Made by a program: the position numbers and the translations under genes | Notes under the pieces: generated by a model | Told to the model about the DNA's origin: nothing | What the model saw: only the letters and a program-made list of their open reading frames with translations | Databases searched by the model: none | Part shown: one piece after another, positions 1 to 64,000 of the stretch | Numbering within the stretch: position 1 is the first letter of the stretch | Layout: each line of letters starts with the position of its first letter | Source: Eximiradius sp. | GTDB taxonomy: Bacteria; Bacteroidota; Ignavibacteria; Kapaibacteriales; UBA2268 | Assembly (NCBI GenBank): GCA_937127445.1 | Contig: CAKZLY010000018.1 | Coordinates: forward strand, 62,001 to 126,000 | Length of the DNA stretch: 64,000 nt | Reading direction: 5' to 3'

Positions 1-5
1 AGCTA

Positions 6-83
6 TCAATATATTTTAAGTTTAATAATCACAACATAAGTTTTATTTATTAAGTTCAACATTAGAAAGTAATATGAAAACAT
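6..83 (-). CDS. Possible 25-residue hydrophobic small protein
   Basis: A short reading frame of 25 codons begins with ATG at 83 and ends with TGA at 8-6. It would encode a hydrophobic peptide rich in Leu, Ile, Tyr and Lys. What draws attention is the ribosome binding site: AGGAGGAG lies six bases before the ATG, stronger than that of most genes here. It follows flagellin 1 by about 30 bases on the same strand, so it could be the third gene of the flagellin operon. I recognise no family. It could equally be a chance frame behind a purine-rich stretch, or the remnant of a lost gene. Confidence 0.25.
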   Translation of the reverse strand: MFSYYFLMLNLINKTYVVIIKLKIY

Positions 84-111
84 TTTTTCTCCTCCTACCA
101 ATTGGCTAAAA

Positions 112-1047
112 TTAGCCTTGCAATAGTCTTAAATAAGCATTTGGATTTTGGTTCGACTGACTCAATGAGACAAGCGAGGCTTGCTGCAAGAATTGAGATT
201 TAATTAGTTGTAGCTGTTCTTTTGCAACGTCAGCATCTTCAAGACGAGAAATAGCAGCTTTATAGTTAACTATTTGATTCTTGAGCAAATCTTCTTGGGA
301 CGAAAGTCTGTTTGAAATTCCACCAAGGTAAGAAGCGACTTTATTAATATTTTCAATAGCATTAGCAAGACTGGTAAGAGTAATGTCAATTCTACCGATA
401 TCGAAAATACCAAGGTTGAAAATTGAAACATCGTTTAATTGACGGAGATCAAGACCCGTAATGCCAGCAAACATATTAGTTTGAAGTGAGTTAATATCAA
501 AATAGTTGCTTTCAATATTAAAATCGATATTCTCTCTTCTCATATCAATATTAATTGAAAGCAAAGTGTTGCGAGCATCGAGACCAATGAGAAAATTAGC
601 AGTATAGGTACCACTGAGAAGTTGAGCCCCACCAAACACAGTAGAATCAGCAACAGTTTGAATTTGTTGAGCCATACGATAAGCGGCTTTGGCAAGAGCT
701 ACTTTTTCGTCAGTGCCCATCGCGCCTGATGCGGCTTGAGCAGCAGCATCTTTTATCTTTATCATCAGCTCATTAATATTATCAAGAGAATCCATGACAA
801 TATTAGCCACGTTGTTGGCATCACCTACAGTATTAAGAGCAGATTGCAAAGCACCGTTGCGAGCCATAAGTGAGCGAGAAGTAATATAACCCGCGACATC
901 ATCTGAAGCGTTATTGATCCTTTTACCTGTCGAAAGTCTCAATTGACGGAGAGAGATATCACGATTAGAGACTTCAAGTGCGTTATATGCATTTTCGGAC
1001 GGTATATTTGTCCTTATTCTTGCATTCCCTCCAATAGCAAATGGCAT
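112..1047 (-). CDS. Flagellin (paralog 1)
   Basis: Structural subunit of the flagellar filament, 311 residues, exported by the flagellar type III apparatus and polymerised outside the cell. The N-terminal D0/D1 region carries the flagellin block LRLSTGKRINNASDDVAGY, and the C-terminal region carries the helix that includes RLEDADVAKEQLQLIKSQF and pairs with it in the filament core. Only about 100 residues separate the conserved ends, so the surface D2/D3 domains are small or absent. The ATG at 1047 is preceded by AGGTGAT. It lies 28 bases downstream of flagellin 2, which is closely similar at both ends, so the pair is a tandem duplication and probably one transcript. An inverted repeat (GGCTAAAATTAGCC, 104-117) overlaps the stop codon but has no U-tract. 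No other certain flagellar genes are in the window. Confidence 0.95.
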   Translation of the reverse strand: MPFAIGGNARIRTNIPSENAYNALEVSNRDISLRQLRLSTGKRINNASDDVAGYITSRSLMARNGALQSALNTVGDANNVANIVMDSLDNINELMIKIKDAAAQAASGAMGTDEKVALAKAAYRMAQQIQTVADSTVFGGAQLLSGTYTANFLIGLDARNTLLSINIDMRRENIDFNIESNYFDINSLQTNMFAGITGLDLRQLNDVSIFNLGIFDIGRIDITLTSLANAIENINKVASYLGGISNRLSSQEDLLKNQIVNYKAAISRLEDADVAKEQLQLIKSQFLQQASLVSLSQSNQNPNAYLRLLQG

Positions 1048-1075
1048 TTTATCACCTACATATTATTCAAAATAA

Positions 1076-2011
1076 TTATCTTTGAATTAATTGCAAGAAT
1101 GCTTGCGGATTAGCATTAGCTTGAGCTAATGAAGCAAGCGAAGCTTGTTGCAAAAACTGTGATTTAATTAACTGCAATTGTTCTTTTGCAACATCAGCAT
1201 CTTCAATTCTCGAAATAGCAGCATTATAGTTAGTAATCTGCCCCTTTAACAAATCTTCCTGCGAATTAAGTCTATTGACAATACCTCCAATAAGTGAAGC
1301 AACTTTATTTACATTATCAATAGCTTTAGCCAACGAAGAAATAGTTGCGGCGAGCATATCATCATGGAAAATACCCAAGTCACCAGAAGAAACGCTATCC
1401 AACAGACGCAAATCCAATCCCGTAACACCAGCAAAATTACCGGTTTTCATTGAATTCACATCAAAATAGTTACTTGGGATGTTGTAATCAGGATTTCTAA
1501 ATGTCATATCAACACTTAAAGTAATTAATTCGTGACGCGCATTAGTCCCAATAACATAATTAGCCGAATAAGTACCGTCAAGCAGTTGTCGACCACCAAA
1601 AACAGTAGAATCGACAACAGTTTGAATTTGTTGAGCCATACGGTAAGCGGCCTTGGCAAGAGCAACTTTTTCATCGGTTCCCATAGCACCCGATGCAGCT
1701 GTCGAAGCACCTTCTTTAATAAGATTAAGCAAATTATAGATGTTATCTAATGAATCCATTAGGATGTTAGATACATTAGAAGCATCTCCTACTGCTAAAA
1801 GAGCAGCTCTCATAGCACCGTTTCTTGCTTGCAAAGCGCGAGAAGTAATATACCCCGAAACATCGTCTGCAGCATTGTTGATTCTTTTACCTGTTGAGAG
1901 CCGCAATTGTCTGAGCGAAATATCTCTGTTTGAAGTTTCCAGAGAATTATAAGCATTCTCTGACGAGATATTCGTCCTAATTCTTGCGTTTCCTCCAATA
2001 GCAAATGGCAT
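1076..2011 (-). CDS. Flagellin (paralog 2)
   Basis: Second filament subunit, 311 residues from the start chosen here. The open frame extends upstream to 2065, but the ATG at 2011 is preferred. It aligns exactly with the first residues of paralog 1 (MPFAIGGNARIRTN) and sits behind a near-perfect AGGAGGTG ribosome binding site. Conserved N- and C-terminal D0/D1 blocks are present (LRLSTGKRINNAADDVSGY near the start, EDADVAKEQLQLIKSQFLQQ near the end) with a short, more divergent middle. It is the promoter-proximal gene of the pair. Its leader carries a small hairpin that places the GGA of the ribosome binding site in a loop, and a larger hairpin directly upstream; both suggest translational control, as seen for flagellins elsewhere. 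Confidence 0.95.
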   Translation of the reverse strand: MPFAIGGNARIRTNISSENAYNSLETSNRDISLRQLRLSTGKRINNAADDVSGYITSRALQARNGAMRAALLAVGDASNVSNILMDSLDNIYNLLNLIKEGASTAASGAMGTDEKVALAKAAYRMAQQIQTVVDSTVFGGRQLLDGTYSANYVIGTNARHELITLSVDMTFRNPDYNIPSNYFDVNSMKTGNFAGVTGLDLRLLDSVSSGDLGIFHDDMLAATISSLAKAIDNVNKVASLIGGIVNRLNSQEDLLKGQITNYNAAISRIEDADVAKEQLQLIKSQFLQQASLASLAQANANPQAFLQLIQR

Positions 2012-2014
2012 TCT

Positions 2015-2060
2015 ACACCTCCTGTGTTTGTAGCAACCGCCGGGGGAGCATTTGCTACAA
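2015..2060 (-). promoter_or_regulatory. Structured flagellin leader: two adjacent hairpins over the ribosome binding site
   Basis: Read on the minus strand, TTGTAGCAA (2060-2052) and TTGCTACAA (2036-2028) form a perfect 9-base-pair stem with a 15-base C/G-rich loop. Directly abutting it, ACAC-AGGAG-GTGT (2027-2015) forms a 4-base-pair hairpin that exposes GGA in its loop. That GGA is part of the ribosome binding site of flagellin 2. CsrA proteins are known to bind GGA in hairpin loops and repress flagellin translation in Bacillus. The upper loop also contains CTCC, which could pair with the ribosome binding site. The structures are seen in the sequence; the regulator is inferred. Confidence 0.45.
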
Positions 2061-2125
2061 TCCAACTATTAATTAATAAAACAATAATTAATTTTCAACT
2101 TCAAATATTTTATTTTCAATATATA

Positions 2126-2142
2126 TGCCAACATTATGCCAA
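2126..2142 (-). promoter_or_regulatory. Candidate sigma-54 (-24/-12) promoter for the flagellin operon
   Basis: On the minus strand TTGGCATAATGTTGGCA has GG and GC separated by exactly ten bases, as RpoN promoters require. It matches the consensus TGGCACG-N4-TTGCA at most positions, with one mismatch in the -12 box. Transcription would start near 2115 and give a leader of about 100 bases that includes both hairpins. No good sigma-28 or Bacteroidota-type site was seen nearby. Confidence 0.35.
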
Positions 2143-2537
2143 TATCTATCCTTCAAACTCATCTTTTCAATTTTATCAGAAGCAACAAATTTGTCTTGTT
2201 AATAGAAAATAATTTGCCATAAATCGAGAAAATCAGAAAATAAATCCAAAGAATGTTTTTGAAACTATTGTGATTTCTACATTCTGAAGTCAAACATTTC
2301 CAGAAAAGGAAAATTGATATTACTATGGGCAAGTACAATATTTTGAATATAGTTATACAAACGGCTAATATTCGCCAAAATAACACTTGAATTTCATAAA
2401 TATAATTTTTTATTGTTAATAAAGTATCAAATCCCATTTATTAAAAAATTTGACTAATTTTGGACATTCAAATAATATTATACACAATTTTGGCATTTAT
2501 TTCGTTCATCAAAAGTAAAAATGATGAGAAAAGAATT
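2143..2537. other. Intergenic region without a supported gene
   Basis: This AT-rich stretch separates the divergent flagellin operon and the small membrane protein gene. A 92-codon minus-strand frame (2437-2159) exists but has no ribosome binding site and a composition typical of translated AT-rich noncoding DNA. A TTG-initiated extension of the right-hand gene (from 2460) is also unconvincing. No repeats or RNA genes were seen. Confidence 0.5.
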
Positions 2538-2918
2538 ATGAAAACAATATTAATTGTTGGTGCAGCAACTGTAACATTAGCATTAGTTAGTTATTCGATT
2601 GCAATAATAAATGAACAGAGAAATAAAATCGCTTCGAAAAAAGTTTTATACTTTTTGACTATTGGATGGGTTTTAGATGTATCAGCAACGATTATGATGA
2701 TTATTGGGTCAAGCAATACACCGTTTACTTTACACGGAGCGGTTGGGTATTCCGCTTTGCTGTTAATGACAATTGAAACATATATAATGTGGAAATTGAA
2801 AAGAAATAATGGTTTCAATGTAGAGGTACCCCAAAATATTCATATATATTCGAGACTGGCATATATTTGGTGGGTAGCAGCATATATTACTGGTAGTCTG
2901 CTTGTGTTCTTAAAGTAA
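2538..2918 (+). CDS. Small four-helix membrane protein, TIGR03987/HsmA-like
   Basis: Integral membrane protein of 126 residues with four predicted transmembrane segments. The segment GWVLDVSATIMM followed by a Leu-His-Gly (TLHGAVGY) and then a third helix resembles, from memory, the HsmA/TIGR03987 family of small membrane proteins, whose function is not established. The frame is open from a TTG at 2460, but the ATG at 2538 gives a product starting directly with the first hydrophobic helix and matches the usual family length. The ribosome binding site is weak (GAGAAAAGAATT). It is a single gene, divergent from the flagellins. A short-chain respiratory or quinone-linked role cannot be judged from sequence. 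Confidence 0.6.
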   Translation: MKTILIVGAATVTLALVSYSIAIINEQRNKIASKKVLYFLTIGWVLDVSATIMMIIGSSNTPFTLHGAVGYSALLLMTIETYIMWKLKRNNGFNVEVPQNIHIYSRLAYIWWVAAYITGSLLVFLK

Positions 2919-2944
2919 ATTAATGAATAATTAATTATTTTATA

Positions 2945-2976
2945 TTTGTTTATTAATTATGCAAGTAATATATTTG
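2945..2976 (+). promoter_or_regulatory. Candidate Bacteroidota-type promoter
   Basis: TTTG (2945-2948), a spacer of 20 bases and TATATTTG (2969-2976) match the Bacteroidota primary sigma factor consensus TTTG-N19-21-TAnnTTTG. A start site five to seven bases downstream would fall on the ATG at 2981, so the transcript would be leaderless or nearly so. No ribosome binding site is seen before that ATG. Confidence 0.35.
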
Positions 2977-2980
2977 TTAT

Positions 2981-3421
2981 ATGAAAATGAAGTATTGTCT
3001 CATAATTTTCTTTTTTAGCGTAACACTATCATTGATAGCGAGTGATGTTTTTTTATCATCATTTACTGCGAACTCTACCTCAAATACTATAATATTGGAG
3101 TGGAGAACAATTGATGAAAATGGATTGAATAAATTTGAGATTGAACGTTCAGTGAAAGGTTCTCCTTTTCAAAAAATATCAGAAGAAAAAGCAAAGGGTA
3201 CTCCCTCTTTTTACCGTTATGTTGATAACGAAATTTTGATGAAAATTTCCACTGAAATTGATAAGAACGACCCCTCTACATTAAATAAAAATTATTACAT
3301 TTACAGGATAAAATCTGTATTCAATAATGGAAATGTAGTTTACAGTGACGAAGTAAAAGTAAACCATTCCGTTAATAGCATTCGCCGTACGTGGGGAATG
3401 ATAAAAGAAATGTTTAAATAA
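2981..3421 (+). CDS. Secreted fibronectin-III-like protein
   Basis: Predicted exported protein of 146 residues. Residues 1-21 form a signal peptide (short basic start, long hydrophobic run, Ala-Ser before the mature part). The rest looks like a single fibronectin-III-like beta sandwich, with the typical pattern of TIILEWRTIDENGLNKFEIER, a Tyr-Arg-Tyr-Val strand and a final YSDEVKV strand. Such a domain is common just before sorting signals in type IX cargo, yet no sorting domain follows here. It could be a periplasmic adhesion-like module or the remnant of a larger secreted protein. It stands alone between the membrane protein and the giant exported protein, and may be read from a leaderless promoter. 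Confidence 0.55.
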   Translation: MKMKYCLIIFFFSVTLSLIASDVFLSSFTANSTSNTIILEWRTIDENGLNKFEIERSVKGSPFQKISEEKAKGTPSFYRYVDNEILMKISTEIDKNDPSTLNKNYYIYRIKSVFNNGNVVYSDEVKVNHSVNSIRRTWGMIKEMFK

Positions 3422-3512
3422 TTTTCTATCATTTTTCTTAAAAATATTTTCAATTAGTTTCGTTTAATTAATTAGTTTCTAAATTTTAGTTTCCCTATAA
3501 AGAGGAGTTTTT

Positions 3513-6500
3513 ATGGCTAAAAAATGCTTTACTTTTCTTTTAGCAGGTATATTATCACTATTGCTATCTGCTAATCTATCTGCTCAAACCCAAAATCTTA
3601 CTTTTACCGTTCCTAATAGTCCATCCCAGTATGCATATTACTCAAATTCGCTAACTGATGCAGGATGGACTACTTTTACACGTGCTGACACAGGCTTAAT
3701 ATCATCTGTTTCAGTTACGTTTACCTGGATGACAGACGACTGGCCAGATGAAGGTTCGCTGATAATTCGTCATCCCGATAATACAGCTTATAATTTGATA
3801 ACTAATGGTGTAACTTCAACGGGACTGACGATTAACGCAAATACGACCAACACTTTTACAATTTCTTTCACAACATTTGCAAACAAGCTTATTGCTGGTA
3901 CCTGGCAGATGTATGTTTTAGATTCGTACGGTGATGGCGGACACGAAATAACTAACATCACGGTTTCAATTGATTATACTATCCCACCACCAATGAGTTA
4001 TACTTCATCAACAGTTTTACAGGTTACCAATTCAGTATCACCCGGTACGCCCAAAGCACCAGTTATTGCAATCAGAATAACTACAAGTGGATTAAGTCCA
4101 GCAATTAATGCAACCAACTTTTACTTAACAACAACTGGGACTACCGATTTAGGTGATATTTCAAATGCAAGAATATATTATACAGGAAACAGTGCGGTAT
4201 TCGACACGACTACACAATTTGGAACTGTTGTTGCAACACCAACTGCAGCCTTTAATATTGTAGGGAATCAAACACTACTCTTTGGAGATAACTACTTTTG
4301 GTTAACTTTTGATGTTGATTCATTTGCCACACAATATAATTTTATTGATGCAACATGTGATTCTATTATAGTTAACGGAATAACAAGATTCCCAACAACA
4401 ACCAATCCAACAGGTAATCGGAAAATAGTTGCTCCATTTAATGGAAACTATTACGTCGGTACAGGACAAGTATATACTAATTTGAGTTCGTTAGCTTTTG
4501 ATATCAGCTCCGTTGGGCTTACAGGCGTGGTTAATATTTATATTAAGAATAACATTACCGAACCACAAAGAATAACATTTTTTGCACCTCCAATTGGCAA
4601 TGGCTATCAGGTTCGTATAAGACCAGACGCTAATGTAACTGCAACGATTTCAGCAAATCATGGAAGCCAGGTTATGCTGGTAGATGGATTTAATAACATT
4701 AGAATTGATGGTTCAAATGTTCCTGGTGGCACAACAAGAAACTTAACGTTTGCGAATAATAGTACAGCTTCGGTTGCCCATGGGATTTTCGTTCAAAATT
4801 GTTTTATGTTTGAATTAAAAAACACAAATATCCAAAATGGTAGTTCAAACACTGGAACAGCAGTAGTAGTTTCAACAGTAAATACTGCTACAGTGCAAAA
4901 CAATGCAATTTCGAAAGCAAATATCGGGCTTACAATCCAGAATAATAGCCAAAACATCAATATTATTGGCAATCAAATTGGAAGTATGACAATATCGAAT
5001 ACTGTATCCGTGGCAGGTATAAATTTTGGGACAGGAACTGGATTTACAACTAGTTGTGATGGTTTTACTGTTGCAAATAATAAGATTGACGGGCTTATTT
5101 ATACTGGTACTTCTGCAACATTTACTTATGCATTTTTAATAAACAATGCTGTTAACGGTATTGTAGAAAATAATGAAGTGTTAAATGTAGTAAACAGTGC
5201 GGGTCATCACATTGTGTTTAGAATAGTAGCAAATGAGGCAACACCTCCGAGGGACTTAAATTTGATTATACGAAATAATTCTGTTAACAATATAAGCGTT
5301 TCTGCTTCGAGTGGGAATTTCTTTGGTTTTTATAATACTTACTCTCAGAATGTTAAGATTTTGCACAATACCATCAATATTGGCAGTTCGTCAGTTGCTC
5401 CAGTTGCAATTGGACAGCGCTATCAAGTTGGGTGCCTTAATTACCACGTTAATAATAATATATTTGTAATGAACCCAGCTACAACAGGAGGACTAAAGTA
5501 TATTTATTATATAGATGCAACACAATCAGTTACTCCTTTTGCAAATTTAAACAATAACTTATATAACATAATGACAGGGGCTAACTTCGCGTTTTATCTT
5601 GGTGTAGTTCAAGCCACATTAGCTAATTGGACAACAACACTTGGAGGAGGAACGTCTAATTCCGACTACAATAGTTTAATGAAACTTCCATCATTTGCTA
5701 GTGCGGGTGCCCCATATCTCGCTGGTTCAGTTCTTGCTGATGCTGAGTATTTGGTGCCAATACTTGTTGATGCTGAAACTGATATAGATGGAGAAATAAG
5801 AACCACTCAAAATAACCTTGCAGGTGCTGATATATTAATTCCATCCGAAATACAATTTTCGACTAATTTACCGTTATCTAAAGAAGAAACTGCTGGAATC
5901 AGCACAGTTGTATATAGCATTACACCTCAATTAGGTTCTACATTTAACGATGGTATTACTCGAACTCCTCCGACAGGAGATTTGCCTGCAATGAATTATA
6001 CATGGTTCTTCAATAATAATGAAATTCAAACTGGGGTTAATAATTTTATTGTTAATAGAAATAATTTATCCATAATAAACACTAACGCAACTAATCACAA
6101 TGGACAGTATTACTGTGTTGTTAATTTCTTCGGGACATATGGAGTAACTAATACTTCGACTTTATCTATTGTAAATCTCCCGCGTCCTGTGCTAACCTCT
6201 CCTGCATCAGGAACACAGAATGTCCCAATTACTCAAGTATTCACCTGGGGAACAGTCAACACTGCTCTTCAATATCAAATTCAAGTTGCATATGACGTGA
6301 ATTTCCAGAATGTAATTGCTTCAAATATAGTAGGTACAAATAGCACATCATTTACAAGTTTGCCATATTTTGCAGATATGTTCTGGCGTGTTCGAGCAAT
6401 AAGAAATGCCGATACAAGCTTATGGAGCGAAGTATGGACATTTAAAACAGTAGGGCCACCAATTGCTCCGCCGGCAATTATTGCACCAAACAATAATGCT

Positions 6501-7889
6501 ATTGACTTGCCTTTGACGGTATCATTTATCTGGTATTCGTTCTTATCAGCAACGGGTTATACTTTGCAAGTATCAACAGTAAGTAATTTTTCAACTACAA
6601 TTTATAATCAAGTAGTAACAGATACGTCAGTTACAATTTCGAATCTTCAACCAAACACACAATATTATTGGAGAGTGCGTTCTCTGCGTGGGTCAGAAAT
6701 TAGCGCTTGGTCTACGGTTAGAACATTTACAACTGGCTCAGGACTCATTATACAATCATATTCGCTCTGGAATGGCTGGAATATGATTAGTGCATATGTA
6801 GAGCCAGTAAATAGTAGCATCAGCAACATTATGCAATCGTTAACAGGTAATTTGCAAATGCTCAGAAATTTTGCTGGGCAAGTTTATTCTCCTTCATTTA
6901 CTAATACGTTGACAAATTGGGATAAATATCAAGCTTATCAAATGAGGCTTACAACAAGTGCTGTCTTTAATTTAGAAGGAGCACAAATTGTCCCAGAAAA
7001 CACACCAATTACACTTAATATGGTAGGTTGGTATTGGTTGCCATATTTTAGGACATCGCCTGCATCAGTAGCAACTGCACTTGCCTCTATTAATGGGAAA
7101 TATTTACAGGTAAAAACAATTACTGGACAAGTATATATGCCTCCATTTGCTAATACGCTTACACAACTCGAACCAGGCAAAGGGTATATGATTCGCCTCA
7201 TTGTCAACAATGGAATTCTTACATATCCAGCAAACGGAGCAATTAAATCAACTGCTAACCACAATACAATCAAAGAGCCAAAATTCTTTGTTCGTCCAAA
7301 TATATCAACCGGTAAAAACTCATTCATAGCTCTTGATGTTCAAGCAAACGAAGGCGATGAAATTGGTGTCTTCACACGTGATGGATTACTTGTCGGGTCA
7401 AGCGTTTGGCAAGAGAGTTTACGTGGCGTAGTAGTCTGGGGTGATGATGAATTTACTACTGAAAAAGATGGTGCATACGAAGGCGAAGATTTGATTGTCA
7501 AAGTATGGAAGCATTCTAACGAATGTATTGGCAATCTTAAAATTACTGAAAACAAAGATTTGGCAAGCGGTAATCGTTCTTATTCTTTACGTTACGAAAC
7601 AGATGCTGTTGTTATGCTGAAAGGAACAGTTGAGATTGAAACATCAAGTGCGATAATCTCTCCACAACCAGCTTACAATGAATTGTTTATTGCTTTTGGG
7701 AAAGCATCGAATAGCGCAACTGATGTCGAGATTTATAATCAAAACGGTGATTTAGTGCTCAGATCAAACGTTAATGCTTCAAATGGGATAATTAAGCTCG
7801 ATGTAAGCAATTTGTCAAGTGGTGTATATAACGTAATAATTCGTACAGGCAATACAACTTTAAAAGAGAAAGCGTTGATTTTGAAATAA
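3513..7889 (+). CDS. Giant T9SS-exported multidomain surface protein
   Basis: Secreted protein of 1458 residues. In order: signal peptide (1-25, ending in Ser-Ala-Gln); a beta-rich domain resembling the proprotein-convertase P domain (about 26-155); a BNR-associated-like beta domain (about 160-270); a right-handed beta-helix with repeated Asn-rich turns (about 305-740); an Ig-like domain (about 790-885); two fibronectin-III domains (about 890-985 and 985-1090); a duplicated 70-residue unit with GQVYxPxFxNTLT (about 1095-1235); a further beta domain; and a type IX sorting domain (1378-1458) with SPQPAYNELFI at its start and a SGVYNVII strand. The AGAGGAG ribosome binding site before the ATG at 3513 is good. 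It should be exported by the T9SS and processed by PorU, which is encoded 48 kb away. The helix may bind or cleave polysaccharide, but no catalytic residues were identified. A strong terminator follows. Confidence 0.85.
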   Translation: MAKKCFTFLLAGILSLLLSANLSAQTQNLTFTVPNSPSQYAYYSNSLTDAGWTTFTRADTGLISSVSVTFTWMTDDWPDEGSLIIRHPDNTAYNLITNGVTSTGLTINANTTNTFTISFTTFANKLIAGTWQMYVLDSYGDGGHEITNITVSIDYTIPPPMSYTSSTVLQVTNSVSPGTPKAPVIAIRITTSGLSPAINATNFYLTTTGTTDLGDISNARIYYTGNSAVFDTTTQFGTVVATPTAAFNIVGNQTLLFGDNYFWLTFDVDSFATQYNFIDATCDSIIVNGITRFPTTTNPTGNRKIVAPFNGNYYVGTGQVYTNLSSLAFDISSVGLTGVVNIYIKNNITEPQRITFFAPPIGNGYQVRIRPDANVTATISANHGSQVMLVDGFNNIRIDGSNVPGGTTRNLTFANNSTASVAHGIFVQNCFMFELKNTNIQNGSSNTGTAVVVSTVNTATVQNNAISKANIGLTIQNNSQNINIIGNQIGSMTISNTVSVAGINFGTGTGFTTSCDGFTVANNKIDGLIYTGTSATFTYAFLINNAVNGIVENNEVLNVVNSAGHHIVFRIVANEATPPRDLNLIIRNNSVNNISVSASSGNFFGFYNTYSQNVKILHNTINIGSSSVAPVAIGQRYQVGCLNYHVNNNIFVMNPATTGGLKYIYYIDATQSVTPFANLNNNLYNIMTGANFAFYLGVVQATLANWTTTLGGGTSNSDYNSLMKLPSFASAGAPYLAGSVLADAEYLVPILVDAETDIDGEIRTTQNNLAGADILIPSEIQFSTNLPLSKEETAGISTVVYSITPQLGSTFNDGITRTPPTGDLPAMNYTWFFNNNEIQTGVNNFIVNRNNLSIINTNATNHNGQYYCVVNFFGTYGVTNTSTLSIVNLPRPVLTSPASGTQNVPITQVFTWGTVNTALQYQIQVAYDVNFQNVIASNIVGTNSTSFTSLPYFADMFWRVRAIRNADTSLWSEVWTFKTVGPPIAPPAIIAPNNNAIDLPLTVSFIWYSFLSATGYTLQVSTVSNFSTTIYNQVVTDTSVTISNLQPNTQYYWRVRSLRGSEISAWSTVRTFTTGSGLIIQSYSLWNGWNMISAYVEPVNSSISNIMQSLTGNLQMLRNFAGQVYSPSFTNTLTNWDKYQAYQMRLTTSAVFNLEGAQIVPENTPITLNMVGWYWLPYFRTSPASVATALASINGKYLQVKTITGQVYMPPFANTLTQLEPGKGYMIRLIVNNGILTYPANGAIKSTANHNTIKEPKFFVRPNISTGKNSFIALDVQANEGDEIGVFTRDGLLVGSSVWQESLRGVVVWGDDEFTTEKDGAYEGEDLIVKVWKHSNECIGNLKITENKDLASGNRSYSLRYETDAVVMLKGTVEIETSSAIISPQPAYNELFIAFGKASNSATDVEIYNQNGDLVLRSNVNASNGIIKLDVSNLSSGVYNVIIRTGNTTLKEKALILK

Positions 7890-7911
7890 TATAACATATA
7901 AACCAATTCAT

Positions 7912-7952
7912 AGAAAGGGAGTCGTTTTGAAAAAGCGACTCCTTTTCTATTT
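7912..7952 (+). terminator. Rho-independent terminator
   Basis: A 13-base-pair stem with one wobble pair (7912-7924 with 7936-7948) around the sequence GGAGTCG, with an 11-base loop and a following ATTTTC. It ends the transcript of the giant secreted protein. Confidence 0.85.
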
Positions 7953-8049
7953 TCGAACATTTGCTTATTTAAGAATATGTAGTCGGTGTCCTTTGGCATA
8001 TATTTTGCTGAATTAAGTATAAAATTATCGTATTTTTTGGGGGGAAATT

Positions 8050-8181
8050 ATGAACGAAGCATTATTAAAAGCAGGTTTTATTCTTACTTCCGCTTTTATT
8101 TTTGTGCTTATCAATTCTGATATTGTCGTAAAAGTGTCCAATTACGTGAAAAAACAGTTTGTGAGCAATCACAAAAAATGA
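8050..8181 (+). CDS. 43-residue single-span membrane protein, coupled to the NlpC/P60 gene
   Basis: A frame of 43 codons starts at ATG 8050 behind GGGGGGAAATT and ends with a TGA that overlaps the ATG of the next gene (ATGA at 8178-8181), the arrangement of translationally coupled genes. The product has a short acidic start, one hydrophobic segment (about residues 8-28) and a basic tail, so it should be a small inner membrane protein with the tail in the cytoplasm. I recognise no family. Placement in front of a cell wall peptidase lipoprotein suggests a role at the envelope, but that is inference. Confidence 0.6.
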   Translation: MNEALLKAGFILTSAFIFVLINSDIVVKVSNYVKKQFVSNHKK

Positions 8182-8741
8182 TACAACATGCAAAACATAT
8201 CATATTTTTGCTAATAATTTTACTGGCTTCAGGTTGCGCCAGTAGCATCCGCTTTTCAAGCGATCAAACAGGTGAAACTACAAAAAAAAATGAACCTCGT
8301 GCTACTGAAACACTTTCCCGAAGAAGCTCTGATATAGAAACAATTGAACAGAAAAAAGAAGAAAAAATCAGTGCGGATAGGGAAAAAGTTGTAAAAATTG
8401 CTCAAAGTTGGTTGGGGACACCATATGTTTGGGGTGGTAATACTCGCGGAGGTGTTGACTGTTCGGGATTAGTTAAAAATATTTATGAACAGATTGGGAT
8501 TAATCTTCCGAGAACAGCGCAACAGCAATTTGAATTTGCATGTAGGATAAACGATAGAGAATTACGTCCAGGAGATTTGCTATTTTACCGTAAAGGGAAT
8601 AAAATATCTCACGTTGCTATTTATATAGGCAAAGGTGAGATTATTCATTCATCTTCATCTGCAAAAGGAGTAATTAAGCAGTCTTTCAATGATAATTATT
8701 TATCAAGTATCTATGTTGGTGCTGGGCGAGTGTTACATTAA
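8178..8741 (+). CDS. NlpC/P60 family lipoprotein peptidase
   Basis: Predicted peptidoglycan endopeptidase of 187 residues anchored as a lipoprotein. The signal peptide ends in the lipobox LASGC, so the mature protein would start at Cys20. A charged linker follows, then the NlpC/P60 domain (about 70-187), which hydrolyses peptide bonds of muropeptides with a papain-like Cys-His-polar triad. Cys95 (in GVDCSGLV), His145 (in ISHVAIYIG) and His157 are in place. Length and layout match Spr/MepS-type enzymes. The ATG overlaps the stop of the 43-residue membrane protein, and the 3' end overlaps the convergent gene by four bases. Confidence 0.9.
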   Translation: MIQHAKHIIFLLIILLASGCASSIRFSSDQTGETTKKNEPRATETLSRRSSDIETIEQKKEEKISADREKVVKIAQSWLGTPYVWGGNTRGGVDCSGLVKNIYEQIGINLPRTAQQQFEFACRINDRELRPGDLLFYRKGNKISHVAIYIGKGEIIHSSSSAKGVIKQSFNDNYLSSIYVGAGRVLH

Positions 8742-9829
8742 ATTACAACTGTGAAATTTCGCGGTAAAGCTCGTAAAACTCCTTCCTTCAATAAATTTTC
8801 TCCGAATCTGTCGCTGAAAATGGAAAAATGCGAGACTAAACAACTTGATTTTAGTAAAAATTTGTCAAGTTTTTCAATAATATTGTCTTTTTCATTGACA
8901 ATTGACTGAAAAAAGTTGTCTTTTCTTAGATACTCTTCAACTACAAGAGAAAAATAATCAGAAAATGAGTTGATTATTTGCAAAAGATTTGGTTTGATGC
9001 CAATTGCAGGACTATCAGCAAAAACTTCAACTCTCATCATTATGTTTTCATTTGGCTTTCTTGCAAAGAAAAGCAGAACAATCGGCTGAGAATTTGTATT
9101 AGCAAAAATATTGTATTCAGAAATTTTCGATAAGATTTGAAGAAAATCATCTGAATGTGAAAGCTCAGGCAATTCAGTTTTTAAAAAATATACTTTTTGC
9201 AAGCCAAAATTTTCAACATTTTGAGCGAGTTTATTATATAATTCTTTTAAAGGAAGAAATACATCTACAAAGCGTCTAATTAAATCAATATCTTTGCCCA
9301 AAGTTATAGATATAGTAAAAATTGCATTGTAATATGCAGATTTTGAATGTATATTTTCATTAAAATTTAAATTGTCCAGTATATTTGAAAAGTTCAGAAC
9401 TTCTGTTCGAAGTATAGTAGTTTTTTTGACTGATAAAAATTCAATAATTTCAAGGATGCGTTGATTTTCAGGAAGGTTGAGCACTCTCGCGATTTCAGTA
9501 TGAGGACGCAATTTCCCAGAAGAAGAGGTCGAAACTGAATGAACAAGTAAAACAAGCTGAGGCTCTACTTCGGCAACATAGAAAAAAAGTATATCACCAG
9601 TGCGTAATTTACTATGCAGCAACGCGGTAAATGTGCCCATCGGCAATTTGACTTTTGCAATTTCCTTATCTATAATTTCGAGGACAGTCCCCAACACAAC
9701 TTCGCCAACTTTCAGTTTTTGCGTCTCTGTTTTGAGCTGCTGCCGGGAACGCATCGGAACGTAGTAATTACCAGAGCCTCCTCCCTGCCCTGTTCGGTCT
9801 GGTCCACCAATATTTCCAATATCATTCAT
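8738..9829 (-). CDS. Unrecognised protein with a FliK-like N-terminal beta domain
   Basis: Protein of 363 residues with no signal peptide or membrane span. After a Gly-rich start, residues 38-100 follow the pattern Gly-x-Val-x-Gly-x-Val ... Leu-x-x-Gly-Asp-x-Leu-x-Phe-x-Val ... Leu-x-Leu, which resembles the domain seen in flagellar hook-length control (FliK-like) proteins of several phyla. The rest is mostly alpha/beta, with a late segment similar in pattern to a FliK-type C-terminal domain (MMRVEVFADSPAIGI region). That assignment is tentative; I cannot confirm it. The ATG at 9829 overlaps the pheS stop (TAATG), so it is translated behind pheS. The nearby flagellins make a flagellar role plausible. 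Confidence 0.45.
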   Translation of the reverse strand: MNDIGNIGGPDRTGQGGGSGNYYVPMRSRQQLKTETQKLKVGEVVLGTVLEIIDKEIAKVKLPMGTFTALLHSKLRTGDILFFYVAEVEPQLVLLVHSVSTSSSGKLRPHTEIARVLNLPENQRILEIIEFLSVKKTTILRTEVLNFSNILDNLNFNENIHSKSAYYNAIFTISITLGKDIDLIRRFVDVFLPLKELYNKLAQNVENFGLQKVYFLKTELPELSHSDDFLQILSKISEYNIFANTNSQPIVLLFFARKPNENIMMRVEVFADSPAIGIKPNLLQIINSFSDYFSLVVEEYLRKDNFFQSIVNEKDNIIEKLDKFLLKSSCLVSHFSIFSDRFGENLLKEGVLRALPRNFTVVI

Positions 9830-10845
9830 TAAAATTGTTTTAGAAACTTGTAATTATTTTCATATAACAGTCTTATGTCATCAATACCAACTCGGAGCAT
9901 CGTAACTCGTTCAATCCCAAAACCGAAAGCATAGCCTGAATATTCTTCCGGGTCTATACCACAATTACGCAGGACGTTTGGATGCACCATACCGCAGCCG
10001 ACCACTTCGAGCCAACCTGAATGCTTGCAAACACGGCAACCTTTCCCACCACAAAGGTAACAAGTAATGTCCATTTCGGCGCTTGGTTCGGTGAATGGGA
10101 AAAATGAAGGGCGGAAGCGAAACTTTATATCACTGCCATACATTTTTTTTGCAAACACCATCATTGTTGCTTTGAGCTCTGCAAAATTAACATTTTTGTC
10201 GATATACAAACCTTCAATTTGATGGAATTCGGCAAGTGATCGCGCTGAAATGGCTTCGTTGCGATAAACTCTACCTGGCATAATAGTTCTAATCGGTGGC
10301 TTCTGCGATTGCATCACCCGGATTTGAACGGGAGAAGTATGTGTTCGCAACAATATATTTTGTTGGTCAGATTTAATAAAAAATGTATCCTGCATATCGC
10401 GAGCGGGGTGGTCAGGCTGGAAGTTCAGGGCATCGAAATTATGGTATTCGTCCTCGATATCTGGTCCTATAGCAACAGAAAAGCCCATACCGACAAAGAT
10501 TTCCACCATTTTATCCAAAGTTTGATAAATTGGGTGGTAAGTGCCTTTTGGATGACGTCTTCCCGGTAATGTAAGATCAATGGTAGGTCTTGTAATTTCT
10601 TGTTCATCAAACTTTTCTTTAAGCAGACGGAATTTATCTTCAACTTCTTTTTTACATAGATTTAGTTCTTTGCCAATTGATGGTTTTTCGGCAGGTGAAA
10701 TAGTTTTCATTTTGTCGAAGAGAGCTTGTAATGGACCTTTTTTTACTAAATAATCAAGACGAAATTGTTCAAGTTCTTTAGAATTATTGATATCATCGAG
10801 CTTTGCCAGCATCTCTTGTTTTAATTTAATTATTTCGTCGAACAT
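9829..10845 (-). CDS. pheS: Phenylalanine-tRNA ligase alpha subunit
   Basis: Catalytic subunit of PheRS, which charges tRNA-Phe as an alpha2beta2 tetramer in the cytoplasm. 338 residues, the normal length. The N-terminal coiled coil (about 1-85) contacts tRNA. The class II catalytic domain follows, with the motif 2 region around [10 protein letters not shown] and motif 3 in [12 protein letters not shown] near the end. The Cys-rich segment ([17 protein letters not shown]) is a Zn-binding-like insertion seen in some PheS proteins. pheT is not adjacent and must lie elsewhere. The gene is divergent from arsC and is followed, with a one-base overlap, by the FliK-like gene. Confidence 0.96.
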
Positions 10846-10982
10846 AAAACAACCTAAATTAATTATTTACAAAGCTGTAATTTATTAAAATAAAATTAAG
10901 TTTCAAACAAACTTTTGTTTTATACAATTTGTAAAAATATAAACGTTATTTAATTTTGTTTGTTGCAGTTTTCTAATTATTT

Positions 10983-11402
10983 ATGAAAATTCTTATTCTT
11001 TGCACTGGAAATTCCTGCCGAAGCCAAATGGCAGAAGGATATCTAAAGCATCTTGATAGTTCGTGGGAGGTTTATTCAGCTGGCACTCGTCCGGCAAATG
11101 AAGTAAATCCAAATGCTGTAAAAGTTATGCAAGAAATAGGGATTGATATAAGTTCGCAATTTCCAAAGTTTGCTGATAGTTATATCAATGAGGCGTTTGA
11201 TTACGTTATTACTGTTTGCGACAATGCAAAAGATACTTGTCCTGTATTCACAGGTAAAGTAATGCATCGTCTCCACATTCCATTTGACGATCCTGCTGAT
11301 GCAGTCGGAACGGAAGAAGAAGTGCTCGCTGTATATCGTCGTGTACGAGATGAAATTACAAAGGAATTTTTGAAGTTTTATAATTCATTAAAGAATTCGT
11401 AG
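10983..11402 (+). CDS. arsC: Arsenate reductase, low-molecular-weight phosphatase type
   Basis: Reduces arsenate to arsenite, using thioredoxin in the Staphylococcus pI258 type. 139 residues, the family length. The P-loop Cys7-x5-Arg13 (CTGNSCRS) binds the oxyanion, and the redox Cys pair lies in [13 protein letters not shown]. The acidic DPAD segment corresponds to the general acid loop. No arsR, arsB or acr3 is next to it, so the gene is an isolated detoxification gene or a related phosphatase. It is transcribed alone and converges on the S9 peptidase, sharing a bidirectional terminator. Confidence 0.88.
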
Positions 11403-11505
11403 AAAGCAAAAAATTCTGGCAAGATGATTTTCATCCTACGGGTTCCTACTTTGCAGATAATTATCCATCAGTTCATTAGTTTATCTATCTCAGTTTTATA
11501 TGTTA

Positions 11506-11534
11506 AAAGGCTGCCCTTGAATAGGGCAGCCTTT
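11506..11534. terminator. Bidirectional terminator between arsC and the S9 peptidase
   Basis: Perfect 11-base-pair stem (AAAGGCTGCCC at 11506-11516 with its complement at 11524-11534) and a 7-base loop. T-rich flanks on both strands fit termination of both convergent genes. Confidence 0.85.
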
Positions 11535-11554
11535 ATATTTGATCAAACTAATTA

Positions 11555-13645
11555 TTAGTTATTATTTTTTGTGTATTTATCCAAGAATTTAATTACTTTA
11601 TCTTGCCAAATGATGTATTCTTGTGGACGTGAGATAAAGTGAGTTTCATTTGGGAAAACAATTAATTCAGCTGGGATATTTTGACCGCGAGCAGCAGTGA
11701 AGGCTTCAAGTCCCTGAGTGTAAGGAACACGGAAGTCATTCATTCCAACCGAAATAAGAATTGGGGTGTCCCAGTTTTGAACATAATTGTGCGGTGAGTT
11801 TTTCTCCATATTCTCGCGATGTTGTTTTATCCAGTACGGACCACCAAATTCCCAATTTGGGAAGAATAACTCTTCGGTAGAACCATACTTACTAATAACA
11901 TCGAAAACGCCATTATGTGCAACAAAGGCGGAGAAACGACCTTTGTGATTGCCAGCAAGCCAATAGGCGGCATATCCACCTGCACTTGCACCAATTGCTG
12001 ATTTACCCTTGGGAAGCACAAATGGTTCTTTACTGAATTGGTCGGTAGCAGCAAGCAAATCGTTCATTGCCATTCCACCCCAATCTTTGCTAATTGCATC
12101 ATTCCAAGCTTGTCCGAAGCCAGGAACTCCACGACGATTAGCTGCGAGCACAATATACCCATTCGCAGCATAAATTCCGAAATTCCAGCGATAATGATAA
12201 TTTTGGCTAATCATGCTTTGAGGTCCACCCTGGCAATATGTAATAACTGGATATTGTTTTGTTGGATCGAAATCAGGTGGGTAAATAATCCAGGCATGAA
12301 TTTTTTTGCCATCTAGGGCAGTAAACCAACGTGCTTCAAATTTAACTGGATTAATATATTTAAGTCTTTCGTCATTAAATTTAGTAAGTTTTAATTCTTC
12401 GCCTGTCGTTAAGTCAAGGCGGTAAAAATCGAGTGGATTGTTGAAATTAGTCTTACCCACAACCAAATATTTGCTATCTGGTGTTATTGCAAGTCCATGT
12501 CCGTAGTCCCACTGTCCGCGAGCAATTCTTTTATTGGACTTAGCTTGAATGTCGAACTCGAACAGGCTTACAACACCTGAGTCAGTAGCAGTTGCATAAA
12601 TTTTCTTGCTATCGGGGGACCAGACAAATTCTTCAATCCATTGGTCGAAACCATTAGTAAGTTCAAAAGTTGACTTTTCTTGTCTATTATAGAGCATAAG
12701 GCGAACTCTATCGGATTCGAAGCCATTGCGTTCCTGACTTAGAAATGCAATCCAATTGCCATCAGGCGAAAAAGAAGGATGTTTATCATAGCCAGGTAAA
12801 CTTTCTGTAATATTTTCACGAACATAATTGATGTTTTTACCATTAGATTCTATTTTTACAAGGAAAATATCTGAATTAGTATTCCAAACAAAATCGTTGT
12901 TGATGCGAGCAGTATAGGCGATAATTTTACCATCAGGCGACCATCCCAGTTCTTCGCTCCCACCAAAAGGTGCAAGTGGAGTATCAACAGTATCGTTTTT
13001 CATTAAATCAACTGGTTCGAAGCTGCCATCGGCAGGAACTACAAAAAGATGGCTTAATTTATCATCAACCCATTCATCCCAATGTCGGACAGGCAAATCA
13101 GTAAAATAAAGCATATTTGCTTTTGGGTATTCCGGATATTCGTCATTAATTGTTTGAAGCATTTTTACTTCAGAAGTAAAGGAAATATATTTCCCGTCTG
13201 GCGACCAAAGAATATTCGACACACCTTCAGACAAATTTGTGAGCCGCTTAGGGTTGCCTTTTGGAAAGTCCTGAATATACACTTGAAACGAACCAGATTT
13301 GTTAGAGAGATAAGCTATTTTCTTACCATCAGGCGAAAAAATCGGAGACATTTCATTGGCACCATCTGAAGTAATTTGCAAGTTTTTGTTTCCGTCAATA
13401 GAAGTAGCCCAAATATCGCGAGTTAGTTTGTTATCTTTGATTGACGGAGTGGCAACTGTATAGATAATCCAACTACCATCAGGGGAAAGCTGCATTTCTG
13501 ATAGTCTTTTCATCGAGTAAAGGTCGTTAGTTGTGAGGTTGTGAGGTGTACGGTTGATATTATCTTCTTGTGAGGTCTTTTGGCTTTCTTTAGAACAGCC
13601 AAAAACAAAAAATGCAGTGAGCATCAAAAGAAATAACTTTTTCAT
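11555..13645 (-). CDS. S9 family prolyl-oligopeptidase-type lipoprotein peptidase
   Basis: Serine peptidase of 696 residues of the dipeptidyl/acylaminoacyl peptidase type, likely degrading short peptides in the periplasm. Lipoprotein signal peptide with lipobox ending at Cys17 (FVFGC). Residues about 45-400 form a beta-propeller with repeated WD40-like PD40 units (variants of FSPDGKKIAYLSN). The alpha/beta-hydrolase domain (about 430-690) carries Ser554 in GASAGGY, Asp637 in GMNDFRVP and His669 in NETHFISRP. All three triad residues are present. It stands alone between the arsC terminator and the gene of the hydrogenase-like chemoreceptor. Confidence 0.92.
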   Translation of the reverse strand: MKKLFLLMLTAFFVFGCSKESQKTSQEDNINRTPHNLTTNDLYSMKRLSEMQLSPDGSWIIYTVATPSIKDNKLTRDIWATSIDGNKNLQITSDGANEMSPIFSPDGKKIAYLSNKSGSFQVYIQDFPKGNPKRLTNLSEGVSNILWSPDGKYISFTSEVKMLQTINDEYPEYPKANMLYFTDLPVRHWDEWVDDKLSHLFVVPADGSFEPVDLMKNDTVDTPLAPFGGSEELGWSPDGKIIAYTARINNDFVWNTNSDIFLVKIESNGKNINYVRENITESLPGYDKHPSFSPDGNWIAFLSQERNGFESDRVRLMLYNRQEKSTFELTNGFDQWIEEFVWSPDSKKIYATATDSGVVSLFEFDIQAKSNKRIARGQWDYGHGLAITPDSKYLVVGKTNFNNPLDFYRLDLTTGEELKLTKFNDERLKYINPVKFEARWFTALDGKKIHAWIIYPPDFDPTKQYPVITYCQGGPQSMISQNYHYRWNFGIYAANGYIVLAANRRGVPGFGQAWNDAISKDWGGMAMNDLLAATDQFSKEPFVLPKGKSAIGASAGGYAAYWLAGNHKGRFSAFVAHNGVFDVISKYGSTEELFFPNWEFGGPYWIKQHRENMEKNSPHNYVQNWDTPILISVGMNDFRVPYTQGLEAFTAARGQNIPAELIVFPNETHFISRPQEYIIWQDKVIKFLDKYTKNNN

Positions 13646-13734
13646 TTTTCACCCAGTAATAGTAACAAAAAAATAAAAATAATAAAAAAAAGACAAATTA
13701 TTGACAAAATGGAAATAAAAATGGAAAAGTAAAT

Positions 13735-13766
13735 AAAAATGCCCATCCAAAAAATATTGGATGGGC
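13735..13766 (-). terminator. Terminator of the hydrogenase-like chemoreceptor gene
   Basis: A perfect 10-base-pair stem (13766-13757 with 13750-13741, GCCCATCCAA arm) and a 6-base loop, followed on the minus strand by ATTTTTATTT. Confidence 0.8.
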
Positions 13767-13786
13767 AATAAAAAAATAAATAAGAA

Positions 13787-16051
13787 TTAATGATACCCAG
13801 AAAATCGGGCAACTTCGAAAGAAAGACGTTCAGAGGCTGCTCTAATTTTATTAGCTATTTCGTTATTTTCGAATGTGATTTTTTCTATTCCGTTGAAGAC
13901 TGTAAGGACCTCATTTAGAGAAGTAACTTTGAAAGAAACTTCTTGATTAATACTATCTGCCATAGAAGAAAGGTGTTTGGTGTTTTCAAAAATATTATTA
14001 GCAAATTCGCTTTGTTCTTTAGAAATTTTTGCGATAGTTTCAATCATATTTTGGATGTCAGCGAAACTGTTCAGAATATGATTTAAGCTTTGAGAAGCTT
14101 CGGAAGCAAGTTTTTGGCCTTCTTTAGCAACAGAGGCACCTTTATTGACAGAGTTAACAGCATTAGCGATATTAAGTTTGATCTCGTTGATAATATTTGT
14201 GATATTTTTTGTGAGTGCGTCAGTTCTGTCTGAAAGGACTTTCACTTCGTCTGCCACGACGGCAAATCCACGTCCGTGAACTCCAGCGCGAGCAGCTTCG
14301 ATAGCCGCATTCAAAGCAAGTAAATTAGTTTGCTTAGCAACACCTTTGATTTCAGCCAACATTTTATCAATAGATTCAGTTTGAGTTTCTACTAAGCTTA
14401 TTTCTTGAATAATATTGTTCATTTGCTCGTTCATATCCATAACTTTTGTGATAACTTTTTCTACGCTTTGTGAGCTTTCGCGAGCATTGTTCGTATCAGC
14501 AATTACTTTACGAGAAATGTCTTCTGAATTGCGAACAATTGAGTTAACCCCATCGTTTATCATCTGCATTGAACCAATTGTATCGTCAATATATTCAGTT
14601 TGTTGGGCAATATTATTTTTTATAATTTCGAGAGATTTATAAAATTCTTGCATAGAAGCCGAGAGTTCTTCAATGCTTGCAAGCTGAGTTTCCGAAGATC
14701 TAATCATTTTTTCGAAATTCACTTGAAGTTCCTGTTGGATAATATTTGCCACTCGCATAAGTAAGGTAAATCTAAAATGATGACAATTTTCGGGTTTATT
14801 CAGTCCGTTAAAGATTGCTTTTGCCATTTGCTCACAAGAGAGATAGCCACAAGCAGAGCAGTTTAGATGGTCTTTTTCGTCGTGTTTTTCCATTATATGA
14901 TATATTTTATCTAAATCTTTTTTAGATGGATTTTTGACTTTATAATTATCAGATAAATTGATATAAAAACGATCATAAAGATTTTTCTTCCAATAGCGAT
15001 TTACTTCATCCTGTATTGATTTAGCATCAGGCAATTCTGTTGAGCGTTTTTTATATAATTCGACCATTTTTCTATTTCTCTGCTCGATTAAAAACTCTAT
15101 TTCATCAGGCGATTTATGTTGATTTAATGTTCCTGGACCACCATTACAACCCATTTCACAATTCAAACAATCAATTAATAATGGTGCATAACCTTTTTCA
15201 ATATTTTGATATAAATGATCCAAATAGTGATAAATGATTTCAACACCTTCAATTTTACGGGAAACGTTAATAATATCAGGAACTTCGCGCATAGCGGTCC
15301 GCATAAGTCCACCGGGAGAAGAAAATAGCACAGCTCTTTCAGCAGGAGGATTATCATAATCAATAGCTGGAAATAAGTTGAGTGAAATATCGTGTTGTTT
15401 GAGATATTTATCAATTGATTTATACGTTACATTGAAATCACCAAGCCCTGTTTCATCGAACTCACGACGTTTGGCAAAACAAGGTGAAATTACTACAACT
15501 TTGTGATTTCTATATTGCGGATAATATTCTTTTATCATTTTGATAGTATGGAGCATAGGACTATCAGCTGGTGCAAGATATTTGAGCAACTCTAAACGGT
15601 AAATCTCGATATAGGTAACAATTGCAGGACAAGGCTGTGCAATAATTGCTTTTGGATTATTCTCTTTAAGGTGTTCAAGGTATGACTTAATCGTTAGTTC
15701 AGCACCGAAGGAAACATCAAAAATTGCTTGAACTCCAAGCGATTTCAGCCAACCATTTAGATTAAGATACATTTCTGGGAAGTTGGCAGCAATAGCAGGA
15801 GCGGCAATTGCAACAACGTCTTTGTTAAACTGCAAATAATTAAGAAAGGCATCGAAATCATCAATACCAATTCTTGCATCGTGTGTACATGCCTTGATAC
15901 AATTGCCACAGGCAATACACAAATTAGGATTGATTTTTACATAATTTCCTGTCGCGTCATTGCAAAACTTTGATGGACAAACAAGAATACACATATGACA
16001 ATTGACACATTTGTCAGAGTCGACAGTTACAACTTGTTTAAGTTCTCTCAT
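13787..16051 (-). CDS. Soluble chemoreceptor with an [FeFe]-hydrogenase-like sensor domain
   Basis: A 754-residue fusion. Two [4Fe-4S] ferredoxin motifs lie at the start (Cys15/18/21/25 and Cys45/48/51/55, each CxxCxxCxxxC). Residues about 75-340 are an iron-only hydrogenase large-subunit-like domain; Cys141, Cys191, Cys298 and Cys302 correspond to the four cysteines that hold the H-cluster. The usual second Cys of the TSCCP motif, the proton shuttle, is Pro140 here. A further Fe-S domain ([13 protein letters not shown], like PF04060) leads into a methyl-accepting chemotaxis signalling domain (about 450-754) with the canonical tip around [12 protein letters not shown] and [12 protein letters not shown]. 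No membrane segment is present. Group C hydrogenases are known as putative H2 or redox sensors; coupling to an MCP output suggests H2 or redox taxis through CheA. It is transcribed alone, with its own terminator. Confidence 0.85.
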
Positions 16052-16380
16052 AAATTATTCTCTATATGTAAGACATAAAAAATATATACTTAAAATAAAA
16101 TATCGTTCATTTTTAATAATAATTTACATAAATTTAACAAAAAGTGATTGCTAAACATAGCGTTAACATATTAACAACATAATTGCTATTTTTATTAAAT
16201 AATTACAAAAATATTCTTTTCAATTAAGTAGCAATGAAAACCTTGTTATGCTCATCATTTTATAACGAAGACAGTTTAAAATCGAATTAAAATTTATTAA
16301 AAATTTCGAAGTAATTAAAAATATGTGAAAAAAGAATAATATAAATTTAATATTCAATTAATCTAAATTGATAAAATGGA
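16052..16380. other. Long AT-rich intergenic region
   Basis: No gene is supported here. It lies between the end of rho and the start of the chemoreceptor gene, both on the minus strand, and should hold the chemoreceptor promoter. The only candidate seen is minus-strand TATTTTTG (16213-16206) with TTG 18 bases upstream (16234-16232), slightly short of the Bacteroidota spacing. Confidence 0.4.
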
Positions 16381-16424
16381 TAAAAAAAAAAGCGAGATCG
16401 TCTTATTAGCAGAGACAACCTCGC
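16381..16424 (-). terminator. Strong intrinsic terminator downstream of rho
   Basis: On the minus strand an 11-base-pair stem (16424-16414 with 16402-16392, two G-U pairs, GCGAG base) with an 11-base loop is followed by ten U. It ends the rho transcript without need of Rho. Confidence 0.9.
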
Positions 16425-16445
16425 AGAATAAATAAGCACAAACCA

Positions 16446-17768
16446 TTAGCTATTCATAGAATTCAAAAATTCTCGGTTAGTTTTACGAGTTCTCAATCTA
16501 TCGAGAAGGAACTCCATAGCCTCGACAGGTGTAAGTTCGCTCAGAACTTTTCTCAAAATCCAAATTCTGTTTAGTTCGTCGGGTTCGAGAAGCAATTCTT
16601 CGCGACGAGTACCCGAGCGGTTGACGTCAATTGCTGGGAATATACGGCGGTCAGCAAGGCGTCTATCGAGCACAATTTCCATATTACCAGTGCCTTTGAA
16701 TTCTTCGAAGATAACTTCGTCCATACGGCTGCCAGTTTCAATGAGAGCAGTAGCAATAATAGTAAGCGAGCCGCCTTCTTCGACATTACGAGCAGCACCG
16801 AAGAATCGCTTAGGTTTATGGAGAGCATTAGCATCAACGCCACCTGAAAGAATTTTTCCGGAATGTGGCACAACTGTATTGTTAGCACGAGCCAGGCGAG
16901 TAATCGAGTCAAGCAAAATGACAACATCTTGTTTAGCTTCTACAAGACGTTTTGCTTTTTCGAGCACCATATCAGCAACTTGAACGTGGCGATCAGGTGG
17001 TTCGTCGAAAGTAGAGGCAACCACTTCAGCTTTTACAGAGCGTTCCATATCAGTAACTTCTTCTGGGCGCTCGTCAATGAGTAGAACTATTAATTTAACT
17101 TCAGGATGATTTGTTGTAATGCTATTAGCTATCTGTTGCAATAAAATAGTTTTACCAGATTTTGGAGGAGATACAATAAGCCCGCGTTGACCTTTGCCAA
17201 TTGGACATAGCAGGTCGACAACACGCATAGAATATTCATTAGGTTGGCGTTCGAGCTTTATTCTGCTATTTGCATAAAGCGGAGTAAGATTATCAAAAAT
17301 TGTTCTTTCGCGAATATTTTCAGGGGGAAGATAGTTAATCGTTTCAACTTTCAGCAAAGCGAAAAAACGTTCCTGGTCTTTTGGGGCACGCACTTGACCA
17401 CGGATTGTGTCCCCAGTTCGCAAATAAAATTTTTTAATTTGTGATGGTGAAACGTAGATGTCATCAGGTGAAGGCAAATAATTATAGCCAGGGGAACGCA
17501 GGAATCCATAGCCATCAGGCATAACTTCGAGAACACCTTCGCTAGTGATTGCTCCATCAGCCTGGGTATCTTTTACCTGTACTGTTGCCTGTGCCTCGAT
17601 AATTTTTAAGATGAGTTCCTGTTTTGTGAGGTCGCTGAAATTAGTAATACCCAGGTTTTTAGCAATATTAGTAAGTTCAGCGATACGTTTGGATTTTAAT
17701 TCATTTACGTCAATAGAGCTTTTATTTTCAGCTCCATTTGCTTCGTTGTTTTGATGATTAGAAGCCAT
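16446..17768 (-). CDS. rho: Transcription termination factor Rho
   Basis: Hexameric RNA-dependent ATPase that terminates transcription. 440 residues. The N-terminal Rho_N/SAP-like helices (about 22-62) are followed by the cold-shock-type RNA-binding domain (about 75-150, [14 protein letters not shown]) and the RecA-type ATPase domain with P-loop SPPKSGKT, Walker [13 protein letters not shown] and the Arg finger region near DRRLADRR. The length is close to that of E. coli Rho; it lacks the long N-terminal insertion found in many Bacteroidetes. It has its own intrinsic terminator. The upstream xseA-xseB genes are on the same strand, 110 bases away. Confidence 0.97.
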
Positions 17769-17878
17769 AAAAACCTTAGAATATATTTAGACAAATTAGA
17801 TAACACGGACAGAACAAGAAAAGTAACTAATTGAATAGTTTAATTTAATCAAAAAAATAATATAAATCAAAATAATAA

Positions 17879-18082
17879 TTATTCATTTTGTTCAAAATCT
17901 TTGGAAATTGTTTCGATTTTCATAGTTGCTTCGTCCAGAAACTGTCTGCATTCATTTGCAAGTTTAATACCTTCCTCGTATAGTTCAATCAACTCATTCA
18001 TCGGGAGAGTGCCTTCCTCCAGTAATTGAGAAATTTTTTGTAATCTTTGGATATTGCTTTCAAAATTTATCTTTTTTTTCAT
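17879..18082 (-). CDS. xseB: Exodeoxyribonuclease VII small subunit
   Basis: Small helical subunit of 67 residues that binds the large subunit XseA in exonuclease VII, which degrades single-stranded DNA from both ends. The family pattern is clear: FESNIQRLQKISQLLEEG, then LPMNELIELYEEGIKLANEC. It begins 11 bases after xseA ends and is translated from the same mRNA. Family length is 60-80 residues, so it is intact. Confidence 0.93.
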   Translation of the reverse strand: MKKKINFESNIQRLQKISQLLEEGTLPMNELIELYEEGIKLANECRQFLDEATMKIETISKDFEQNE

Positions 18083-18093
18083 AGACTACCCTT

Positions 18094-19284
18094 TTAGAAT
18101 AATTCTTTTGGAAAAATTTTTTCAATTTTTACATTTGCAGAGTCGAATTTTCGAATAATGTCAACAGATTTAAATTTAGAAATTGGTTCATCGACTTTGA
18201 TAATTCTGCCTTGATGGCGCAATAGAGCAAAACCTTTATCCAGTGGACGAACAGGATTATTAGACGAAATTTGGAGTTCTAAATTTGATAAAACATTTCG
18301 CTTATTTTGGATTATCTGAGAAAATAATTTCTGGAAATCCAATAAATCAATCGTTTGATAGTAAGTATTTATTTTGCCAATCATTATTTTTTTTAGATAC
18401 TTACCGAAATTCATCTCGATTTGTTGTCTTTTCTGATTAATGTAATTTTTCAGCAAACGGTTGAAATTTAATTTATACAAAGTCAATTCTTCTAAAATAT
18501 CATCTAATAATTTAGGAGTAACAAATTCAGCAGCAGCAGTTGGTGTGGCAGCACGTACATCAGCGACAAAGTCTGAAATTGTAAAATCAGTTTCGTGACC
18601 GACAGCAGAAACAATAGGTTTTTTACAATTGAAAATTGCATTAGCAACTATTTCCGTATTGAAGCACCATAAGTCCTCGATAGAACCACCACCCCGCCCA
18701 ATAATAATAACTTCGGCGGGGGAATTTTCAAGTTCTTTAATGGCTCGTGCAATATCTTCTGCAGCATTTTCACCTTGAACAATAGTTGGACGAAAATAAA
18801 CTGTACATTTTGGGAATCTTCTCTCGATGGTAGTTTTCATATCTCTAATTACAGCACCAGTTGGAGAAGTAGCAATACCAATATTTAAAGGAAGTTTTGG
18901 CAGAGGCTTTTTTCTTGAACTATCGAAATATCCGAGTTTATTGAGTTTTTCTTTAAGTGCTTCAAATGCAATAAACAAGTCCCCCAGACCAGCAGGCTGG
19001 ATCTGATTAACTTCAATCTGATACTTACCTTGTTGAGCATACACTGTAACGCGTCCCATGACAATCACTTTCATACCATCTTGCATTTCAAATTGCATAG
19101 GACGACTTGCCCACATAACGCAATTGATAACAGCATCGCTGTCTTTCAAATTAAAATACTTGTGACCAGAATTATGTTGTTTATAGTTAGAAATTTCACC
19201 TTCGACACAAACATTGTCGAAAGAAATTTCCAATGTTTTTTTGATAGCTTGAGTTAGTTGGGATACCGAAACAGCATTTGTCAT
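18094..19284 (-). CDS. xseA: Exodeoxyribonuclease VII large subunit
   Basis: Catalytic subunit of exonuclease VII, 396 residues. An N-terminal OB-fold (about 1-100, with ISNYKQHNSGHKYFNLKD) binds single-stranded DNA. The catalytic domain holds the motifs TSPTGAVIRD, GRGGGSIEDLWCFN and SAVGHETDFTISDFVADVRA, followed by ATPTAAAE. A helical region and a C-terminal segment (LDKGFALLRHQGRII) complete it. Its ATG overlaps the TGA of the upstream lipoprotein gene (ATGA), and xseB follows. Together with the lipoprotein it forms a three-gene operon. Confidence 0.96.
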   Translation of the reverse strand: MTNAVSVSQLTQAIKKTLEISFDNVCVEGEISNYKQHNSGHKYFNLKDSDAVINCVMWASRPMQFEMQDGMKVIVMGRVTVYAQQGKYQIEVNQIQPAGLGDLFIAFEALKEKLNKLGYFDSSRKKPLPKLPLNIGIATSPTGAVIRDMKTTIERRFPKCTVYFRPTIVQGENAAEDIARAIKELENSPAEVIIIGRGGGSIEDLWCFNTEIVANAIFNCKKPIVSAVGHETDFTISDFVADVRAATPTAAAEFVTPKLLDDILEELTLYKLNFNRLLKNYINQKRQQIEMNFGKYLKKIMIGKINTYYQTIDLLDFQKLFSQIIQNKRNVLSNLELQISSNNPVRPLDKGFALLRHQGRIIKVDEPISKFKSVDIIRKFDSANVKIEKIFPKELF

Positions 19285-20126
19285 TTTGATTTAGCAATAA
19301 TTGGTTGAAGTGGAGTAAATGTAACGTTTTTAATTATTATTTCAGCAGTATCTTTAAGTGGTTTTTCTTCAAAATTGTCTAAGTAATAACCTACCGCTAT
19401 TTTTAGAGGAACTCCCGTTGGATTGTACACTAATTCGTCTTCGGAATATAAAGAAGCTTTATTGCCTTTTTTAGCAAAGTAAGAATAAAGAACCTTATCA
19501 ACATTTTGAGTTCTATAAAGAATTTCATCTGGTTTAATTGTAATTGAGTGTGAAGATGGAGTGTATTTATAATCTTTTTCAATAATAGGATTTTTAATCA
19601 AAGCAAATTTATGAGAAGTTGTATATTGATAATATTCTATGTGTTGAGTTTCAATAAAAATAGGCTTACCATAAATATTAATTCCTGATTCGGTCATTCC
19701 ATTAATGTTTCGCCCAGAGCGGCGGACTGCAAATTGAACAAAAGTATTTGAATCAATGTTATTCAGAATGGTTAACAAATTAAAATCGAAATTACCAAAA
19801 TCAAAACTATCAACTGTTTCCAATTCAGCACCTGCCCATTCTTCATCTTGCTTTGTAATCAACAGATGAAGACAGCCATCATTATCGACGAAAACATTTT
19901 TGGAACTTGTAGCATAGAAAAGATCGTTGATGCCTTCAGCTTCTTTTTTTTCTTTAACCTTCCATTTAAGTCCGGCAAATTCGATAATTCCATTTTGCGG
20001 AAGAATAATTGTGGTAGTATCAGTTGTATTTAAATCTTGTTTTTGAACATTGTCCTTTTTACAAGCGGTAGATACAAAAATTAAAAGTACTAATAAAAAG
20101 CAAATTGAATATTTCATATTTTTCAA
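19281..20126 (-). CDS. Lipoprotein with a GH16/lectin-like beta sandwich lacking the catalytic motif
   Basis: Exported lipoprotein of 281 residues; the signal peptide ends in a lipobox with Cys22 (VSTAC). After a Thr-rich linker, residues about 50-275 follow the layout of a concanavalin-like/GH16 jelly roll: FAGLKWKVKE at the start, a VFVDNDGCLHLLITK strand, FGNFDFNLLTIL where the GH16 frame has its substrate strand, and a final strand pair. The GH16 catalytic signature ExDxE is absent; the corresponding region reads ESGINIYGK. It is therefore more likely a carbohydrate-binding or structural protein than a hydrolase. Its stop overlaps the xseA start, so it is translated in front of xseA-xseB; no functional reason is evident. 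Confidence 0.55.
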   Translation of the reverse strand: MKNMKYSICFLLVLLIFVSTACKKDNVQKQDLNTTDTTTIILPQNGIIEFAGLKWKVKEKKEAEGINDLFYATSSKNVFVDNDGCLHLLITKQDEEWAGAELETVDSFDFGNFDFNLLTILNNIDSNTFVQFAVRRSGRNINGMTESGINIYGKPIFIETQHIEYYQYTTSHKFALIKNPIIEKDYKYTPSSHSITIKPDEILYRTQNVDKVLYSYFAKKGNKASLYSEDELVYNPTGVPLKIAVGYYLDNFEEKPLKDTAEIIIKNVTFTPLQPIIAKSK

Positions 20127-20258
20127 ATGCCCCCAAAAATTATATACAATATTAGCAACAAATTTTGAAATTCCATAATGAATTTGACGTAATAAAAATG
20201 TATTTGTGGCTCAATTTTTGATAATCGTAAGAAATATTATTATTAGTATTAATAAAAG

Positions 20259-21134
20259 ATGAATATAATCAACTATATATATAATTTCCATAATTATCTG
20301 AAAAATCAACGTAATTTTTCTGTAAGAACCGTAATCACCTATGAACGTGCGTTGAATGATTTTCTAAACTATTTCGAAGAAACTTATGGAGTAGTTCCAG
20401 AAATAGGCGAAATACAAACAGAAGATATTAAACCATTTCTTGGATGGCTGCACGACCGAAATTTATCAAAAAGCAGCATAAAATTGAAAGTGTCGGCTAT
20501 TAAATCATTTTTTAAGTATTTGAGAAAGCATAATATAATAGATATTAACCCTGCAAAGGCAGTAGCAACACCCAAAAAAGAGAAGAAATTGCCTTCTTAT
20601 CTTACAAAAACAGAGACAGAACTTTTATTTTCGGAAGCAATATGTCAGAGTTCTCCACAAGTTGTATGTTTGATAGAGCTTTTGTATGGCTGTGGGCTAC
20701 GCATAAGCGAAGCACTTAATCTAAAACTGAATGATATTGATTATTATAATAAGCAAGTAAAAGTATTAGGAAAAGGCAACAGAGAAAGGATTGTTCCAAT
20801 TGGAAGCAAAGCAATAGAGGCGATAAAGAATCATTTGAAAATGCGGAGAACAAGCAACAACTATCTATTTTCCTCAAAAACAGGTAAGAAGTTAAATTCA
20901 GCGGTTGCTTATCGTCAAATAAAGCAAGAAATAACAAAAGTGTCCGGGACAAAACGTAAAAGCCCACATACTTTGAGACACACTTTTGCTACACATCTTC
21001 TTGATAATGGTGCGGACTTAAAGGCAGTAAGTGAAATGCTCGGACATAGATCATTATCGACTACACAAGTATATACTCATCTTTCGATAGAAAGATTGAA
21101 ACAAGCATATAAGCAAGCACATCCAAAAGCTTAG
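20259..21134 (+). CDS. Tyrosine recombinase XerC/XerD-like (copy 1)
   Basis: Site-specific recombinase of 291 residues. The N-terminal SAM-like core-binding domain (about 4-90) precedes the catalytic domain. The catalytic set is complete: Arg in GCGLRISE, Lys in GKGNRER, His-x-x-Arg in TLRHTFATH, His in LGHRSLS and the Tyr nucleophile in TTQVYTH. Size and lack of extra domains fit XerC/XerD, which resolve chromosome dimers at dif, rather than an integron or phage integrase. A second copy lies at 28956-29879. Which one is XerC and which XerD cannot be told by eye. The 3' end overlaps the convergent HDOD gene by four bases. Confidence 0.9.
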   Translation: MNIINYIYNFHNYLKNQRNFSVRTVITYERALNDFLNYFEETYGVVPEIGEIQTEDIKPFLGWLHDRNLSKSSIKLKVSAIKSFFKYLRKHNIIDINPAKAVATPKKEKKLPSYLTKTETELLFSEAICQSSPQVVCLIELLYGCGLRISEALNLKLNDIDYYNKQVKVLGKGNRERIVPIGSKAIEAIKNHLKMRRTSNNYLFSSKTGKKLNSAVAYRQIKQEITKVSGTKRKSPHTLRHTFATHLLDNGADLKAVSEMLGHRSLSTTQVYTHLSIERLKQAYKQAHPKA

Positions 21135-22009
21135 GCGCTTTCTTTAGCAATAATACTTAAAAAGTCAGAAGATTTTCGGAAATCTTGTTCGAGTTCGAAA
21201 GTGAACATTTCGACATCAAGAGTTTTTAATTCAGGTAAGTAGTTAGTAAGGCACAGCCAGGCTGGATGATTTTCTAGTTTCAAAGACTGAATTCCTTCGT
21301 AGAAGCCAGCATCCCAAACTTCGCAAAGTAAGTCTGCAACACGAACAACAGAAACCAATTCCTGATAGTTTTGTGCTTCGAATGGATTTGTATGATATGC
21401 AATAATAGTTGTTAATTCGTGAGGCAAACGCCACAGTTTGGCAATTTCGCCTCCAACCTGCATATGATTAACGCCGTAGATTTCGATTTCAGCTTCGATA
21501 TCGGTTGCTCCCTGAGTGACTTTATCGACGACTTGATAATATTTCTTGGCATCATATTGAAGCATAGCAAGTTTGCCAATATCGTGAAGGAGCCCGCCTA
21601 TGAACTCATTCTCTTTGTATGATTTATTTATTTTTGTAGATAATGATTTGGCAACCATACCGGTGCAGGATGCATGCCACCAGAATTTTTCCATAAGCCC
21701 GACAGCAATTTTCTGAGAGCTGAGCAAGAATTTTGAAAATATTGAAACTCCTAGAACTATATTAGTAAGTCTATTCAACCCAAGAGTAATAATTGCTTGA
21801 TGGATTGTGTTTATCTCAGTTCGTGTTGCATAGAGTGGAGAATTTGCGACGCGTAATAATTTCAAAGTAAGCGATGCGTCAGCTTCAATTACTTTCGACA
21901 AACTTCTAATATCAATATTGTCATCTTCTAATAAAGCTAAGACTTTAGAAGCAACAGGAGGCAATGTTGCAAATTCTTGCGTCTCTATTAAACTTTCTAT
22001 TATAGACAT
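21131..22009 (-). CDS. HDOD domain protein
   Basis: Cytoplasmic protein of 292 residues made almost wholly of one HDOD domain (about 15-215), a relative of HD phosphohydrolases that usually lacks activity and acts in signalling. Typical blocks are LPPVASKVLALLEDDN, DASLTLKLLRVANSPLY, LLHDIGKLAML and VNHMQVGGEIAKLWRLP. The HD pair in LLHDIGK is retained. Such proteins commonly link to chemotaxis, motility or c-di-GMP signalling, but no partner domain is fused here. It is a single gene, convergent with xer copy 1. Confidence 0.88.
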   Translation of the reverse strand: MSIIESLIETQEFATLPPVASKVLALLEDDNIDIRSLSKVIEADASLTLKLLRVANSPLYATRTEINTIHQAIITLGLNRLTNIVLGVSIFSKFLLSSQKIAVGLMEKFWWHASCTGMVAKSLSTKINKSYKENEFIGGLLHDIGKLAMLQYDAKKYYQVVDKVTQGATDIEAEIEIYGVNHMQVGGEIAKLWRLPHELTTIIAYHTNPFEAQNYQELVSVVRVADLLCEVWDAGFYEGIQSLKLENHPAWLCLTNYLPELKTLDVEMFTFELEQDFRKSSDFLSIIAKESA

Positions 22010-22170
22010 TTTGCCTTTACCAGAACCATTATTTTATTAATCTACAAATTTATTAATGTTTATAATACAAAAAAAATTTATTTATTTCAAGATAAATATA
22101 AGAAATTTTAAACATTTACATTAAATCACTTTTAATATTACAAAAAATTCATTTAAAATTCACAAATTAA

Positions 22171-23166
22171 TTACTGTTTATCATTAATTAAAGCCCACAT
22201 TTTATATTTAATTTCTTCTATTCCAATATTTGCAACAGAAGAAATTAAAATAGTATCGACATCTTTTTCCCTGAATTTAATTTTCTTTAATTCTTGGATT
22301 TGTTCTGGTAGAAGAGCATCAATTCTGCTAAAACAAATAATTTTTTTCTTATTAAGAAGGTCTTTGTTATACAATTTTAGTTCATTTTTAAGAATTTTAT
22401 AGTCAGCTTTTGGATCGGGACTAAGTCCATCGAGCATAAAGAGCAGCGCTCTTGTTCGCTCTATATGGCGAAGGAATTGGAGCCCTAAACCTTTACCTTT
22501 TGATGCACCTTCGATAAGACCGGGTACATCTGCAACGGTGAAGCTTTCAGTTTCAGAAATACGAACCAACCCTAAATTTGGGGTTAGTGTTGTAAATGGA
22601 TAATTTGCAATCTTTGGCTTTGCAGCAGAAATAACAGAAATCAACGTGGATTTGCCGACGTTAGGGAAACCGACAATCCCCACATCGGCGATTAATTTAA
22701 GTTCGAGGATGAGATTTCGTTCTTCACCGGGAAGCCCAGGATTAGCCTTTCTTGGAGTTTGATTTGTGGGAGTAGCAAAGTGAGTATTTCCCCAGCCACC
22801 ATTACCACCGTGAGCAATAACAAATTCCTGATTGTGTTCGACCATATCAACAATGACATCACCAGTTGCAGCGTCTTTAACAACCGTTCCTTGTGGAAGC
22901 TTGATAATAATATCTTTTCCATTGCTACCTGTTTTCATTCCCCCTTTGCCGGGGCGGCCATCTTCGGCAATATATTTATTTTTATAATGAAAATCAAGCA
23001 AAGTAGTAAGTTGTCTATCAGATTTTAAAATAATATTTCCTCCCCGACCACCGTCCCCACCGTCGGGACCACCTTTGGGCACATATTTTTCGCGACGAAA
23101 GGAAATAGCACCATTCCCACCACGACCTGCTTTAACGTATATTTCAACTAAATCAACGAATTTCAT
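22171..23166 (-). CDS. obgE: GTPase Obg
   Basis: Ribosome-associated GTPase that takes part in 50S subunit maturation and stress response. 331 residues. The Gly-rich Obg fold (about 1-158, with GRGGNGAISFRREKYVPKGG) is followed by the GTPase domain: G1 GFPNVGKST, G3 DVPGLIEGA, G4 SRID, and G5 near ISSVANIG. The optional C-terminal OCT domain is missing, as in many Obg proteins. Its start lies inside the last 14 bases of the large acidic protein gene, in another frame, so translation is likely coupled. Confidence 0.96.
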   Translation of the reverse strand: MKFVDLVEIYVKAGRGGNGAISFRREKYVPKGGPDGGDGGRGGNIILKSDRQLTTLLDFHYKNKYIAEDGRPGKGGMKTGSNGKDIIIKLPQGTVVKDAATGDVIVDMVEHNQEFVIAHGGNGGWGNTHFATPTNQTPRKANPGLPGEERNLILELKLIADVGIVGFPNVGKSTLISVISAAKPKIANYPFTTLTPNLGLVRISETESFTVADVPGLIEGASKGKGLGLQFLRHIERTRALLFMLDGLSPDPKADYKILKNELKLYNKDLLNKKKIICFSRIDALLPEQIQELKKIKFREKDVDTILISSVANIGIEEIKYKMWALINDKQ

Positions 23167-25072
23167 TATCTTGTTCTTTTTTGTTTAATAATAATAAATC
23201 AATATCAATTTCTTCGTTGCTAATATTTATTTTCTTTTCTTTCTCTTTCATATTACTCAGCAATTCATTGTTCAATTCGTAACTTTCACGAGCTGCTCTA
23301 GTAGTGTCGTCTTCGATTTTTGGTTCTATTAATTCACCAGTATCTACATCGAATTCATATTCAGCTGAGGTTTGTTTTATAGAAAAGTCATCAACTTGTA
23401 CATCAATATCGTTATATTCTGATATTGTATATTCGCTTGCATTATCAATATTGTCGAAATCACTCTCTGCAAATTGTTCCAATAGTTCAGTTTCGGAAGG
23501 TTCAGATTGAGAGGCAGAATAATTAGCATCACTGATTGACTGGGGAATATTTTCATTATTAGTTATTTCAGAGCTTAGGCTATCCTGGGAAGAATCAATT
23601 TCAATCAATTTGTTAAGAAAATCTGCTAAAGAGATGGATAAATTGCCTTTGTATTCAAAAGAAGGGAGTTCTGTCAAATTATCTATTTCCAATGGCAAAC
23701 TGACCGAAACATTTTCGTTTCCCGCGATTAAAGAAACTGCTTTTTGAAAGATTTGTTTTTCAGCTTCGTAGATTACATCATAATTTTCTTCTTCTGGGAT
23801 AAAACTATCAATTAATTGAAGTTCTTCTTCAAATAAATCAATATTAAAAGAAGTAAACGTTTGCTCGTCAACATAGTCGTTTTGTTCGTTTATATCTATT
23901 GTAGAAATTTGTTCATCAACATTATCATCAAGTTTTTCATTTATTAGATCTAACAAAGCATATTCATCAGAGGAGAATTGCATTTCGTGTTTTTCAATCT
24001 CATCTTCTTGTCTTTCAGTATTTATTTCACTATCATAGTTTTCAGAGATTTCACTTTCAATTAAGTTATCAAAAGCAACGTCTAAATTACTGTTTAAGTT
24101 AGATATATCTTCATTTAAAACTTCTAAAAAATCCTCTTGAATTGGTGGCTCAGCTTCGTAGGCAGCAGTATCTTCTATTTGCAAAGACTCTTCAACAATC
24201 TGCTCCTGCTCTTGTTCCAGATCATAAACTTCATCACTAATTTCATTAACAATTTCGATAATATCGGTTTTAGTTTCAGATAAATTTTCGACTAATTCAG
24301 CAGTTTGCACTTTCATTAAATTATAACGAATTAAATCTATTAATTCGTTACGAGATATTTCCTTATTCTTATGGTGCGTTTCAATTAGATATGCTAAATA
24401 ATTTAACTTTTTATCCAGGAAAAACATAATCATAGCGTCGGCCGGTGCTTTTACAATATTAGTGTCGTCAGAAAAGAACTGGAAAATTGGTTCTAATAAA
24501 TTAACAAATTCATTTTCATCTAAATTCAGCACGAAAGTGTTGTCGAAATGTTCAAGATAATTTTCAAGCTCATAGATAGAAATCGTAGTTTTGCCATTTT
24601 CAGTTTCTTTGGCAACAAAATCATAGAAACTTTGATATAAATAATCGTAATCAGAAAAATACGCTAAATATTTTAAGAACTGGTCATAAGAAACAGTCAA
24701 ACTCTCTCTAAAGATAAAGTATTTTAAAGTTGTCCTCGGACGGCAAAGGAAATTCAGTCTTAATTTTACGAAGCTTTCGATAAAAGAATGTAAATTATCG
24801 AAAGGAACGATTGATATTTGTTTGAGAAGGGATTCGAACTCAAAACAAAGATTTGTTTTAGAATAGAAATCGAAAAATGGATTGGCTTCAAATCTCATTT
24901 TTTCTTTGAAAATCCACAAGTCACGTTCAGCAGTTATCATAGTCCTATAGACATCAGGCAAATCGGGACATTCTAAAAGTTCATCGATAGAGATTTTGCC
25001 AATAATATTTAGCGAATTGCAAATTATTTCTGTGTTTTGTTTAATTGCCTTGGTGAAAGCAGTTTTTTCCAT
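23153..25072 (-). CDS. Large acidic protein of unknown function
   Basis: Cytoplasmic protein of 639 residues without signal peptide or membrane span. Residues 1-265 look like a folded helical domain rich in Phe, Tyr and Leu. Residues about 265-600 are low-complexity and very rich in Glu, Asp, Ser, Asn and Ile, probably disordered. The last 40 residues are mixed-charge helix (NNELLSNMKEKEKK) and may contact a partner. I do not recognise the family. The 3' end overlaps obg by 14 bases, so it is the first gene of an operon with obg. Its composition suggests a scaffold or a ribosome/RNA-associated factor, but this is only inference. Confidence 0.5.
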   Translation of the reverse strand: MEKTAFTKAIKQNTEIICNSLNIIGKISIDELLECPDLPDVYRTMITAERDLWIFKEKMRFEANPFFDFYSKTNLCFEFESLLKQISIVPFDNLHSFIESFVKLRLNFLCRPRTTLKYFIFRESLTVSYDQFLKYLAYFSDYDYLYQSFYDFVAKETENGKTTISIYELENYLEHFDNTFVLNLDENEFVNLLEPIFQFFSDDTNIVKAPADAMIMFFLDKKLNYLAYLIETHHKNKEISRNELIDLIRYNLMKVQTAELVENLSETKTDIIEIVNEISDEVYDLEQEQEQIVEESLQIEDTAAYEAEPPIQEDFLEVLNEDISNLNSNLDVAFDNLIESEISENYDSEINTERQEDEIEKHEMQFSSDEYALLDLINEKLDDNVDEQISTIDINEQNDYVDEQTFTSFNIDLFEEELQLIDSFIPEEENYDVIYEAEKQIFQKAVSLIAGNENVSVSLPLEIDNLTELPSFEYKGNLSISLADFLNKLIEIDSSQDSLSSEITNNENIPQSISDANYSASQSEPSETELLEQFAESDFDNIDNASEYTISEYNDIDVQVDDFSIKQTSAEYEFDVDTGELIEPKIEDDTTRAARESYELNNELLSNMKEKEKKINISNEEIDIDLLLLNKKEQDNEIR

Positions 25073-25145
25073 AATTATTTGCCGTCCAAATTATCAATGA
25101 TTTTTTGTTATTTATATCGGGAAAAATACCAAAAACTGAACCAGA

Positions 25146-25562
25146 CTACCTTAATAGTTCAAGTTCTGAAGTAATTTCACAACCAGCTGCTTTAAACATA
25201 GCAATTGCTGGACAATAAGTTGTTTGCGAAAGTTCGACAGCTCTTTGTAAATCTTTTAATTCTGCATCAGGACTTTTCAAAATATATTTAATATGAACTT
25301 TTGTGAATACTTTTGGGTGATTATCGTGTCGTTCGCCATCAATAATCGCTTTGAATGCTTCAACGGTTTTTCTTTTTTTACGAACTATTGCAACAACATC
25401 CATAGAAGTGCAAGCCGCAAGAGCTTGCAGCATTATTTCCATTGGGCGCGGAGCAATATTTTCTCCACCGTTTTCAGGCAGAGCATCGAAGTGAGTTTTA
25501 TGTTCATCGGGACTAATACCAACAAAATGCATATTTTCAACAAGTTCGAGTTCGATTTTCAT
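25146..25562 (-). CDS. OsmC/Ohr family protein
   Basis: Small thiol-dependent peroxidase of the OsmC superfamily, 138 residues, likely reducing organic hydroperoxides or acting on related stress compounds. The two redox cysteines are in AACTSMDVVAI and in TTYCPAIAMF, at the expected spacing. The layout matches the YhfA-like OsmC branch. The frame is open from 25577, but the Met at 25562 (MKIELELVENMHF) aligns better with the family start. It lies alone, just downstream of the acidic protein gene start and behind the gcvT terminator. Confidence 0.85.
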   Translation of the reverse strand: MKIELELVENMHFVGISPDEHKTHFDALPENGGENIAPRPMEIMLQALAACTSMDVVAIVRKKRKTVEAFKAIIDGERHDNHPKVFTKVHIKYILKSPDAELKDLQRAVELSQTTYCPAIAMFKAAGCEITSELELLR

Positions 25563-25649
25563 AATAAAATATATCAAAGTTTAACAATATTTGGTATAAA
25601 CGAAATAAGTAAAAATAAATTAAATAAACAATTTAAATAAATTCATTTT

Positions 25650-25689
25650 TGTAAAAAGAGAGGATATTGTTGCGTAATATCCTCTCTTT
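25650..25689 (-). terminator. Terminator of gcvT
   Basis: A perfect 14-base-pair stem (25689-25676 with 25668-25655) with a 7-base loop, followed on the minus strand by TTTTTAC. Confidence 0.88.
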
Positions 25690-25708
25690 AAAATATAAAG
25701 TGTTTTTG

Positions 25709-26800
25709 TTATACAACAAATGGGAGTTTCACAACTTCGGCTGGGAAGAATTTTCCGCGAGCTTCGATTTCTATTTTTGTTCCTGGTTCTTTGTATGCAG
25801 CTTCGACATACCCCAAACCAATTGTCTTATTAAGAGTAGGAGAAAGGTTGCCGCTTGTAACCTCGCCTATTTGTTTTTCATCAGCATAGATTTTGTAGTG
25901 CTGACGAGGAATAAATTTATCAACGGTAATGACAAATCCTACTAAGTTTCTTTTAGGTTTCTCTTCTTTTACTTTTGCTAAGACGTCACTACCATTGAAT
26001 TTACCTTTGTTGAGTTTTGTAATCCAGCCCAAACCAGCTTCAATTGGATTTGTGGTTTCATCAATATCATTACCATAGAGGCAATATGCTTTTTCCAATC
26101 TCAAAGTGTCGCGGCAACCCAAACCAACAGGCTCTAATCCAAACTCTTTGCCAGCTTCGAGCACATCGTCCCAAATTTTTTCGGCAACTGAAGTATCACC
26201 TCTAAAATACAATTCAAAGCCTAATTCGCCAGTATAACCAGTTCTTGAAATGATTGCATCAAAGTCGGAAATTTTACCCATTTTGAAATTATAATACTCG
26301 ATAGGATTTAGGTCAATATCAGCAATTTTCTGGATAGTAGCTTTGGAATTTGGTCCTTGAATGGCTAATAGATTTATATCATCAGTTGCATTGTAAAGTT
26401 CAACTTCAAATCCTTCTTTGTTTTTCAGGCACCAATCCCAATCTTTATTGATATTAGCACCATTGACAACAAGCATCCAGAATTCGGGTTCGATGCAATA
26501 AACGAGCAAATCGTCTACAATGCCACCATTTTCATAACACATAGCTGAATATTGCACCTTTCCCGGAGATAGTTTAGAAGCATCATTTGTTGTGATTTTT
26601 TGGATGAATGCCAAAGCATCTTTTCCTTTCACTTCAAATTCACCCATATGTGACACATCGAACATTCCGACAGAATTTCTCACTAAATTATGTTCAAAAA
26701 TTATTCCTTTGGGATATTGAATAGGCATTTCATAGCCGGCAAAAGATACTATTTTTGCATTAGCATTTAAATGCTTCTGATAAAAACGTGTCTTTTTCAT
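25709..26800 (-). CDS. gcvT: Aminomethyltransferase (glycine cleavage T protein)
   Basis: T protein of the glycine cleavage system: moves the methylene group from the H-protein-bound aminomethyl to tetrahydrofolate and releases ammonia. 363 residues from the ATG at 26800. The frame could start four codons earlier (26812), but that ATGGAG supplies the GGAG ribosome binding site for the second ATG. Typical blocks: FDVSHMGEF, LVVNGANINKDWDW, SRTGYTGELGFELY, and LGCRDTLRLEKAY. The C-terminal barrel is complete. gcvH and gcvP are not adjacent. It ends at a strong terminator. Confidence 0.95.
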   Translation of the reverse strand: MKKTRFYQKHLNANAKIVSFAGYEMPIQYPKGIIFEHNLVRNSVGMFDVSHMGEFEVKGKDALAFIQKITTNDASKLSPGKVQYSAMCYENGGIVDDLLVYCIEPEFWMLVVNGANINKDWDWCLKNKEGFEVELYNATDDINLLAIQGPNSKATIQKIADIDLNPIEYYNFKMGKISDFDAIISRTGYTGELGFELYFRGDTSVAEKIWDDVLEAGKEFGLEPVGLGCRDTLRLEKAYCLYGNDIDETTNPIEAGLGWITKLNKGKFNGSDVLAKVKEEKPKRNLVGFVITVDKFIPRQHYKIYADEKQIGEVTSGNLSPTLNKTIGLGYVEAAYKEPGTKIEIEARGKFFPAEVVKLPFVV

Positions 26801-26993
26801 TTTTTTCTCCATTTTAAAAATTTCATGTTTACAAATATATGTTATTTTTAAATCAAATGTTCGTTTGAAATGTTCGTTTGATAAAAATAAATTTTGTTCT
26901 TTAAAGAAACAGAAAAATTTATTATATTGTAGATCTTATTTTGTAAAAATTTTTAAATTAATTTGTTGAATTTTTTGTAATTGGGTGCATCAA

Positions 26994-28445
26994 ATGTCTA
27001 ATATTGAAAATCAAAATGTCGTCGGTGAAAATAATGAAAAATTAGAAGTAACTAGTTCTGAAATCATTAACCAACCATCATCTGAAAACTTACCTGCTGA
27101 ACCGGTAACGCAAACAAACGAACCTGCAAAAGATATAAGCAGTGGTAGCGCCTCAGATGAAACTGCACCCAAAGTGGAACACCCAATTGAGATAAGTGAA
27201 GAAGAAAAAGCACGAATTGCAGCCGAGGCGAAAAAACGTGCCGAAGAAAAGCAAAAGCAATTCGATGCTGATTTTTCCAAAATCAAAGAGGCTTTTGAAA
27301 AAGGTGAAACGATAGAAACCAAAGTTACTAGTAGAATCAAAGGTGGACTGCGTTTAATGTATAACGATATTCCGTTATTTCTGCCAACATCTCATTTTGG
27401 GATTAAAAGAAATCCATCAGAAGAAGAACTCACTGCTGTAATTGGCTCCAATATGCAGGTTCACATACACGAAATTTCAGAAGATGATGATAAGAGAAAA
27501 ACTATTATCGTTAGCAGAAAGAAAATCCTTTTGGACAATATCTGGAATAAGATAAAAGTTGGTGATATAGTCGAAGGGACAGTATCATCAGTTGCAAGTT
27601 TTGGAATTTTCCTTGATTTAGGTGGCATTGAAGGATTAATACATATTTCGAGGTTATCACAACAGCACATAGAATCAACTAAAGATTTTGCTAAACGTGG
27701 CGACAAAATGCAAGCTGTTGTAATTGAAATAGACAAAGAAAACAATAAAATTGCTTTAAGCCGCAAAGAACTCGAAAAATCCCCGTGGGAAGGTATTGAG
27801 CAGAAGTATCCTGTTGATTCTGTGGTTAAAGGTATTGTTAGACGCTTTACTAATTTTGGTGCATATGTAGAAATTGAAAAAGGCTTGGATGGATTGGTTC
27901 GCTTGAACGAATTATCTTGGACAAAGAGAATTAAAAACCCTGCTGATTGCTTGCAAATTGACAATGAATATGAATTTAAAGTAACGAATGCATCGGAAGA
28001 AAAGAAAACATTGCATTTGTCGTTGAAAAGACTAACGGAAAATCCGTGGCAATTTATTAAAGAAAAATTCGTTCCTGAGAAGTTATTCAATGGTGTTGTC
28101 AAACAAGTATTAGCACAGGGTTGCGTTGTAACAGTAGAAGATGAAGTTGATGGATTTATGCCTCGTAGCAAAATGAAAAACCTGTTGCGCGGCAATAAAA
28201 TTCCTTTCAAAGTAGGGCAAGCTGTAGAAGTGATTATCAGCGATGTATCAGTAGAAGAAGAATCTATGATATTAGAGCCTAATCCAGAATATTTCAACAC
28301 TGCAATATCTATTGAAAACAAACCTAAGCCAAAAGAAAAAAGACCTTCGAAAGAACTACAAACTGATAAATCTGAAGGAGGATTTTCTATTGCAGATTTA
28401 TTGCCTGAATCAGTAACAGAATCACTTCTTGACAATAACAAATAA
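26994..28445 (+). CDS. S1 RNA-binding domain protein (ribosomal protein S1-like)
   Basis: RNA-binding protein of 483 residues. A charged, Glu/Pro-rich N-terminal tail (about 1-100) is followed by four S1-type OB folds: a divergent one (about 105-175), two clear ones (about 185-260, GTVSSVASFGIFLDLGGIEG; about 270-345, GIVRRFTNFGAYVEIEKGLDG) and a fourth more divergent (about 357-420). This resembles S1 paralogs or S1-like translation factors with fewer repeats than E. coli S1. A GTG at 26985 is also in frame; the ATG at 26994 is favoured by GGGTG upstream. Single gene, ended by a strong terminator. Confidence 0.85.
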   Translation: MSNIENQNVVGENNEKLEVTSSEIINQPSSENLPAEPVTQTNEPAKDISSGSASDETAPKVEHPIEISEEEKARIAAEAKKRAEEKQKQFDADFSKIKEAFEKGETIETKVTSRIKGGLRLMYNDIPLFLPTSHFGIKRNPSEEELTAVIGSNMQVHIHEISEDDDKRKTIIVSRKKILLDNIWNKIKVGDIVEGTVSSVASFGIFLDLGGIEGLIHISRLSQQHIESTKDFAKRGDKMQAVVIEIDKENNKIALSRKELEKSPWEGIEQKYPVDSVVKGIVRRFTNFGAYVEIEKGLDGLVRLNELSWTKRIKNPADCLQIDNEYEFKVTNASEEKKTLHLSLKRLTENPWQFIKEKFVPEKLFNGVVKQVLAQGCVVTVEDEVDGFMPRSKMKNLLRGNKIPFKVGQAVEVIISDVSVEEESMILEPNPEYFNTAISIENKPKPKEKRPSKELQTDKSEGGFSIADLLPESVTESLLDNNK

Positions 28446-28469
28446 ATGTTCGTATAAAAAAGCAAAAAC

Positions 28470-28492
28470 CCCGCTCGAAAGCGGGTTTTTTT
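28470..28492 (+). terminator. Terminator of the S1-domain gene
   Basis: Stem CCCGCT/AGCGGG (28470-28475 with 28480-28485) closed by a CGAA tetraloop and followed by seven T, with an A-tract upstream that can extend the stem. Confidence 0.9.
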
Positions 28493-28504
28493 GTATTTGA
28501 ATGA

Positions 28505-28828
28505 TTATCTAATAACTAATTCAGGTGTGCTTTTATTAATTCTGGATTCGAAATGTTTGGTTTTGTATTTACGAATTTGGCGAATAATTTTTTCACTTGC
28601 TGTATGAAGACTTTTGTGAAAGTCGTCGCTGCTTTCAGTTGCTTTAAGCGTAGTACCTTGCAAATGCACTGTAAATTCGACTGTTTTAAGTGTATCATTT
28701 ACGAACACCACATTAGATGAAATAATTCCGTCGTGGTATTTCTCAAAACTTTTCGATAGTTCGATAGCTTCTTCGTGCAATTGAGGATGATTTCCTTTGA
28801 AATGGCGGAATGTTACTTTAGTTTGCAT
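28505..28828 (-). CDS. hpf: Ribosome hibernation promoting factor (HPF/RaiA family)
   Basis: Small protein of 107 residues that binds the 30S subunit and promotes ribosome dimerisation or hibernation. The beta-alpha-beta-beta-beta-alpha pattern is visible: MQTKVTFRHFKGNHPQLHEE, the helix around HEEAIELSKSFEKYH, central strands VVFVNDTLKTVEFTVHL, then a basic C-terminal helix. This is the short form without the long C-terminal dimerisation tail. The start at 28828 is preferred over 28858 because GAGG lies six bases upstream. It converges on the S1-domain gene and follows the xer copy 2 region on the same side. Confidence 0.85.
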   Translation of the reverse strand: MQTKVTFRHFKGNHPQLHEEAIELSKSFEKYHDGIISSNVVFVNDTLKTVEFTVHLQGTTLKATESSDDFHKSLHTASEKIIRQIRKYKTKHFESRINKSTPELVIR

Positions 28829-28955
28829 AGCAACCTCGCTAAAAAATTCGTTTAACACATCTCTCTTAATGAGAGCATTTAAAAGAACATCTAAAATTAA
28901 TCACGTAGAATTTAACAAAACATTGTTAATATTTTAACATTTTTTTCAATTTAAA

Positions 28956-29879
28956 TTATGAGCGAGGATGAAACGAATGATAAACTTCACGAAGATAATC
29001 TCTATCTAAATGAGTATAAATCTGAGTTGTAGAAATATCTGAATGCCCCAGCATTTCCTGAACAGCTCGTAAATCTGCCCCACCTTCAATCAAATGAGTA
29101 GCAAAAGAATGCCTGAACATATGAGGGTGAACATCTTTTTCAATTCCTGCAATTTTTGCATAATTTCGTAGCAATTTCCAAATACCCATCCGAGAAAATT
29201 TATTTCCTCTCTGATTAAGAAATATGGTATTTCCAGAAACACCTAAACGATAGAATTGAATTCGCACATTGTTGATATATAAATTAAGCCAATTTAATGC
29301 AAAAGAGCCAATTGGGACAATTCTTTCCTTGGCACCTTTTCCGAAAACACGGACAATTTCGGCATCAAAGACAACTTGATTTATTTCAAGATTAATCAGT
29401 TCGGATACTCTCAACCCGCAAGCATAAAGCACTTCCATAATTGCTCTATCGCGTAGTCCGGCGGGACGAGATGTGTCCGCTGCTTCAATCATAGCGTTCA
29501 CTTCCGCAAAAGATAATACTTCGGGCAAAGCACGGCGTATTTTGGGAAGTTCGATTAAATCTGTAAAATCGTTTTTTGATTTCCCAATGGAAACAAGATA
29601 TTTGTGCAAAGCTCGAATAGAAGACAAATACCTACTTTTCGAAGAAGCAGCAAGTCCAATTTCAGATAGAAGTTCAATAAATTGAGTAACCAGCTTTTCG
29701 TTGCTTTCTGAAAAACTTGTAATATTCCGTGAAAGAAGAAATTCAGCATAAGTTTTAACATCGTGTTCATAAGATGAACGCGTGTTTTCGGACAAACCTT
29801 TTTCTAAGGAAATATAATTGAGGAATCCTTTTAAATTGCGAATAAAGTCCAGTGGCAAATTTGTTTTTGAAGTAATCAT
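28956..29879 (-). CDS. Tyrosine recombinase XerC/XerD-like (copy 2)
   Basis: Second Xer-type recombinase, 307 residues from the ATG at 29879. That ATG overlaps the TGA of the upstream methyltransferase gene (ATGA), which decides the start against the longer frame from 29912. Catalytic residues: Arg in CGLRVSEL, Lys in GKGAKER, His-x-x-Arg in HMFRHSFATH, His in LGHSDIS and Tyr in QIYTHLDRDYL. The C-terminal HLDRDYLREVY block is typical of XerD. With copy 1 it would form the XerC/XerD pair acting at dif in chromosome dimer resolution. Confidence 0.9.
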   Translation of the reverse strand: MITSKTNLPLDFIRNLKGFLNYISLEKGLSENTRSSYEHDVKTYAEFLLSRNITSFSESNEKLVTQFIELLSEIGLAASSKSRYLSSIRALHKYLVSIGKSKNDFTDLIELPKIRRALPEVLSFAEVNAMIEAADTSRPAGLRDRAIMEVLYACGLRVSELINLEINQVVFDAEIVRVFGKGAKERIVPIGSFALNWLNLYINNVRIQFYRLGVSGNTIFLNQRGNKFSRMGIWKLLRNYAKIAGIEKDVHPHMFRHSFATHLIEGGADLRAVQEMLGHSDISTTQIYTHLDRDYLREVYHSFHPRS

Positions 29880-30679
29880 TTTTTCTTGTTGAATTGAATG
29901 AGCATAAACCAACCAGCCCTATCCCCACCAAGTAATAAAGCTAACTTGCGGGCGATCCGCTGCATAGGACGGTTAAAACGTTCCAGTTTATCGTAATAAG
30001 TTAGCACAGTTTTTATTTTAATATTTTCAACTGGAAGTTTTTGTAACATTTTAAAAGCTTCTTTACGAGTGTAAGCTTTGGTCCCGGGGCTTTCCATTTT
30101 GTTCCACAGCACATTAGAGAGCGAAAGCCACGGTTTAAATTTGAGCAAAGCGTGTTTTATCCAGAACAGATAAGCGAGTATGCTATGACGGTGATATATC
30201 ATTATTTTTGCTGTTCCACCAGGCGCGAGCACACGAACAATCTCTTTAAGTGCGGCTTCGGTATCGGGAGTATGGTGAATAACGCCCCAACTCCATACCA
30301 AATCGAAAAAGTTATTCTGGAAAGGCAGATTTTCGCAGTCGGCAACCTGAATACTTTCAGCTTGAAAGCCATAAATATTAAGCCTATGATGGACATGTTC
30401 GCAAGCTTGTTCGGTTAAATCTACTCCGAAAACCTTTGCACCGGCTCTTGCCCATTGCAAGAAATCGGTGCCCGCGCCAACACCTACTTCAAGCACTTTT
30501 TTGCCGTACCAGCGGGTAAATTCTGCAAATGCAAATATTTCAGGTTGAATCGTATATCGAAATTCTTCTATTTCTTCGAAATAATCCTTAGTGAATTTTT
30601 CTTTACTGCTGCTCCAAGAACCACAAGTTTCGTTATTCCAGTAATTTTTTACATCGTATTTTAATTTTTCTTCACTCAT
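29876..30679 (-). CDS. Class I SAM-dependent methyltransferase
   Basis: Methyltransferase of 267 residues with a Rossmann-type domain of the Methyltransf_11 kind. Motif I VLEVGVGAGTDFLQWARAGA binds SAM, the acidic residue after strand 2 is in FGVDLTEQA, and the later DLVWSWGVIHHTPD is typical of UbiE-like small-molecule methyltransferases. The C-terminal part (about 165-265) is basic and helical. The substrate cannot be told from sequence. Its stop overlaps the start of xer copy 2, so the two genes are co-transcribed. Confidence 0.85.
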   Translation of the reverse strand: MSEEKLKYDVKNYWNNETCGSWSSSKEKFTKDYFEEIEEFRYTIQPEIFAFAEFTRWYGKKVLEVGVGAGTDFLQWARAGAKVFGVDLTEQACEHVHHRLNIYGFQAESIQVADCENLPFQNNFFDLVWSWGVIHHTPDTEAALKEIVRVLAPGGTAKIMIYHRHSILAYLFWIKHALLKFKPWLSLSNVLWNKMESPGTKAYTRKEAFKMLQKLPVENIKIKTVLTYYDKLERFNRPMQRIARKLALLLGGDRAGWFMLIQFNKKK

Positions 30680-30793
30680 AATAATTTACATTAAAATTTT
30701 TTAACATTCTTATATTTGCAAAAATAAATAATAAAATATCAATTATATTTGTATATTTTGAATTATTTTTTTCGAAAACATTAATCGAAATTA

Positions 30794-32242
30794 ATGAAAT
30801 TAATAAATTTCGAAAATATTGTCAAAATAGCTGACCAACTATCAATAAAACAAAAATTTCTATGTGTGATTTTCTTTCAATTTATTTATGCTATTTCATT
30901 AATTTATTTTTATGGTAAAATAGGACAATCCATTACTTTTCTTATAGTACTGCCCGCATTTATTTCGGCATTCTTATTGAACTCAGTTCAGACAGTGTTG
31001 TCAATTTCATTTTCTGCATTATTTACAATATATTATGTACAGTATTGGGCAAATGAAATTGATTTTTCGCTTATCAAATTATCTATTGGCTTCTTATTAA
31101 CATATTTATTATCATTTTTCATAAGCAAATTAATTGAAACAACCCGACAATATCAAGACGAAGTCCAAAACCGCAAGAAAATTGAAGAGAATTTGCTGAG
31201 GGCAAATGAAGAATTAAAATTATATGTTGAACGGCTTGAAGTAGAAATCCAAGAGAAATACAACACTGAAAGGACGCTGCGTAAGTCCGAAGAACAGTAT
31301 AAAGAACTTGTTGAAAAAGCAAATATTGGAATAATAATCGATGATGTAGACGGAAACATCAAGTATTTCAACGAGCAACTTTGTGTTATCACAGGCTATT
31401 CAGCAAGCGAAATGATTATGATGAATATCAAAGACATAGTATATGAAAAAGATTTGCCAATAGTTTTGGAAAAGCATCAAAAAAGAATCATGGGCAATAA
31501 TCCGTATGAGAGGTATGAATTTCGTCTAAGGACAAAAAATAAGAAAATTTTATTTGTCGAAGCTGATGTATCTGTAATTATGCAGCAGCAAATAGTTATT
31601 GGGACAAAAGCATATATTTGGGATATCACTAAGAGAAAATTAACAGAACTTGCTTTGAAAGAAAGCGAAGAGCGTTTCAGAAGTATTTACAATAATGCAA
31701 CGATAGGATTTTATCGACTTTCAAATGATGGACGACTACTAATGGGTAATCCTAAATTTTTTGAAATGCTTAAAATTTCTGAAAGAGAATTATTGAATAA
31801 AAAAATCGAAGAAGTTTTAGAAGTAGATGAAAACCGTCAAAATTTTCTGGAAATAATAAAAAGAGAAAAGAGGATAAACGGATACGAAAGCGAATGGTAT
31901 AGAAAAGACGGTGCTTTATTTTTCGGTCGTGAGACTGCCTGGACAATAACTGATGAAAAAGGCGATATTCAATATATAGATGTTATTCTTGAAGATGTTT
32001 CGCTAAAAAAGCAAGTTGAAGCGGAACGTGAGCAGCTCATTTCGCTTCTGCAAAGTGCAAAGAGCGAAATAAAAGTGTTGAGCGGACTATTGCCAATTTG
32101 TGCTTCTTGCAAGCGAATACGTAATGAAGATGGGAATTGGTCTAATATTGAGCAATATATAGACGAACATTCCGAGGCTGAATTCAGCCACGGAATATGT
32201 CCGGACTGTGCAAGGAAGTTATATCCAAGTGCTTACAAATAG
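30794..32242 (+). CDS. Membrane PAS-domain sensor with a Cys-rich C-terminal module
   Basis: 482-residue protein. Residues about 18-115 contain four hydrophobic spans, the membrane part. A coiled coil (about 120-160) links to two PAS domains (about 165-285 and 290-410, the first with YFNEQLCVITGYSASEM). A second coil leads to a C-terminal module of about 60 residues with CASCK and CPDC pairs: LLPICASCKRIR ... GNW ... IE ... FSHGICPDC. This module is familiar as the tail of many PAS and response-regulator proteins; its four Cys suggest a metal site. There is no histidine kinase, GGDEF or other known output. The 3' end overlaps the convergent queD gene by ten bases. I infer a redox or small-molecule sensor acting by contact with a partner. 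Confidence 0.75.
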   Translation: MKLINFENIVKIADQLSIKQKFLCVIFFQFIYAISLIYFYGKIGQSITFLIVLPAFISAFLLNSVQTVLSISFSALFTIYYVQYWANEIDFSLIKLSIGFLLTYLLSFFISKLIETTRQYQDEVQNRKKIEENLLRANEELKLYVERLEVEIQEKYNTERTLRKSEEQYKELVEKANIGIIIDDVDGNIKYFNEQLCVITGYSASEMIMMNIKDIVYEKDLPIVLEKHQKRIMGNNPYERYEFRLRTKNKKILFVEADVSVIMQQQIVIGTKAYIWDITKRKLTELALKESEERFRSIYNNATIGFYRLSNDGRLLMGNPKFFEMLKISERELLNKKIEEVLEVDENRQNFLEIIKREKRINGYESEWYRKDGALFFGRETAWTITDEKGDIQYIDVILEDVSLKKQVEAEREQLISLLQSAKSEIKVLSGLLPICASCKRIRNEDGNWSNIEQYIDEHSEAEFSHGICPDCARKLYPSAYK

Positions 32243-32649
32243 ACTTCTACTTCTGCAAAAGCGTCAACAGTTTCGTAAACTTTAATTCCAAGTTTTTTAA
32301 TATTGGGGAATTTTCGGAATTCCTGTTGAAAATGCTCGGCCAAGAATTTAGAAATGTTTTCGCAAGTAGTAAAGTTATTAATTACAAAGTGTCGGAAATT
32401 ATTATTGGCTAAAAAATCTAACATAACTTTATCTTGTCGGTCCACAATGAAAGAATGGTCGAGCTGTTCAATAATTGGTCGAATTATTCGCTCGATGTGG
32501 TAGAAATCAATCAGCATACCGTTTTCGTTAGGTTCTCCTTCTAAGGATAGCTGCATTTTATAGGAATGTCCGTGAATATTCTTGCAATTTCCTTCGTGAT
32601 AAGGGAGACGATGACTCATTTCCCAAGCAAATTCCTTTGCAATTCGCAT
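32233..32649 (-). CDS. queD: 6-carboxy-tetrahydropterin synthase
   Basis: Converts 7,8-dihydroneopterin triphosphate to 6-carboxy-5,6,7,8-tetrahydropterin, the second step of queuosine (preQ0) synthesis. 138 residues from the ATG at 32649; the frame from 32676 is longer, but AAGGGAC precedes the inner ATG. Zn-binding His are in SHRL and IHGHSY, and the catalytic Cys with spacing CxxxHGH (CKNIHGH) points to QueD rather than to a pyruvoyl synthase. The ATG lies one base after the queF stop, so the two genes form an operon. Confidence 0.92.
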   Translation of the reverse strand: MRIAKEFAWEMSHRLPYHEGNCKNIHGHSYKMQLSLEGEPNENGMLIDFYHIERIIRPIIEQLDHSFIVDRQDKVMLDFLANNNFRHFVINNFTTCENISKFLAEHFQQEFRKFPNIKKLGIKVYETVDAFAEVEVYL

Positions 32650-32650
32650 A

Positions 32651-32989
32651 TTAGTCCCTTTTATAAGTCGCAACAATAGTGCTTGTTATACCACCGCGCA
32701 CACCCCATTGGCTAATGACTTGCATTTCAAGTGGTTTGCAAGCAGCAACTAAATCGTCTAAAATTTGGTTTGTAACTGCTTCGTAGTATATACCTTTATT
32801 TCTGAATTCCAAAAAATAGTATTTCAAAGATTTAAGTTCCAAGCATAATTCGTCAGGTATGTAGGTAATAGTGATTGTTCCAAAATCAGGTAAACCTGTT
32901 TTCGGGCAAACAGAAGTAAATTCGTGATTAACGTGGGTAATTTCATAGTGGCGTCCAGGGCTTGGATTTGGAAATGTTTCAATTTGCAT
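32651..32989 (-). CDS. queF: NADPH-dependent 7-cyano-7-deazaguanine reductase (short form)
   Basis: Reduces preQ0 to preQ1 in queuosine synthesis. 112 residues, the unimodular type I length. The catalytic Cys and Asp lie in TSVCPKTGLPDFGT, and the family signature is LELKSLKYYFLEFRN with the Glu of YYEAVTN further on. GGAG precedes the ATG by seven bases. No preQ1 riboswitch was recognised in the 70-base leader. It is the first gene of a queF-queD operon; queA is 18 kb away, and queE/queC are not in the window. Confidence 0.95.
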   Translation of the reverse strand: MQIETFPNPSPGRHYEITHVNHEFTSVCPKTGLPDFGTITITYIPDELCLELKSLKYYFLEFRNKGIYYEAVTNQILDDLVAACKPLEMQVISQWGVRGGITSTIVATYKRD

Positions 32990-33068
32990 AATTTTTTCTC
33001 CATTTTTATTGATACAAATTCAATAAAATATTATTAATTTTATTTTTTTATGACGAATGAGATTAAAA

Positions 33069-33836
33069 ATGAGTGATGAATTAGGATATATTTACGGGAA
33101 AAACTCTGTTCGTGAGGCTTTGAGGTCGCAATCAGAAAAAATCAGCAAAATTTATGTATTATTTAATATTCAAAGTAGAGAAATATCATCTATTATTGCA
33201 ATTGCAAGAAAACACAAAATTCCGTGTGTCCAACTTGATAAGAACAAATTTAATGCTCTGGAAAAACGTGTTTGCCCCGAAGGCAGTCGCTCGCAAGGAA
33301 TAATTGCTTTACAGGAATTAGTTGAGAACTTGACTCTTGGTGAATTGCTTGATAAAATAAAGATAAGTGAGAATCCAATGTTAGTGATATTAGATGGTAT
33401 TACAGACCCGCATAATTTAGGTGCAATCGCTCGTGCGGCTGAGTGCGCAGGTGTAAAAGGTATCATAATACCTGAACGCAAAGCTGCAACAATTACACCT
33501 GTTGCAATGAAATCGTCTGCTGGTGCATTACAGTATTTATCTGTTGCTTATGTATCGAACACAAATCTGGCCATTCAAAAGTTAAAAGAATCTGGTTTTT
33601 GGATAATTGGCACTTCTGATAAATCAAAAAATTTATATTTAGATAACATATACAATCAGCCAATAGCAATAATAATTGGAAGTGAAGGTAGTGGAATTAA
33701 ACCATCAGTTGCAAAGCATTGCGATTATCTTGTTAAAATTCCTATGCAGGGGAAAGTGTCCTCGCTTAACGCATCTGTTGCGGCTGGTGTAATTCTATTT
33801 GAAGCAGTACGTCAAAGAAATTATGCAAGGAAATAA
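33069..33836 (+). CDS. rlmB: 23S rRNA 2'-O-methyltransferase (RlmB/TrmH family)
   Basis: SPOUT-class methyltransferase of 255 residues that methylates the 2'-OH of a guanosine in 23S rRNA (G2251 in E. coli). The N-terminal substrate-binding domain (about 5-75, IYGKNSVREALRS) and the trefoil-knot catalytic domain follow: motif 1 LDGITDPHNLGAIARAAECA, motif 2 IIGSEGSGI, motif 3 IPMQGKVSSLNASVAAG. A start at 33057 is also in frame; neither has a strong ribosome binding site. It begins a run with coaD and anmK at gaps of one to two bases. Confidence 0.9.
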   Translation: MSDELGYIYGKNSVREALRSQSEKISKIYVLFNIQSREISSIIAIARKHKIPCVQLDKNKFNALEKRVCPEGSRSQGIIALQELVENLTLGELLDKIKISENPMLVILDGITDPHNLGAIARAAECAGVKGIIIPERKAATITPVAMKSSAGALQYLSVAYVSNTNLAIQKLKESGFWIIGTSDKSKNLYLDNIYNQPIAIIIGSEGSGIKPSVAKHCDYLVKIPMQGKVSSLNASVAAGVILFEAVRQRNYARK

Positions 33837-33838
33837 TA

Positions 33839-34327
33839 ATGAAAAAGAGAATTGCTATCTATCCCGGCACCTTCGACCCTATCACAAATGGGCATCTCGA
33901 TGTTATCGAACGAGCAGCAGAAATGTTCGATAAAGTGATAGTAGTAATAGCAATAAATACAAAAAAAGTAAATTTATTCAACGAGCAGGAAAGGCTGGAA
34001 CTTGCTCGAAAATCTCTTTCGCATTTACCGAACGTAGAAGTAGTTTTTCATAGTGGGTTAACAGTGGATTTTGCTCGGTCGGTTGGTGCAGTTTCGATAA
34101 TTCGGGGTATTCGTGCGGTATCAGATTTTGAATATGAATTTCAAATTGCATTAATGAATAGAAAGCTCGCACCAGAAGTGCATACCTTATTTCTAATGCC
34201 TCACGAAAAATACACTTACCTTAATTCAAGCATTATTCGTGAATTAGCCCGCTTTAGAGAAGATGTTTCGGAGTTTGTTCCACCTTGTGTTGCCGAAAAA
34301 CTAAAAGAAAAATATAACGGTAAATAA
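33839..34327 (+). CDS. coaD: Phosphopantetheine adenylyltransferase
   Basis: Penultimate step of coenzyme A synthesis: transfers AMP from ATP to 4'-phosphopantetheine. 162 residues, family length. The nucleotidyltransferase motif reads YPGTFDPITNGHLDVIERA (TxGH), with RGIRAVSDFEYE in the middle and the C-terminal YLNSSIIREL motif that binds ATP phosphates. Nothing is missing. It is packed between rlmB and anmK, with two- and one-base gaps, so the three genes are one transcript. Confidence 0.96.
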   Translation: MKKRIAIYPGTFDPITNGHLDVIERAAEMFDKVIVVIAINTKKVNLFNEQERLELARKSLSHLPNVEVVFHSGLTVDFARSVGAVSIIRGIRAVSDFEYEFQIALMNRKLAPEVHTLFLMPHEKYTYLNSSIIRELARFREDVSEFVPPCVAEKLKEKYNGK

Positions 34328-34328
34328 T

Positions 34329-35450
34329 ATGATTATTTGCGGAGTGATGACTGGCACATCGCTTGATGGCATCGATATTGCTATATGTGAATTTAATTTC
34401 TTTCAAAATAAATTTAAATTTGAGCTCATATGGCACGGGCACTTTTGTTTTTTTTATGAGCTGAGAGACTTATTGTTGGAAATAATTTCAAAAAAACATA
34501 TTGATTTAAGAACTTTGTCTCAACTGAATATTGCTTATACAAATGAAATTGCAATTGCAATTGAAGATGCTAAGGGGAAAAGTGGGATTTCGAATATTGA
34601 AGCAGTTGGCTTACACGGTCAAACACTCTGGCACAATCCTGAAAAAGAAGCATTTTCCGGACAAAGTGTTGCGTCTACTTTCCAGCTTGGCAGTGGAGCG
34701 CACCTTGCTACTATTCTAAACACAAAAGTAGTATATGACTACCGCACTTCTGATATTTCGTTAGGAGGACAAGGAGCACCGCTTGTACCATTTTTTGACT
34801 ACCACTTTCTTAAATCAATGAATGAAAATGTAATTGCATTAAATATTGGTGGAATATCGAATATCACGTTTTTGCCAAAAAATTGTTCCGCAGATGAAGT
34901 AATTGCATTTGATTGCGGACCTGGCAATTGCTTGATTGATATTTGTGCTCAGAAATTGTTCGGTGTTGATTATGATGATAATGGTCATTTAGCTTCGCAA
35001 GGGGGAATTATTCCTGAAATTTTCGATAAACTTACCACTATTAATTTTATCAGGCAAAAACCTCCCAAATCAACAGGAAAAGAACTCTTCAATATTAGTT
35101 TGATTGAAAAGTTTTTTGGCAAATATTCAAAATACGATATTATAAGAACTGTTACTGAATTCACTGTTTATGCAATTGCTGAAAATGTTATATTATACGC
35201 AGATCCTGTTTCTAAGATAGTTGTTTCTGGTGGTGGAGCAAAGAATTCTTTTCTATTATCATCTCTAAAAAGACAAATTGAAGGCTCGAAAATAACAATT
35301 ATTGATGAGATAGGTATTCCGAGTAGTGCCAAAGAAGCAATTGCATTTGCTTTTCTTGCTTATTGCAGATTGTTAGGTATTGCGACAAATCTACCTTCTG
35401 TAACAGGTGCAAGCGAAGCAATTTCGCTTGGCGTTATTGCAGGTAATTAA
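34329..35450 (+). CDS. anmK: Anhydro-N-acetylmuramic acid kinase
   Basis: Hydrolyses and phosphorylates anhydro-MurNAc released by lytic transglycosylases, feeding cell wall recycling. 373 residues, family length. The ATP-binding start GVMTGTSLDGIDIAI is typical, followed by VGLHGQTLWHNP, LGGQGAPLVPFFDYH, NIGGISNITFLP and the C-terminal VVSGGGAKNSFLL. It ends the rlmB-coaD-anmK run. No other recycling enzyme is close by, although the GlcNAc-kinase-like gene at 45794 might take part in amino-sugar use. Confidence 0.95.
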   Translation: MIICGVMTGTSLDGIDIAICEFNFFQNKFKFELIWHGHFCFFYELRDLLLEIISKKHIDLRTLSQLNIAYTNEIAIAIEDAKGKSGISNIEAVGLHGQTLWHNPEKEAFSGQSVASTFQLGSGAHLATILNTKVVYDYRTSDISLGGQGAPLVPFFDYHFLKSMNENVIALNIGGISNITFLPKNCSADEVIAFDCGPGNCLIDICAQKLFGVDYDDNGHLASQGGIIPEIFDKLTTINFIRQKPPKSTGKELFNISLIEKFFGKYSKYDIIRTVTEFTVYAIAENVILYADPVSKIVVSGGGAKNSFLLSSLKRQIEGSKITIIDEIGIPSSAKEAIAFAFLAYCRLLGIATNLPSVTGASEAISLGVIAGN

Positions 35451-35564
35451 ATTATTCATTTCTCGATTTATTTATATAAATTCTATTTTTTTCATTTTTT
35501 GGTAATTTTCTATTTAACAAATGTTTAATAATTTGATTATAGAGATAATTGGAGGCATATAGAA

Positions 35565-37004
35565 ATGTTTGTTTACTTGGGTGGAATCTTTTTACTAATT
35601 ATTGCCTATTTTACTTGGGGCAAATTTGTTGAAAAGGTAATTGGGATTGACAGCAAAAATACCACTCCTGCATATACAGTAGCAGACGGAGTGGACTACG
35701 TACCGTTACCGACGTGGAAAGTATATCTTATACAATTGCTGAATATTGCAGGATTAGGTCCGATTTTTGGTGCATTACAAGGGGCATTATGGGGACCAGC
35801 GGCATATTTATGGATAGTTTTTGGCTGTATTTTCGGTGGCGCAGTTCACGACTTTGTATCTGGAATGATGTCTTTGCGACACAAAGGCGCAAGTCTTCCT
35901 GAACTTCACGGTATTTATTTAGGTAACGTAATTAAGAACATTATGCGTGTATTTATTGTTCTGATGATGATTTTAGTTGGGGTTGTATTTGTCAAAGGTC
36001 CTGCTGATCTATTAAACCTGATTTTTACAAATCAAGGGATACAATTAAATACATATTTCTGGATAGCCCTCATATTTGTTTATTACATTCTTGCAACGTT
36101 GCTGCCCATAGACAAAATAATTGGAAGAATATATCCAATTTTTGGCATTGCACTACTTGTAATGGTGTTTGGAGTAGGAATAGGTATATTAGTCGAAGGA
36201 TATACTTTACCTGCATTTACGCTCGAGAATTTACATCCAAAGGATATACCAATCTGGTCAACGATGTTTATAACTATTGCTTGCGGAGCATTGTCGGGAT
36301 TTCATGCGACACAATCGCCGATGATGGCTCGATGCCTGAAAGATGAGAAAAATGCAAGAAAGGTATTCTATGGCGCTATGATAGCAGAGGGATTAATTGC
36401 TATGATTTGGGCAACAGTTGGTATGGCATTTTATAAAGGAGGAACAGCTGGGCTCGCAGCTGCTCTTGCAAATGGCGGCCCTAATACTGTTGTATATCAA
36501 GCTTGCGTAACTTTGATGGGGGTAGCAGGTGGAGTATTGGCTGTATTGGGCGTAGTGGTTTGCCCAATAACGTCTGGAGATACTGCATTTCGTGCTGCAC
36601 GAATTATATTGGCTGATATGCTTAGCATAGAACAAAAATCCATTATTAAAAGGTTGCTAATTGCTTTACCGATGTTTGCTGTATCAGTTTATATTACTTT
36701 CATTGATTTTTCAACTATATGGAAGTATTTTGCTTGGAGCAATCAAGTGCTGGGAACTGTTACGCTCTGGGCTTGTTCGGTATTTCTATATAAATATCGT
36801 GGTTCGTATCACTGGATTACCACTATTCCTGCATTATTTATGACGTCTGTAACGATTACATTTATTTTAACACAGCCAATAGGCTTCAATCTTACTTATT
36901 CAGTCGGCAACTGGGTTAATTTATTAGTTGTAATTTCCTGTCTGATTATTTTCTTAACTTTAGGAAAGAAATTTTCACATACAATTGCAGAAGTAAGTAT
37001 GTAA
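35565..37004 (+). CDS. cstA: CstA family carbon starvation/peptide-pyruvate transporter
   Basis: Multi-span inner membrane protein of 479 residues related to CstA, which imports peptides or pyruvate under carbon limitation. The hallmark blocks are DGVDYVPLPTWKVY, GLGPIFGALQGALWGPAAYLW, FGGAVHDFVSGMMSLRHKG, SGFHATQSPMMARCL and PITSGDTAFRAAR. It is the short type, without the extended C-terminal region of E. coli CstA (about 700 residues). The ribosome binding site is GGAGG. Single gene with about 110 bases upstream. Confidence 0.92.
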   Translation: MFVYLGGIFLLIIAYFTWGKFVEKVIGIDSKNTTPAYTVADGVDYVPLPTWKVYLIQLLNIAGLGPIFGALQGALWGPAAYLWIVFGCIFGGAVHDFVSGMMSLRHKGASLPELHGIYLGNVIKNIMRVFIVLMMILVGVVFVKGPADLLNLIFTNQGIQLNTYFWIALIFVYYILATLLPIDKIIGRIYPIFGIALLVMVFGVGIGILVEGYTLPAFTLENLHPKDIPIWSTMFITIACGALSGFHATQSPMMARCLKDEKNARKVFYGAMIAEGLIAMIWATVGMAFYKGGTAGLAAALANGGPNTVVYQACVTLMGVAGGVLAVLGVVVCPITSGDTAFRAARIILADMLSIEQKSIIKRLLIALPMFAVSVYITFIDFSTIWKYFAWSNQVLGTVTLWACSVFLYKYRGSYHWITTIPALFMTSVTITFILTQPIGFNLTYSVGNWVNLLVVISCLIIFLTLGKKFSHTIAEVSM

Positions 37005-37057
37005 TCTCTATATTTTACTTATATATAATAAAATAAAAATGTTTCGTTATTATTTTT

Positions 37058-37675
37058 ATGATTGATGTTATTAACATATCAAAAAGTAATAACACATACG
37101 ACTTTAATGAAAAAGTTGGAGTAAATTATTTTTCACAGGAAAAGAACCAAAACAATAATGAATTAATTAAATTAAATAAAAAAAATAAGGATACTTTTAC
37201 AAAATCGAGTGAACTATCGGAGAAAGAGAAGAAGATTGTTGAGGAGTTAAAGCGTCGGGACGAAGCAGTACGCCAACACGAGCAAGCACATATAGCTGCC
37301 GGCGGCAGTCTTGTTCGTGGTGGAGCTAATTTCAATTATCAGGTGGGCCCCGATGGCAAACATTATGCGATTGGTGGTGAAGTGCAAATTGATGTGTCGC
37401 CCGAAGATACTCCTGAAGCCACCATCAGAAAAATGCAGCAGGTGCAGAGAGCTGCTCTTGCACCTGCCGATCCTTCCCCACAAGATAGAGCAGTTGCAGC
37501 AATGGCAAGCCGCATAGAAGCACAAGCAGCGGCTGAACAGCGTTCTAATCAATCTAATTCATCTATTATCAATTCAAAATCAAATAATTCGGAAGCAAGA
37601 AAATCATCAACAAATATTTCTCCACAAGCAAAACTTGCTCTTTCGGCATACCAAAAATCAAATTATTCATTTTAA
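37058..37675 (+). CDS. Putative metalloprotease, SprA-related (PF12118) family
   Basis: Protein of 205 residues matching the family called SprA-related or putative metalloprotease CJM1_0395. The conserved core (about 66-165) has the zinc-site-like HEQAH in [18 protein letters not shown], then [20 protein letters not shown] and [20 protein letters not shown]. The ends are low-complexity (Asn/Ser/Lys) and no signal peptide is seen, yet relatives are often exported. The name SprA-related does not imply a link to T9SS SprA. Function of the family is not established. It stands alone between cstA and a lipoprotein gene. Confidence 0.75.
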
Positions 37676-37767
37676 CTTTTCTATTTTTTAGCAATATATT
37701 TTTATTTTTTATTTTATTCACAAATTGTTATTTTGTGTTAATAATACTTATAATGTCGGAAATCAGA

Positions 37768-38412
37768 ATGAAAAAAGTTGCTTACTTGTTGCTTGTATTA
37801 GTTTTTACTGCTTGCATAAATTTGAAATCACCATATCCAGACATAAAGTATTATAGGCTTTCAAACGAGCCACTGATGCTTGTTAATCTGGATACTTTTC
37901 CTGTATCGGTTCAACTGCGAAATATTACAATTAATGATGAGTTTAATACTGACCACATTATTGCAACAGATGCACAAACGAGGAAAGTACAAGTATATTA
38001 TTACAATCGCTGGATTTCAAAATTCGATGATTTGGCAACGGGATTTTTGCTGTCCCGCATATCGTCTTATGGTGTTTTCGCTGGTGGATTTCATCCCGCC
38101 TCGGGCATAAACGACCCTGACTATATTCTTGAAGGCAGAATTACAAACTTTATTGCAATCAACAGCGAGAAGAAAAACGCGCCTGATGCAAATTCAGTTG
38201 AAATTACGATAAATTGCTCATTTTATAGAAGAAGCAATGAATTTTCGGGGCTTAACTTGCTATTTAACAAGTCATATACTCAAAGAGTTAATCGTATAAA
38301 TTATTTTGTCGAGACCATTCCTCTTGCAACAAGCAGAGCTATGGCATTAATTTCCGATATGATACTTGTTGATATGATTAATCATATAAAATTGGATAAA
38401 AATAACAACTAA
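37768..38412 (+). CDS. ABC-type transport auxiliary lipoprotein (PqiC-like)
   Basis: Lipoprotein of 214 residues. The signal peptide ends with the lipobox FTAC at Cys16. The mature part resembles the ABC_trans_aux family (PF03886), the lipoprotein partner of MCE-type lipid transporters: YYRLSNEPL at the start, VSVQLRNITINDEF, then VQVYYYNRWISKFDDLATGFLLSRI and YILEGRITNFIAI. Longer starts (GTG 37735, ATG 37753) would bury the signal peptide. The transporter itself is not adjacent. It is 12 bases before the next gene, so the two may be co-transcribed. Confidence 0.65.
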   Translation: MKKVAYLLLVLVFTACINLKSPYPDIKYYRLSNEPLMLVNLDTFPVSVQLRNITINDEFNTDHIIATDAQTRKVQVYYYNRWISKFDDLATGFLLSRISSYGVFAGGFHPASGINDPDYILEGRITNFIAINSEKKNAPDANSVEITINCSFYRRSNEFSGLNLLFNKSYTQRVNRINYFVETIPLATSRAMALISDMILVDMINHIKLDKNNN

Positions 38413-38424
38413 TTAGGTAAAAGT

Positions 38425-39558
38425 ATGGATTTTTCTGTTCGTTTAATTGATCCCAAAACTGAGCTAAAAAAATTTATCAAAGCACAATGGAATTTTTACA
38501 AAAAAAACGATAACTTTGTCCCACCATTATTAGCAGACCAATTAAAAACCTTAAATATTGAAAAAAATCCTTTTTTTAAACATTCTGAAATTGCTTTTTT
38601 TGTCGCAGAAAATAATAGCAAAGAAATTATTGGGCGAATTGCAGCAATCAAGAATGACAATCACAATGCAACACACAAGGATAAAGTTGGTTTCTTTGGC
38701 TTTTTCGAGTGCATTAATGAACAGAGTGTTGCCGATGCTTTATTTGCAGAAGCTGAGGAATGGCTTAAATTGAAAGGTTTGGATACGATACGAGGTCCGG
38801 TAAATCTCTCTCTAAATGATACAATTGGCTTGCTAATTGAAGGCTTCGATAGTCCTCCAGTTGTACTGATGACTTACAATCCACAATATTATATTACTTT
38901 AATTGAAAACGCAGGATTTTCGAAAGCAAAAGATTTGTATGCATATTTATTGGATAAAAATGACTACTTAACTGATAAATTAATTCGTTTGCAATCAGCG
39001 ATTCGCGAAAGATATAAAATAACAGTTAGAAATGTAGCATTTCGGGATAAAGTGCAATTCAGGCAAGATGTTGAAACTTTGAAGGGAATATATAATGGTG
39101 CCTGGGAACCCAACTGGGGATTTGTCAAGATGACAGATGAAGAATTTGATTTTCTTGCAGCAGATTTGAAACAAATTGCTGAACCGGACTTTACTTTTAT
39201 CGCTGAAATTGATGGTAAGCCTGCTGGATTTGTGCTTGCCCTTCCCGATATTAATGTATGTCTGAAATATAACAAATCGGGAGGTTTGCTCGCAGGTATT
39301 TGGCATCTGCTAACTAAGAAGAAGCAAATAAATCTTGTTAGAATTATTGTATTAGGTGTATTGCCAGAATTTCAGAAAACGGGTATCGACGCAGTTTTAT
39401 ATTATGAACTTGGCGTTCGTTCTGAAAAGCATGGGATTCGTTACGGTGAAGCATCCTGGATACTCGAAGATAATGTTATGATGAATCGAGCTTTACAGAC
39501 AACCGTAAAAGGGAAGCTTTACAAAAAATATCGAATTTATGACCGCGCAATTAAATAA
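38425..39558 (+). CDS. GNAT-fold N-acetyltransferase-like protein
   Basis: Cytoplasmic protein of 377 residues with two GNAT-like halves. The first (about 1-160) has FFVAENNSKEIIGRIAAI and a conserved RGPVNLSLNDTIGLL block; the second (about 200-365) has FTFIAEIDGKPAGFVLALPD and RIIVLGVLPEFQKTGIDAVL, the acetyl-CoA-binding pattern. I know this architecture as an uncharacterised family found widely in Bacteroidota and relatives; the substrate is unknown. Its 3' end overlaps the next gene by 20 bases in another frame. Confidence 0.7.
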   Translation: MDFSVRLIDPKTELKKFIKAQWNFYKKNDNFVPPLLADQLKTLNIEKNPFFKHSEIAFFVAENNSKEIIGRIAAIKNDNHNATHKDKVGFFGFFECINEQSVADALFAEAEEWLKLKGLDTIRGPVNLSLNDTIGLLIEGFDSPPVVLMTYNPQYYITLIENAGFSKAKDLYAYLLDKNDYLTDKLIRLQSAIRERYKITVRNVAFRDKVQFRQDVETLKGIYNGAWEPNWGFVKMTDEEFDFLAADLKQIAEPDFTFIAEIDGKPAGFVLALPDINVCLKYNKSGGLLAGIWHLLTKKKQINLVRIIVLGVLPEFQKTGIDAVLYYELGVRSEKHGIRYGEASWILEDNVMMNRALQTTVKGKLYKKYRIYDRAIK

Positions 39559-39922
39559 TTTTTCCACATATTGTTTGCATATTCAAATCAGTAGAAAAGT
39601 AAAGATTAAAATTGGGAAGCTCGGAGCAATCGAATTTCCCAAGGGAATATACTTATATTGCGGAAGTGCTCGCAGTAATTTTGATGCAAGGATAAATCGC
39701 CATCTTAAGCGAGACAAGAAAATTCACTGGCATATTGATTATTTACTTGAAAACAAATATTCAAAGATTGTCAAAATTGAGAAGTTCAAATTAAGCGAAA
39801 ATACTGAATGCACGCTGTTGAAGCAGTATATCTCGAACAATTTAGCTGAAAAGTTTGCAATTGGGTTCGGTGCATCTGATTGCAGAAACGGATGCAGTAC
39901 ACATCTGCTAAGACTTTTGTAA
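39539..39922 (+). CDS. DUF123 (GIY-YIG-like) protein
   Basis: Protein of 127 residues forming a free-standing DUF123/PF01986 domain. Typical blocks: IKIGKLGAIEFPKGIYLYCGSA, then RINRHLKRDKKIHWHIDYLL and GFGASDCRNGCSTHLL. The domain resembles GIY-YIG nucleases and is sometimes fused to endonuclease III, so a role in DNA metabolism is possible but unproven. The ATG at 39539 lies within the end of the upstream acetyltransferase-like gene, so the two are likely coupled. Confidence 0.85.
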   Translation: MTAQLNNFSTYCLHIQISRKVKIKIGKLGAIEFPKGIYLYCGSARSNFDARINRHLKRDKKIHWHIDYLLENKYSKIVKIEKFKLSENTECTLLKQYISNNLAEKFAIGFGASDCRNGCSTHLLRLL

Positions 39923-39990
39923 AAAACAATTTTCTTGATTAACTTGCGTTTTTATAAAATTATTTGTTGGACGAATTAATAAGTTATGTT

Positions 39991-41037
39991 ATGAAAACAA
40001 TTGTTGTGTATTTGCTTAGTTTTATGTTGCTTTTTAATTATTCTTTTGCAAAAAATGAAATTTTAACAAAAAAAATTTCTGACAAATCTGCTTCGTTTGT
40101 TATTAATACAGACACAAAAAGAACTGTAGTAGTTTTGCACCCAGCAAGTGATGCGGCAATAAGCGCAAAAGAAATAAAACAAAGCAGTATAATGCAAGAA
40201 AGTGTTGATATTTCCGAAATAAAGCCTTTCAAAGGAAACTATTGTATTGTTTTTGACGGGATGCAATCTGTTATACCAATTACTCTTAAAGGATTGCAAG
40301 CAAAAACTCAATATATTCTATCAGTTTACAAGCCCGATACAAAAGATGAAGTGTTAGCTCAGCATAAATTTTCAACTTTAGCCGAAGAACCAATAAAACA
40401 AGCATCAGGTATTGCTTTTCGTCAGCCAACCGAGACAAGCATAGAACTTATCTGGGTTAATGGCAATGGAGAAAAAAGAATAGTGATTGCCTCGAAAGGT
40501 AAATCAGTTGTAAGTCAGCCAGAAGACGGAAAAACATATAGTTCAAACTCTAAATTTGGCTCGAATGAAAGCAAAATCGGAGATAATGCTTTTGTCGTAT
40601 ATTCTGGAACAAAAAATGAATGCAAAGTTGAGAATTTAGAGCATTCTACAATATATTCTTTTCAGGTATTTGAGCTAAATGGAAGCGGCGAGTCAACAAA
40701 TTACCTCACTTCTACGCTTTTTGGGAATCCACGCTGGAAGATGACTGCGATTCCAGCGCCAGAACTTCTTCCTGCAAAGAATGTTCACGAAATTGGTTGT
40801 GTTCTTTCGTGGAAAGGCTCGCCGAATGTTCAGAAGTATATTTTAGATATTGCTTATGACGAAGGCTTCACTCGTTTTGCGGAATTTTATGAAAATGCTG
40901 ATATTGGTGATATTACAGAAATAGAAGTAATTGATTTAAACCCGAATGAAAATTGGTTTGTTCGCGTAAAAGCAATTGGAGAAGGCTCACAAAGTGAATA
41001 TTCAAACATATTAAAGGTAAAAAAAGGAGATAAGTAG
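39991..41037 (+). CDS. Secreted fibronectin-III repeat protein
   Basis: Exported protein of 348 residues from the ATG at 39991 (the TTG at 39964 would bury the signal peptide). Signal peptide 1-20. The mature part has about three beta-sandwich units of the type common in secreted Bacteroidota proteins, with RIVIASKGKSV, FVVYSGTKNECKVENLEHST and YSFQVFELNGSGESTNYL; the last unit (about 255-345) is a clear fibronectin-III domain ending SEYSNILKV. No type IX sorting domain or lipobox is present, so it may be periplasmic. It ends with TAG directly followed by the ATG of yqeY, so it heads a run of genes. Confidence 0.6.
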   Translation: MKTIVVYLLSFMLLFNYSFAKNEILTKKISDKSASFVINTDTKRTVVVLHPASDAAISAKEIKQSSIMQESVDISEIKPFKGNYCIVFDGMQSVIPITLKGLQAKTQYILSVYKPDTKDEVLAQHKFSTLAEEPIKQASGIAFRQPTETSIELIWVNGNGEKRIVIASKGKSVVSQPEDGKTYSSNSKFGSNESKIGDNAFVVYSGTKNECKVENLEHSTIYSFQVFELNGSGESTNYLTSTLFGNPRWKMTAIPAPELLPAKNVHEIGCVLSWKGSPNVQKYILDIAYDEGFTRFAEFYENADIGDITEIEVIDLNPNENWFVRVKAIGEGSQSEYSNILKVKKGDK

Positions 41038-41490
41038 ATGAATTTGGAACAAAGAATAAATGAAGACTTGAAATCTGCTATGAAAAGTGGAGATAAAGTT
41101 CGCATTGATGCATTACGTTCTTTGCGTGCTGCTATTATTGAATTCAACAAAAGTGGTTCAGAAACTGGGCTTACACCTGAAATAGAGTTTAAAATTTTGA
41201 ATGGAGCAGCAAAAAAACGCAAAGATGCAATCGAAATGTATAAATCTGCTAATCGCCCAGAATTGCTTACTAAGGAAGAAGCTGAACTCGCAATTATACA
41301 GGAATATTTGCCAAAAATGATGGCAGAAGATGAAGTAAGAGGGTTTGTTGCAAACAAGATAAAAGAAGTAAGTGCCACCTCGATGAAAGATATGGGAAAG
41401 GTTATGGGACCAACGATGAAGGAACTCGCTGGCAAAGCAGAAGGGAGTTTGGTGCAAAAAATAGTCAAAGAGCTATTGGAAGGAAATTGA
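41038..41490 (+). CDS. yqeY: GatB/YqeY domain protein
   Basis: Helical protein of 150 residues matching the YqeY family, related to the tRNA-binding tail of the amidotransferase subunit GatB. Key blocks: MNLEQRINEDLKSAMKSGDK, RIDALRSLRAAI, EAELAIIQEYLPKMM and DMGKVMGPTMKELAGKAEG. It may act on mischarged tRNA, but the family role is unclear. It begins one base after the upstream stop and ends in a TGATG overlap with mutS2. Confidence 0.92.
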   Translation: MNLEQRINEDLKSAMKSGDKVRIDALRSLRAAIIEFNKSGSETGLTPEIEFKILNGAAKKRKDAIEMYKSANRPELLTKEEAELAIIQEYLPKMMAEDEVRGFVANKIKEVSATSMKDMGKVMGPTMKELAGKAEGSLVQKIVKELLEGN

Positions 41491-43868
41491 TGAGCGAATC
41501 TGTTCAGCAAAAGTTTGACCCTTTTGCCGAAACTTTACGGCAACTTGAATTTAAAAGTGTTCTTGAATATATTGCTAAATTCTGTAAAAGCGAAGATGCA
41601 AAAAACATTATCTTCGCTTTAAAACCAACAGACGATGTAGATAAATTAAGACGAGAGCACCAACTCATAGATGAAGCTCTCATCTTGCTATTTAGAAATG
41701 AAAATCCACCGCTTGAAAGTATTGGCGATAGTCTTAATTTGCTATATAAATCGCAAATCCAAAATGCAATGCTATTGCCGACTGAGTTGCTTGAAATACT
41801 TGATTTGTTGCGCATTGCTCGTAATTTGAAATCATATATCAAGCCGAAAGCTGATGGTTTCCCGACCATTTTTTCATATATAGAAAATCTCTACGATAAT
41901 AAACTATTAGAAAAACATATTTTAGACATAGTAACTGAAACAGGCGAAATAAAGGACACTGCTTCCCGCGAACTTTTTCAGATAAGACAAGAAATTAATG
42001 TAAAATCAGCAAGACTTCGCTCAAGAATTAATAAAATAGTTCGGCAGTTTTCTGATTTTGAAATGCTACAGGAGGAATTTTTCACTATCCGCGAAGGGCG
42101 CTTTGTTATTCCGGTTAAAGTAGAACACAAACGACAAATATCAGGTATAATTCACGGAGTATCTCAGACAGGTGCAACTGTTTTCCTTGAACCAACTGAA
42201 ATAATTGAACTGAACAACGATTTATCGCTGTTGCGTGATGAAGAAATGAGGGAAATCCAACGTATATTAAGAAACATTACCCAGGAAATAGGTTCAGAAA
42301 GCCACCAACTAATTGAGAATGCACGAATAATTGCAGATATTGACTCGATTTTTGCTCGTGCTTCTTATGCAATGCAGTTTGGTGGGATTAAGCCAGAAAT
42401 TCTGCCCCAATATGACAATTATATTTATTTAAAAAGCATTCGACATCCTATTCTTGTTCAATCAAAAGGTAAAAATAGTGTTATTCCGCTTTCAATTGAA
42501 TTTACAGATGAAATTCGTGGGCATCTTGTTTCTGGACCCAACGCTGGCGGAAAAACCGTCGCACTGAAAAACATTGGTTTGAATGTTGCTCTCGCATTGT
42601 CCGGCATTTTCCCTATTGGAGAGTGCAAGACAAATTTCCGCACGATTTTTTCAACTATTGGGGATAATCAATCAATAGAAAATGACCTTTCTACATTTAG
42701 TTCGCAAATGTTCCAAATCAAAAATATATTGGATAGTTGTGATAAGTATTCACTTGTATTAATCGACGAAATTGGTTCAGGGACAGATCCACAAGAAGGG
42801 GCAGCCCTCGCAGCTGGTATTTTGGACACATTTATAGAGCTCAACTTATTTTTTGTAGCTACCACTCACCAATCATCGCTTAAAACTTACGCATTGAACA
42901 AACAAGTAATTGCAAATGCTTCGCTTGAATTTGACGAGGAAAAGTTCAAACCAACTTATAACTTTTTAACGGGGATTCCGGGAAACTCTTATGCATTCTC
43001 ACTTGTGGAAAATATTGGGTTGCCAAAAATTGTAATCAATCGTGCCAGAAAATATTTAGGGACAAGACATTCCGAGCTGGAAGAAAGTATTGCAATATTG
43101 CAAAAATACCGTGCCGAAGCTGTTCGCTCACGTAGCGAAACTGAACAAATGAAATCTAAATTAGAAAAAATGATAAAAGATTATGAAGCACGAAGCAAAG
43201 AACTGAAAATTAAACGAAAAGAGCTTATAGATAATGCTAAAACGGAAGCTTTATCTATATTAGAGGAAGCGAATTCATTGATTGAGAGAACAGTTCGAGA
43301 AATCAAGGAACAGAAACGCCAAATTTCTGAAATTAAGCAAGATTATAAAGAAAAAAAGCAATCTCTGGAAAAAGAAGTAAAGAAAATTGAGAAAAAGCAG
43401 AAAACCAATCGCACCGCCCCGACAGAACTAACAAAAGGGCAAGCTGTTGCTCATATGGATAATCCAGCAAATATCGGGGTTGTAATTGATTGTGATAATT
43501 CTGCACAAATAGCACTTGTTGAATTCAATGGACTAAAATTTAAACTGCCTTACGCCCAGTTGATAGTTGCCAAAGACACGCAAACAAAACAAACTTTACA
43601 CATTGACTACATTAAGTATGATGCAGTAACTAAAATAGACTTACGTGGATACCGAGCTGATGAAGCTTTGCGTGCATTGGACGAGTTTATTGATAATGCT
43701 TTGCTGAACAATATAGATTATTTGACAATTTTGCACGGTAAAGGCACGGGGGCGTTGAAACAAACGATACACGATTTTCTTTCTAGGCACCCTGCGATCT
43801 CATCTTTCCGTTTAGGAGAATTAGTTGAAGGTGGTGCGGGCATAACAATAGTAAAATTTAAAGAATAA
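41490..43868 (+). CDS. mutS2: Endonuclease MutS2
   Basis: MutS homolog of 792 residues that lacks the mismatch-recognition domain. Some family members suppress homologous recombination; others rescue collided ribosomes. The core and clamp (about 1-320) precede the ABC-type ATPase: Walker A GPNAGGKTVALKN, signature SQMFQIKNIL region, Walker B LVLIDEIGSGTDPQEGAAL. A long coiled coil (about 520-640) leads to the KOW-like segment and the C-terminal Smr nuclease domain (DLRGYRADEALRALDEF, ILHGKGTGALKQ). The ATG at 41490 has AAGGAA upstream; a TTG one codon earlier is less likely. Its stop overlaps the ABC exporter start (TAATG). Confidence 0.96.
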   Translation: MSESVQQKFDPFAETLRQLEFKSVLEYIAKFCKSEDAKNIIFALKPTDDVDKLRREHQLIDEALILLFRNENPPLESIGDSLNLLYKSQIQNAMLLPTELLEILDLLRIARNLKSYIKPKADGFPTIFSYIENLYDNKLLEKHILDIVTETGEIKDTASRELFQIRQEINVKSARLRSRINKIVRQFSDFEMLQEEFFTIREGRFVIPVKVEHKRQISGIIHGVSQTGATVFLEPTEIIELNNDLSLLRDEEMREIQRILRNITQEIGSESHQLIENARIIADIDSIFARASYAMQFGGIKPEILPQYDNYIYLKSIRHPILVQSKGKNSVIPLSIEFTDEIRGHLVSGPNAGGKTVALKNIGLNVALALSGIFPIGECKTNFRTIFSTIGDNQSIENDLSTFSSQMFQIKNILDSCDKYSLVLIDEIGSGTDPQEGAALAAGILDTFIELNLFFVATTHQSSLKTYALNKQVIANASLEFDEEKFKPTYNFLTGIPGNSYAFSLVENIGLPKIVINRARKYLGTRHSELEESIAILQKYRAEAVRSRSETEQMKSKLEKMIKDYEARSKELKIKRKELIDNAKTEALSILEEANSLIERTVREIKEQKRQISEIKQDYKEKKQSLEKEVKKIEKKQKTNRTAPTELTKGQAVAHMDNPANIGVVIDCDNSAQIALVEFNGLKFKLPYAQLIVAKDTQTKQTLHIDYIKYDAVTKIDLRGYRADEALRALDEFIDNALLNNIDYLTILHGKGTGALKQTIHDFLSRHPAISSFRLGELVEGGAGITIVKFKE

Positions 43869-45709
43869 TGAAGACACAAAACAAAAATAGAGCAAGCTTA
43901 TATTTAAAAACCATTGCTTTTATTAAGCCGTTCAAGCTGTTGCTTGTTTACTCCGTAATACTCAATCTACTTTTTTCGCTTTTTAACACTTTATCGGTAG
44001 CACTAATAAAACCAGTTTTTCAAATACTATTTAAAACCGATACATCAGAAACGATTGTAAAGCATCAAAATTTAACTTTTCTTGAACAAATAAAAAATAT
44101 TTTTTTTGATTTCTTGCTTTCATTAATCATCGTTGATGATATATATTGGACATTATTTAGATTTGGACTAATTATTTTATTAGTATTTTTCTTAAAAAAC
44201 TTTTTCAAATACTGGAATGCAGTTGTAATGTCCAAGTTTGAAGAAGGTGTTATAAAATCAATACGTGATAAAATATTTTCAAAGCTAACGTCTCTTTCGA
44301 TAGATTTTTTTAACCGAAGCAAGCAAGGGAGCCTAATTTCAATAATAGCGAATGACGTTCAGGCAGTCAATTCGACGATGATTTCATCGTTTTCGATAAT
44401 ATTACGGGAAGGTTCGCAGGTGGTATTTTTTCTGTTGTTTCTTTTGAGTATTTCGCCTGAACTGACTTTAATTGCATTTTCATCAAGTATATTTAGTTTA
44501 GGTATTGTTCGATTAACAAAGAAGTATTTACGGAAGTATGCTTCACGTATGCAAAAAGCTTTGGCAGATTATACAGGAACGTTAACTGAAATTATTTCTG
44601 GGATTAGAGTGGTAAAAGCATATAATGCTGAAAGTTTTGCCAATGAAAGATTTAAGAAAGATAGCGAACGCTATGTGAAGTCGGCAGTAAAACATAAGAT
44701 GATAGTTACTATAATACCTGCAATCAATGAGATTTTTGCTATTTTCGCGCTTACGGTTGTGCTGGTAGTTGGTGCAATGAAAATCAACCAAAAAGTTATG
44801 TCACCTGACGATTTAATGCTATTCCTTTTCACCCTGTTCTCAATAATGGCACCACTTGCATCAGTAATCAATCAAATCGTTCAGTTTCCACGTGGATTTG
44901 TTTCTGCTGAAAGAATTTTTGAGGTATTAGACACCGAACCATCAGTTAAAGATGGGTATTTGGAGATTAATGAATTCAAAGATAAGATTGAAGTAAGGAG
45001 CGTTTATTTTGCGTATACAGATAAATATGTGCTGCAGGATGTTTCATTAGAGATAAAGAAAGGCAAAAAAACAGCATTTGTTGGAGGAAGTGGCAGTGGT
45101 AAATCAACAATGCTTGATTTACTGATTAGATTTTACGACCCACAAAAAGGGCAAATATTAATTGATGGTGTTGATATTCGTAATTATCAATTATCTTCTT
45201 TACGTTCACTATTTGGGGTAGTTTCGCAAGAGAATATGTTATTTAACGATACAGTTGCAAATAACATTAAGTTTGGCAAAGAACACGCAATAACTGAGGA
45301 AATAATTGAAGCATCCAAACTGGCAAATGCCTATAATTTTATTGATAAATTGGAATTAGGGTTCGACACACCAATCGGTGACCGAGGCACAAATCTTTCT
45401 GGTGGCGAACGTCAACGAGTTGCAGTAGCAAGGGCAATTGTCGGGAATCCACAAATTTTAATTTTTGATGAAGCAACTTCTGCACTTGATGCAGAAAGTG
45501 AAAAAATCGTTCAGGAAGCAATTGAAACTTCACTTGAAGGGAGAACTGCTATAATTGTAGCCCACAGGTTATCTACAATAATTAATTGCGATATGATTTA
45601 TGTTTTCAACGAGGGGCAAATAGTCGAACAAGGCACACATTTGGAGTTGATGGAAAAGAATGGATATTACAAGAAATTATATGAACTACAATTCGGTGTG
45701 AAAAATTAA
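43868..45709 (+). CDS. MsbA-like ABC exporter (fused permease-ATPase)
   Basis: Homodimeric ABC exporter of 613 residues. Residues about 20-330 form the six-helix transmembrane domain; the ATPase domain (about 365-600) has Walker A GGSGSGKSTMLDL, Q-loop SQENMLFND, signature LSGGERQRVAVARAI, Walker B ILIFDEATSALD and switch His in IIVAHRLSTI. The type fits MsbA-like lipid or lipopolysaccharide flippases, though drug export is possible. It overlaps mutS2 by one base, and the run from 39991 to here is probably one transcript. Confidence 0.93.
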   Translation: MKTQNKNRASLYLKTIAFIKPFKLLLVYSVILNLLFSLFNTLSVALIKPVFQILFKTDTSETIVKHQNLTFLEQIKNIFFDFLLSLIIVDDIYWTLFRFGLIILLVFFLKNFFKYWNAVVMSKFEEGVIKSIRDKIFSKLTSLSIDFFNRSKQGSLISIIANDVQAVNSTMISSFSIILREGSQVVFFLLFLLSISPELTLIAFSSSIFSLGIVRLTKKYLRKYASRMQKALADYTGTLTEIISGIRVVKAYNAESFANERFKKDSERYVKSAVKHKMIVTIIPAINEIFAIFALTVVLVVGAMKINQKVMSPDDLMLFLFTLFSIMAPLASVINQIVQFPRGFVSAERIFEVLDTEPSVKDGYLEINEFKDKIEVRSVYFAYTDKYVLQDVSLEIKKGKKTAFVGGSGSGKSTMLDLLIRFYDPQKGQILIDGVDIRNYQLSSLRSLFGVVSQENMLFNDTVANNIKFGKEHAITEEIIEASKLANAYNFIDKLELGFDTPIGDRGTNLSGGERQRVAVARAIVGNPQILIFDEATSALDAESEKIVQEAIETSLEGRTAIIVAHRLSTIINCDMIYVFNEGQIVEQGTHLELMEKNGYYKKLYELQFGVKN

Positions 45710-45793
45710 CCGAAATTTCTTTATAAGTTTATTTTTGATGGCATAATTATTGTTTTAATATTTCTGTTTTTTCATAACATTTCAGGATTGTAT

Positions 45794-46741
45794 ATGGCTC
45801 TTTCAAATGAGTATACTATAATCGGTATTGACGGCGGCGGAACTCACACAAGAGGTATATTGGTTCGCGATGATAAAGCAATTTCACATGCTTCAAGTGG
45901 TACAGCAAGAATAGGTTCAGTTGGAGTAGGCGAAGCTTGCGAACGAACATTAAATATAATACTTGAACTATGCAACAAAGCAGAGATTGAGACATCAGAA
46001 TTAGATGCGGTAGTTGTAGGACTGGCTGGTGTTTGGCTAGAAGAGGAGAAGAAAAGAGCAGCTCAGTTGCTCCGGACACTTGCTCGTCAGCAAAGCATAC
46101 AACTTGGTGATTTGCTTGTTACAAGCGATGCTGAACTTGCTATAGAAGGTGCCTTAGGCAATAGCGATGGGATTATTACAATTGTTGGGACTGGTTCTAT
46201 TGGACTTGCTCGAATCGGAAAAAATCAATTATATCGTTGTGGTGGTTGGGGAATTGAACTTGACGACGAAGGTAGTGGTGCCTGGATTGGTCGAGAAGGG
46301 CTAACGTCCGTTGTGCGCGCTCTGGATGGTAGGGGCAAGCCAACAGTACTAACATCAAGAATTCCTGATTTTTCTCCAATTATTAATCTGGATAGACCAA
46401 GAACTATAGTCAAAGCATATCAGGATAGGGCCTTCGAATACCATAATCTTACGCCCGCAGTTATGGAATGCGCCGTTGCGGGCGATGAAGTGTGTCTTGA
46501 TATTATCATTCGAGCTGCCAATCATTTACTTGAACTTCCTGTTGCTCTGTCGAAGCATTTCAAATCTAAAACTATAAAAGTTGCCTTAATGGGTGGAATT
46601 ATCGAAGCAAATACATTATTAGCTCAAATGCTAAAAGACAGAATTAATAAACACGGGAAATTCGAAATAATTGAGCCTATTGGTTCAGCATTAGATGGAG
46701 CAATAAGTATCGGAAGAAGATTGATTGAGCAGGATATGTAG
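45794..46741 (+). CDS. N-acetylglucosamine kinase-like protein (BadF/BadG family)
   Basis: ASKHA-fold kinase of 315 residues. The phosphate 1 motif is IGIDGGGTHTRGILV, phosphate 2 is TIVGTGSIGLARIG, and GGWGIELDDEGSGAWIGREG is the hallmark of eukaryotic-type NAGK and related bacterial enzymes. Such kinases phosphorylate GlcNAc or glucosamine from wall or chitin turnover. The TTG at 45788 is in frame, but the ATG at 45794 has AGGA upstream. It is the last gene before a strong terminator and the tRNA pair. The exact sugar is inferred. Confidence 0.8.
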   Translation: MALSNEYTIIGIDGGGTHTRGILVRDDKAISHASSGTARIGSVGVGEACERTLNIILELCNKAEIETSELDAVVVGLAGVWLEEEKKRAAQLLRTLARQQSIQLGDLLVTSDAELAIEGALGNSDGIITIVGTGSIGLARIGKNQLYRCGGWGIELDDEGSGAWIGREGLTSVVRALDGRGKPTVLTSRIPDFSPIINLDRPRTIVKAYQDRAFEYHNLTPAVMECAVAGDEVCLDIIIRAANHLLELPVALSKHFKSKTIKVALMGGIIEANTLLAQMLKDRINKHGKFEIIEPIGSALDGAISIGRRLIEQDM

Positions 46742-46790
46742 GTTTTATAATTATTTGTTCGTAAGAAATTAAAACAAATAATTATATTAT

Positions 46791-46826
46791 TGCTGAGGCT
46801 TTTTGAAGTTCTCAGCATTTTTTTTT
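46791..46826 (+). terminator. Terminator after the GlcNAc-kinase-like gene
   Basis: A 7-base-pair stem (TGCTGAG at 46791-46797 with CTCAGCA at 46811-46817) and a run of nine or more T. Confidence 0.85.
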
Positions 46827-46897
46827 ATTAGTAAAGAAATCACTTAAAATAGCAATATAAAAAAATGATTTAGAAAGCAACGAGGTTTAATGAAGAG

Positions 46898-46982
46898 TGC
46901 AGAAAGAGGGACTCGAACCCTCACGGCTTTAAGGGCCACTGGATTTTGAGTCCAGCGCGTCTACCAGTTCCGCCATTTCTGC
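46898..46982 (-). tRNA. tRNA-Leu (anticodon CAA)
   Basis: Complete cloverleaf on the minus strand. The acceptor arm GCAGAAA/TTTCTGC is perfect, the anticodon stem CTGGA/TCCAG closes the loop CTCAAAA with anticodon CAA (reads UUG), a long variable arm marks it as a class II tRNA, and the T arm GAGGGTTCGAGTCCCTC follows. The 3' CCA is not encoded; the discriminator is A. Confidence 0.95.
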
Positions 46983-46989
46983 TTATTGG

Positions 46990-47067
46990 TGGTGGGCGCG
47001 GAGGGAGTCGAACCCCCGACCCCCTGCTTGTAAGGCAGGTGCTCTAGACCAACTGAGCTACACGCCC
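46990..47067 (-). tRNA. tRNA-Val (anticodon TAC), CCA encoded
   Basis: Complete cloverleaf on the minus strand. Acceptor GGGCGTG pairs with CGCGCCC (one wobble pair), anticodon stem CCTGC/GCAGG closes CTTACAA with anticodon TAC (reads GUA), and the T arm is GGGGGTTCGACTCCCTC with one wobble pair. CCA follows the discriminator A, unlike in the neighbouring tRNA-Leu seven bases away, with which it is probably co-transcribed. Confidence 0.95.
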
Positions 47068-47131
47068 TTGAGAATGGAATACAAAATTAATGTATTTTTT
47101 CTTAACTGCCAAAGATTTTTTTTACAAAAAA

Positions 47132-47728
47132 TTAAAAATTTCCAAGTTCTATGGCTATTTCGCAGAATGGTTTGCTTAATTTATTGTTATTAAAGGTATT
47201 ACCTACATAAGAATAAGAAGCATCAAAAGAGAAACGCCAACCAGCTCGAGTTAAAAATTTTAGCCAGGAACGTAGATTGTAATATACTGAAAAGTTTGGT
47301 TCGAAAGCAACGAACCAATCTTCTCCGTAATCGGGGTTGTAGCCAGGCAACAGATTTTTTTCGGTAGAGATTAAATTATATCGGATATGACCAAGCGAAA
47401 ACTTCGTCTGGATGCCATAAGACAAATTTTCATCAGGGTTAAAAATGTATTCAAAAGCAGAGGAGAAATAATTGTATTCGAAAATTGGGCGAGCATTTAT
47501 ATTGGTATCAAGAAAATTCGCTTTAATGTTACGCGAAATCATATTGTATGAACCAATGGATAAATTATAATTATTGTTAAAGTTATAGACGATGCTCCCA
47601 CCTGCCAAAAGACAAGGCTTGTTGCTTACCATAGTAGGGTTAACTGCAAGGTGTGCATAAAAAGAATTTCCCGCAAAGGATTGTAAAGCATACAGGAAAA
47701 TGATGCAGCTAAGAAGCGCTTGCCTCAT
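47132..47728 (-). CDS. Predicted outer membrane beta-barrel-like protein
   Basis: Exported protein of 198 residues. The start at 47728 is chosen over 47860 because the longer frame would put a long non-homologous lead before the signal peptide, and GGAAG precedes the inner ATG. Signal peptide 1-20 (MRQALLSCIIFLYALQSFAG). The rest alternates aromatic and polar residues in short strands (GGSIVYNFNNNYNLSIGSYN, SAFEYIFNPDENLSYGIQTKF, FSFDASYSYVGNTF) and ends in a hydrophobic strand with terminal Phe, the pattern of outer membrane barrels. The family is not recognised. Its start lies inside the 3' end of the CBS gene. Confidence 0.5.
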   Translation of the reverse strand: MRQALLSCIIFLYALQSFAGNSFYAHLAVNPTMVSNKPCLLAGGSIVYNFNNNYNLSIGSYNMISRNIKANFLDTNINARPIFEYNYFSSAFEYIFNPDENLSYGIQTKFSLGHIRYNLISTEKNLLPGYNPDYGEDWFVAFEPNFSVYYNLRSWLKFLTRAGWRFSFDASYSYVGNTFNNNKLSKPFCEIAIELGNF

Positions 47729-48161
47729 ATTCTTCCATAAGTTTGTGAACAAAGAGCATAATATCGGTAGTAGTAATAATCCCGAGAAGATTTTTTTGCC
47801 AATCGACAACTGGCAAGCAATCAAGACGATATTTTGCCATAAGTTTGATGGCTTTTGCAACGCTATCTTCTGGGAAAATCACATGTTCCTGACGGGTAAT
47901 AATTTTTTGGAAATCAAGGATTTGATTTTGAGAAAGTTCGCCTAAATTATCTTCGGCATCGTATAAGTTTCGCAGGGTATATTCCATAATGTTTCTTTCG
48001 GTGATTATTCCTATGTATTTCGAACCTTCTACAACTGGTAGATGCTTGATTTTTTCTTCTCGCATTATTTCGTCTGCTTTTTTTATTGTCTCATTAACAT
48101 CTACAAAGAACACACCTTTGTTCATTATATCGGAAATCTTGGAATTGAAATTTTTATACAT
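47709..48161 (-). CDS. CBS-domain pair protein
   Basis: Cytoplasmic protein of 150 residues consisting of two tandem CBS domains (about 10-65 and 80-140). CBS pairs form a Bateman module that binds adenine nucleotides and senses energy state. Typical blocks: ISDIMNKGVFFVDVNETI, IKHLPVVEGSKYIGIITERN and RLDCLPVVDWQKNLLGIITTTDIM. The ATG at 48161 has GAGG before it; the GTG four codons upstream overlaps that site. Its target protein is not evident; the barrel-like gene downstream overlaps by 20 bases. Confidence 0.85.
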   Translation of the reverse strand: MYKNFNSKISDIMNKGVFFVDVNETIKKADEIMREEKIKHLPVVEGSKYIGIITERNIMEYTLRNLYDAEDNLGELSQNQILDFQKIITRQEHVIFPEDSVAKAIKLMAKYRLDCLPVVDWQKNLLGIITTTDIMLFVHKLMEEYEASAS

Positions 48162-48311
48162 GATATACCTCACGAGATTTTATTATATATATATACAAAT
48201 AAACGATAAAATTATTTTATTGAAATTTAATAATAGTATATCAATAATGGATTTGGCATTTCGTCAATAGTTTTTGTCGAAAATTGTATGTTGGAGAAAT
48301 TGGGTTGGCGT

Positions 48312-50162
48312 ATGAGTAATCAAACAGCAGAAAAATATGAATTCAAAGCAGATATGAAGCAATTGCTTCACATAATTATTCATTCGCTATATACACACCC
48401 TGAGATATTTCTTCGTGAATTAATTTCAAATGCTTCTGACGCATTAAATAAACTAAGGATAATGAGGCTGACTAATTCTGATATCATTTCTCCCGAAGAA
48501 GAATTGAAAATTACAATTGAGCTGGACAAGGAAAACAAAGTATTTTCTATTGAAGACACTGGGATTGGAATGACCAAAGATGATCTAATTTATCAGCTTG
48601 GCACAATCGCAAGTTCTGGGACACTGAATTTCATTCAAAGACTTAAAGAACAAAAAGGTCAGGTAGATGTAAATCTAATCGGGCAGTTTGGGGTTGGGTT
48701 TTACTCCGTATTTATGGTAACTGATGAAGTAACAATAGAAACATTATATGCAGAAAGTGGTTCTACTACTTGGGAATGGGTATCGAATGGGACAGAAGAC
48801 TTTAGAATTTCCCCATCGAATCGTAACAAGCGTGGGACAAAAATTTCTTTCAAATTGAAAGATGATTATAAAGAATTTGCGGAAGAGTGGAAAATAAAGG
48901 AGATACTAAATAAATATTCTAATTTTGTTGATTTTCCAATATATGTCGGGAGCGAAAGAGTAAACAAGGTTGAAGCGATCTGGCACAAAAAAAAGGAGGA
49001 AGTATCAGAAGCGGAACTTTTTGAATTTTATAAATTTATTGCTGGTGATTATCAGCCGCCGCTGGGACATTTGTTTTTGAACATTGAAGGAAATGTAAAT
49101 TTTAAATCAATAATATTTATACCGCAAACCCAACCTAATATGCTTTTTGGGGATTTACGTGATAAAACAGTTCATTTATATTCAAACAAGGTATTCATAC
49201 GAGACGATGATAAAGAAATCCTGCCTGAATATTTAAGATTTGTTAAAGGAGTTGTCGATACTGAGGACATACCTTTGAACGTATCGAGGGAGGTTGCTCA
49301 AAGTTCGCCTGCAATGGCGAAAATCAGGAACGTGCTCACTGGAAGAATATTGAACTTGTTAGAAGATTGGGCTGAAAACGACAAAGAAAAATACTATAAG
49401 TTTTATAAAAATTTCGGTTCAATATTGAAAACTGGTATTAATACTGATTTTTCCAATAAAAATCGAATAATTGAGCTGCTTCGTTTCGAAACTTCTGCTC
49501 TACCACGCGGAGAAATGACCTCGCTAAAAGAATATGTTTCGCGCATGAAAGCTGAGCAAACTGAAATTTATTATATATCCGGTTCGCATCTTGATATAGT
49601 CGAAAAAAATCCGAACCTCGAATATTTTAAAAAAAACAATATAGAAGTTCTTTACTTAACTGATACAATTGATATATTTACTATTCCATATATTCGTGAG
49701 TATGAAGGCAAAGCTCTAAAATCAATAGAAAAAGCAGACATAAAGATAGAAAGCAACTCACAGAACGAAGTTCAACTTTCACAAGAGCAAAAGGACAAGC
49801 TCATTGCTAAATTCAAGCAAGTGCTAGGCGATAAAGTTGAAAATGTAGTGTCATCTTCGAGATTGATTGATTCGCCTGTTACTTTGGTAGTTGGTGAGCA
49901 AGGACTTGACCCACAACTCGAAAAGATGATGCAGGTAATAGACAAAGACTTTACTGTTTCGAAAAGAATTTTAGAAATTAATCTATCACATCCAATAATA
50001 AATAATTTACTGCACAAATTAGAAAACGGAAATGAAGAGATAGTCGAAGAAGCAATGCACCAGCTCTACGAAGGAGCACTTCTAATTGAAGGATATATGA
50101 AAAATCCTGTTGATTTTGTCAAGAGAATGAATCGTTTTATAGAAGAAGCAACAAAAATTTAA
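48312..50162 (+). CDS. htpG: Chaperone HtpG (Hsp90)
   Basis: ATP-dependent cytosolic chaperone, 616 residues from the ATG at 48312. The N-terminal GHKL ATPase domain has FLRELISNASDALNKLR, VFSIEDTGIGMTKDDLI and IGQFGVGFYSVFMV. The middle domain carries the catalytic Arg region LPLNVSREVAQSSPAM, and the C-terminal dimerisation domain follows. The eukaryotic MEEVD tail is absent, as usual in bacteria. An ATG eight codons upstream (48288) is also possible. It is followed by queA at 24 bases, probably in the same transcript. Confidence 0.94.
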   Translation: MSNQTAEKYEFKADMKQLLHIIIHSLYTHPEIFLRELISNASDALNKLRIMRLTNSDIISPEEELKITIELDKENKVFSIEDTGIGMTKDDLIYQLGTIASSGTLNFIQRLKEQKGQVDVNLIGQFGVGFYSVFMVTDEVTIETLYAESGSTTWEWVSNGTEDFRISPSNRNKRGTKISFKLKDDYKEFAEEWKIKEILNKYSNFVDFPIYVGSERVNKVEAIWHKKKEEVSEAELFEFYKFIAGDYQPPLGHLFLNIEGNVNFKSIIFIPQTQPNMLFGDLRDKTVHLYSNKVFIRDDDKEILPEYLRFVKGVVDTEDIPLNVSREVAQSSPAMAKIRNVLTGRILNLLEDWAENDKEKYYKFYKNFGSILKTGINTDFSNKNRIIELLRFETSALPRGEMTSLKEYVSRMKAEQTEIYYISGSHLDIVEKNPNLEYFKKNNIEVLYLTDTIDIFTIPYIREYEGKALKSIEKADIKIESNSQNEVQLSQEQKDKLIAKFKQVLGDKVENVVSSSRLIDSPVTLVVGEQGLDPQLEKMMQVIDKDFTVSKRILEINLSHPIINNLLHKLENGNEEIVEEAMHQLYEGALLIEGYMKNPVDFVKRMNRFIEEATKI

Positions 50163-50186
50163 TTAATAAATTGGGAAGGAAAAACA

Positions 50187-51230
50187 ATGAAGCTTTCAGA
50201 ATTTAAATACACTTTGGCAAAAAGTGCTATTGCAAAATTTCCGGCGGATCCACGTGATTCTTCAAAATTACTCATCATTGATAGAAATACGGGCGAAATT
50301 GAAGAAAAAGTTTTTTCTGATATTCTTTCAACTTTTCAAAGGGGCGATGTATTAGTATTAAATGAAACAAAGGTCTTCCCTGCACGTTTATACGGCAAAA
50401 AAGAAAAAACGAATGCCAAAATTGAAGTGCTATTGCTTCGTGAGCTCAAAGCCGACGAACGTATCTGGGATGTACTTGTTGAGCCTGCAAGGAAAGTGCG
50501 CATTGGGAATAAAATTTTCTTTGATAGTCCGAAATTTTATTGTGAAGTAATTGATAATACTACTTCGAGAGGTAGAACAGTTAAGTTCACATATGATAAT
50601 GATATATTCAAAATCATTGAAAGAATTGGTGAGATGCCTCTTCCGGATTATCTTCGTCGGGAACCGACTGAACATGACAAAGAGACATATCAATGTGTGT
50701 TTGCAAATGATAAATATTTGGCTTCGATTGCACCATCATCTGCAGGATTGCATTTTACAACAGAATTGTTAGAGAAATTATCTCAAAAAGGAGTTAAAAT
50801 CGTTACATTAAATTTGAATATTGGACAAGGTATTTTTGAACGTATTGAAGTTGAGGATCTGACTAAACATAGAATGTACTCAGAATATTTCGAAATACCA
50901 AGAGAAACAGCAGAAGGTATTAATAAAGCACTTAAAAACAAGAAGCAAGTTGTTGCCGTTGGGGCTTCGGTTGCAAGAGCTCTCGAATCGAGCGTATTAA
51001 CAACTGGAGCAGTCAAACCCAACAAAGGTTGGACTGATAAATTTATATATCCACCGTATGAGTTTAAAATTGTAACACGATTGATAACTAATTTCCATAT
51101 GCCTGCAAGCCCATCTTTGCTGCTGACGGCTGCTTTTGCTGGACGAGATATAATGTTCAAAGCTTATAAGCGTGCTGCAAAAAACGGGTATCGTTTCTTG
51201 TGTTATGGCGATGCTTTGATGATAAAATAG
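50187..51230 (+). CDS. queA: S-adenosylmethionine:tRNA ribosyltransferase-isomerase
   Basis: Transfers the ribosyl part of SAM to preQ1 in tRNA, giving epoxyqueuosine, in queuosine biosynthesis. 347 residues, family length. Marks: LAKSAIAKFPADPRDSSKLL at the start, the QueA blocks MPLPDYLRREPTEHDKETYQ and IAPSSAGLHFTTELLEKL, and near the end TNFHMPASPSLLLTAAFAG. The ribosome binding site is GGAAGG. It lies behind htpG. queF and queD, other pathway genes, are 18 kb upstream on the other strand. Confidence 0.96.
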   Translation: MKLSEFKYTLAKSAIAKFPADPRDSSKLLIIDRNTGEIEEKVFSDILSTFQRGDVLVLNETKVFPARLYGKKEKTNAKIEVLLLRELKADERIWDVLVEPARKVRIGNKIFFDSPKFYCEVIDNTTSRGRTVKFTYDNDIFKIIERIGEMPLPDYLRREPTEHDKETYQCVFANDKYLASIAPSSAGLHFTTELLEKLSQKGVKIVTLNLNIGQGIFERIEVEDLTKHRMYSEYFEIPRETAEGINKALKNKKQVVAVGASVARALESSVLTTGAVKPNKGWTDKFIYPPYEFKIVTRLITNFHMPASPSLLLTAAFAGRDIMFKAYKRAAKNGYRFLCYGDALMIK

Positions 51231-51269
51231 ATGAGTAATGTGAAATTTTTTCAATAACCGAATATTAAG

Positions 51270-51303
51270 AAGGCGTTATTATTAGAATAAATAGTGACGC
51301 CTT
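51270..51303 (+). terminator. Weak candidate terminator of queA
   Basis: A 7-base-pair stem (AAGGCGT at 51270-51276 with ACGCCTT at 51297-51303) with a 20-base loop, followed by TATATTTA rather than a U-tract. Confidence 0.45.
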
Positions 51304-51330
51304 ATATTTAATAATAGGAATTCAGAAACA

Positions 51331-51357
51331 AAAAGGCCGCCCTAAAAAAGCGGCTTT
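51331..51357 (-). terminator. Terminator of the zinc-ribbon gene
   Basis: On the minus strand GCCGC and GCGGC (51355-51351 with 51340-51336) enclose a U-rich 10-base loop and are followed by CTTTTTG. A one-base bulge extends the stem. Confidence 0.7.
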
Positions 51358-51377
51358 ATTTATTACAAGAGACAAAA

Positions 51378-52115
51378 TTATTCAATATCTAACAAGGTTC
51401 CATCGAAAGGAATTTCTTCTGGAATAAGAATACGTCCACAGTTTTCACAATGATAAATAGTATCTAAATTGTTTCTCATTTCAACCACTTTTTGAGGCGG
51501 AACAGAACTATAGCATCCTAAACAAGAACCCTTTTTGCATTGAACCGCTGCATCATAATGATAATTCAATATTCTGTTATATTCATCATAAAAATTTTTG
51601 GGAAGCATTGAAACAATTAATTTTCTTTTATTTTGAAGGACTTTTACTTCGTCGGATTGTTGTTCGGATATAGCTTCGAATTCCTTTTTCATTGTATCAA
51701 ATTCTGCGAGGGCGGTTTCATATTGTGCTTTTTGATCTTCTAAAATACGCATAATATTTTCTTCTTTGACACCTTCGGTTCGCATTTTGGCAGCTAATTT
51801 TTCGTGTTCTTGCTTTAAGTGTTCGATTTCTTTTGTTATTGCATCAAATTCTTTATTGTTGCGACTCATAAATTGTTGTTTTGCTAAATTTTCTTCTTTT
51901 TCTTTAAGTTCAACAAGAGTAATTTTAGCATTGGTGACAAAATCGCGAATTTCTTTTAATATATTTTCGGTTTCTTGCACAATAGATTTGAGTTCGTCGA
52001 CTTTTTTCTTTTTTTCCTCCACCCTATCGGGTAAATCCCCAAACTCTTCCTGAAGAAATCGAAGTTCGTTATCGATGTATGCTAATCCTGCAATTAATTG
52101 AATTTTTGAAATCAT
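51378..52115 (-). CDS. Coiled-coil protein with a C4 zinc ribbon (COG1579 type)
   Basis: Cytoplasmic protein of 245 residues. Residues about 10-175 form a long antiparallel coiled coil (LEKE-type heptads, for example QQFMSRNNKEFDAITKEIEHL). The C-terminal zinc ribbon has Cys pairs in CKKGSCLGCYSS and YHCENCGRIL. This is the COG1579 family, suggested to act on nucleic acids or in assembly processes; the exact role is unknown. Its ATG overlaps the stop of the Nif3-like gene (ATGA), a pairing that I recall as widespread in bacteria. Confidence 0.85.
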   Translation of the reverse strand: MISKIQLIAGLAYIDNELRFLQEEFGDLPDRVEEKKKKVDELKSIVQETENILKEIRDFVTNAKITLVELKEKEENLAKQQFMSRNNKEFDAITKEIEHLKQEHEKLAAKMRTEGVKEENIMRILEDQKAQYETALAEFDTMKKEFEAISEQQSDEVKVLQNKRKLIVSMLPKNFYDEYNRILNYHYDAAVQCKKGSCLGCYSSVPPQKVVEMRNNLDTIYHCENCGRILIPEEIPFDGTLLDIE

Positions 52116-52966
52116 TGTTTATTCCAATTTATTTTGACATTTCTTAAATATTCATTTTGAAGTGATTCCCAATTATTATCGGGGTAATAAGAAATAGGAT
52201 TTGTATTCACAGATGAAACGCTAATTTTCACAGAATTATCTATAGAGTTTCTAATCAATTTGGCAATACCAAGAGAAACGAATTGCTCCATTTCGTAGTG
52301 ACCGGGGTCGATAAGCAGCATTTTTCCTTTAACTGAATGAAAGGTATGATAAGTAATATCAGCGGTAATAAAGGCGTCTAAATTTGCATCAAGAGCATCT
52401 TTCAGAAAAGAAGTGCCACTGCCACCAACTATTCCAATTTTGGTTATGTTTTCAGTCTTTTTGCCAGTAGTGTATTTGACGGGAGCTAATAATTTATCTG
52501 AAACAAGTTTTACTAATTCCTGCTCGTTCATTGGCTGTTGTGCTTCGCAAATAACTCCAATACCGGCGTCCGAGCAGTTTGGTGTTGGCACAAGAAACGA
52601 AACAACACGCAAACCAAGCAAATTCGCAATTATTCTGCTGGTTCCTTCTGAATGTGCATCAAAAGTTGTATGAATAGATATAAAAGTGATTTCATTTTTA
52701 ATAAGCTTTGAGACAAGTCTGCCAACGCGTTCATCTTCGACAATTTCAGTTAAAGGACGATAAATTAGAGGATGAAAAGATATTATACAATCAACTGATA
52801 AATTAATTGCTTCGGAAATAACTTCATCAGACAATTCCATAGTAACGAGAATGTGGCTTACATCGCTACGCCCGCTTTGGACTTGAAGACCAACACAGTC
52901 ACCTTCAATTGAAGTTGATTTAGGTAATAATTTATCGATGGTAGATAGTATATCGTTAATTTTCAT
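52112..52966 (-). CDS. Nif3-like dinuclear metal centre protein
   Basis: Member of the Nif3/YbgI family, a hexameric protein with a two-metal centre, once annotated as GTP cyclohydrolase type 2; its physiological role is unsettled. 284 residues. Metal-ligand blocks: SFHPLIYRPL (in place of the usual H-H-P-L), HTTFDAHSEG and the C-terminal DPGHYEMEQF. A GGSGTSFL block (IGIVGGSGTSFL) is typical of the family. The first His of the usual HHPL motif is Phe here. The frame could begin one codon earlier with TTG. It is co-translated with the zinc-ribbon gene. Confidence 0.88.
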   Translation of the reverse strand: MKINDILSTIDKLLPKSTSIEGDCVGLQVQSGRSDVSHILVTMELSDEVISEAINLSVDCIISFHPLIYRPLTEIVEDERVGRLVSKLIKNEITFISIHTTFDAHSEGTSRIIANLLGLRVVSFLVPTPNCSDAGIGVICEAQQPMNEQELVKLVSDKLLAPVKYTTGKKTENITKIGIVGGSGTSFLKDALDANLDAFITADITYHTFHSVKGKMLLIDPGHYEMEQFVSLGIAKLIRNSIDNSVKISVSSVNTNPISYYPDNNWESLQNEYLRNVKINWNKQ

Positions 52967-53095
52967 CAATAAAAATAAACTTTATTATATTATCAATCGT
53001 TTAATATTCAAATTTACAAATAAATCTTAATTAATACAATTTAAACTATTAATTAATCGTTATAAATTTAGTCAATATACACTTTTAGACAAAAT

Positions 53096-53785
53096 ATGAA
53101 AAGAATATATATATATTTTTTGGTAATAATGCTATCGTCGACTGAAATTTTTAGTCAAACTCATTTTTCAACTCACGATACAACATTTATTTTTACACCT
53201 GGCAGAAAGTTGCAAACAATGAGCGAGCAAATGGGCTTGCTAAATAATGCTGGGGGAATTGAATTGTTGTTTTCAAACTCAGGATTTGGATTTGGTGGTT
53301 TTTATCAATATTTTATAGACGATATTACAAAAATTGGGACAAGATTTTTCATTTCTGGGGCAAGAAACACAGATGAATTTGAATTTTACGATTATTTTAC
53401 AGGAAATTCATTTATTCCGAATAAGGTTAATAGATTATATCTTATGCCACTTTCAGTAAACATTACAAGACATTTGTTTTCCGAGACTTTACATAAATCT
53501 CTCAGGCCATATGTTTCGGCCGGTGTTGGCCCTGCGTTTATTTTATCAACGCCATATAACCGAGAATTTTTCAATGCGTTTAATTATGCGAAATGGTATA
53601 CTCGATTTGGAGGAAATGTTGGAATAGGTGCAGTTTTCGGACTGGAATCGAACTCATATTTAAGTGTGAATATAGACTATTACTATATCCCATTCGGTGG
53701 TAACGGACTAGAAAGTATTAAAGACAAGCCTATTAAAACTTTCGGTGGGTTGTTTTTGTCTTTATCTATTGGTTCTTTATTTTAG
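53096..53785 (+). CDS. Secreted barrel-like protein of unknown function
   Basis: Exported protein of 229 residues. A signal peptide occupies residues 1-20 (ending FSQ before THFST). The mature part shows repeated short amphipathic strands with Gly and aromatic residues (LLFSNSGFGFGGFYQYFI, IGTRFFISGARNT, RPYVSAGVGPAFILS, VNIDYYYIPFGGNG) and a C-terminal strand with terminal Phe, the pattern of small outer membrane barrels. I cannot assign a family. No ribosome binding site is evident. The insert with the methyltransferase begins about 80 bases downstream. Confidence 0.5.
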   Translation: MKRIYIYFLVIMLSSTEIFSQTHFSTHDTTFIFTPGRKLQTMSEQMGLLNNAGGIELLFSNSGFGFGGFYQYFIDDITKIGTRFFISGARNTDEFEFYDYFTGNSFIPNKVNRLYLMPLSVNITRHLFSETLHKSLRPYVSAGVGPAFILSTPYNREFFNAFNYAKWYTRFGGNVGIGAVFGLESNSYLSVNIDYYYIPFGGNGLESIKDKPIKTFGGLFLSLSIGSLF

Positions 53786-53863
53786 ATTTTTTTGTTTTTA
53801 ATTTCAGAGGCATATACTTATATTTGTAAATAGAGTTATGTTAATTCTCATACCTACGGCGGA

Positions 53864-53873
53864 GTTGGGCGTA
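53864..53873 (+). repeat. Left end of cassette-like insert (inverted copy of the right-hand motif)
   Basis: GTTGGGCGTA is the exact reverse complement of TACGCCCAAC at 55456-55465. The first seven bases fit the integron core site GTTRRRY, where IntI cuts after the G. Confidence 0.5.
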
Positions 53874-53956
53874 ATGCTGCGACAGCGGTTCACATTGAAA
53901 ATTACGGTTCGACAAACGAACTTTTTGACTAAATTTGAAGACTGACTTTTAATAAT

Positions 53957-54946
53957 ATGGCGACAGCAACAAGATATAAAATCAAGGACGAAAATCCTTC
54001 AAAGGTTGAAGACCTTTTCAATCCTTACAATGTGGGTGCAAGACCATTTTTAAAATGGGCAGGCGGCAAAGGACAATTACTTGACAAATTTCAAGACCTC
54101 TATCCTAAACAGCTAAAACAAAAAAAGATCAAGACTTTTTACGAGCCTTTTTTAGGTAGTGGTGCGGTTTTCTTTGACATTGCACAAAATTACGACATAG
54201 AAAGTGCATACTTATACGACATTAACGAAGAACTAATATTAACTTATCAAGTTATTCAAAAAGACGTTTCAAAACTGCTTGACTTTCTGTATCGTTACCA
54301 GAAAAACTATCTGAAACTCGACAGAAAACAAAGACAGGAGTTTTTTTACGACCAAAGGACAAACTACAATTTACAACGCTTCAACACTGACTACGACAAG
54401 TATTCAGAGCAATGGTTTCCAAGAGCTGCCCAATTTATTTTCTTAAACCGGACTTGCTTCAACGGACTTTACCGGGTTAATTCAAAAGGAGAATTTAATT
54501 CACCAGCAGGCGACTACGACAACCCGACAATTTGCGATGAGCAAAACTTAATGGCAGTTCACCAAGTTTTGCAAATTGCGGAAATTAAAAAAGCTGACTT
54601 TAGACAAGTTGTTGCAGACTTAAAAGACAAATCATTTGTGTATTTTGATCCGCCATACAGACCAATCAGTAAGACAGCAAATTTTAAATCTTACAGCAAA
54701 CAAGATTTTGCCGACAACGAACAAATCGAACTCTCAAAATTATTCAGAGAGCTTGACAAGGAAGGAATAAAAGTAATGTTGAGCAATTCTGACCCTAAAA
54801 ACAATGATCCTACTGACAACTTTTTTGATGAAATATACAGCGACTACAACATAATGAGAGTTCCTGCGAGAAGAATGATAAACTCAGACCCGACAAAGCG
54901 TGGAGCAATTAACGAAATCGTTGTTACAAACTATTCAATCGCATAA
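53957..54946 (+). CDS. DNA adenine-N6 methyltransferase (Dam/D12 class)
   Basis: Site-specific DNA N6-adenine methyltransferase of 329 residues, alpha-class order. The SAM-binding motif I is FLKWAGGK (residues 31-38) with FYEPFLGSGAVFF after it; the catalytic motif IV is DPPY (231-234) in VYFDPPYRPISKTANF. The layout resembles Dam and the DpnII-type methylases, which act at GATC, but the target here is not provable by eye. It is the modification part of the insert: the next gene starts directly after its TAA and encodes a broken restriction endonuclease. No strong ribosome binding site is seen. Confidence 0.92.
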   Translation: MATATRYKIKDENPSKVEDLFNPYNVGARPFLKWAGGKGQLLDKFQDLYPKQLKQKKIKTFYEPFLGSGAVFFDIAQNYDIESAYLYDINEELILTYQVIQKDVSKLLDFLYRYQKNYLKLDRKQRQEFFYDQRTNYNLQRFNTDYDKYSEQWFPRAAQFIFLNRTCFNGLYRVNSKGEFNSPAGDYDNPTICDEQNLMAVHQVLQIAEIKKADFRQVVADLKDKSFVYFDPPYRPISKTANFKSYSKQDFADNEQIELSKLFRELDKEGIKVMLSNSDPKNNDPTDNFFDEIYSDYNIMRVPARRMINSDPTKRGAINEIVVTNYSIA

Positions 54947-55439
54947 ATGGAAAAAGGAACTAAAAGTAATATTACAGGAAACCAGCTTGAAGTAGCAGTA
55001 AAGACAGTATTAACAGGAAAAGGATTTGAGTTAATAAATTATCGAGTTTGGGAAAAGAACAAAGAGAAATACGGTGAAGAATTACTTCTCGAAAATGTTC
55101 CATTCACGACAGTTTACGAACATAAAGGCAATACAGAATTTCTACTCATATCCAAAAAATATAACTTGAGAATAAGAATAGAATGTAAGTGGCAACAAAG
55201 TAGCAGGTTCAGTTGACGAGAAACTCCCCTATTTGTATTTAAATACCATAGAAGCAATGCCTGAAAATTCAATAATGATTTTAATTGACGGAGCAGGTTG
55301 GAAAGCAGGAGCAATCAAATGGTTAAAGGACGCTGTTAAACAAAAGAAATACACGACAGAAGAAACAAAGAACAAAGAAATTTTGGTGTTCAGCTTGACA
55401 GAATTTTTCACTTGGGCAAACAAGACGTTCATCAAGTGA
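54947..55439 (+). pseudogene. Restriction endonuclease (PD-(D/E)XK type), broken by a +1 frameshift
   Basis: The first frame encodes 89 residues and ends at a TGA at 55214-55216. The second frame continues with GSVDEKLPYLYLNTIEAMPE and runs to a TGA at 55437-55439. The two join as one protein of about 163 residues if one base near 55205 is removed. The motif IECK in RIRIECKWQQS is the E-x-K end of a PD-(D/E)XK nuclease site. The gene follows the methyltransferase without a gap, so it was the restriction partner. The site is not a homopolymer, which makes sequencing slippage less likely, but an assembly error cannot be excluded. If real, the methyltransferase acts alone. Confidence 0.75.
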
Positions 55440-55458
55440 CGAAAGAAAAAGCACATAC

Positions 55459-55592
55459 GCCCAACACGGGTTTTGCGTCAGGCGGGGTGACGTGCAAAGT
55501 TGGAGCTTTGTGCTTCGTATCAAGTTTATTGCTGGTTGACAGTTTTGTGCTCCGAAACCCGCCCGAATGCAAAGCCCGAAAACGTTATTGGC
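55459..55592 (+). repeat. attC-like imperfect palindrome at the right end of the insert
   Basis: The segment begins GCCCAAC (RYYYAAC type) at 55459 and ends GTTATTGGC at 55584. Its outer arms (55459-55488 and about 55558-55592) are imperfect inverted copies, both reading roughly GCC-AAC-CGGG-TTTGC-GGCGGG from the outside in, and inner GGAGC (55502-55506) faces GCTCC (55549-55553). Size (about 134 bases) and layout match large attC sites of integron cassettes. The terminal GTTATTG deviates from GTTRRRY. Confidence 0.5.
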
Positions 55593-55663
55593 AATTTTTT
55601 ACAAAATAATTGATTAAATTATTTTTAAATTTGGATTTTTATTTATTTGTTGTGGCGATAGGT

Positions 55664-58600
55664 ATGAGATATTTTAGAATAGCATCGTTTTTTCTGATAT
55701 TGTTTTTTACAGTAATTGATCTTCATTCATCTTTTACTAAAATTTCTTCCTCAATTGATGAATTAATTATTGAATATAAACCTGAATTAGTCGAATTTCA
55801 AGAAACTTCTATCGGTGAAGATATTTTTTACCAACCAATAATCAAAAATTCATATAATATCAATAAAGAAATCGGGACACCGCAGCATTTAGTGGAAAAT
55901 GTACTTATTACTGTTCCTTCCCAATTTGGTTATGAAATTAAAGATGTTCAGGTGCTTGGAGTGAAAAGCTATGAGAAAAAAATGTCCACAGTTGAAAATC
56001 AATTTACCATCAATTTAGATTTCAAGATTAATAAAGAGTATTATTCCAAAAACAATCAAGCTGAGTGGGTTTGGACAGAATATCAGGGGATATCAAGAAG
56101 AAGGAACATTGCAAATGTTTATTTTACGGCAGCTCGATTTAATTCAGCTAACTCAACAATAGAAATTCCTGAAAAAATAATCGTAAAGATTGTATTTCAT
56201 TATTCGAATCTAACGAAAACCAACGAAAAAGATATTTTTTCACCAATTATCACAATTAATCACGATGAAACCCGTGCGTTTGTTCTTTCTACGCAATATG
56301 AAAACATTCAAAATCAGCAAGTAAATGATCTAAGTCAAATTAGTAATGGAAAATGGCTAAGACTAACTGTTAACGACGAGGGATTATACAAAATTGATGC
56401 AACTCAACTCTCTTCACGTGGAGTAAGGATTGAAAAAGAGCTTATAAATACAATAAAAATATTTGGTCACGGAGGCGATAACCTTAGCGAAAAGGTTTCT
56501 GATGGTTTGAGTAACGATATGTGCGAAATTCCTATAATTGTAAAAACGAGCTCAAACGGTGAACTTGAATCAATTATTTTCTACGGCAATGGACCGAAAG
56601 GATTTAAATACGTGAATGGTAGTTTTGTGCATTTTAGAAATGATTTTTCGTTCAATAATTATTATTTATTGACTTACGGTGGAAGAGAAGGTAAGCGTTT
56701 TTCTATCTCTCAAAACCCAGATGGGGAAATTAATTACAAACCAGATTATTATTTTCATAGAATATTCTTCAACGAAGAGACAACAAATCCATATCCCGAT
56801 GGGTCGGGACGAACTTATTTGGGGCGTAGTTTCTTTTCGTCACCGTTTATGGATATTTTACATAATTTGAGAAGAGATGAAAATATAATATATAGGATAG
56901 CCGTAGCACATCGTTCTGCAAAGTCTGGGGCTGTGGGGCGATTTATTTACAAACAATCAGGCACTCAGATTTTTTCAACTGTTCTTAATGACACTTATGG
57001 CGATTATGTTCATATTAATCGTTCAATTCAGCAATTTACTTCACCCGCAAGTTTGGTAGGAATGGATAATAGGAGTGTGCTGACGATTGAGTATTCAAAT
57101 AGCAACTCATCGGCAGTTCCATATTTCGATTTTTATGAAATACATTATCCGCGAAGTTTTGTTCCGATAGACAATGAAATCGCATTCTTTTCGGATCCCT
57201 CAAAATCGGGAATAACAGAGTATCAGATTAATGGTTTTAGTTCAGGCAATATTATTGGGATTGATGCAAGCGATCCAAGGAATCCGCTGCTACTTGATAA
57301 TCTAGCAAAAACTGGCGGAATGTTCATTTTCAGAAAAGAGGAAAGAAACAGCAACCCATCAAGATATTTTATTAGTTCAAAATACAAAACAGTTTCAAAT
57401 ATAGAAGCAATCTCTCTTGAAAATTTGCGAGGGACAATTCGAGACGTTGATGTTCTTGTAATAACACATTCTCAATTTATAGAAAGTACAAATGAATATG
57501 CAAATTATCGTAGAACGCGAAATAATTTGAAAGTAGCGGTTGTCAAAGTTGAAGATATTTATAAAGAATTTTCATCTTGCATTCCTGATGTTACAGCAAT
57601 TAGAGATTTTATTGCGTTTGTTTATCACAATTCATCAATTAAACCAGCATTTGTAGTATTGTGGGGCGATGCACATTATGATTACAGAAACATACAGGTA
57701 AAATCTCCGTTGTATATACCAATGTATATGAACAAAGAGTCGGACTTTTTTGTAACAGAGACAAGTACGATTGCAACAGATGATTATATCGTTTGTGTGG
57801 ACGGAGACGACTGGGTTTGTGATGTAGCTTTTGGAAGAGTGCCAGTAGATAACATCGAAAATGCGAAAACTTACTTAAATAAGATAATTCACTACGAGAC
57901 AAACTCCTCGCTTGACAATTGGCGCACAAATATACTGCTCGTTGCAGATGACTCTTATACAACCAAAGGGCAGGACGGCGACATACATACTCGTCAGTCG
58001 GAAGAATTATCGTCAAAGTTACCAGCTGAACTTATTCAGAAAAAAGTATATTTAGCAGCATATCCAACTGAAAGCATTGCTGGCGGGAAACGCCGGAAAC
58101 CAGGAGTAAATAAAGAATTTATTTCAACTGCAAACGCCACCGGTGCGTTAATTTTTAATTGGATTGGACACGGCAACCCGCGTGTACTGGCTCACGAGGA
58201 ATTTTTTGAACGTGAGACCACCATTCCGCAATTATCTAATTACGATAAGCTGTTTTTTGTTACTGCGGCGACTTGTGATTTTGGTCGATTTGACTTAGTA
58301 GGACCACGAAGCGGAGCAGAAGAACTTATTTTTAGCAAAACTGGTGGTGCAATATCGGTCTTCACAGCAACACGCGTTGTCGGAGCATATGCAAATCACG
58401 CACTCAACCAGAAATATTATCAATCTTTATTCAATAGAAAAGCAAATGGAAGTTTCCCAACTATTGGGGAAGCTGCATTTGTTGCAAAGCAAACTTTTTT
58501 TGATGAAAATTCAAGACGATTTCTAATTCTTGGCGATCCACTGATAAAATTGAATTTTCCTGAGCTCCAAATTGTAATTGACAGCATAAATGGAATAAGC

Positions 58601-59635
58601 ACCAATGAGCAAAGCAATTTTACAATTAAAGCATTAAGTAAAGTGGACATAGTTGCCAGAATTACTGATGAATTCAGAAACAACACGATTAATAATTTTC
58701 AAGGTACTGCTATATTTACATTATTAGATGGGGACGATAGCCGAAGCATAACAGATGAATTTGGAATAAGCTACAAATTTACCACTCAGGGGGCAACTCT
58801 CTCGCGAGGAGCATATAAAGTTTCTGATGGAATAATGAAAATCAGTTTTGTTGTGCCGAAAGATATTAGTTTCAACGAAAATAGTTCACGCATTTTTATC
58901 TATGCTTTTGCGAGTGACCGTCGAACAGCAACGGGTTCTTACTCATCAATCAAGGTATATGGAATAGAGGGGAATGCTCAGAATGATGGGAAAGGACCAG
59001 AAGTTAAAATTTACTTTGATAGTTATAATTTTCGTTCTGGTGATATTGTTCGGCGAGAGCCACTATTAATTGTTGCATTAAGTGACGAAACAGGGATAAA
59101 TTCAACTGGATTAGGGATTGGGCATAATATAGAAGGCTGGATAGATGATAATCCAATACCAATTAATCTAACACCGTATTTTAATAGTTCAATTGAGAAT
59201 TATAATTCAGGAATCATAAAGTATTTTCTGACAGGGCTTGCACCGGGGCTACATAAGATACGAGTTCGCGGCTGGGATGTGTTCAACAATCCTGGAGAAG
59301 CAGAAGCATATTTCCGTATTCCAGAAGAAAGTGAAGTTCAAATTTTCAACGTATTGCTATATCCCAATCCATTTGCGGAAGACGCAAAAATTGAGATTAA
59401 TCATAATTTCACACCACCATTTAATATTTCTTTGAAAATTTATAATAGTATGGGACAGTTAATCAGGGAAATTGAACAATCCTGGACTTCGCAGTTCGAG
59501 ACCATAATAAGCTGGGACGGACTGGACAATCAAGGGAATTTACTACCTATTGGAAGTTATTACTATCATTTAATATTATCTAATTTGTCAGGGAATATTG
59601 AAAAGAGCGGTGTATTAGGAATAAAATTAAAATAA
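55664..59635 (+). CDS. porU: Type IX secretion system sortase PorU
   Basis: Surface-exposed C25 (gingipain-like) peptidase that cleaves the sorting domain of T9SS cargo and attaches cargo to the cell surface. 1323 residues from the ATG at 55664; an upstream TTG (55610) lies inside the insert edge and is less likely. A signal peptide lies at 1-21. The N-terminal beta region is followed by the caspase-like domain (about 600-970) with His836 in WIGHGNPRVLAHEEFF and Cys871 in TAATCDFGRFD, the catalytic pair. The last 90 residues form a FlgD-like fold with LYPNPFAEDAKIEI and GSYYYHLIL, as in PorU. It is followed by porV, the usual partner. The restriction-modification insert lies just upstream and may have replaced part of the promoter region. 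Confidence 0.9.
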   Translation: MRYFRIASFFLILFFTVIDLHSSFTKISSSIDELIIEYKPELVEFQETSIGEDIFYQPIIKNSYNINKEIGTPQHLVENVLITVPSQFGYEIKDVQVLGVKSYEKKMSTVENQFTINLDFKINKEYYSKNNQAEWVWTEYQGISRRRNIANVYFTAARFNSANSTIEIPEKIIVKIVFHYSNLTKTNEKDIFSPIITINHDETRAFVLSTQYENIQNQQVNDLSQISNGKWLRLTVNDEGLYKIDATQLSSRGVRIEKELINTIKIFGHGGDNLSEKVSDGLSNDMCEIPIIVKTSSNGELESIIFYGNGPKGFKYVNGSFVHFRNDFSFNNYYLLTYGGREGKRFSISQNPDGEINYKPDYYFHRIFFNEETTNPYPDGSGRTYLGRSFFSSPFMDILHNLRRDENIIYRIAVAHRSAKSGAVGRFIYKQSGTQIFSTVLNDTYGDYVHINRSIQQFTSPASLVGMDNRSVLTIEYSNSNSSAVPYFDFYEIHYPRSFVPIDNEIAFFSDPSKSGITEYQINGFSSGNIIGIDASDPRNPLLLDNLAKTGGMFIFRKEERNSNPSRYFISSKYKTVSNIEAISLENLRGTIRDVDVLVITHSQFIESTNEYANYRRTRNNLKVAVVKVEDIYKEFSSCIPDVTAIRDFIAFVYHNSSIKPAFVVLWGDAHYDYRNIQVKSPLYIPMYMNKESDFFVTETSTIATDDYIVCVDGDDWVCDVAFGRVPVDNIENAKTYLNKIIHYETNSSLDNWRTNILLVADDSYTTKGQDGDIHTRQSEELSSKLPAELIQKKVYLAAYPTESIAGGKRRKPGVNKEFISTANATGALIFNWIGHGNPRVLAHEEFFERETTIPQLSNYDKLFFVTAATCDFGRFDLVGPRSGAEELIFSKTGGAISVFTATRVVGAYANHALNQKYYQSLFNRKANGSFPTIGEAAFVAKQTFFDENSRRFLILGDPLIKLNFPELQIVIDSINGISTNEQSNFTIKALSKVDIVARITDEFRNNTINNFQGTAIFTLLDGDDSRSITDEFGISYKFTTQGATLSRGAYKVSDGIMKISFVVPKDISFNENSSRIFIYAFASDRRTATGSYSSIKVYGIEGNAQNDGKGPEVKIYFDSYNFRSGDIVRREPLLIVALSDETGINSTGLGIGHNIEGWIDDNPIPINLTPYFNSSIENYNSGIIKYFLTGLAPGLHKIRVRGWDVFNNPGEAEAYFRIPEESEVQIFNVLLYPNPFAEDAKIEINHNFTPPFNISLKIYNSMGQLIREIEQSWTSQFETIISWDGLDNQGNLLPIGSYYYHLILSNLSGNIEKSGVLGIKLK

Positions 59636-59715
59636 TGGTATTATATTTGATTAATAATAAATAATTTAAAGAAAAAAACGTTTAAATTTTAAATAAGAAT
59701 AATTGGAGGAAATTA

Positions 59716-60810
59716 ATGAAAAAGACCAGAAAAACAGCAATTACAGCGCTTGCATTTATATTAGGTATTGTTGTTAGCTCACAAATCGCATACAGCCAGG
59801 CTGGTGGCTCGGCTGTTCCGTTCTTGCTTATATCCCCTGATGCAAGAGCAAGCGGTATGGGCGAAACAGGCGTTGCAATTGCTGACGACATAAATGCAAT
59901 TTATTGGAATCCAGGTGGGCTTGCTTTTTTAGACTATTTCCAAAATGAAAGTGGTGATAAGCCTTTCACACAGACAGCACTTTCGTTTTCTCCGTGGCTC
60001 CCGCAATTTAATGCCGATTTATTTTATAGCTACGGCACAATTGGACGATTTTTCGAAGAATTAGACGGAACAGTTGCATTCAATTTCATTTTTATGAACT
60101 TAGGCGAATTTACTCGGACAGCAGAGGACGGACGGGTGCTCGGGAAATTCACTTCTAACGAATTTTCTCTTGGACTTTCTTATGGGACACCAATCACAAA
60201 TGATTTAGGAATTGGCTTTCAGTTACGCTATATTCGTTCTAATTTAGCACCAGTTGGACAAGGACAACGAGAAGCCGGTGCTGGCAATTCGGTTGGGTTT
60301 GACCTTGGTTTGCTTTATAAGCCATCGGGTTATGAACTACTGGGAGTACGCAATCCATTGTCCTTTGGCTTTAATCTTCAAAATGTTGGTCCCAAAATCA
60401 CATACATTAACGAATCTGACCCACTACCAACAAATTTGAAAATTGGAGCCGCCTGGAAACTTGTCAAAGATGAGTTCAACGATCTCAAAATTGCTTTCGA
60501 TTTTCAGAAATTACTTGTAAAACGTGATAGCTTGAGTGCCGATCCATTACCATTATCACTTGTTACTGCCTGGAAAAATCCGGGGGTTGAATTTTCTGTT
60601 GGTGCAGAATATTGGTACGAGAATTTATTTGCATTTCGTGCTGGATATTTTACAGAGCCGTCACGTCTTGGCAACCGTAAGTTTTGGAACTTTGGAGCAG
60701 GTGTAAAGTATGATATTTTCAAGATTGATTTTAGTTTTATCAATACAATTGAGGAAAATCATCCACTTGCAAATACAATGCGGTTTTCAATGCTTATTGA
60801 TTTGAAATAA
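59716..60810 (+). CDS. porV: Type IX secretion outer membrane protein PorV
   Basis: Outer membrane barrel of 364 residues, FadL-like, that carries cargo from the translocon to the attachment complex with PorU. The signal peptide (1-28, ending YSQA) is followed by FLLISPDARASGMGETGVAIADD and AIYWNPGGLAFLD, the strong PorV/PorQ family block, and by barrel strands to the end. GGAGG precedes the ATG. An 80-base gap separates it from porU, with TATATTTG at 59642-59649 that could be part of a separate promoter. A strong terminator follows. Confidence 0.93.
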   Translation: MKKTRKTAITALAFILGIVVSSQIAYSQAGGSAVPFLLISPDARASGMGETGVAIADDINAIYWNPGGLAFLDYFQNESGDKPFTQTALSFSPWLPQFNADLFYSYGTIGRFFEELDGTVAFNFIFMNLGEFTRTAEDGRVLGKFTSNEFSLGLSYGTPITNDLGIGFQLRYIRSNLAPVGQGQREAGAGNSVGFDLGLLYKPSGYELLGVRNPLSFGFNLQNVGPKITYINESDPLPTNLKIGAAWKLVKDEFNDLKIAFDFQKLLVKRDSLSADPLPLSLVTAWKNPGVEFSVGAEYWYENLFAFRAGYFTEPSRLGNRKFWNFGAGVKYDIFKIDFSFINTIEENHPLANTMRFSMLIDLK

Positions 60811-60838
60811 CATTGAAATATTATATAGTATCTATTTT

Positions 60839-60868
60839 AACCCCGGATTTTCTCCGGGGTTCGTTTTT
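60839..60868 (+). terminator. Terminator of porU-porV
   Basis: A 9-base-pair stem (AACCCCGGA at 60839-60847 with TCCGGGGTT at 60853-60861), 5-base loop and a following CGTTTTT. Confidence 0.9.
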
Positions 60869-60958
60869 AGACAATTGAAAAGAATTTTCATAACAACAAA
60901 AAATATTGTTATTTTTGTTTTTAATATAATTTAGTTATAATTAAATACTCATACAGAA

Positions 60959-61969
60959 ATGAGCGATTTAGCGATAATAGTGACATTAGTATTATTTTCG
61001 GCTTTTTTTTCTGGACTCACAATAGGTTTTTTTAGTATAAATTTAACAGATTTAGAAAACAAGGTTAAAATTGGCAACAAAAGAGCCAAAAGAATACTCC
61101 CGCTAAGAAAACGTTCGAATTTGCTTTTATGCACTTTGCTATTGGGGAATGTTGCTACAAACGCAGTATTGGCAATTTTTTTAAACTCAATAGCTTCGGG
61201 GGTTGTTGCAGGATTTATAGCAACAGGATTAATATTCATAATTGGCGAGATGGTTCCACAAGCAATTGCCGCACGCTATGGTTTTTTGCTCACATCATCG
61301 TTTTTCTGGGTGGTTTGGATTTTTATTGTAATTTTCTATCCAATTGCGGCTCCGATTTCTTTTATTTTAGATAAAATTTTGGGGGCCGAAAGACCAACAG
61401 TATATTCAAGAGAAGAATTTCAGGAAATAATCAAGCATCACGAAGACTCGCCTTTTTCTGACATTGACGAAGACGAGGAAAAATTTCTCATCGGTGCACT
61501 GTCTTTTTCGCATAAGTCAGTTAGTGATATTATGACACCAAGAACAGTTATTTTCGCTCTCGAAGCAAACAGAAAAATCGACGATAATCTGCTTAAAGAA
61601 ATAAAGGATAAAGGATTTAGCCGAATTCCTGTTTTTGAGAATACAAAAGACAATATTATTGGAATATTGTATTCCAAAGAACTAATTGGTTACAAAGTAG
61701 ATGAGAATAAAACAGTTAGCGATATTTGCGACAAACGTTCTTTGATACATATTGAAAAAAATATGAAACTTGATGAATTATTTAATTTGTTCATCAAAGA
61801 AAGGCGTCATATTGCGTTTGTATTTGGAGAATTTGGGGAATTGAAAGGACTGGTTACTTTGGAGGACGTTATTGAAGAGATTTTACGCACAGAAATTGTA
61901 GATGAGGCCGATAAAACTGTTGATATGAGAAAGCTTGCATTGTTAAAGAGGCGAATTTCTAATAAATAA
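60959..61969 (+). CDS. CNNM/DUF21 membrane protein with CBS pair (HlyC/CorC family)
   Basis: Membrane protein of 336 residues. The DUF21 (CNNM) region (about 1-150) has four spans, with SAFFSGLTIGFFSINLTDLE near the start. Two CBS domains (about 180-310) follow, with DIMTPRTVIFALE and GLVTLEDVIEEIL blocks. The family members are Mg2+ (or other divalent) exporters or regulators. The C-terminal CorC_HlyC domain present in longer relatives is missing, so this is a short form. It is upstream of tyrS with a 24-base gap, probably in one transcript. Confidence 0.88.
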   Translation: MSDLAIIVTLVLFSAFFSGLTIGFFSINLTDLENKVKIGNKRAKRILPLRKRSNLLLCTLLLGNVATNAVLAIFLNSIASGVVAGFIATGLIFIIGEMVPQAIAARYGFLLTSSFFWVVWIFIVIFYPIAAPISFILDKILGAERPTVYSREEFQEIIKHHEDSPFSDIDEDEEKFLIGALSFSHKSVSDIMTPRTVIFALEANRKIDDNLLKEIKDKGFSRIPVFENTKDNIIGILYSKELIGYKVDENKTVSDICDKRSLIHIEKNMKLDELFNLFIKERRHIAFVFGEFGELKGLVTLEDVIEEILRTEIVDEADKTVDMRKLALLKRRISNK

Positions 61970-61993
61970 ATGTTGAACTAATTGAGAGAGAAA

Positions 61994-63205
61994 ATGTTTC
62001 CAAGTGTAAATGAGCAAATGGATGTTATTCGAGATGGAGCAATTGAGGTGCTTCCCGAAGACGAACTTGTACGCAAAATAGAGAATTCAATTAAAAACAA
62101 TAAACCATTAAATATAAAATTAGGAGCAGACCCGAGCCGTCCCGATTTACATATCGGACACGCCGTAGTATTGCACAAACTGCGTCAATTTCAGGATTTA
62201 GGGCATAAAGCAATACTTATTATTGGAGATTTTACTGCAATGATTGGCGACCCGACTGGAAAATCCAAAACCCGTCCTCAATTAACGCTGGAAGAAACTC
62301 GTATTAACGGACAAAGTTATCTTGAACAAGCAACAATTATATTGAAAAAAGAGAATTTGGAAGTTGTGTATAATTCTGATTGGCTTGGGAAAATGAATTT
62401 TAGTGATGTTATTCAGCTTGCTGCTCGATACACTGTTGCTCAGCTGCTCGAACGAGATGATTTTTCGAAGCGTTTTAAGTCAGGTATTCCAATTAGCGTT
62501 CACGAGTTGCTTTACCCACTGGCACAAGCAATGGATTCGGCTCAAATAAAAGCAGACGTCGAATTAGGCGGGACTGACCAAAAATTCAATTTAATTGTAG
62601 GGCGTGAAATTCAGAAAGCATATGGAATAGAACCGCAATGTATTGTTACGATGCCACTTCTGGAAGGAACAGATGGAGTTGAGAAGATGAGCAAATCGCT
62701 TGATAATTATATTGCGCTGACTGACACACCAAAAGAAATGTTCGGTAAAGTAATGTCAATTCCTGATGCATTAATAACCCGATATATGAGATATGCTGCA
62801 TTTTCCCCGGAAAATCAAGCAGTTGCTGTTGAAAAAGGGCTTGCCAATGGCACAGTTCATCCAAGAAATGCGAAAGTGGAAACTGCTATGAAAATAGTTG
62901 AGTTATATCATAGCAAACAAGCTGCTGAAGCTGCTTTCGAGGAATTTGAAAGAATATTCAAAAATAAAGAACTTCCCGATGAAATTGAAGAAATGCAAAT
63001 TGACAATTCAGAAATGGGACTGATGGATTTGCTTGTTGCTACTGGGCTTGCACCATCGAAGAAAGAAGCCAAGCGATTAATTGAGCAAGGTGGTGTGTTT
63101 GTCGACCAGAACAAAGTAGATGACCCTTTTCAAAAAATAGATTTAAAAAGCAAAAGATTGCTGAAAGTAGGAAAGCGAAAGTTTTTGTATGTATTAGCAA
63201 AATAA
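61994..63205 (+). CDS. tyrS: Tyrosine-tRNA ligase
   Basis: Class I aminoacyl-tRNA synthetase that charges tRNA-Tyr. 403 residues. The HIGH motif is DLHIGHAVVLHKL, the KMSKS motif is GVEKMSKSLDNYIAL, and the C-terminal S4 RNA-binding domain (about 340-403) ends with the SKKEAKRLIEQGGVFVD block. The TTG at 61982 is in frame upstream, but ATG 61994 with GAGAGAG before it is preferred. It fits the TyrZ-like branch with an internal GDFTAMIGDPTGKS. It is downstream of the CNNM gene. Confidence 0.96.
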   Translation: MFPSVNEQMDVIRDGAIEVLPEDELVRKIENSIKNNKPLNIKLGADPSRPDLHIGHAVVLHKLRQFQDLGHKAILIIGDFTAMIGDPTGKSKTRPQLTLEETRINGQSYLEQATIILKKENLEVVYNSDWLGKMNFSDVIQLAARYTVAQLLERDDFSKRFKSGIPISVHELLYPLAQAMDSAQIKADVELGGTDQKFNLIVGREIQKAYGIEPQCIVTMPLLEGTDGVEKMSKSLDNYIALTDTPKEMFGKVMSIPDALITRYMRYAAFSPENQAVAVEKGLANGTVHPRNAKVETAMKIVELYHSKQAAEAAFEEFERIFKNKELPDEIEEMQIDNSEMGLMDLLVATGLAPSKKEAKRLIEQGGVFVDQNKVDDPFQKIDLKSKRLLKVGKRKFLYVLAK

Positions 63206-63418
63206 AAAATGGCTGATTAATAAATGTGACTAGTGTATTTATATCTATCTTAGTTAAAAATGAACAATTTTATGATTTTTCAGGTTAATAACTCATTTTT
63301 TTGACTTCAAGAAACTTTTCTAAGGAATTTTATGAAATCATATAAAAAAGACAAGGTCTTACTATTGAAACAGTTCCAACTATTTTGTATTTCTAATAAT
63401 GAAACAAATTTTAATTTT

Positions 63419-64000
63419 TTATTGCAAGTGAACGTCTGTCCTATCCATTAATTCTTTGATTTCTTGGTGAATGCGTTCTAATTTGTTTCGTGAGAATTCG
63501 AAAGATACAATCCAATCCTCATCGTTTTCTTTTGATGAGGAGCGGATAAAAAATAGACGGCAAATAATTGAATTAGCCTTATGAAATAAATGAAAAGTGA
63601 TAAAAGCATATATTTTCATTTGCAATTCATATTTTTCACATAGAATGGATAAATCGCTTTTTTGTCGAATAAAGTTTGTTTTCCAGTCCCAAACTTCGAT
63701 TTTGCCATTATTTTTTTCAACAAGGCAGTCGATCACACCACCAATGAAATGGCTTTCGAATGGCATGACAAGATGAAATTCACGTTTAGATGAGAGCAAA
63801 ATATCTTTACATTTAGTGATAAACGGAGAATTGTAAAAATTGGTTGCTAGTTCAATTAGATAATTCATTTCTGCGGAATTATTATAATAATTCAAAGTAA
63901 TAGATTGCGCTATTTCAGTTAAAGCGTCGAGATTAATACTAAAATCGGGATTAATCCATACATCAAGTTTCTCAATTAGTTCGTGGAAAGCGCTACCCAA
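63419..64000 (-). CDS. AddA/RecB-like nuclease, C-terminal part (cut by window edge)
   Basis: The 193 residues seen form a PD-(D/E)XK nuclease of the RecB/AddA type, which ends helicase-nucleases that process DNA double-strand ends. Core residues: GSAFHELIE (the His), GGVIDCLVE (Asp), EVWDWKTN (D-x-K) and the YELQMKIYAF motif after it. The gene reads leftwards from beyond 64000 and stops at 63419; its true start, and the helicase domains expected upstream, lie outside the window. The 210 bases between tyrS and its stop hold no convincing gene. Confidence 0.75.
   Translation of the reverse strand: MGSAFHELIEKLDVWINPDFSINLDALTEIAQSITLNYYNNSAEMNYLIELATNFYNSPFITKCKDILLSSKREFHLVMPFESHFIGGVIDCLVEKNNGKIEVWDWKTNFIRQKSDLSILCEKYELQMKIYAFITFHLFHKANSIICRLFFIRSSSKENDEDWIVSFEFSRNKLERIHQEIKELMDRTDVHLQ

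Follow-up and report, generated by a model that had tools for sequence, protein, structure and literature searches.

A predicted soluble chemoreceptor with a sensory-type [FeFe]-hydrogenase module in an Eximiradius genome

How [FeFe]-hydrogenases of groups C and D convert H2 into a signal was described as an open question in papers of 2020 and 2026. One gene in the 64,000-nucleotide stretch of Eximiradius sp. DNA analyzed here (the window) joins a hydrogenase-type module to the signalling domain of a methyl-accepting chemotaxis protein (MCP), and raises the question of what such a receptor senses and where its signal goes. We found that it is probably a cytoplasmic chemoreceptor with a group C-type [FeFe]-hydrogenase sensor, which signals H2 or redox state to CheA. 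The initial annotation had already pointed to an MCP-fused sensory hydrogenase. The fusion is real but not new: since 2016, HydDB (PMC5037454) has listed group C2, “Chemotactic (putative)”, in which the H-domain is coupled to an MCP and a role in H2 sensing is proposed. The receptor is an intact new member of this known, putative kind, to which the present analysis adds operon links, exchange of outputs and private pocket residues. In a Clostridium acetogen study, group C2 matches were dropped after a check of the H-cluster motif; a rumen study counted C2 among sensory hydrogenases. Our literature search, with most subscription journals outside its scope, returned nothing on H2 taxis by hydrogenase-type receptors and no experimental work on any member of the receptor clade. 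Hydrogen sensors of termite-gut treponemes were reportedly treated by Ballor in 2012, and relatives of the receptor may already be described there.

Architecture and predicted fold

The gene occupies the interval 13787-16051 given in the initial annotation and lies on the minus strand, where the reading frame runs uninterrupted from ATG at 16051 to the stop at 13787; the plus strand of this interval has stop codons throughout. Its features are listed from the whole gene through the N- to the C-terminal part, followed by the downstream hairpin.

13787..16051, minus strand: hydrogenase-MCP fusion, soluble, 754 aa (ORF and Pfam)
15875..16030, minus strand: residues 8-59, two [4Fe-4S] ferredoxin motifs, C15/18/21/25 and C45/48/51/55 (Pfam Fer4/Fer4_7)
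15134..15823, minus strand: residues 77-306, H-cluster domain (Pfam Fe_hyd_lg_C, 111.4 bits, cut-off 22.1)
15629..15634, minus strand: Pro140-Cys141, Pro at the proton-shuttle position (CpI C299) and the first cubane ligand kept (Pro in 53/54 family members, Cys in 54/54)
15479..15487, minus strand: Ser189-Pro190-Cys191, Ser at the M353-equivalent and the second cubane ligand (Ser in 52/54, Cys in 54/54)
15146..15172, minus strand: L3 motif Asp294-Cys295-Leu296-Asn297-Cys298...Cys302, third and fourth ligands (family alignment, no variation from Asp294 through Asn297)
14780..14866, minus strand: residues 396-424, C-terminal Fe-S motif Cx2Cx4Cx16C with C398, C401, C406 and C423 (PF04060 FeS, 31.5 bits, cut-off 23)
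14438..14782, minus strand: residues 424-538, helix joining the Fe-S domain to the MCP coiled coil (full-length AF2 model, helix 424-568)
13964..14437, minus strand: residues 539-696, MCPsignal domain, hairpin tip at about residue 590 (Pfam, 125 bits, cut-off 34.6)
13740..13767, minus strand: intrinsic-terminator-like hairpin, 11 pairs and a T-run, directly 3' of the stop codon (3 sites of this kind in the region against 1.3 expected from shuffling)

Each segment of the fusion proposed in the initial annotation, that is, two ferredoxin motifs, H-domain, PF04060 and MCP domain, was matched by a Pfam HMM (Fer4 in two stretches, 31.8 bits), and the same scan found neither HAMP nor PAS in the receptor. 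The protein was also correctly described as having no membrane anchor: no transmembrane segment was detected, and the highest 19-residue Kyte-Doolittle mean was 1.16. All 16 predicted cluster-ligand Cys, including the eight of the ferredoxin motifs, were invariant in 53 sequences. The gene looks monocistronic, since 394 bp upstream are free and the terminator-like hairpin lies just past the stop. A promoter scan was uninformative (15 sites versus 13.8 expected). The neighboring genes, read from ORFs as a prolyl-oligopeptidase-type peptidase, Rho and exonuclease VII, were functionally uninformative, and no hyd or che genes adjoin the receptor gene in the host.

Structure prediction bore out the hydrogenase-like nature of the N-terminal part. 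The AlphaFold2 model of the H-module had a mean pLDDT of 91.6 and a pTM of 0.90, and [FeFe]-hydrogenases ranked first in Foldseek. VIA-align gave Z 37.0 to CbA5H (rmsd 2.7, 343 residues) and Z 33.8 to holo-CpI (4xdc; rmsd 3.0, 347 residues); these comparisons, and what is said here on the fold, concern residues 1-371 and barely touch the C-terminal Fe-S domain (372-443). CpI and CbA5H, solved group A enzymes, have the H-domain fold and the four cubane ligands in common with the receptor; however, they are catalytic, group A retains the shuttle Cys, Met353 and Met497, and both a C-terminal Fe-S domain and an MCP part are missing. In the full-length AF2 monomer, the MCP tip lies between helices 424-568 and 608-753; pLDDT of the MCP part was only about 60-75, lower still at the tip, and the hairpin was read from secondary structure only. 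The nearest solved structure for this part was the T. maritima MCP (PDB 2ch7), whose likeness to the receptor is limited to the signalling hairpin.

Place among [FeFe]-hydrogenases and the H-cluster site

The H-domain tree compared the receptor family with other Fe_hyd_lg_C proteins from carrier genomes, which were assigned to groups A to D from motifs in the literature rather than from reference sequences. The family was monophyletic (SH-aLRT 100), with a long stem branch of 1.64 changes per site, and, as the initial annotation had anticipated, grouped with the sensory groups C and D (50 rows, SH-aLRT 89), apart from A and B. The branching order of the family and several group C lineages was poorly supported. 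Similarly to groups C and D, the receptor has no proton-shuttle Cys, and its Cx2Cx4Cx16C motif is shared with both groups. By architecture, the receptor belongs to the HydDB C2 type, which is itself defined by a similarity network: a sensory-type H-domain is joined to a methyl-accepting chemotaxis domain. The PAS domain that follows the Fe-S domain in group C M2f was not found in the Pfam scan.

Two characterized proteins were informative in this regard. TmHydS of Thermotoga maritima (group C, M2f) has, like the receptor, two N-terminal [4Fe-4S] clusters, no shuttle Cys and a C-terminal Fe-S domain followed by a signalling domain, but carries Ala131, Gly177, Ser267 and PAS where the receptor has Pro140, Ser189, Leu296 and a PAS-free MCP hairpin. 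TamHydS of Thermoanaerobacter mathranii (group D, M2e) shares with the receptor the Cx2Cx4Cx16C domain, Ser at the CpI Met353 position and Leu at that of Met497; in contrast, it has no output domain. Group D membership was considered, as Ser189 and Leu296 hinted at it, the former fitting the M2e Ser/Thr at the M353 position. However, the tree and the Asp-Cys signature argue against it, because group D conserves an Asp directly ahead of both the first (D378) and the last (D403) Cys of the C-terminal motif, and the receptor has Asn397 and Asn422 there. The Glu252 proton-relay position of group D aligns to Leu249, in a loop where the alignment with group D is uncertain. Group B was rejected as well, as the best NCBIfam match, FeFe_hydrog_B1, scored only 132.6 bits where the cut-off is 450, and the tree separates the two; catalytic group A was ruled out by motifs and tree.

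Other outputs were observed in group C. Two group C H-modules of Fuchsiella alkaliacetigena (L125:2282-4522, plus strand; L126:5953-8211, minus strand) have a sigma-54 AAA+ activator bearing a Fis-type HTH as their fused output, which is absent from HydDB classes C1-C3. In another group C-like H-module (L128:1484-3376, minus strand), the Cys499-equivalent aligns to Asp, and one cubane ligand is seemingly lost.

The residues of the H-cluster site were those named in the initial annotation. Cys141, Cys191, Cys298 and Cys302 were read in the translation and do not vary among the 54 family members, and neither do Pro246, Asp294, Cys295, Asn297 and Asn303; Lys194 and Glu197 of the L2 motif are also invariant. 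Cys295, Asn297 and Asn303 occurred at these positions in no other hydrogenase group sampled. Among 30 group C sequences, Pro246 and Asp294 had three occurrences each; Leu296 is frequent in this group, and Ser189 is the group D state. A decayed former hydrogenase was ruled out, because the pocket residues are invariant across phyla. The annotation had also taken poor turnover as a sign of a sensor. It is true that Pro replaces the canonical proton-shuttle Cys, and slow turnover is therefore expected, so that the module would be a switch more than a catalyst. Nevertheless, loss of this Cys alone is no proof, as slow H2 turnover persists in characterized enzymes of groups C and D that lack it.

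H2 binding should not be assumed, since the receptor pocket is unlike that of every characterized enzyme. H-clusters react with CO and O2. It is conceivable that the cluster binds CO, or O2 as a repellent, instead of H2, and the fast reaction of TamHydS with O2 is in line with this idea; yet an elevated CO tolerance has been described for groups C and D, and the host has several H2-metabolizing hydrogenases, which fit H2 better, and we consider such a role very improbable.

Family members, outputs and gene neighborhoods

The family scan used one genome per species and yielded 65 loci, 52 of which had a full H-module aligned with the host receptor. About 50 homologues keep the same H-module (49-94% identity over residues 1-443) with all 16 predicted ligand Cys invariant, which indicates that this architecture did not arise by chance. 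They come from Spirochaetota, Bacteroidota, Ignavibacteriota, Bacillota, Thermodesulfobacteriota, Fibrobacterota, Riflebacteria, Hydrogenedentota and Acidobacteriota; Fuchsiella alkaliacetigena and Clostridium sp. ZS2-4 are carriers other than metagenome bins. Among 54 full-length members, MCPsignal was the output in 48, a histidine kinase with response regulator in two, and a SpoIIE phosphatase in two. The other two are L018 (5596-8785, plus strand), which has no MCP, stops shortly past the Fe-S domain and immediately precedes cheR and cheB, and L052, which is frame-broken and has its MCP part in a different frame. Beyond these 54, L149, a relative from the host's own bacterial family, has a kinase output. 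On the H-module tree the outputs need five changes, and well-supported branches force at least two kinase-type and at least two phosphatase-type changes; outputs were therefore exchanged. Thus, the output label does not strictly track the H-module in this clade. The lengths aligned to MCPsignal in different members are offset by roughly 7 or 14 residues per step, and these alignment lengths suggest that even the MCP hairpin may have been exchanged. Hairpins that stop well short of the full MCPsignal profile, possibly without the adaptation region, were seen in L017, L049 and L050.

Gene neighborhoods of relatives linked the receptor to both chemotaxis and H-cluster maturation. In two Riflebacteria (L028 and L061), the receptor gene has CheA on one side and CheW-CheB-CheR on the other, and in L028 the CheA and receptor genes touch end to start. 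CheA, CheB, CheR or CheW genes were present within about 6 kb at approximately 15 loci. Of the 50 carrier genomes, 45 have FliM/N. Within the host phylum, the family occurred in 5 of 395 sampled genomes, all five with FliM/N versus 92 of 395 overall; as the five belong to two families, this association is confounded by kinship and provides weak evidence.

These data also bear on the destination of the signal. A chemosensory-type output other than flagella (gene expression, c-di-GMP or pili), which could be combined with either input, would agree with the presence of two CheA proteins in the host and with the five carriers without FliM/N. These include L018 and L019, a Bacteroidales genome in which the receptor adjoins a cheW-cheR-cheW-MCP cluster. 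We regard such an output as quite unlikely, as flagellar switch genes are present in the other 45 carriers and in the host, where FliM and FliN are on the same contig as one of the other MCPs.

With regard to maturation, HydE, HydG, aspartate ammonia-lyase and HydF come directly after the receptor gene, in the same orientation, at the Desulfuromonadales locus L039; the first three gaps measure 41, 21 and 27 bp, and the fourth junction is an overlap. Of the evidence gathered here, this apparent transcription unit speaks most strongly for a complete H-cluster in such receptors. In general, HydG was detected in 37 of 50 carrier genomes. At strict cut-offs, HydF was absent from 11 of the 13 carriers without HydG, and present in the other two and in two positive controls. 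The 11 genomes are spirochaetes (L016, L026, L027, L030, L031, L032, L033, L037, L040, L048 and L053), seven of which form one clade of the receptor tree. Possible explanations are missing contigs in incomplete assemblies, an unrecognized maturation route, or receptors that work without the diiron site of a complete H-cluster. Fe_hyd_lg_C proteins scoring like group A were retained in the same 11 genomes.

The main rival of H2 sensing is redox sensing through the ferredoxin clusters. The protein would then be an energy-taxis receptor whose ferredoxin-like clusters at the N-terminus come into equilibrium with the ferredoxin or NADH-linked carriers of the cell; the H-domain would hold only a [4Fe-4S] cubane or act as a structural relay, with no direct sensing of H2. 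Pro140, the altered pocket and the 11 spirochaetes without HydG and HydF fit this model. However, the retention of group A-like hydrogenases in these genomes implies that the missing maturases are not peculiar to the receptor, and the invariance of the four cubane ligands, Lys194 and Glu197, together with the receptor-hydE-hydG-aspA-hydF operon of L039, argues against it. On balance, we consider redox sensing of this type unlikely.

The host genome (2.45 Mb, 99.2% complete) contains both machineries. HydE, HydF and HydG, for which the annotation had proposed a search, are all present, HydG and HydE side by side. Six Fe_hyd_lg_C proteins were found: four of group A, all scoring above the A6 model cut-off, one group C HydS and the receptor. 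The chemotaxis set comprises two CheA, CheR, CheB, a CheZ-like protein and CheW proteins, and there are only three MCPs, whose aligned MCPsignal lengths lie 14 residues apart in either direction; judged by these lengths, the three may belong to different length classes. Besides, three host group A proteins (L002, L003 and L004) have an L1 motif TSCSP instead of TSCCP, which places Ser opposite a cubane ligand in the alignment; other group A sequences sampled share this feature. The HydS is a second sensory hydrogenase of group C-like type, overlapped at its end by a SpoIIE-type phosphatase gene; the two genes lie at L140:5041-6828 and 6804-7955, plus strand.

Proposed signalling and its implications

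Most likely, H2 or a linked redox state is sensed and CheA is signalled, and we infer that H2, rather than another redox cue, would be the ligand. The H-domain probably houses a full H-cluster built by HydEFG. Binding of H2, or electrons arriving from the ferredoxin-type clusters, would alter the state of this cluster, and the change may pass through the C-terminal Fe-S domain and the continuous helix to the MCP hairpin. The hairpin would then raise or lower the kinase activity of CheA, biasing swimming along an H2 or redox gradient.

A more far-reaching interpretation, which we put forward as tentative, is that the clade is a distinct subgroup of sensory hydrogenases with a rebuilt pocket in which Cys295 is active in H-cluster chemistry. 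It would provide dedicated H2-taxis units in several phyla, some with their own che operon (cheA-receptor-cheW-cheB-cheR) and others with their own maturase operon (receptor-hydE-hydG-aspA-hydF), and its sensor module would have moved between chemotaxis, kinase and phosphatase outputs. The rebuilt pocket would be that of the invariant Pro246, Asp294, Cys295 and Asn297 and the nearly invariant Pro140.

The maturase and che operons of relatives are arguments for H-cluster loading and for chemosensory wiring, respectively. Fuchsiella alkaliacetigena and Clostridium sp. ZS2-4 are organisms in which the receptor could be tried. As the covalent MCP fusion offers a readout, CheA activity or swimming, the question of how H2 is converted into a signal becomes testable in this family.

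Follow-up and report, generated by a model that had tools for sequence, protein, structure and literature searches.

How did a DNA methyltransferase gene and its nuclease come to stand between an outer-membrane gene and porU in a Bacteroidota chromosome, and what moved them there? We asked this of a 64,000-nucleotide stretch of Eximiradius DNA (hereafter the window), for which an initial annotation had proposed an integron-like cassette without an integrase nearby.

The cassette upstream of porU

The features that we refer to are listed below by their position in the window.

20256-21131: XerC-like gene; with XerD, about 24-33 kb from the cassette
28959-29918: XerD gene; with the XerC-like gene, about 24-33 kb from the cassette
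53864-55583, + strand: whole cassette, 1,720 bp; absent from three same-genus genomes, in which its flanks are contiguous
53864-53873, + strand: left end GTTGGGCGTA, the R'-like box of the circular form; perfect inverse of 55456-55465
53957-54946, + strand: Dam-family adenine-N6 DNA methyltransferase, 329 aa, intact (TIGR00571, E 1.6e-78; PF02086, E 7.7e-60)
54947-55216, + strand: N-terminal part of a PDDEXK_11 nuclease (PF20472 positions 2-74, E 3.2e-20); frame lost near the end of the ORF
55233-55439, + strand: C-terminal part of the same PDDEXK_11 nuclease in another frame (PF20472 positions 85-145, E 2.6e-17)
55456-55465, + strand: TACGCCCAAC, R''-like box and outer arm of the hairpin; perfect inverse of the left end at 53864-53873
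55463-55586, + strand: attC-like recombination site, AAC..GTT, 124 nt (118 bits with model R1; covarying homologues)
55467-55476, + strand: left arm of the inner stem, pairing with 55569-55578
55481-55486, + strand: left arm of the apical stem, GGCGGG, pairing with 55558-55563 in the window copy (register inferred by eye)
55569-55578, + strand: right arm of the inner stem, pairing with 55467-55476
55579-55583, + strand: AAAAC, the unpaired side of an asymmetric internal loop between outer and inner stem, with a single A opposite at 55466
55584-55586, + strand: GTT of the downstream junction, from the comparison with the empty site; the crossover is inferred between G and TT

Where three genomes of the same genus (G001, G002 and G003) have an intact CGGA-GTT-ATTGGC with a single GTT, the window reads CGGA-GTT-(cassette)-GTT-ATTGGC. 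The GTT is common to both cassette junctions (53864-53866 and 55584-55586), and comparison with the empty site revealed no target duplication beyond these three bases. The insertion point lies between the outer-membrane gene and porU, which are joined unbroken in all three genomes, and the methyltransferase gene is absent from this place in each of them. With an exact empty site upstream of porU in these three same-genus genomes, the suggestion of a lone cassette at a secondary GTT site was right. The perfect inversion that had been seen between the left end and the start of the right-hand palindrome is also borne out.

A covariance model of the site family, R1, placed a site exactly at 55463-55586 (118 bits, E 7.9e-26), a score that is partly built in because the window sequence is among the model's 52 rows. 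Folded alone, the integrated palindrome was unexceptional (z of -0.85 and -1.15). When we joined the right-end site to the left end of the cassette, mimicking the excised circle, z was -4.0 for the top strand and -4.3 for the bottom strand. No transposase ORF was recognised within the cassette in the ORF list or with family profiles, the palindrome had no match in Rfam, and none of the phage records searched carries the site. The plasmid collection held no relative of the whole window cassette, only of its site.

PADLOC models called the window methyltransferase an orphan or a type II enzyme. Its nearest relative (64% identical), in G009, is followed by an intact nuclease in a single frame, which means that the nuclease frame in the window is broken or misread. 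The pair, a candidate type II restriction-modification system, is intact in G009, and in the window it consists of an intact methyltransferase and a nuclease spread over two frames. Both identities given in the initial annotation stood (TIGR00571 and PF20472), with the qualification that the nuclease frame is broken. In the seven other loci of relatives that we tested, no homologue of the methyltransferase stood beside a convincing site, indicating that the pair is no fixed cargo. The further idea that the pair stabilises an array finds no support in the window copy, a lone cassette whose nuclease frame is broken.

No integron integrase was found within the window. Phage_integrase matches in the whole genome comprised only two Xer-type genes and a decayed recombinase on another contig, in agreement with the earlier statement that no integrase lies nearby. 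The XerD protein scored above its NCBIfam cut-off and XerC below its own. The genome contains four sites at E <= 1e-4. On contig C27 (L007, 101-930), a recombinase of the lineage described below is broken by several stops and is followed by one cassette, whose gene encodes a DUF6994 protein and whose site is truncated. On contig C33, a serine hydrolase gene and a DUF1648 gene lie among decayed sites. As judged from its sequence, the window cassette is without an evident working integrase, either in cis or in the genome as assembled.

A family of hairpin sites in cassette arrays

A DNA similarity search found the right-end site in 14 of 60 genomes, a count that includes the genome of the window. 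A profile of the site gave 92 matches in the fetched loci and 145 (126 full length) after named loci and plasmids were added. At E <= 1e-4, 192 of the 395 species genomes sampled from the phylum had the site. The palindrome thus has many copies in relatives and belongs to a site family. Its plan begins with an AAC/GTT outer stem, a one-sided loop (an A against about five bases) and a 10-pair inner stem, and continues with a short internal loop, an apical stem and a variable top of about 70 bases. In the window (55487-55557) and in homologues across the family, the variable top holds imperfect repeats of a AGTTTNGTGCTNCG-like motif. A longer subtype of about 185 nt recurs on resistance plasmids (L168 10935-11122, L169 2757-2940, L170 5283-5468, and L171 235-422 and 4105-4291).

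We examined the specified stem in 52 aligned sites. Standard pairs made up 88.0% of it compared with 61.5% after shuffling, the covariation score was 0.566 compared with 0.143, and 250 cells were changed on both sides compared with 88. Pairing dropped to 30-42% in slid controls. Changes on both sides occurred in 17 of the 21 stem pairs, and two of the five covariation measures (the number of pairs with both-sided change and the number of pair types) did not exceed the shuffles. One-sided changes of the G-U type were few, one pair excepted, which suits folded DNA more than RNA.

The class 1 integron plasmid that served as a yardstick gave no match to R1. Among 38 loci of other groups (0.5 Mb), a single one, from a Calditrichia MAG, matched, with four weak matches. 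This locus (L162, 94-3979 and 9207-10127) carries a true IntI and a divergent array whose sites weakly match the site-family model. It is possible that the array represents a link between IntI-type sites and the Bacteroidota family.

The sites form arrays of one-gene cassettes. For 56 array intervals, we compared six positions beyond GTT at the left end with the reverse-complemented right-end site of the same interval. The two agreed at 4.63 of 6 bases. Agreement with the upstream site came to 2.63, and 2,000 shuffled pairings gave 2.53 and at most 3.09. The 56 include long intervals with a possibly missed inner site and several from G035 with a common left-end repeat, both of which lower the score. 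We then considered 40 different cassettes with matched ends. The longest ORF ran in the site's orientation in 34 of them and had a median coding share of 81%, and many stop codons lay 8-25 bases before the site. When the ends were joined as in the excised circle, the bottom-strand fold was the more stable in 34 of 37 cases.

Several cassettes on contig C2 of G035 (L055-L057, ten copies) open with a common leader, GTTCAGCAAGATTCGCTT..., while their right-end sites differ. The leader consists of a small palindrome followed by up to about 150 common bases, and is perhaps a promoter-like or parasitic leader that spreads among cassettes.

The recombinase beside the arrays

We surveyed the same 395 species genomes for the sites (E <= 1e-4) and for the tyrosine recombinase that adjoins the arrays (E <= 1e-60). 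The recombinase was found in 117 genomes. Both occurred in 101, sites only in 91, recombinase only in 16 and neither in 187, giving an odds ratio of 13.0 and a p-value of 1.4e-23 that is not to be read strictly because the genomes are related. Polarity was fixed in 25 of the 26 integrases with a listed site within 20 kb: the sites lay on the integrase strand and on its 3' side in 21, on the other strand and on its 5' side (divergent) in four, and in neither arrangement in one. The exception is G209:C170:27033-29327, which has a site 5' of the integrase on the same strand. We also took 42 named loci from the genome collection; the titles of 41 assign them to Bacteroidota or to one of its groups. 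Sites were present in 22 of these loci (54 matches), and 51 of the 54 lay on the integrase's strand and 3' side.

In 28 arrays, we searched between the recombinase and the first site for a junction whose left end mirrors the first site. Such a first-cassette junction lay 63-155 bp past the recombinase gene in 17 arrays (15 as the single best candidate, two as ties). In the other 11, the search found no junction in an attI-like position; ten had no such junction at all, and in L067 it lay at the 5' edge of a divergent recombinase. The bases conserved at the junction are ATAWAACRAG^TT. The inverted repeat upstream of it had a mean of 5.39, compared with 3.26 after shuffling (maximum 4.17 in 200 shuffles). 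These sequences make the first-cassette junction a putative attI-like entry site.

The array-adjoining recombinase scored around the cut-off of the NCBIfam XerA model, which carries the product name "site-specific tyrosine recombinase/integron integrase", and fell short of that of the integron-integrase model TIGR02249. The spacing from KGxxR to HxLRHS was 64-65 residues in nearly all rows of the lineage, compared with 104-111 in IntI and 72 in the XerD of the window genome; the motif pattern misread or missed a few recombinase rows. From this short spacing and from a gap in the alignment, the IntI-specific additional domain is absent from the lineage. A tree of 81 rows set the IntI proteins apart (support 100) and brought together 35 Bacteroidota-type rows, TnpF included (support 82, on an unstarred branch). 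The group of 35 does not take in several Bacteroidota rows that have sites but are more distantly related. Among 60 relatives, IntI exceeded its curated cut-off in three, and one of these (G049) has family sites.

By sequence, the nearest solved structures were XerA 5hxy (1.4e-60) and the XerA-like 4a8e, followed by IntI4 2a3v. An AlphaFold model of the recombinase had good local confidence, and its fold matched XerA and IntI4; these matches add little beyond sequence because the pTM was 0.54. Long forms of the recombinase carry an N-terminal extension resembling DUF5710 (11 of 20, best 1e-4). We also considered HARP for the extension and rejected it as the weaker match (3 of 20, best E 0.0015). 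On plasmids of Myroides and Chryseobacterium, IS91-type transposase genes are paired with a separate tyrosine recombinase (L170 4256-5158 and L196 14895-15674). These recombinases sit among cassettes and form their own branch of the tree.

The same cassettes were found in different places. The genome G045, which belongs to the window's order and is a single contig, has an lnu(H) cassette immediately behind its recombinase; on an Empedobacter brevis plasmid, this cassette stands behind another site. The two copies are 92.6% identical over 950 bp. Identity starts at GTT, amounting to 96% over the first 100 bases inside and 16% over the 100 bases outside. A Myroides odoratimimus plasmid of human origin carries two aadS cassettes that match one in G045 at 99.8-100% identity; the three stand in different left contexts, and each starts at (C)GTT. 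By annotation and site model R1, we placed arr, lnu(H), estT, erm(F), ere(D), blaOXA, blaMYO-1 and aadS between or beside sites on plasmids of Empedobacter, Riemerella and Myroides.

A recombinase annotated as "xerD" or TnpF lies beside tet(X5) or tet(X3) in Acinetobacter and on pHH1107. It is 50% identical to the lineage at 83% query coverage and nests within it in the tree. An attI-like inverted repeat ending in CTTG^TT separates the recombinase from tet(X3), and this gene is followed by a partial site that reached only E 0.027. The sequences suggest that tet(X3) is a cassette of the Bacteroidota integron-like type, which we grade as likely and no higher because only 12 of 18 bases match between the left end of tet(X3) and its own partial site. 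The tet(X) plasmids have been described with the order ISCR2-xerD-tet(X)-res, and the only integron named in the part of that report available to us is a class 1 element at another place on the plasmid (PMC7530245). As independent support for the system, an excerpted report describes experiments in which the chromosome of R. anatipestifer takes up aph(3')-IVb together with a 140-bp attC-like 3' region without homology; in that excerpt, its authors note parallels for lnu(H) and blaRATA and suggest site-specific recombination, leaving the mechanism open (PMC13148043).

Origin of the cassette and comparison with known systems

Taken together, we conclude with a probability of about 0.88 that the window element is a mobile cassette of a Bacteroidota-wide integron-like system and that it entered the chromosome in circular form at a G^TT upstream of porU. 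What is established here, at the level of sequence, comprises the exact insertion, the hairpin family, the matched ends, the arrays, their fixed polarity next to one recombinase lineage, the first-cassette junction that many of them have and the occurrence of one cassette at several locations. We propose that a XerA/IntI-like tyrosine recombinase lacking the IntI-specific domain would bind the hairpin of one site strand, more likely the bottom one, and would recombine it at G^TT, either with an attI-like site of its own or with further sites. Cassettes may now and then enter secondary chromosomal G^TT sites, as in the window. The one gene of this kind in the genome is decayed, so the recombinase that placed the window copy would have acted earlier or come from elsewhere. 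Weighing against the account are the 91 genomes with sites and no recombinase at the strict threshold, the 16 with the reverse, the 11 arrays lacking a junction in the attI-like position, the missing IntI-specific domain and the broken recombinase of this genome.

The initial reading of the locus as an integron-like cassette is supported. Each of the three outcomes named in advance as refuting it failed to appear: the family's own covariance model hit the site, relatives carry many copies of the palindrome, and the methyltransferase gene is missing from this place in the three same-genus genomes. Beyond what that reading could see, the mover is likely not IntI but a recombinase of a different, Bacteroidota-wide lineage. 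An ordinary attC cassette, mobilised by a classical IntI that the window genome merely lacks, would have the same AAC/GTT box logic and a similar hairpin plan. The IntI-linked Calditrichia array that the model matches weakly and the occurrence of IntI in relatives also favour this explanation. However, the curated cut-off was exceeded in so few relatives, only one of them with sites, the arrays adjoin the other recombinase, and the class 1 integron plasmid lacks any match to the site model, and we consider a classical IntI improbable. It is slightly less probable still that the chromosomal XerC/XerD pair moves the cassettes in the manner of the Acinetobacter pdif modules. Both genes are present in the window genome and the array recombinase lineage is related to archaeal XerA; nevertheless, the arrays are linked to that separate lineage, and the sites are long covarying hairpins rather than dif sites, defined as 28 bp in the excerpted PMC7530245.

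Two further explanations receive hardly any weight. The palindrome lies just past the stop codon of the cargo gene, as would an RNA element (a terminator or attenuator) beside genes acquired by ordinary genomic insertion. Against this, there is no Rfam match, the covarying pairs show few G-U intermediates, the cassette ends pair across the whole gene, the insertion boundaries coincide with the site ends, and identity ends exactly at GTT. Hairpin ends and single-strand folding also recall the IS200/IS605 group, and a transposon-like element of this kind is just as remote a prospect, given an element without a transposase, no duplication beyond the common GTT, and tandem arrays with polarity to a tyrosine recombinase.

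The system is integron-like and is not an IntI integron; we do not class it with IntI integrons because their defining integrase domain was tested for and is absent. Probably, though with less assurance than for the window element itself, the Bacteroidota have an integron class of their own, with sites in about half of the sampled species and a recombinase without the IntI domain, and this class would be the unrecognised mover of many of their resistance genes (lnu(H), aadS, estT, erm(F), ere(D), MYO-1). By the same account, tet(X3) would have begun its spread as a first cassette with the neighbouring "xerD"/TnpF as the remains of the integrase, and homology-free capture of resistance genes by naturally competent Riemerella would be explained. 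If the recombinase works as proposed, a phylum with many commensals and many opportunists of fish, poultry and hospitals has its own gene-capture system, and resistance genes described beside a stray "xerD" gain a mechanism of origin.

In excerpts of earlier work, the additional IntI domain is treated as essential or defining (PMC9668308, PMC8138268), and PMC8138268 calls it essential for integron function. The textbook point at stake is whether this domain is needed at all to recombine folded single-strand sites. Bacteroidota are among the phyla listed with integrons in the portion of PMC8618304 available to us. For Bacteroidetes proper, the available text of one survey names a single complete integron, that of Salinibacter ruber (PMC9024848), in contrast to the family sites in nearly half of the species genomes sampled here. 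In the titles and opening lines of abstracts of the open-access literature (subscription papers and preprints lay outside this scope), we found no description of this Bacteroidota system, and the closest was PMC13148043.

The likeness to integrons extends to a recombinase gene, an attI-like junction, tandem one-gene cassettes, hairpin sites with AAC and GTT, complementarity of a cassette's own ends, a bias toward bottom-strand folding and secondary insertion at G^TT. In contrast to integrons, the recombinase lineage here is separate in the tree and lacks the IntI insert (64-65 versus 104-111 residues), an N-terminal DUF5710-like extension is present in many of the integrases, the cassette ends are complementary well past the 7-base box, and most platforms have the array 3' of the integrase on the same strand.

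Integron cassettes without an integrase are known as CALINs, and cassette insertion at non-classical genomic sites is referred to as attG. The window shares with these a lone cassette at a chromosomal GTT, the absence of a nearby integrase and an exact empty site, whereas its site family and recombinase lineage are different. Both XerC/D pdif modules and archaeal XerA resemble the system in using a simple Xer-type tyrosine recombinase, and the nearest structures are those of XerA; unlike the short dif sites of XerC/D, the sites here are long hairpins carried in cassettes. Uptake of aph(3')-IVb, lnu(H) and blaRATA in R. anatipestifer, as described in the excerpt of PMC13148043, is alike in joining a resistance gene to about 140 bp of 3' sequence with attC-like folding and no flanking homology. 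To the account in that excerpt, we add a recombinase lineage, an attI-like junction and a phylum-wide distribution.
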